A program made the position numbers and the translations under genes. A stretch of DNA of 13,504 nucleotides from an uncultured bacterium (GTDB taxonomy: Bacteria > Patescibacteriota > CALEFQ01). The notes under the pieces are model-generated. The model was not told where the DNA came from. It saw only the letters and a program-made list of their open reading frames with translations, and did not search any database. Of this stretch, positions 1-13,504 are shown one piece after another. Position 1 is the stretch's first letter. Every line of letters starts with the position of its first letter. The DNA lies in assembly GCA_937877125.1 (NCBI GenBank), contig CALEFQ010000108.1:1-13504 (forward strand). The letters run 5' to 3'.

Positions 1-235
1 CCTGCTGCAATTCCTGGGCGACTACATAAAGCTTGTCGATATCCGCGCCCATCTTCTTGATCGTCTCAACATTGCGCATCACAATCGCGTTCAAGTGGGG
101 GCTCTTTTTGGCGCCGAAAAAAAGCTGAAACCGGTCTTCAAAATCCTTTAAACGGCGGCGTAGCCACAGCGTATGAATCAGCGCGGCGGCAGCCACCGCC
201 AGAGCCGCGATAATCGATATTAGATAAAATTCCAT
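1..235 (-). CDS. DUF4446 family membrane-anchored protein (3' part outside window)
   Basis: The reading frame begins with ATG at 233-235 and runs off the left edge, giving the first 78 residues. An N-terminal hydrophobic helix (about residues 3-21, rich in Ala, Ile and Leu) is followed by a basic stretch (LWLRRRLKDFEDRF) and an amphipathic, probably coiled-coil segment containing LNAIVMRNVETIKKM. This N-in single-helix plus coiled-coil layout matches my recollection of DUF4446 proteins; the diagnostic C-terminal part is not in the window. The family has no proven function. From memory it often lies beside parA/parB in Firmicutes, which would suit the parS sites found to the right. It is divergent from the small membrane protein gene at 359 and has its own predicted promoter. 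The family call is moderate because only half of the protein is visible. Confidence 0.6.
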   Translation of the reverse strand, partial: MEFYLISIIAALAVAAAALIHTLWLRRRLKDFEDRFQLFFGAKKSPHLNAIVMRNVETIKKMGADIDKLYVVAQELQQ

Positions 236-262
236 AACGCTAATTTAGAAGCAGATTTTTTT

Positions 263-291
263 ATCTTAGAAAATATCCGCCAGCTCGTCAA
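263..291 (-). promoter_or_regulatory. Predicted sigma70-type promoter of the DUF4446 gene
   Basis: On the minus strand a -35 TTGACG (286-291) is separated by 17 nt from a -10 TAAGAT (263-268). Transcription would start near 256, leaving a leader of about 20 nt. The -35 is strong and the -10 is weak (4 of 6 consensus bases). Confidence 0.4.
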
Positions 292-311
292 TGAGCACAA
301 CTTGATAAAAT

Positions 312-339
312 TTGCCAAGCGGGATTGATCTGCTAGAAT
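312..339 (+). promoter_or_regulatory. Predicted promoter with extended -10, upstream of the 359 gene
   Basis: TTGCCA (312-317), 16-nt spacer, TAGAAT (334-339), with TGC directly before the -10 as an extended -10. Both hexamers match 5 of 6 consensus bases. The predicted start near 346 leaves only about 13 nt of A/T-rich leader before the ATG, with no SD in it. Confidence 0.5.
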
Positions 340-358
340 GAAAAAGTAAAATAAATTT

Positions 359-676
359 ATGTCAAAAAAATCACGACGCCAGCGCCAGCGCACCAAACAG
401 CGCAATTACGCCCAGGTAAATAACCCTAATCAGGTAATCGCGCCCACGGCCCTATCCCCGACTCCGGCTCCCGCCACAATACCGGCGTCAGTTTCTATAG
501 ACACGCACCAATCCCCTCGGCGGCTACGGGCTCAAAACCAGGATTTGTGGGACGCTCTAATTTTCAGCGGAGCAATATTCGTCAGTTATTTGGTTTTGTA
601 TTATGTCAATCAGCAGACACCCCTACTGGAAAACCTAGGAAGCTTTATTACCCGCCTTTTCGGCGTTAACATCTGA
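359..676 (+). CDS. Small single-pass membrane protein, unknown function
   Basis: A 105-residue protein that I do not recognise. The N-terminus is strongly basic (MSKKSRRQRQRTKQR), followed by a Pro/Ala/Thr-rich linker (about 28-45), one predicted transmembrane helix (about 64-83, WDALIFSGAIFVSYLVLYYV) and a short tail (84-105) that would lie outside the cell by the positive-inside rule. The ATG at 359 is the first start in frame and sits just downstream of a good predicted promoter; there is no SD, as for several other genes here. It is transcribed divergently from DUF4446 and converges on the O-antigen ligase gene, with only 15 nt between the two 3' ends and no obvious terminator. The basic head could bind nucleic acid or phospholipid, but that is a guess. 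Confidence 0.7.
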   Translation: MSKKSRRQRQRTKQRNYAQVNNPNQVIAPTALSPTPAPATIPASVSIDTHQSPRRLRAQNQDLWDALIFSGAIFVSYLVLYYVNQQTPLLENLGSFITRLFGVNI

Positions 677-691
677 TACGCACGATAAGTA

Positions 692-2062
692 TTATAGAGC
701 AAGGATAAGCCCGTATAGAACCGCCGACTGATATACATCAAATATGTAGTGATCATATGTCATTAAAAACACACTGGCTGCAAAAGCGCTGATAATTGTG
801 AATACATACAACACATCAGTATTGCGATAGAAAAATGTTCCACGTGGAACATTTTTTAGTTTTCCAAAAAGGATAATGAACTTAGCCGCAATAATTAACA
901 GCCAGGCCAGCAAACCAAATATGCCCGTTTCCACCAGTATCAGTAAAAAGGCATTATGAATTGGTTGAAACTTCCAGGGTTCGGCGCATATCGACGGCTC
1001 GTCCTTTAGACTGGGCACAAATTGCCTTAAACCCTGTCCAGTGAGCGGTTGGGTGGAAAAGCGGTTCCAGCCCAGCTGATTTAATTCCTGACGAAAACTA
1101 AGCGATAAATCACCATTCGAATCTCCGGTAACCAGTCGGCTCTGTATCATAGGCTTGTAGGCGATAACAGTCGCCACTAGAACCGCCATAGTTATTAGTA
1201 ATGGCAGAATTCGGCGAATATCGAGGCCTACGGCTGACGCGCGTCCAACGCGCCAAATCAGGCACAAGACCACCAAAACTCCCAGGCCCAGGACGAGACC
1301 TAGCCACGCTGTCCGAGAAAAGCACATCACGAGTGCCATAATCTGGACTCCCGCCAGCGAAGATATAATTATCCGCCAAGGAACCGATCGAACACGAGCA
1401 TACAGGAACCCGGCAAAAATCAAGGATATTACCAGAAAATAGCCCAGAACGTTTGGATGCACCTGGGTTCCGTACGCTCTTAGCCATATCTGCCCATCGA
1501 CTACAATTTTAGCCACATTTTGGAGGTGAACCGACAAAACAGATTCACCAAGTAATTTTAATCCTAGTGACTGCTGCAAGAGGAACTGGAAAACAGCGAT
1601 AAAGGCTTGAATCGAAATAGCTATAAACCATATTAGGATCACGGCGAAACGCCTTCTCCAAGTCACAACCATTAAGCTGATATAGGTGATAATCAGTAAA
1701 ATTTCAACCCACCGCCCGAAGCCCAGCAATGAAGCGGGCCATCCAGGATTAGCGAATAGTGAAATCAGGATCGCGACGGTGAAAAGCAAAAGACCAAACA
1801 TTAGCCAGCGACTGCCCATCTTAACGCGAAATCGGCCGCGAAAAATGCGAATTAGCCAGAGCAAAATTGCCACCAGCAGAATAGCGTCCGATACGTATAA
1901 AAATACCGCCGTCCAATGATTAAAAACTTGATCCGAGTAGGGCAGAGCGATTCCCAAAAACTTACCAATATTAAACGGAAGCAGGAAAATAAAAAAGCCA
2001 AACCAGATCAAGTCGGGCTGGTTTGTAATAAGGTTTTTGAGTTTTTTTATAAATTGTTCCAC
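692..2062 (-). CDS. O-antigen ligase/polymerase-family polytopic membrane protein
   Basis: A 456-residue integral membrane protein with about ten to twelve hydrophobic helices. Family hallmarks are visible: a large periplasmic loop near 305-368 with TGQGLRQF (341-348) and the PIHNAFLLILVETG segment containing His369 (367-380), Arg195 in the RAYGTQVHPN motif (195-204), Arg250 in FSRTAW, and a C-terminal DHY...Y helix (437-456). These resemble the Wzy_C domain of O-antigen ligases (WaaL) and polymerases (Wzy), which transfer or polymerise undecaprenyl-linked glycans on the outer face of the membrane; which reaction this one performs cannot be read from sequence. The start is GTG at 2060-2062; a TAG lies three codons upstream in frame, so no longer version exists. 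No SD is seen. The start codon lies inside one parS-like palindrome, and codons 404-410 (NVPRGTF) encode another. Confidence 0.85.
   Translation of the reverse strand: MEQFIKKLKNLITNQPDLIWFGFFIFLLPFNIGKFLGIALPYSDQVFNHWTAVFLYVSDAILLVAILLWLIRIFRGRFRVKMGSRWLMFGLLLFTVAILISLFANPGWPASLLGFGRWVEILLIITYISLMVVTWRRRFAVILIWFIAISIQAFIAVFQFLLQQSLGLKLLGESVLSVHLQNVAKIVVDGQIWLRAYGTQVHPNVLGYFLVISLIFAGFLYARVRSVPWRIIISSLAGVQIMALVMCFSRTAWLGLVLGLGVLVVLCLIWRVGRASAVGLDIRRILPLLITMAVLVATVIAYKPMIQSRLVTGDSNGDLSLSFRQELNQLGWNRFSTQPLTGQGLRQFVPSLKDEPSICAEPWKFQPIHNAFLLILVETGIFGLLAWLLIIAAKFIILFGKLKNVPRGTFFYRNTDVLYVFTIISAFAASVFLMTYDHYIFDVYQSAVLYGLILAL
831..856. promoter_or_regulatory. parS: parS centromere site (ParB binding), intragenic
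   Basis: TGTTCCACGTGGAACA at 836-851 is a perfect 16-bp palindrome, extended by A5/T5 flanks to a perfect 26-bp palindrome (831-856). It closely matches the conserved bacterial parS consensus (TGTTTCACGTGAAACA; pseudomonads use the TTCC...GGAA form). It lies within the coding part of the O-antigen ligase-family gene and is read there as NVPRGTF. Confidence 0.8.
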
Positions 2063-2070
2063 GTGGAACT
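2055..2070. promoter_or_regulatory. parS: parS centromere site overlapping a GTG start codon
   Basis: TGTTCCACGTGGAACT matches the 836-851 site at 15 of 16 positions and contains the perfect 14-bp palindrome GTTCCACGTGGAAC. The GTG start codon of the O-antigen ligase-family gene (2060-2062 on the minus strand) is in its centre, so ParB binding would cover the translation start region of that gene. Confidence 0.75.
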
Positions 2071-2182
2071 ATTAATACACAATATATGTATACTGGAAAT
2101 ATTCCCATTATTGTAGTAGGGTAGGTCCAGGGAAATTCTTGTCATCTTACCTTATTTAAACCAAGCGCTCAACTGGCACCAG

Positions 2183-2210
2183 TGGACGCAAAATTTTTTT
2201 TGTATATTAT
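2183..2210 (+). promoter_or_regulatory. Predicted tRNA promoter
   Basis: TGGACG (2183-2188), 16-nt spacer, TATTAT (2205-2210). Transcription would begin 1-2 nt before the mature tRNA 5' end at 2218. Confidence 0.35.
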
Positions 2211-2217
2211 TCCCAAT

Positions 2218-2294
2218 GCCCTTGTAGCTTAACTGGATAAAGCAGTCCCGTCCTAAGGGAAAGACTGTAGGTTCAACTCCTACCAAGGGCACCA
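2218..2294 (+). tRNA. trnR-CCU: tRNA-Arg (anticodon CCU), CCA encoded
   Basis: A full cloverleaf can be drawn: acceptor GCCCTTG (2218-2224) pairs perfectly with CAAGGGC (2284-2290); D-arm 2227-2243; anticodon stem 2245-2249/2257-2261 with a G-A mismatch at its outer end; 7-nt loop GTCCTAA with anticodon CCT at 2252-2254; 5-nt variable loop; T-arm GTAGG-TTCAACT-CCTAC (2267-2283). The discriminator is A (2291) and CCA is encoded at 2292-2294. The tRNA reads AGG codons. The roughly 150 nt after it hold no gene that I can see. Confidence 0.95.
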
Positions 2295-2443
2295 TCTTTG
2301 ATCAGTTCACCAGGACCACTTTCACAATAAAAAAATTTCCACCCCGGGAGGCTACCAGTTGATGCAACCTGGCAACAACTCAGGTTTCGACAAGTTCCAC
2401 GGGGACCGATCAGTACAATAACTAAATACTTAACGACTATAAC

Positions 2444-2469
2444 AAAAATCAGCCGGTTGGCTGATTTTT
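2444..2469. terminator. Bidirectional intrinsic terminator
   Basis: An 11-bp perfect stem (2444-2454 with 2459-2469, core AATCAGCC/GGCTGATT) and a GGTT loop. It ends in a T-run in both directions. It sits 5 nt beyond the stop of the CCA-adding enzyme gene and also faces the tRNA gene, so it can serve both. Confidence 0.75.
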
Positions 2470-2474
2470 ATTTC

Positions 2475-4070
2475 CTAGATTAAGCGACGCAATTTTGCCA
2501 CGGCCTGATTTCCGGTGGGATCAGTTGCCAATTCCGACTTGGTGGCATCATGGATCTGCTGCCGGTCATAATTTTGCTCGTCTCGCAATCTTTCCGCGAG
2601 TTTGATTAATTCGCCAATATTTTTTCCACTTTCTTTTCGGCAGCCCCAGGCCAACCAATCCTGACCGCGCGTAAGCAGAGCCGGTCGATCATGTTTCACG
2701 CCCAGGCTTTCTGCTCGTTCGAGCAACCACCGCCCTAATATAAACTGGCCGGTCTCGGAGAAATCATTTTCGCGACGTTGGTCGAGCGGCACGCCGCAGC
2801 CGCGCTGATCCGCTTCTCCAACCCAAATCAATTCTTGGATGCTGGCCGGTGCGGTCCGTATTGCCAACCGGCGAATTGCCCCGTCACTTATTTTTTCCTT
2901 TTCCTTGGCCATGTTGACCGGCCACATATGCTCCGCCACTAATGGTAGGACTTTTTTTGTGAAGTCTTTTTTACTGGAAAGCTTTTTTAAAAATTCTTCG
3001 GTTATTTTAAGACCACTCTGCTCATGCCCGTATGCGACGAATTTTCCGTCTTTTTTAACCGTGCTCGAAGCTTTTCCTAGATCGTGGCATAGTGCCGCGT
3101 ACATCAGCGGCGCCGCTTGTTCCTCCGTTAATTTTTCCCGCCGGATGATCTGTGCCATCTCGTCAACCGTCATCTTGGTATGAATCCAAACATCTCCTTC
3201 GGGGTGCCATTCCGGATTCTGCGGCAATGAAGACAGAATTTCCAGCTCCGGATAAAACACCTTGAACAATCCGATTTTTTTCCCGGCTTCGAGGCCAAGC
3301 GAGGGTCGTTCACTTTTGAGTAAAAGTTTATTCCATTCTTCCAGGAGCCGCTCGCGCGGCAAAGTTTTAACGCTGTCGAGGTTGTCTTGGCAGGCCTTCA
3401 GACTGGCTGATTCCAGCGTCAGCGCAAAACGCCCCACAAATTGCATCGCTCGCAAAATACGCAGTGGATCTTCGCCGAATTTTTCCGGGTCAGTTACCCT
3501 CAGACAGTGTTGTTTGATATCTTCCCGTCCGCCCCAGGGATCATAAATTTGGCCAGTTAGCGGATCCGCGCTAATAGAGTTCATCGTGAAATCCCGCCGC
3601 CGGGCGGCTTCCGAGATGCTTAGATCAGGGTCAAATTCGGCCTGAAAACCCCGATGCCCCGTGCCGACTTTAGAATCGCGACGGGGCGGGGCGACATCGA
3701 TATCTAGACCGTTACCGACCACAATCTTCATTACCCCGAAAGCTTTGCCCACTTCATTAGTTTTGCGTCCGCGGCCAATTACCTCCCGAAATTTTTCCCG
3801 GGGCAACCCATATATTTCCAGATCGATATCTTTGGATGTTTTCCCGAAAAAATAATCACGAACGAAACCGCCGACAATCAACGCTCGTCCGCCCGCCGCC
3901 CGCACATCGTTCGCGACTCGCACTGCCTGACGATAAGTCTCGGCTAATTGCGCTTCGCCTTTTTCTTGCAGTGACTGAATAAATTCCGCCGGCGTCAACC
4001 AATAATCGGCCATATTTAAAGCCTTCTGATCGATCCGTTCCGCCGTAAAATTTTGTTTTTCGGGATTCAT
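2475..4070 (-). CDS. cca: CCA-adding tRNA nucleotidyltransferase with HD domain
   Basis: A 531-residue enzyme that adds or repairs the 3' CCA of tRNAs from CTP and ATP in the cytoplasm. Class II nucleotidyltransferase motifs are clear: GGFVRD (67-72), the metal-binding DID (81-83), a third acidic strand LDIDVA (122-127), RRRDFTMNSI (157-166), DPWGG (177-181) and DPLRILRAMQF (201-211). A C-terminal HD phosphohydrolase domain follows, with His297, His329-Asp330 (LCHDLGKAS) and His349, as in HD-bearing Cca proteins such as that of E. coli. The ATG at 4070 gives a 20-residue extension before another Met (MADYWL) that could be the true start; neither has a strong SD. The gene lies 12 nt downstream of the TrmB-family gene and is probably cotranscribed with it. 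Poly(A) polymerase is the alternative for this family, but the HD domain favours Cca. Confidence 0.93.
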   Translation of the reverse strand: MNPEKQNFTAERIDQKALNMADYWLTPAEFIQSLQEKGEAQLAETYRQAVRVANDVRAAGGRALIVGGFVRDYFFGKTSKDIDLEIYGLPREKFREVIGRGRKTNEVGKAFGVMKIVVGNGLDIDVAPPRRDSKVGTGHRGFQAEFDPDLSISEAARRRDFTMNSISADPLTGQIYDPWGGREDIKQHCLRVTDPEKFGEDPLRILRAMQFVGRFALTLESASLKACQDNLDSVKTLPRERLLEEWNKLLLKSERPSLGLEAGKKIGLFKVFYPELEILSSLPQNPEWHPEGDVWIHTKMTVDEMAQIIRREKLTEEQAAPLMYAALCHDLGKASSTVKKDGKFVAYGHEQSGLKITEEFLKKLSSKKDFTKKVLPLVAEHMWPVNMAKEKEKISDGAIRRLAIRTAPASIQELIWVGEADQRGCGVPLDQRRENDFSETGQFILGRWLLERAESLGVKHDRPALLTRGQDWLAWGCRKESGKNIGELIKLAERLRDEQNYDRQQIHDATKSELATDPTGNQAVAKLRRLI

Positions 4071-4082
4071 AGCGACAGGGAC

Positions 4083-4931
4083 TTACTCAACTAGGTAACG
4101 GGAAAAACCAGGACGAGCCCTGGCCGGGACTTGAGCCAGAAGCTTGGCCTGCTCCGGCTGACTAAAATGCCAGAGCATATCAAAAACTGTTTGAAACGTT
4201 TGAGCAATATCGGCATTCTCGATAATAGTGGTCATTACCGTCTCGCGCAGCGAAGAGAGAGAAATTTTTCCTCCCCAGATTATAATTTGGGAACGGAGAC
4301 GAAACTTTTCCGGCGGCAAAATGCGATTTTCAATATTACGACTGCGGCAATAATTGAGATAAACCTGGTCAAGCGAGGGAAAAAGGGAAATTAACGCCCG
4401 CGTTTTAAGACCGGCCCGATACTGACGACCGATCGATCGATTAATCAACCGGTTAAGCGCGGGATTATCGCGATCTGATTCGGCGGCAAAAATCGATAAG
4501 TCCGCCTTGTCGTGCAAAATCTCGTCATAAATAGTTTTAAGACCGCTCAAACCGGCTAAATGACGAATAAAAGGCTGGCTAGTCGACAAGGTGAAGAGGG
4601 AAGCCAGCTGGGGAAGTAACGCCTGCAAGTTTTTTTGTTGCAGACGTATTTTTTGCTCCTGTTCATTAAAAAGTTCCTGCAGGCGCCAGGGAGATTCTAC
4701 CTGGAAGATATCTTTGTTTTTTTGCCGGGTCTTCTTGATCAGACCCTGGGCCACCAGACGGTCCAAAATATAGTGTAAATCGCCCCGCTTATAACCGGTC
4801 AAATCGATCAATGTCCCGGCCGTAAGACGCCCTAAATTTAGCAGGTATAAGTAAACTTCAGCTGACTTTTGACTAAGGCCCAACTGCTCCAAGGCGACTA
4901 AGTATTGTTGGTTTTGGGGAGTTTTCATCAT
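4083..4931 (-). CDS. TrmB-family transcriptional regulator
   Basis: A 282-residue protein. Residues about 12-75 form a winged helix-turn-helix of the TrmB type (LGLSQKSAEVYLYLLNLGRLTAGTL, then GYKRGDLHYILDRLVAQGLI as recognition helix and wing). A Gln/Leu-rich helix (about 83-112) follows, probably the dimerisation coiled coil, and then a domain (about 120-265) resembling the TrmB C-terminal effector region. TrmB proteins were first described in archaea as sugar-responsive regulators; many divergent members occur in uncultivated bacteria with unknown ligands. Two ATGs stand side by side (4931 and 4928); the first begins about where transcription is predicted to start, so the mRNA is probably leaderless. 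The gene leads an operon with cca and is divergent from the folded leader and orphan gene at 5286, which makes that gene a possible target. Confidence 0.8.
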   Translation of the reverse strand: MMKTPQNQQYLVALEQLGLSQKSAEVYLYLLNLGRLTAGTLIDLTGYKRGDLHYILDRLVAQGLIKKTRQKNKDIFQVESPWRLQELFNEQEQKIRLQQKNLQALLPQLASLFTLSTSQPFIRHLAGLSGLKTIYDEILHDKADLSIFAAESDRDNPALNRLINRSIGRQYRAGLKTRALISLFPSLDQVYLNYCRSRNIENRILPPEKFRLRSQIIIWGGKISLSSLRETVMTTIIENADIAQTFQTVFDMLWHFSQPEQAKLLAQVPARARPGFSRYLVE

Positions 4932-4937
4932 ACAGAC

Positions 4938-4965
4938 AGTATAACAGAAACAATATTAATATCAA
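4938..4965 (-). promoter_or_regulatory. Predicted promoter of the TrmB-cca operon (leaderless)
   Basis: On the minus strand TTGATA (4960-4965), 16-nt spacer, TATACT (4938-4943); each hexamer matches 5 of 6 consensus bases. The first ATG begins 6 nt after the -10, so transcription should start at or within a base or two of the start codon. The -35 lies in an AT-rich stretch with dyad character (ATATTA...TATTAATAT) that could be an operator. Confidence 0.6.
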
Positions 4966-5045
4966 CTAATATAGGTCACTTTGTAAAAAAACTACATGCC
5001 AATTATCATCTTAAAATAAGGGTTTTTCGTAGTTTTTGATTCTTT

Positions 5046-5088
5046 TTGTCAAGAAATACTTGACAATATTTTACAGTATGTATATACT
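5046..5088 (+). promoter_or_regulatory. Strong promoter with overlapping inverted-repeat operator
   Basis: TTGACA (5060-5065), 17-nt spacer, TATACT (5083-5088) is near-consensus. The -35 forms the right half of a perfect inverted repeat, TTGTCAAG-N5-CTTGACAA (5046-5066), a plausible repressor site. Predicted transcription start is near 5095. The same TGTCAA...TTGACA theme recurs at 12060 and 12749. Confidence 0.65.
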
Positions 5089-5094
5089 GCCACG

Positions 5095-5285
5095 TTACGG
5101 AATATACGATTGATCCTTGACTGGTACCAGCCTACTGGCGGGTCGGCCCTTGATTGTCGAGTAAAATCTGACAATTACGCTCGAATATATCAAGGGCTCT
5201 GGTACCATGGCCTCCCTTTTCCGCGTCGCCGCGACCAGAGATATCTCGCGGCGCGGGAATACTTTTCCAGGAGGGAGGTGAAAAG
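5095..5285 (+). ncRNA. Candidate cis-regulatory leader RNA with SD sequestration
   Basis: About 190 nt lie between the predicted transcription start and the ATG at 5286. Helices found by eye: P1 TGGTACCAG (5122-5130) with CTGGTACCA (5199-5207), 9 bp; inside it P2 GCCCTTGAT (5146-5154) with ATCAAGGGC (5189-5197), continued by CGAG/CTCG (5158-5161/5180-5183); P3 CCTCCC (5211-5216) with GGGAGG (5273-5278), which is the SD itself; inside P3, P4 CGCCGCGA (5227-5234) with TCGCGGCG (5246-5253), extended by TTCC/GGAA. Pairing at P3 would hide the ribosome-binding site, as in translational riboswitches or protein-bound leaders. I do not recognise any known riboswitch class. No folding program was run. 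Confidence 0.55.
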
Positions 5286-5651
5286 ATGACCCGCCAAACG
5301 CTGATTGTTACGTCTGAAACCTCGGCCCAAGAGGTGGCTGAGTTCCTGGCCAACCGGGCGATTCCGCTTGAGGTGGCCGGCTCGAAGGTCTACGACTTCA
5401 ACAATAATCCGTTCGATCCAGAACGGTTTGAGAAGTCCGGACTGCCGACCGGTACCTATATCATCCCGTTTTCAATGTCAGATATCTGGGGTGATATCAT
5501 CCAGTTGCTGCCGCCAAAAATCGCCGCACTGCCTCGTTTGCGGTTCAATCCGCGAGCCGAGAGCGGGGGATACACAATATCCCGCTCGCTCATCCCGGTT
5601 GATCCGCCGATCGAACGGCAACTGCGTGCTGAGCTCGCCCAGCACTTCTAA
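5286..5651 (+). CDS. Orphan 121-aa soluble protein, unknown function
   Basis: I do not recognise this protein. It has no signal peptide or membrane helix. The N-terminal 35 residues (TLIVTSETSAQEVAEFLANRAIPLEVAG) suggest a small beta-alpha unit, and the rest includes FDPERFEKSGLPTGTYIIPFSMSDIWGDIIQLLPPKIAAL and a C-terminal helix. The start is secure: GGAGGTGA (5274-5281) is a perfect SD 7 nt before the ATG, in contrast to the SD-poor housekeeping genes of this window. It is preceded by a strong promoter and a folded leader, so expression is probably controlled at both transcription and translation. Overlapping frames on both strands are open but lack comparable signals. Codons look more GC-rich than in the neighbouring genes, which could indicate transfer or strong expression. 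Confidence 0.7.
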   Translation: MTRQTLIVTSETSAQEVAEFLANRAIPLEVAGSKVYDFNNNPFDPERFEKSGLPTGTYIIPFSMSDIWGDIIQLLPPKIAALPRLRFNPRAESGGYTISRSLIPVDPPIERQLRAELAQHF

Positions 5652-5681
5652 CCGTGAAACCGGAACGAATTTAACTTAGGT

Positions 5682-5746
5682 GGCTGTTGATCCCGCAACA
5701 GCCCCCACACTCAAGATTTTGATTCTCAAAATCTTGAGTGTGGGGG
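5682..5746. repeat. Two abutting hairpins, one with a perfect 21-bp stem
   Basis: GGCTGTTG (5682-5689) pairs with CAACAGCC (5696-5703). It overlaps by two bases the next stem, a perfect 21-bp inverted repeat (5702-5722 with 5726-5746) closed by a TTC loop. The long stem starts with five C, ends with five G, and is not followed by a T-run, so it is not a standard intrinsic terminator. It follows the stop of the 5286 gene by about 50 nt and may be a 3'-end or processing structure. Confidence 0.7.
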
Positions 5747-5833
5747 GAGCAGGTATAGCCTTTCCTCGCGTGTGCCCTGGCGGCGGTCTGGGGAGCCAGG
5801 CTTAACGCCGTCATCACCAGGGAGGTCGGCCTT

Positions 5834-5986
5834 ATGGCTGGCGGACCGGGGATCACAGATCCCTCATCCCCCCACTTCCTTTTGCATATAACGGTGCGCC
5901 GTAACTGCCTGAGTTTCCTTCTGTTGGTAGTCCCGCAGGGAGCCGAATGGTTGGAATCCGGTCTGGGACCCTCGGGCCCGTTCTGA
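5834..5986 (+). CDS. Possible small protein (50 aa), weakly supported
   Basis: An ATG at 5834 follows an SD-like GGGAGGT (about 8 nt spacing) and opens a frame of 50 codons ending in TGA. The product begins MAGGPGITDPSSPHFLL and has a hydrophobic middle (LSFLLLVV). It overlaps hairpins of the structured region and contains many Gly, Pro and Ser residues as expected of a chance frame, so I give it low weight. Confidence 0.15.
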   Translation: MAGGPGITDPSSPHFLLHITVRRNCLSFLLLVVPQGAEWLESGLGPSGPF

Positions 5987-6007
5987 AAGGAGAGGCAACT
6001 GTGCCTC

Positions 6008-6043
6008 GGGCAAAATGACTTCAAAATCATTTTGCCCTTTCTT
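6008..6043 (+). terminator. Terminator-like hairpin within the structured region
   Basis: GGGCAAAATGA (6008-6018) pairs with TCATTTTGCCC (6027-6037) around an 8-nt loop and is followed by TTTCTT. It directly abuts a smaller hairpin, GAGGCA/TGCCTC (5992-6007). Confidence 0.4.
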
Positions 6044-6392
6044 CTCTGCCGCCAATAAATTGGCTTCGGAGACGAGTGCCGAGATTTAAGTAATCGTAGT
6101 TTTGCAATGACAAGACTAAAAGGTCGGGGTTCGCTGGCGAAGCCAGACAAACCTTGTCCCCGATTCGAAAGCTTAATTGCTCGGAGATAACCCTCAGGCT
6201 ACCTTGGCCTGGGTCATGGAGCTTTTCTCGAGCTAGAGGACGCGGTGTGGGGTTTGCCGTAAATCTCGGATTCCGTTAAAAAGAAGCCTTTGGCTGACGG
6301 TTATCAGGAAAGCACGCGTCGTGCTGAAAAAATCTGGGAAGAGAGAAGAACCGGCCACTTCTTCTAAAAAATATTCTGGCCACACAATTCAG

Positions 6393-6446
6393 GGCAAAGC
6401 TATAGCACTTTGCCCCTTCATCTTTCAACCGAGACGGTTCGGATGA
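6393..6446 (+). other. Tandem hairpins just upstream of the 6481 gene
   Basis: GGGCAAAG/CTTTGCCC (6393-6416, 8-nt loop) is followed by TTCATC/GATGAA (6418-6423/6441-6446) enclosing AACCG-AGA-CGGTT. They end 20-25 nt before the SD of the 6481 gene and could influence its translation or mark an RNA processing site. Confidence 0.45.
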
Positions 6447-6480
6447 AAAACGAGGGGAATCCTACAGAAAGGAGGGACCT

Positions 6481-6885
6481 ATGGCCAACTGGAACACGGA
6501 GAGATGGCTGAGCCATCAGAACGAATGCCAGGCCAAAGCGGCCGAGCTTCGTCGGCAACATTCCGCCAAACTGGCAGAAATTGCCAAGGCGGAAGAAGTG
6601 CTGAAAGCCACAAAGATTCGCCACGAAAAAACTACCAATGAAATCCTCGAACTCGAAAGAATCGCACAGACCGACGCCCCTAGTGGATACACCCGATGTT
6701 GTGGAGAGGATGAAACCGGACGACAGTGCCCGGAAATCATCCCAAATACGAAGAAAGCCCTGCAAGAGGCAGGCTGGGAGGAAGGATACTATAGCTGCGG
6801 GTGCGGGGAAACCGATGAATGGTTTTGCCCGAAGCACAACCAGCAGCATAGGTACGGAGTCGGATGCTGGAAATGCATCGAATAA
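6481..6885 (+). CDS. Orphan Cys-rich protein with coiled-coil and probable zinc-binding C-terminus
   Basis: A 134-residue protein that I do not recognise. Residues about 8-62 are highly charged and helical with coiled-coil character (ECQAKAAELRRQHSAKL and onward). The C-terminal half has eight Cys and several His: Cys73-Cys74, Cys83, CGC (106-108), FCPKH (115-119), HRYGVGCWKC (123-132), spaced as expected for one or two zinc-binding knuckles. Such an arrangement is often used for nucleic-acid or protein binding, but no family was identified. The start is supported by AAGGAGGG about 5 nt before the ATG. The minus-strand frame over the same bases lacks such a signal and reads as a shadow. The class-V PLP enzyme gene begins 80 nt downstream after two hairpins, so cotranscription is possible. 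Confidence 0.7.
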   Translation: MANWNTERWLSHQNECQAKAAELRRQHSAKLAEIAKAEEVLKATKIRHEKTTNEILELERIAQTDAPSGYTRCCGEDETGRQCPEIIPNTKKALQEAGWEEGYYSCGCGETDEWFCPKHNQQHRYGVGCWKCIE

Positions 6886-6895
6886 ACCCCTCGTT

Positions 6896-6947
6896 GGAGC
6901 AAAGGATGCGTCTTTGCTCCTCCCTCATTGCCCCGCCCGCGGCGGGG
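6896..6947 (+). terminator. Two hairpins between the Cys-rich gene and the PLP/radical-SAM operon
   Basis: GGAGCAAAG (6896-6904) pairs with CTTTGCTCC (6912-6920), and CCCCGCC (6931-6937) pairs with GGCGGGG (6941-6947). Neither is followed by a T-run, so they may be weak terminators, processing sites or mRNA 3' protection rather than full stops. Confidence 0.4.
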
Positions 6948-6965
6948 TAGTGACGGACAAAACTT

Positions 6966-8309
6966 ATGACCATAAAACCAGAAAATTTATTTCGGAAAGC
7001 CATTCTAGATTTCCCGGTTAAGACAAAACGGCTCGGAAAAGTTCGTTACGTCAATTTTGACCACGCCGCCACCACACCCCCTCTCAAATCCGTCGAAGCC
7101 AGCCTCGATTCTTTTATGGTTCGCTACGGATCAGTCCATCGCGGGGCCGGTCAAAAATCCCAGATCTCGACAAATCGCTACGAGCATACGCGTAAAATTA
7201 TCAGGGATTTCGTCAATGCTCCCAAGGATAGTTATGTGCTATTCACCGGCAACACCACCGGAGCTATGAATACCCTGTCTTACTTTTTGGCTTTCCTTTC
7301 GGGGAGAATCGCCGTTTCCGCCATTGAACACAGTTCTTCCTGGTTGCCATTTGTCAAGGCGGAAGGCGTAAAATTATTAGGTGCTAAGCAGGGATCGCTA
7401 TTCGAAATGGAAAAAATCAATAAACGAATCCAGATTTTCGGCCAGCGCCAAGTCTGTCGGTACCAACTAAATTCGCAAGGGGAATTTGACTTGACCGACA
7501 TTGAAAGAATTCTGCAACAAAAAAAGATAAAAGCCCTGGTGGTCACTGCCTCATCAAACCTGACCGGCTATTGCCCCGACTTAAAAAAAATTAGCCGTTT
7601 GGTCCATCGCTATGGCGCTTTATTTGTCGTTGATGCTTGCCAATACCTCCAGCATCATCCTTTGGATATGGAAAAAATGGGCATAGATTTTTTGGCTGCC
7701 TCCGGGCATAAGTTTTACGCTCCCTACGGCGGGGGATTTCTGATTGGGCCGAAAAAATTTTTAGATCGTTTTCTTTCTTATCAAATTGGGGGAGGCAATC
7801 TGCCGTATATTACTAGGTCCGGCGTTTTTTTACGTTACCCCAACCAACTGGCGCATGACCCCGGCACCCCGAACGCTGGGGGAGCCATAACGATGGCCGC
7901 CGCCCTGAAAACCTTGAAGAAAATCGGGCTGAAAAAAATCGAACGCTACGAAATTTATTTGTCGCGCCGCGCCTATGAAGCTATGCGAAGGCTTCCAAAG
8001 ATAAAAATGTTCGTCACACGAGAAAAATTGAATTCCGTTATCCCCTTTGTTATCCAGGGAAAGAATTCTAGCGAAGTAGCCCGCCGTCTCAATGAAGAAT
8101 TCGGTATCGGCGTCAGGGCCGGTAACTTTTGCGTCTATGAAGCTGTCCGAAATATGCTTAACCTGAAAAATGAAAAACAAATAACCCGAGCTGTCCGACA
8201 GGGCCGGCAAAAATCAGTTCCCGGGCTGATTCGTATTTCTTTGGGATTAAGTAATCGACCATCCGATATCACTCGCCTAATCAAGGCTCTGAAAATAATT
8301 TCTACCTAA
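6966..8309 (+). CDS. Class-V PLP-dependent enzyme, cysteine desulfurase-like
   Basis: A 447-residue fold-type I PLP enzyme of the SufS/CsdA/NifS group, which classically takes sulfur from cysteine as a protein persulfide for Fe-S clusters or thiolation. Visible features: FDHAATTPP near residue 31 and SVHRGAG (family N-terminal signature), TGNTTGAMN (cofactor phosphate loop), AIEHSS, Asp223 and Gln226 in VVDACQ, Lys249 in ASGHKFYAPYGGG (Schiff-base lysine), and RAGNFC with Cys389, at the position of the persulfide-forming Cys in the RxGxxC motif of SufS. The sulfur-relay residue is therefore present. Length is slightly above the usual 400-410. The ATG at 6966 has no SD. It leads a three-gene operon with two radical-SAM-type proteins, only 1 nt from the next gene; sulfur supply to those enzymes or their product is a reasonable inference. 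Selenocysteine lyase or another class-V activity cannot be excluded. Confidence 0.85.
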   Translation: MTIKPENLFRKAILDFPVKTKRLGKVRYVNFDHAATTPPLKSVEASLDSFMVRYGSVHRGAGQKSQISTNRYEHTRKIIRDFVNAPKDSYVLFTGNTTGAMNTLSYFLAFLSGRIAVSAIEHSSSWLPFVKAEGVKLLGAKQGSLFEMEKINKRIQIFGQRQVCRYQLNSQGEFDLTDIERILQQKKIKALVVTASSNLTGYCPDLKKISRLVHRYGALFVVDACQYLQHHPLDMEKMGIDFLAASGHKFYAPYGGGFLIGPKKFLDRFLSYQIGGGNLPYITRSGVFLRYPNQLAHDPGTPNAGGAITMAAALKTLKKIGLKKIERYEIYLSRRAYEAMRRLPKIKMFVTREKLNSVIPFVIQGKNSSEVARRLNEEFGIGVRAGNFCVYEAVRNMLNLKNEKQITRAVRQGRQKSVPGLIRISLGLSNRPSDITRLIKALKIIST

Positions 8310-8310
8310 T

Positions 8311-9480
8311 ATGAAAATAGCCGATCAGAGTTTCGCCGTCTGGGAAAAAATACTCAAAGAAATTCCTGTTGCCGTGAACAATTTTTACGGCGATCCGGTT
8401 TTGCAATGGAACGACACCTTGGAAAAACTGGAAAATTTACTGGCCACTGCGCACACCGGTCCGGTCGGATTAATTACCAAGGGGCGTTTGACCGAATCTC
8501 ATTGTCGGCGATTACAAAAATTTTCTCAAAAGGGACTCAAAATTATTGTTCTGGTTTCTCTTTCCGAATTAGACCAATTTGAAAAAATCGGGCAAGAGCA
8601 TCGTTACGAAAATTTGCGTCTCCTAACTGCTTTGGGAATAAAATGCCTCGCTTATTTTCGGCCCCTGACTCCTCCTTACAATACCTCCCCAGAGATTATT
8701 GAAAAAGTTTGCGCCAAAGTGGCAAAAACTGGGTGCCAGGTCATGGTCGCTTCCGGTTTCCGCGGGGACGACGCGATCATCCAAGACATGAAACCGGACG
8801 AAAAAACTCGCTGGGTAATGAGGGTAAAGCTTATGACCGGGGCTGTCTATCAAGCTCTGAAAAAAAATTGTCAGAAGCATAAAATACAGCTATTCACCCG
8901 AACTGCCTGTGCGATTTCTTTCCTTACCGGTCAAAAACAATCCTACAATCCCTATTATCACAGCCCGAACCTGGTTCACTGTGAAGACTTAAAATGCCCC
9001 TTACGCCTGACTTGCGGCCGTTCTTTTGCTCCTCGTCCGGAATCTCTCGCCTTGGCAAAATTTTTGTGTTATGAATTAGAAATTATCCCGGAAAAATGTT
9101 CAGAAACTTGCTCCATAAAACCGGAAAATCGCTTGGCATGCCCGTCTTGCTGTACCACCTGTTTCCGCTTGCGCGTTCCGCGCATACTCGTAAAAAATTC
9201 AGGTTTGCGATTAGGCGATCTGACTTTCATTCGTTTCTTAACTGGATGCCTGGCTGTCCAGCCCGGGAAAAAAGATGACGGCAGCCTTAAGGTCGGCTAT
9301 GTCACTTTGCCTCGATTTCCAAAAATTTCTGGTATCCAATGTCTAAACAGTTGGTGGCCTTACGCTCACATCGGTGACCGTTGTTTCGGCTGTCTGTATT
9401 GCGTCGAACGCTACTACGGAAACGCTCGGCGCAATTTTGGCTTTCCGCCAGCGAAGTTGCTGGAATTAATCAATCCCTGA
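8311..9480 (+). CDS. Cys-rich radical-SAM-like protein with C-terminal CxxCxYC motif
   Basis: A 389-residue protein with about 20 Cys. The N-terminal half resembles strands 2-6 of a radical-SAM barrel: NNFYGDPVLQW (23-33, compare the GGEP-type strand), PVGLITKGRL, a strand at KIIVLVSLS, and IKCLAYFRPLTPP. The usual N-terminal CxxxCxxC is absent. The C-terminal half carries Cys groups HCEDLKCPLRLTC, CSETC, CPSCCTTC and finally Cys358-x2-Cys361-x2-Cys364 in DRCFGCLYCVERYYG followed by FPPAKLLELI, which looks like the segment that normally begins a radical-SAM barrel. The order is thus possibly permuted; alternatively these Cys bind auxiliary Fe-S clusters and the barrel is inactive. The start is ATG 1 nt after the upstream stop (TAA-t-ATG), implying translational coupling. 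No named family was recognised. Confidence 0.75.
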   Translation: MKIADQSFAVWEKILKEIPVAVNNFYGDPVLQWNDTLEKLENLLATAHTGPVGLITKGRLTESHCRRLQKFSQKGLKIIVLVSLSELDQFEKIGQEHRYENLRLLTALGIKCLAYFRPLTPPYNTSPEIIEKVCAKVAKTGCQVMVASGFRGDDAIIQDMKPDEKTRWVMRVKLMTGAVYQALKKNCQKHKIQLFTRTACAISFLTGQKQSYNPYYHSPNLVHCEDLKCPLRLTCGRSFAPRPESLALAKFLCYELEIIPEKCSETCSIKPENRLACPSCCTTCFRLRVPRILVKNSGLRLGDLTFIRFLTGCLAVQPGKKDDGSLKVGYVTLPRFPKISGIQCLNSWWPYAHIGDRCFGCLYCVERYYGNARRNFGFPPAKLLELINP

Positions 9481-9481
9481 T

Positions 9482-10351
9482 ATGCCTAATTATTCCGAAC
9501 GAGATTTTGGATGTCCGGTGCAGTGTCGCTACTGCGCCGTCACTAAAGTTGATCGCCGCCGCCGGCAGTGGAACAAAAAAACACTGATCGGCTTAAACGC
9601 TTCCGTGACTATTATCAATCCGCCTCCGCATCCAACGCGACAATCATTGCGAGAGTTTTATGCTTTGCCGCCGGAATTGTTTCGCGGCGACCGCATCGGC
9701 TTTAACGCCATTTCCGATCCGTTTTGGCCGAAATACCGGCCAGAATTGGATTATTTTTTGACCGCCTTCTCTCCCGTCGCTAAAATTATAACGGCCGTGA
9801 CAAAATTTCCCGTTGCTCCAGAAATCATGGAAAAACTATCTAAGGTCAACAATTTCCGCTTGGTGGTTACCGTGACCGGATTAGATTCACTGGAAAAAGT
9901 GTCGACGGCCCGCCGGCTGGAAGTTTTGCGACAAGCCCGGTATTACGGGCTTCAAGCTTTTCCGATAATTCACCCATATATAGCCGGATTAACTGATTTA
10001 ACATTCTTGTCGGCACTGAAAAAAAACGGTTATGACAAGATCGGTATAAAAGGCCTGCGTTACAATTCACGAACCATGGACCCCTGGCTGCCTAGCGCCA
10101 GTCGATCATGGTATTCGGGACACGCCGAAAAAGAGATTCTACCGGATGACGGTTGGCGAAAAAAAATCACGCAAACTGGCCTGGAAATTACTGATTTGCG
10201 TTCATGGTATGACAGCGTATGCCCCGAAACACCGCGAGTTTCACAAGTCGAAGCTCGGCAGTCAGTCATGCAAATACTGCCACGCGCGAACATTACTTCT
10301 TCGCGATCAGCGGCAGAGGTTATTGATAGCGCTATCAGGCGCCGATTATGA
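9482..10351 (+). CDS. Radical SAM protein (CxxxCxxC)
   Basis: A 289-residue protein starting almost directly with the radical-SAM [4Fe-4S] motif: Cys11-x3-Cys15-x2-Cys18 in FGCPVQCRYCAV, with the aromatic residue before the third Cys typical of the superfamily. Later segments fit barrel strands: ASVTIINPPP, IGFNAISDPFW, KIITAVTKFP, RLVVTVTGLDSLE, RLEVLRQARYYGLQAFPIIHPYIAGLTD (strand 5 region), and YDKIGIKGLRYN. The C-terminus is basic and has one more Cys only, so no auxiliary cluster is evident. The enzyme would cleave S-adenosylmethionine to start a radical reaction; substrate is unknown. The DPFW motif recalls spore-photolyase-like and DUF5131-type proteins, but I cannot assign it. It is 1 nt behind the preceding gene (TGA-t-ATG), the last of the operon, so the two radical-SAM-type proteins probably act together or as a complex. 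Confidence 0.83.
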   Translation: MPNYSERDFGCPVQCRYCAVTKVDRRRRQWNKKTLIGLNASVTIINPPPHPTRQSLREFYALPPELFRGDRIGFNAISDPFWPKYRPELDYFLTAFSPVAKIITAVTKFPVAPEIMEKLSKVNNFRLVVTVTGLDSLEKVSTARRLEVLRQARYYGLQAFPIIHPYIAGLTDLTFLSALKKNGYDKIGIKGLRYNSRTMDPWLPSASRSWYSGHAEKEILPDDGWRKKITQTGLEITDLRSWYDSVCPETPRVSQVEARQSVMQILPRANITSSRSAAEVIDSAIRRRL

Positions 10352-10486
10352 AGCGATAACCAAAAACAATACTGAAACTATACGATTGCGATAATTTTGA
10401 CATTTGACCTGCTCTATGGCTTGGATCAGCCACTTTTCCCCAGTTTATACCATTGATCATCTTCGCAAAGACCAATACAATGATAT

Positions 10487-10510
10487 GAAACCCTCGAATC
10501 CGAGGGTTTC
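10487..10510. terminator. Hairpin downstream of the radical-SAM operon
   Basis: GAAACCCTCG (10487-10496) pairs perfectly with CGAGGGTTTC (10501-10510), loop AATC. It lacks a proper T-run but is the first strong hairpin after the operon's last stop (10351) and is the likely transcript end. The 135 nt before it show no gene. Confidence 0.45.
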
Positions 10511-10516
10511 CTGTGC

Positions 10517-10612
10517 CAGTTTAACACCCTTAATTTCCAACAGTGCGGCTTCGGGATCACTGATCCTAAGGCCGCGCTTAAGCGGTGTTAATCGGCCAAA
10601 CTGTTGGTTTTT
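10517..10612 (+). promoter_or_regulatory. Attenuator-like RNA with mutually exclusive stems
   Basis: Terminator form: CCAACAGT (10537-10544) pairs with ACTGTTGG (10600-10607) followed by TTTTTCTT, with an inner hairpin GCGGC...GCCGC holding GGATC/GATCC. Alternative form: TAACACC (10522-10528) with GGTGTTA (10584-10590) extended by CAGTT/AACTG (10517-10521/10599-10603). AACTG is used in both, so the forms exclude each other. The T-run ends 11 nt before the ATG of the coiled-coil protein gene. It could instead be a pseudoknotted small RNA with its own terminator. Confidence 0.5.
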
Positions 10613-10623
10613 CTTCAATTTTT

Positions 10624-11745
10624 ATGTCCAAGAAAAACCACGAGAGTTACCAGGAGGAAAGCCCGTCAGAAAAAAAGGATCCCGAGCTCTTTGAAAACGA
10701 GCCTATCGACATGCAACCATCGCGCCGCGGTCGCGTCGTTTCCACAATGATTGTCATCGTGGTGGCTATTTTAGTTATCTGGGTATTCGCGCGAAACAAT
10801 GAAGAACCCGCCCAGGAAGCTGTTTCTGAGGAGACTACCCAAGAAGATACTGCCGTCGCCGAAGCGTTGCCGGAAAACAATGAAACGGCTGAAACCGCGG
10901 ATCCGGAAGCACAGTTAACTCAGCTAAGAGACGATTTCAACCGCACTTGGCAGGCAACTACCGATGAAATCACGGCCTCGACCGAAATGGCTCTGAATAA
11001 TTTCGACGACAAAAAAACCGCCGCTTCGGAAAAATTGGCTGAAATAAGCGACACTTACAAGAAATCAGCTGATAAACTGATAGACCAGGGATTAGCCAGC
11101 GCCAAGAAAAAAGTGGAAAGCTTGTCCCAAACGAATTTGAAATCGCTCGCCAGCCTGCAAACGAAAACTTTGGCTAAAACTACGGCTGAGCAACTGGAAG
11201 CTGCCCTGCCAAAGGCAAATGAGCAGTTGAGCTCCGCTAAGGAACAAGTTGTGTCTGCTATCTCCGACAATACCGATAAATTGACGGCGACGATCGATCA
11301 AGCTGTCAGTAAAGCGATAGAGCAAAATGACGACGCCAAACAGAAATTGGCCGAGCAAACAGTCACCGAATCCGAAACAGAAGTAAAAGTCACGGAAACC
11401 GAAACGACGGCAACGGAAGAAATGAAAATCGAGGAAACCAAGCCCGTTGTTACTGGCGAAAGTATTGAGGTAATAGCAGATACCGGGGACAGTATTACGA
11501 AACTAGCTCGAAAAGCGCTTGCCTCCGCTATGGATAGCGGGAAAGTCAGCAAAGATCTGAACGCCGAACAGCGCATTTACATTGAAGATTATCTGCAAAA
11601 CCGGACCGGTAGTCACTGGATTGCTGTCGGTGATACCCAGTCATTCTCCTTAGATACTATCAACGAAGCAGTCGACCTGGCCCAGAAATTGACCGAAGCC
11701 CAGCAGAATCATCTACAAATGTATTCTAGCCACGTAAGCTTCTAG
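10624..11745 (+). CDS. Membrane-anchored coiled-coil protein with LysM-like C-terminal region
   Basis: A 373-residue protein. The start at ATG 10624 (MSKKNHESYQEE) is preferred over an in-frame GTG at 10585, which lies inside the attenuator stem. Order: a hydrophilic cytoplasmic head (1-36) ending in Arg-rich RRGR, one transmembrane helix (about 38-55, VVSTMIVIVVAILVIWVF), a very acidic linker (59-95, Glu/Thr/Ala-rich), a long Ala/Lys/Glu coiled-coil region (about 95-245), a Thr/Glu-rich linker (246-277), and a conserved-looking domain (280-368) with ADTGDSITKLARKAL, EQRIYIEDYLQ and HWIAVGDTQSFS. The GDSITKLA pattern recalls LysM-type wall-binding domains, which would suit an extracellular C-terminus, but this is a weak resemblance. 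I infer a cell-envelope structural or attachment protein. A strong hairpin follows the stop. Confidence 0.8.
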   Translation: MSKKNHESYQEESPSEKKDPELFENEPIDMQPSRRGRVVSTMIVIVVAILVIWVFARNNEEPAQEAVSEETTQEDTAVAEALPENNETAETADPEAQLTQLRDDFNRTWQATTDEITASTEMALNNFDDKKTAASEKLAEISDTYKKSADKLIDQGLASAKKKVESLSQTNLKSLASLQTKTLAKTTAEQLEAALPKANEQLSSAKEQVVSAISDNTDKLTATIDQAVSKAIEQNDDAKQKLAEQTVTESETEVKVTETETTATEEMKIEETKPVVTGESIEVIADTGDSITKLARKALASAMDSGKVSKDLNAEQRIYIEDYLQNRTGSHWIAVGDTQSFSLDTINEAVDLAQKLTEAQQNHLQMYSSHVSF

Positions 11746-11754
11746 GGGCCAATA

Positions 11755-11788
11755 ACAAATCCTCCCTTAATTTTGAGGGAGGATTTGT
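11755..11788. terminator. Terminator hairpin after the coiled-coil protein gene
   Basis: A 13-bp perfect stem (11755-11767 with 11776-11788, core CCTCCCT/AGGGAGG) begins 10 nt after the stop codon. The arms end in AAAT/ATTT rather than a long T-run. Confidence 0.65.
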
Positions 11789-11802
11789 GTTAAAAGAAAA
11801 TA

Positions 11803-11823
11803 GGGGAGATCGGTGATCTCCCC
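11803..11823 (-). terminator. Terminator of the small membrane protein gene at 11864
   Basis: GGGGAGATC (11803-11811) pairs with GATCTCCCC (11815-11823), loop of 3 nt. On the minus strand it is followed by TATTTTCTTTT, a usable T-rich tail. Confidence 0.6.
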
Positions 11824-11863
11824 CGGGGTGAACGGAGACTGAAAAATTTTTCGGGCATGGCCG

Positions 11864-12007
11864 TTAAGCTTCTTTTTTCGCCTTCTCAGCTGAATTTTCA
11901 TCCGGTTTTGTCGCATCCTGGGCTTTGTTCTGCCCCCACCAGCAAACAGCCACCGGCCCTCCCACCAGCACCAGAACAATCAGACCGACGATTCCCAGCG
12001 GATCCAT
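11864..12007 (-). CDS. Small membrane protein A (47 aa), paralogue of the 12522 gene
   Basis: A longer frame opens at 12049, but the ATG at 12005-12007 is chosen because AAGGAGGT stands 4 nt before it, a near-ideal SD; the longer version would start upstream of the probable transcript. The 47-residue product has one transmembrane helix (about 4-21, LGIVGLIVLVLVGGPVAV) followed by CWWGQ and a charged tail (NKAQDATKPDENSAEKAKK). The segment VCWWGQ resembles VCCWRQ in the 57-residue protein encoded at 12522, which also has the same promoter architecture, so the two are probably paralogues. Function is unknown; small toxin-like, stress or regulatory membrane proteins have this size and shape, but nothing here shows toxicity. 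Confidence 0.7.
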   Translation of the reverse strand: MDPLGIVGLIVLVLVGGPVAVCWWGQNKAQDATKPDENSAEKAKKEA

Positions 12008-12037
12008 AATAACCTCCTTCCCGCAACGGTTATCCAG

Positions 12038-12079
12038 AGTATAATCCATTCTCCAAAACTGTCAATACCAATATTGACG
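12038..12079 (-). promoter_or_regulatory. Promoter/operator module A
   Basis: On the minus strand TTGACA (12060-12065), 16-nt spacer, TATACT (12038-12043). The -35 is half of an inverted repeat, TGTCAATA-N4-TATTGACG (12060-12079). The predicted start lies about 24 nt before the gene. Geometry and sequence match module B at 12727-12768. Confidence 0.65.
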
Positions 12080-12132
12080 TTTTACACAGACAACCAAATA
12101 TTCGCTGAAAATAAGCTTTTTAAAGATCGAAA

Positions 12133-12151
12133 GTGTCAAAATATTTGACAC
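12133..12151. promoter_or_regulatory. Second inverted repeat of module A
   Basis: GTGTCAAA-N3-TTTGACAC is a perfect palindromic repeat 74 nt beyond the start of the first repeat. No good -10 accompanies either half, so it is more likely an auxiliary operator (for example for DNA looping) than a promoter. Confidence 0.5.
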
Positions 12152-12438
12152 AATACCATTTTAACCGCTTGTAAGGCAAAGAGAAAATCGGAAATCTGAC
12201 CCAATTCAAACCAGAATATTGTTTTGGCCTCCCCGGCAATTTTGCTATAACAATTTTCACGAACCAGTTTTCCCTAAAACAAAAAAACGCCGCGGAGCGT
12301 ATAACTGAGCAAGGAAAATTCTGAAAAAAATCTGACAAATCGATTGATCAAGTGGCAATAGGCCAACAAGCGAATTGAATCTTAAAGAGAATATCTCAAA
12401 ATTTATGGTAGCCAGGCAACCTTCTAGTTTCTCGGTGA
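12152..12438. other. Intergenic stretch without a visible gene
   Basis: AT-rich sequence of nearly 290 nt. A minus-strand frame across 12120-12338 has no SD or family resemblance and is probably chance. The only structure is a short ACGC/GCGT hairpin (12287-12300) followed on the minus strand by seven T, a weak terminator candidate. Confidence 0.4.
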
Positions 12439-12470
12439 CAAAACCCCCAAATTACAACTTGGGGGCTTTG
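12439..12470. terminator. Terminator-like hairpin
   Basis: CCCCCAA (12444-12450) pairs with TTGGGGG (12459-12465), extended after one mismatch by CAAA/TTTG. On either strand it is followed only by short T-runs. It may back up the next hairpin for minus-strand transcripts. Confidence 0.4.
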
Positions 12471-12485
12471 GTATGATAAATGAAA

Positions 12486-12505
12486 AGGAGACGAAACCGT
12501 CTCCT
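12486..12505 (-). terminator. Terminator of the small membrane protein gene at 12522
   Basis: AGGAGACG (12486-12493) pairs with CGTCTCCT (12498-12505), loop AAAC. On the minus strand TTTTCATTTATC follows. It begins 16 nt beyond the stop codon. Confidence 0.6.
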
Positions 12506-12521
12506 ATGACCTCCCAAAAGG

Positions 12522-12695
12522 TCACTTTCTGTCATTGTGCTTGAACATTTCCGAACACTGTTCAGAAATTTCCTTTTTTACCTCCTGGAAAAATTTTCTC
12601 ATCGCTCGGGGTTGCCGCCAACAGCAAACCTTCATTGCAACCCCAATTAAGAGAAAATAACTGCTGAAAGCGAGAAATCCTTGATAACGCCCCAT
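12522..12695 (-). CDS. Small membrane protein B (57 aa), paralogue of the 11864 gene
   Basis: The frame is open from an ATG at 12719, but the ATG at 12693-12695 is chosen because GGAAGGAGG stands 5 nt before it. The 57-residue product has one transmembrane helix (about 7-25, FLAFSSYFLLIGVAMKV), then CCWRQ and an amphipathic, mostly basic helix (PRAMRKFFQEVKKEISEQ) with a further Cys near the end. The shared VC-x-W-x-Q after the helix and the duplicated upstream region suggest common ancestry with the 47-residue neighbour, although the tails have diverged (basic here, mixed charge there). Function unknown. Confidence 0.68.
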   Translation of the reverse strand: MGRYQGFLAFSSYFLLIGVAMKVCCWRQPRAMRKFFQEVKKEISEQCSEMFKHNDRK

Positions 12696-12726
12696 AAAAC
12701 CCTCCTTCCAGAACACCATTACCTAG

Positions 12727-12768
12727 AGTATATTACCCGATAAAATATTGTCAATACCAAAATTGACA
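12727..12768 (-). promoter_or_regulatory. Promoter/operator module B
   Basis: On the minus strand TTGACA (12749-12754), 16-nt spacer, TATACT (12727-12732). The -35 is half of an inverted repeat, TGTCAAT...AATTGACA (12749-12768), sharing TGTCAATACCAA with module A. The leader is about 25 nt. Confidence 0.65.
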
Positions 12769-12823
12769 CTTATGCACACAAGGTCAATATCTTTCGTAAA
12801 AAGAAGGTTTATAGACACCGATC

Positions 12824-12840
12824 TGTCAAGATTATTGACA
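12824..12840. promoter_or_regulatory. Second inverted repeat of module B
   Basis: TGTCAA-N5-TTGACA, 75 nt beyond the first repeat, mirrors the 74-nt spacing in module A. Confidence 0.5.
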
Positions 12841-12869
12841 ATCTTTCATCTAGACGGCGGCGAAATGAA

Positions 12870-12911
12870 AAAAGCCCTAACGCCTGAAGGGATAAAGAAA
12901 GGGGCTCTTTT
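12870..12911. terminator. Weak terminator-like hairpin
   Basis: AAAAGCCC near 12870-12877 can pair with GGGCT and TTTT (12902-12911) across a 24-nt loop with one bulged base. Role unclear; it separates module B from the phosphoglycerate mutase promoter. Confidence 0.25.
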
Positions 12912-12925
12912 CGACGAAAAATAAC

Positions 12926-12954
12926 TTGGGAAGGATTCTTGATTATGATATAAT
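12926..12954 (+). promoter_or_regulatory. Predicted promoter of the phosphoglycerate mutase gene
   Basis: TTGGGA (12926-12931), 17-nt spacer, perfect TATAAT (12949-12954) with TGA before it as extended -10. Predicted start is near 12961. Confidence 0.55.
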
Positions 12955-13504
12955 ATGAGTCGCTCATTCGTTTTCGCTAAAACGGAAGGTTTGGATATAA
13001 AAACAAAAAAACCGACGACGCTGATGATAATCCTGGACGGGTATGGTCTCGCTCCGCGCCGCCCCGGCAACGCGGTCGAGCTGGCTCGGACGCCATTTTT
13101 GCATTCAATACGCGAGAATTATCCTATGACCCGTTTGCAAAGCAGCGGCGAAAGCGTCGGCTTGCCGCCGCAAATTATGGGTAATTCAGAAGTGGGCCAT
13201 CTTAATCTCGGGGCCGGGCGAATTGTTCCGCAAGACGTCACGATCATTAATCAGGCAATTGACGCCGGCACCTTTTTTGATAATCCGACATTATTAGCGG
13301 CCCTTAATCATGTCAAACAACATAATTCCAAGTTACACCTGGTCGGGATGATCAGCGACGGTTTAGTTCATTCAGATATCCGTTCTTTATTTGCGTTGCT
13401 GCGTCTCGCCCAACAGCAAAAAATAAAACAGGTTTCTATCCACGCTATCACCGACGGCATTGATGTCCCGTCGCGCAGCGCCTTAAAATACATCCAACAA
13501 GTCG
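12955..13504 (+). CDS. gpmI: 2,3-bisphosphoglycerate-independent phosphoglycerate mutase (3' part outside window)
   Basis: This glycolytic enzyme interconverts 3- and 2-phosphoglycerate using two metal ions and a phosphoserine intermediate. The first 183 codons are present. Visible marks: KPTTLMIILDGYG (metal-binding Asp28), GNSEVGHLNLGAGR (76-89) with the nucleophile Ser78, and MISDGLVHSD and AITDGIDVP with substrate- and metal-binding residues. The alkaline-phosphatase-like and phosphotransferase domains continue past the right edge. Start choice is uncertain: ATG 12955 is the first in frame after a stop at 12946, but it directly follows the predicted -10, so it may not be transcribed. TTG 12991, preceded by GGAAGG (too close for an ideal SD), would give a protein beginning MDIKTKKPTTL, closer to the family's usual N-terminus. 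Confidence 0.92.
   Translation, partial: MSRSFVFAKTEGLDIKTKKPTTLMIILDGYGLAPRRPGNAVELARTPFLHSIRENYPMTRLQSSGESVGLPPQIMGNSEVGHLNLGAGRIVPQDVTIINQAIDAGTFFDNPTLLAALNHVKQHNSKLHLVGMISDGLVHSDIRSLFALLRLAQQQKIKQVSIHAITDGIDVPSRSALKYIQQV

Follow-up and report, generated by a model that had tools for sequence, protein, structure and literature searches.

The usual marks of a radical-SAM enzyme are a Cx3Cx2C motif at the N terminus and a match to the Pfam barrel model. LipS1 and LipS2 are two radical-SAM proteins that are encoded together and jointly insert sulfur, according to the accessible text of PMC10332631, and two genes named cysteine desulfurase are reported among phages of Patescibacteriota in the accessible part of PMC12911398. 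Searches of the open-access literature found nothing that links radical SAM and cysteine desulfurase with either circular permutation or Patescibacteria, and found no radical-SAM enzyme described with a Cx2Cx2C motif. Nor was a circularly permuted radical-SAM enzyme found in the accessible text of open-access papers, the permuted item being a ligase or a methyltransferase where the terms co-occur in that text. The window analysed here, the whole 13,504-nucleotide stretch, encodes a predicted desulfurase, CD, followed by two radical-SAM relatives, R1 and R2 (Table 1).

The CD-R1-R2 module and its surroundings

The gaps between CD and R1 and between R1 and R2 are exactly 1 nt each, and the order CD-R1-R2 is kept on the same strand in 15/15 genome loci found with the R1 profile. 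These ORF coordinates and the conserved order bear out the tightly coupled operon of the preliminary description, and the neighbourhood search that it proposed recovers the trio in other genomes; the trio is a genuine recurring three-gene module, its arrangement beyond chance. Small bacteria and viral contigs carry related sets. R1 and R2 are found together on seven viral contigs, two of which also carry CD, and CD is absent from 6 of 8 viral records (five with R1 and R2, one with a sister family of R1 alone), records that may be fragments. A tblastn search of INPHARED phages with the window R1, L048 R1, L049_9 and P0287 gave no match at E 1e-5. Trio-type CD was also seen without R1 and R2, adjoining a methyltransferase. 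Neither R1 nor R2 belongs to a named family above cut-off in Pfam, NCBIfam, PADLOC or PHROGs, and the earlier remark that no named pathway with this trio is known stands, no named system in these collections having matched.

CD matches Aminotran_5 of Pfam with an E of 6.4e-71 (239.7 bits). Its best NCBIfam model is TIGR01979 sufS at 234.6 bits, under the cut-off of 475.1, so that the score of this subfamily is not reached. The solved desulfurase structure 5b7s served as the reference for the active-site residues, and the counterparts K249 and C389 are invariant (Table 1). The earlier naming of CD as a cysteine desulfurase-like enzyme is upheld by the Aminotran_5 match and these residues; judged by its sequence, CD is a SufS-like desulfurase whose active-site residues are conserved, likely to release sulfur.

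Table 1. Coordinates of the three genes, their candidate functional residues and a neighbouring regulator in the window.
Feature	Position	Strand	Basis or remark
CD	6966-8309	+	447 aa, ATG start; predicted SufS-like PLP cysteine desulfurase
CD Lys249 (SGHK), PLP lysine by alignment	7710..7712	+	invariant in 11/11 rows of alignment A3; aligns with SGHK of 5b7s
CD Cys389 (RAGNFC), persulfide cysteine by alignment	8130..8132	+	invariant in 11/11 rows of A3; aligns with RSGHHC of 5b7s
R1	8311-9480	+	389 aa, ATG start; putative circularly permuted radical-SAM relative
R1 Cys200/224/229/235, putative auxiliary Fe-S cluster I ligands	8908..9015	+	invariant in 28/28 rows of alignment A1; cluster inferred
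R1 Cys267/277/280/281/284 (CxSCCTTC), putative auxiliary cluster II region	9109..9162	+	invariant in 28/28 rows of A1; cluster inferred
R1 residues 343-389, putative displaced beta1, cluster loop and alpha1	9337..9477	+	AF2; aligns to sister N terminus
R1 Cys358-x2-Cys361-x2-Cys364, putative displaced radical-SAM cluster motif	9382..9402	+	motif script and A1 alignment
R2	9482-10351	+	289 aa, ATG start; predicted canonical-order radical-SAM protein, SPL-like
R2 Cx3Cx2C motif, Cys11/Cys15/Cys18	9512..9535	+	invariant in 24/24 rows of alignment A2
TrmB-family regulator, possible regulator of the operon	4083..4931	-	divergent, ~2 kb upstream; Pfam TrmB 5.1e-8

Relatives of the TrmB-family regulator are present in 7 of 16 trio loci, the window counted. 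Six of nine chosen genomes have a TrmB match no more than 10 kb from the trio, where about 0.5 would be expected (Poisson 1.3e-5), a post hoc test with the nine genomes chosen from 13 once the pattern had been seen; the seven TrmB proteins are 20-34% identical in the 8 pairs listed. Because of this post hoc choice and low identity, the TrmB link is treated as a lead. No further gene family is common to most trio loci, kinases are neighbours in a minority of them, and neither a lipoate ligase nor an octanoyltransferase was found among the trio neighbours scanned with Pfam. At the gathering threshold, the window and 7 of 15 genome loci contain only tRNAs as RNA elements, and these are scattered, with no tRNA common to the loci scanned. 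A conserved RiPP precursor was sought within 1.5 kb of the trio at 20 loci and none was found; of 1458 short ORF stretches in this range, none is common to more than two loci.

The position of the cluster motif in R1 and R2

The match of R2 to PF04055 is weak (3.5e-4, 21.2 bits) and falls below the cut-off of 29.5, so that its radical-SAM membership rests on the N-terminal motif and on a profile match to a spore photoproduct lyase (SPL)-like set (pairwise hhalign E 6.4e-14). TIGR04470 (Radical SAM mobile pair protein B) gives only 12.2 bits (E 0.088) against an equivalog score of 410 bits, the SPASM domain of Pfam matches neither R1 nor R2 at E<=0.1, and PDB sequence searches with profiles A2 (R2) and A1 (R1) return only weak matches to unrelated proteins. 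R2 is a radical-SAM protein with the usual order and a distant relative of R1. Spore photoproduct lyase acts on DNA. The SPL-like profile of R2, the JGI name 'DNA repair photolyase' on many of its homologues and the presence of trio members in viral contigs would all suit a trio that modifies nucleic acid, be it a tRNA or a DNA base of phage or host, via sulfur or another radical reaction. This is nevertheless an unlikely reading, as the JGI name is probably an automatic label, no Pfam domain for RNA or DNA binding exceeds its cut-off in CD, R1 or R2, and the scanned loci have no tRNA neighbour in common.

R1 has no radical-SAM Pfam match, and two of its homologues reach 25 bits against the PF04055 cut-off of 29.5; its kinship with radical-SAM proteins derives instead from profile comparison and predicted fold, both of which indicate a radical-SAM type barrel. 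The N-terminal motif is present in 0 of the 98 homologues with a recognisable core (101 in all), and a motif script locates a C-terminal Cx2Cx2C in 94/101, the remaining seven comprising four without the motif and three without a recognisable core. With the barrel present and the motif at the opposite end, R1 appears to be a permuted relative and not a standard member. The preliminary description of two radical-SAM-type proteins holds for R2 in ordinary order and for the barrel of R1, but not for an ordinary arrangement of R1, in which the cluster segment appears permuted to the C terminus.

The argument for permutation draws on a large unnamed sister family (A6; e.g. P0196, P0287) in which, unlike R1, the cluster segment is N-terminal. 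In profile comparison, the C-terminal segment of R1 aligns with the N terminus of this family, and rotation of R1 raises the score from 267 to 301, a gain that is lost once the cut passes the motif; rotated R1 and the sister family match with a pairwise hhalign E of 1.5e-41. The fold match of R1 to known structures begins after their cluster region, whereas that of the sister includes it, and the AF2 model of R1 places a strand at 348-353, then the cysteine motif, then helices. From the pTM of 0.89 and homology, we infer that this C-terminal strand occupies the beta1 slot. Whole-profile scans and the sister family carry the case, not local alignment of the C-terminal 47 residues, which is weak (hhalign E of 1.3e-5 to the R2 N terminus and 6.3e-4 to the SPL-like set), this window ranking first or joint first among 19. 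On the other side, fold rows beginning at model residue 1 exist in VIA (5exi, rmsd 6.1; 6fz6_A, rmsd 4.7), lower Foldseek rows include unrelated TIM barrels, and single-motif matches to R1 are not significant alone (E 7.7-52). Among 20 ORFs compared with R1, ten match in the barrel only and two in another region, one of these being the CxSCCTTC stretch. No direct kinship is detectable between the sister family and R2 (hhalign E 0.075). Taken together, the permutation is almost certainly real.

Cys358 and Cys364 are invariant and Cys361 nearly so, so that in 28 rows of A1 eleven cysteines of R1 are invariant and a twelfth nearly so. The likely counterparts of its cluster I set in the sister family, Cys240/264/267/273, are invariant in 19/19 sister rows, and Cys304/310/317 are found at the auxiliary cluster II region. 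An R1 that had lost its N terminus and served only as a scaffold or electron carrier, its C-terminal CxxCxxC being an unrelated ferredoxin-like or zinc motif, would fit the lack of the N-terminal motif and the use of CX2CX2C as a name for a ferredoxin-type motif in the accessible text of PMC9431491. Such degeneration is highly improbable, since the C-terminal segment aligns with the sister N terminus, the score gain needs the motif to be moved along, and a distant relative, L020_2 (= L044_9), carries a C-terminal motif with the textbook spacing, Cx3Cx2C. R1 is very probably an active radical-SAM enzyme, a view that takes cluster and SAM binding from its sequence and model.

Proposed reaction and competing readings

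In the proposed scheme, the C-terminal strand of R1 would replace beta1 and so complete the radical-SAM barrel, C358, C361 and C364 would bind a [4Fe-4S] cluster, and R1 would cleave SAM. R1 and R2 would work jointly on a single substrate, in the manner of LipS1 and LipS2, and CD would pass its persulfide sulfur either to this substrate, probably a small one, or to an auxiliary cluster of R1 consumed as sulfur donor, such that the product gains a C-S bond. This chain, with the identity of the substrate set aside, is given a probability of roughly 40%. Of its parts, joint action of R1 and R2 is fairly likely, and the chances that the product contains sulfur are evenly balanced: CD is missing from most viral records, and neither CD nor R2 accompanies the sister family in the available flanks, so that sulfur may lie outside the core reaction. 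A nucleotide or nucleobase as substrate is a speculative suggestion for which the neighbouring genes give thin evidence. It is doubtful that all of a wider proposal would hold, namely that R1 founds a naturally permuted class derived once from an ordinary-order family of large viral contigs, that it is paired with a second radical-SAM enzyme and a dedicated desulfurase, and that this phage-mobile module produces a nucleotide containing sulfur.

The preliminary description had offered sulfur insertion, Fe-S maturation of the pair, or modification of a peptide or nucleic acid, and sulfur insertion stays the leading guess, with LipS1/LipS2 as precedent in the accessible text of PMC10332631. Maturation would make CD a private supplier of Fe-S sulfur to two cluster-rich radical-SAM proteins, with no sulfur inserted into a product. 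The many conserved cysteines of R1 agree with this, as does the occurrence of viral R1/R2 (five records) and of the sister family without CD in the available flanks. Another Aminotran_5 protein is, however, present in 13/13 trio genomes searched and SufB/D in 6/13, which argues against a general need but leaves room for one in the other seven, where SufB/D was not seen; with the constant gene order and the lack of any further shared family also against it, private supply is somewhat unlikely. Peptide modification is weakened too. SkfB and SuiB, which modify peptides, are among the many radical-SAM enzymes that R1 matches in fold, yet no small ORF within 1.5 kb of the trio is common to more than two loci, and maturation of a ribosomally made peptide, in which R1 and R2 would form thioether-type links, is very improbable.

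Comparison with known systems

For 99 of the 101 listed R1 homologues there is no precomputed Pfam domain, and where the source gives a name, as it does for few, this is nearly always 'hypothetical protein'. R1 and most of these homologues escape both the motif and the Pfam model, so that standard annotation overlooks the lineage. An active R1 would mean that a radical-SAM barrel can be circularly permuted and hold its cluster at the end of the chain, and the permuted and unpermuted families with the same motif would provide a matched pair for testing how it does so. The trio likewise offers a small system for the division of work among a desulfurase and two radical-SAM proteins.

CD belongs to the same sequence family as the SufS/CsdA group and shares its PLP lysine and its persulfide cysteine; it differs in scoring below the TIGR01979 cut-off and in adjoining R1 and R2 in 15/15 genome loci. 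The Dnd/Ssp systems of DNA phosphorothioation likewise set a desulfurase beside Fe-S type enzymes, and CD matches the SspA/DndA models, but neither R1 nor R2 matches a PADLOC model, for the DndC/D/E or SspB/C/D partners or otherwise. Among spore photoproduct lyase-like proteins, R2 is set apart by meeting no NCBIfam model, and R1 by its apparent permutation and extra cysteine sets. The sister family shares with R1 the barrel, auxiliary cysteine set I and a Cx2Cx2C in CF-C-YC context, but its motif is N-terminal and it lacks R2 and CD in 10/10 viral loci (flanks up to 8 kb each side). ThiC, the HMP-P synthase, which is not among the R1 fold matches listed, resembles R1 as a radical-SAM barrel enzyme whose cysteines, close to the C terminus, are spaced non-canonically; its CX2CX4C belongs to a tethered domain, which enters the other subunit, and the accessible text of PMC4389238 describes no circular permutation. 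LipS1 and LipS2 resemble R1 and R2 as paired radical-SAM proteins encoded together, although the accessible text of PMC10332631 links them to a lipoate ligase and not to a desulfurase, whereas R1 and R2 adjoin CD.

Gene layout and conserved residues of the trio

The desulfurase-like CD and the radical-SAM-type proteins R1 and R2 (table) are encoded on one strand by ORFs in which each stop codon and the next start codon lie 1 nt apart, confirming the tightly coupled three-gene operon of the preliminary description.

Coordinates of the trio genes and of related or neighbouring features
Feature	Locus	Position	Strand	Remarks
CD	window	6966-8309	+	Aminotran_5 protein, nearest to SufS-type desulfurases
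R1	window	8311-9480	+	no radical-SAM Pfam match
R2	window	9482-10351	+	Cx3Cx2C at residues 11-18; PF04055 match below threshold
TrmB-family regulator	window	4083-4931	-	
Trio-type CD	L070	7329-8891	-	no adjoining R1/R2
Trio-type CD	L071	5889-7244	-	no adjoining R1/R2
MazG fusion	L043	8684-10141	-	MazG domain in fusion with an R1-related radical-SAM protein of ordinary order
DHH-like family	L003	10281-11216		adjoins trio
DHH-like family	L006	3519-4523		adjoins trio
DHH-like family	L007	5495-6499		adjoins trio
Decayed trio	L045	7269-8630		R1 remnant adjoining open R2 frame; no CD seen upstream
AMMECR1-like protein	L049	6373-6924		by eye; ~1 kb upstream of sister gene, 545-kb viral contig

Both sequence and predicted fold lend good support to the circular permutation of R1, whose cluster motif lies at the C-terminus. 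Within that motif Cys358 and Cys364 are invariant in the 28 aligned rows and Cys361 is nearly so, while two further sets, Cys200/224/229/235 and Cys267/277/280/281/284, are invariant throughout (28/28) and may ligate two putative auxiliary Fe-S clusters. The sister family, with its N-terminal Cx2Cx2C, retains the first of these sets and, around the position of the second, has three cysteines. In CD, residues His122, Asp223, Gln226, Lys249, Cys389 and Arg423 are kept in 11/11 rows; the roles of Lys249 and Cys389 were assigned via alignment, and those of the other four are presumed.

Distribution in bacterial genomes and viral contigs

Protein searches returned 101 homologues of R1 and 78 of R2, the few organism names given by the sources being mostly Patescibacteria groups, with one R1 labelled Micrarchaeota. 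A scan of genome contigs with an R1 profile gave 15 loci, and the trio recurs in CD-R1-R2 order on one strand in all of them; by unverified MAG label these comprise 10 Patescibacteria groups, 3 Clostridia (R1 identity 36-38%) and 2 Proteobacteria. Across 18 loci (these 15, the window and the viral L047 and L048), identity matrices correlate with Pearson coefficients of 0.76 (CD/R1), 0.87 (CD/R2) and 0.89 (R1/R2).

The module is rare. In the phylum to which G001 (the genome of L001) belongs, 379 genomes were scanned; full-length R1 occurs in three (G001, G002 and G120, each already among the scanned loci) and a remnant in G096, and the remaining 15 of 19 R1-profile matches are fragments or relatives that are distant or of ordinary order. 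At E<=1e-10, R2 is confined to the same four genomes, and trio-type CD above 600 bits to G001 (twice), G002, G120 and G244, the next best match scoring 270 bits. In the phylum of G006 (199 genomes), full R1 was seen in the seed G006 only, with weak matches in six more.

Two contigs classed as viral by IMG/VR carry the whole trio, as CD-R1-R2 in L047 (112 kb) and R1-R2-CD in L048 (98 kb); CD was found in only these 2 of 8 viral records. One ORF of L047 matches phrog_1735 (unknown function), and a PHROG search of three trio neighbours in L048 gave no match. Contigs L050-L054 carry R1 and R2, the former truncated by the end of the contig in L051; downstream of them lies a large ORF, which in L050 is a portal/minor-head protein (phrog_220, 1534 bits). 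The sister family is large, occurring on viral contigs of 55-545 kb (L060-L069); its members P0196 and P0287 gave no PHROG match and no Pfam match above cut-off.

Role of CD and clues to the substrate

At least one further Aminotran_5 protein is present in 13/13 trio genomes searched, and SufB/D in six, one by a weak single match; the trio CD is thus not the sole candidate desulfurase. Since no SufB/D was seen in the other 7 of the 13, a private Fe-S role for CD is possible. Orphan trio-type CD genes also occur in G001 (contig C48) and G244 (C21). The gene immediately after each encodes a SAM methyltransferase-like protein; these two proteins are related and look CmoA-like by eye.

An ADK-like kinase adjoins the trio in L006 and L015, whose genomes both contain other ADK-family genes. 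In L050 it separates R1 from R2, and in L051-L054 the same position is taken by short ORFs that match its profile. PurA-like and OMPdecase-like genes precede the sister gene in L063. Together with the MazG fusion these neighbours point to nucleotides, although each clue comes from a single locus or a handful. Small ORFs were shared by at most 2 of 20 loci.

Of 16 loci, 7 (the window, L001, L002, L007, L009, L011 and L015) encode a TrmB-family regulator near the trio and on the opposite strand. Such a gene lies within 10 kb of the trio in 6 of 9 genomes chosen after the pattern was seen, and may regulate the operon. The DHH-like family, so named by eye, has no Pfam match; its profile matches the N-terminus of the L003 CD ORF (E 2.4e-4), and the N-terminal extension of L015 CD resembles it by eye only.

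Comparison with known systems

The earlier interpretation, of a sulfur donor and paired radical-SAM proteins acting in sulfur insertion, Fe-S maturation of the pair or modification of a peptide or nucleic acid, is supported in part. The activity of R1 and the pathway are putative. Judged by title or the start of the abstract, neither a permuted radical-SAM enzyme nor a CD-R1-R2 system appeared among the matches listed, drawn mainly from open-access literature with few subscription journals or preprints. Precedents, as described in portions of the respective reports, are LipS1/LipS2, two radical-SAM proteins that jointly insert sulfur (PMC10332631), and ThiC, which bears a non-canonical cluster motif near its C-terminus (PMC4389238); neither is presented there as a permuted barrel.
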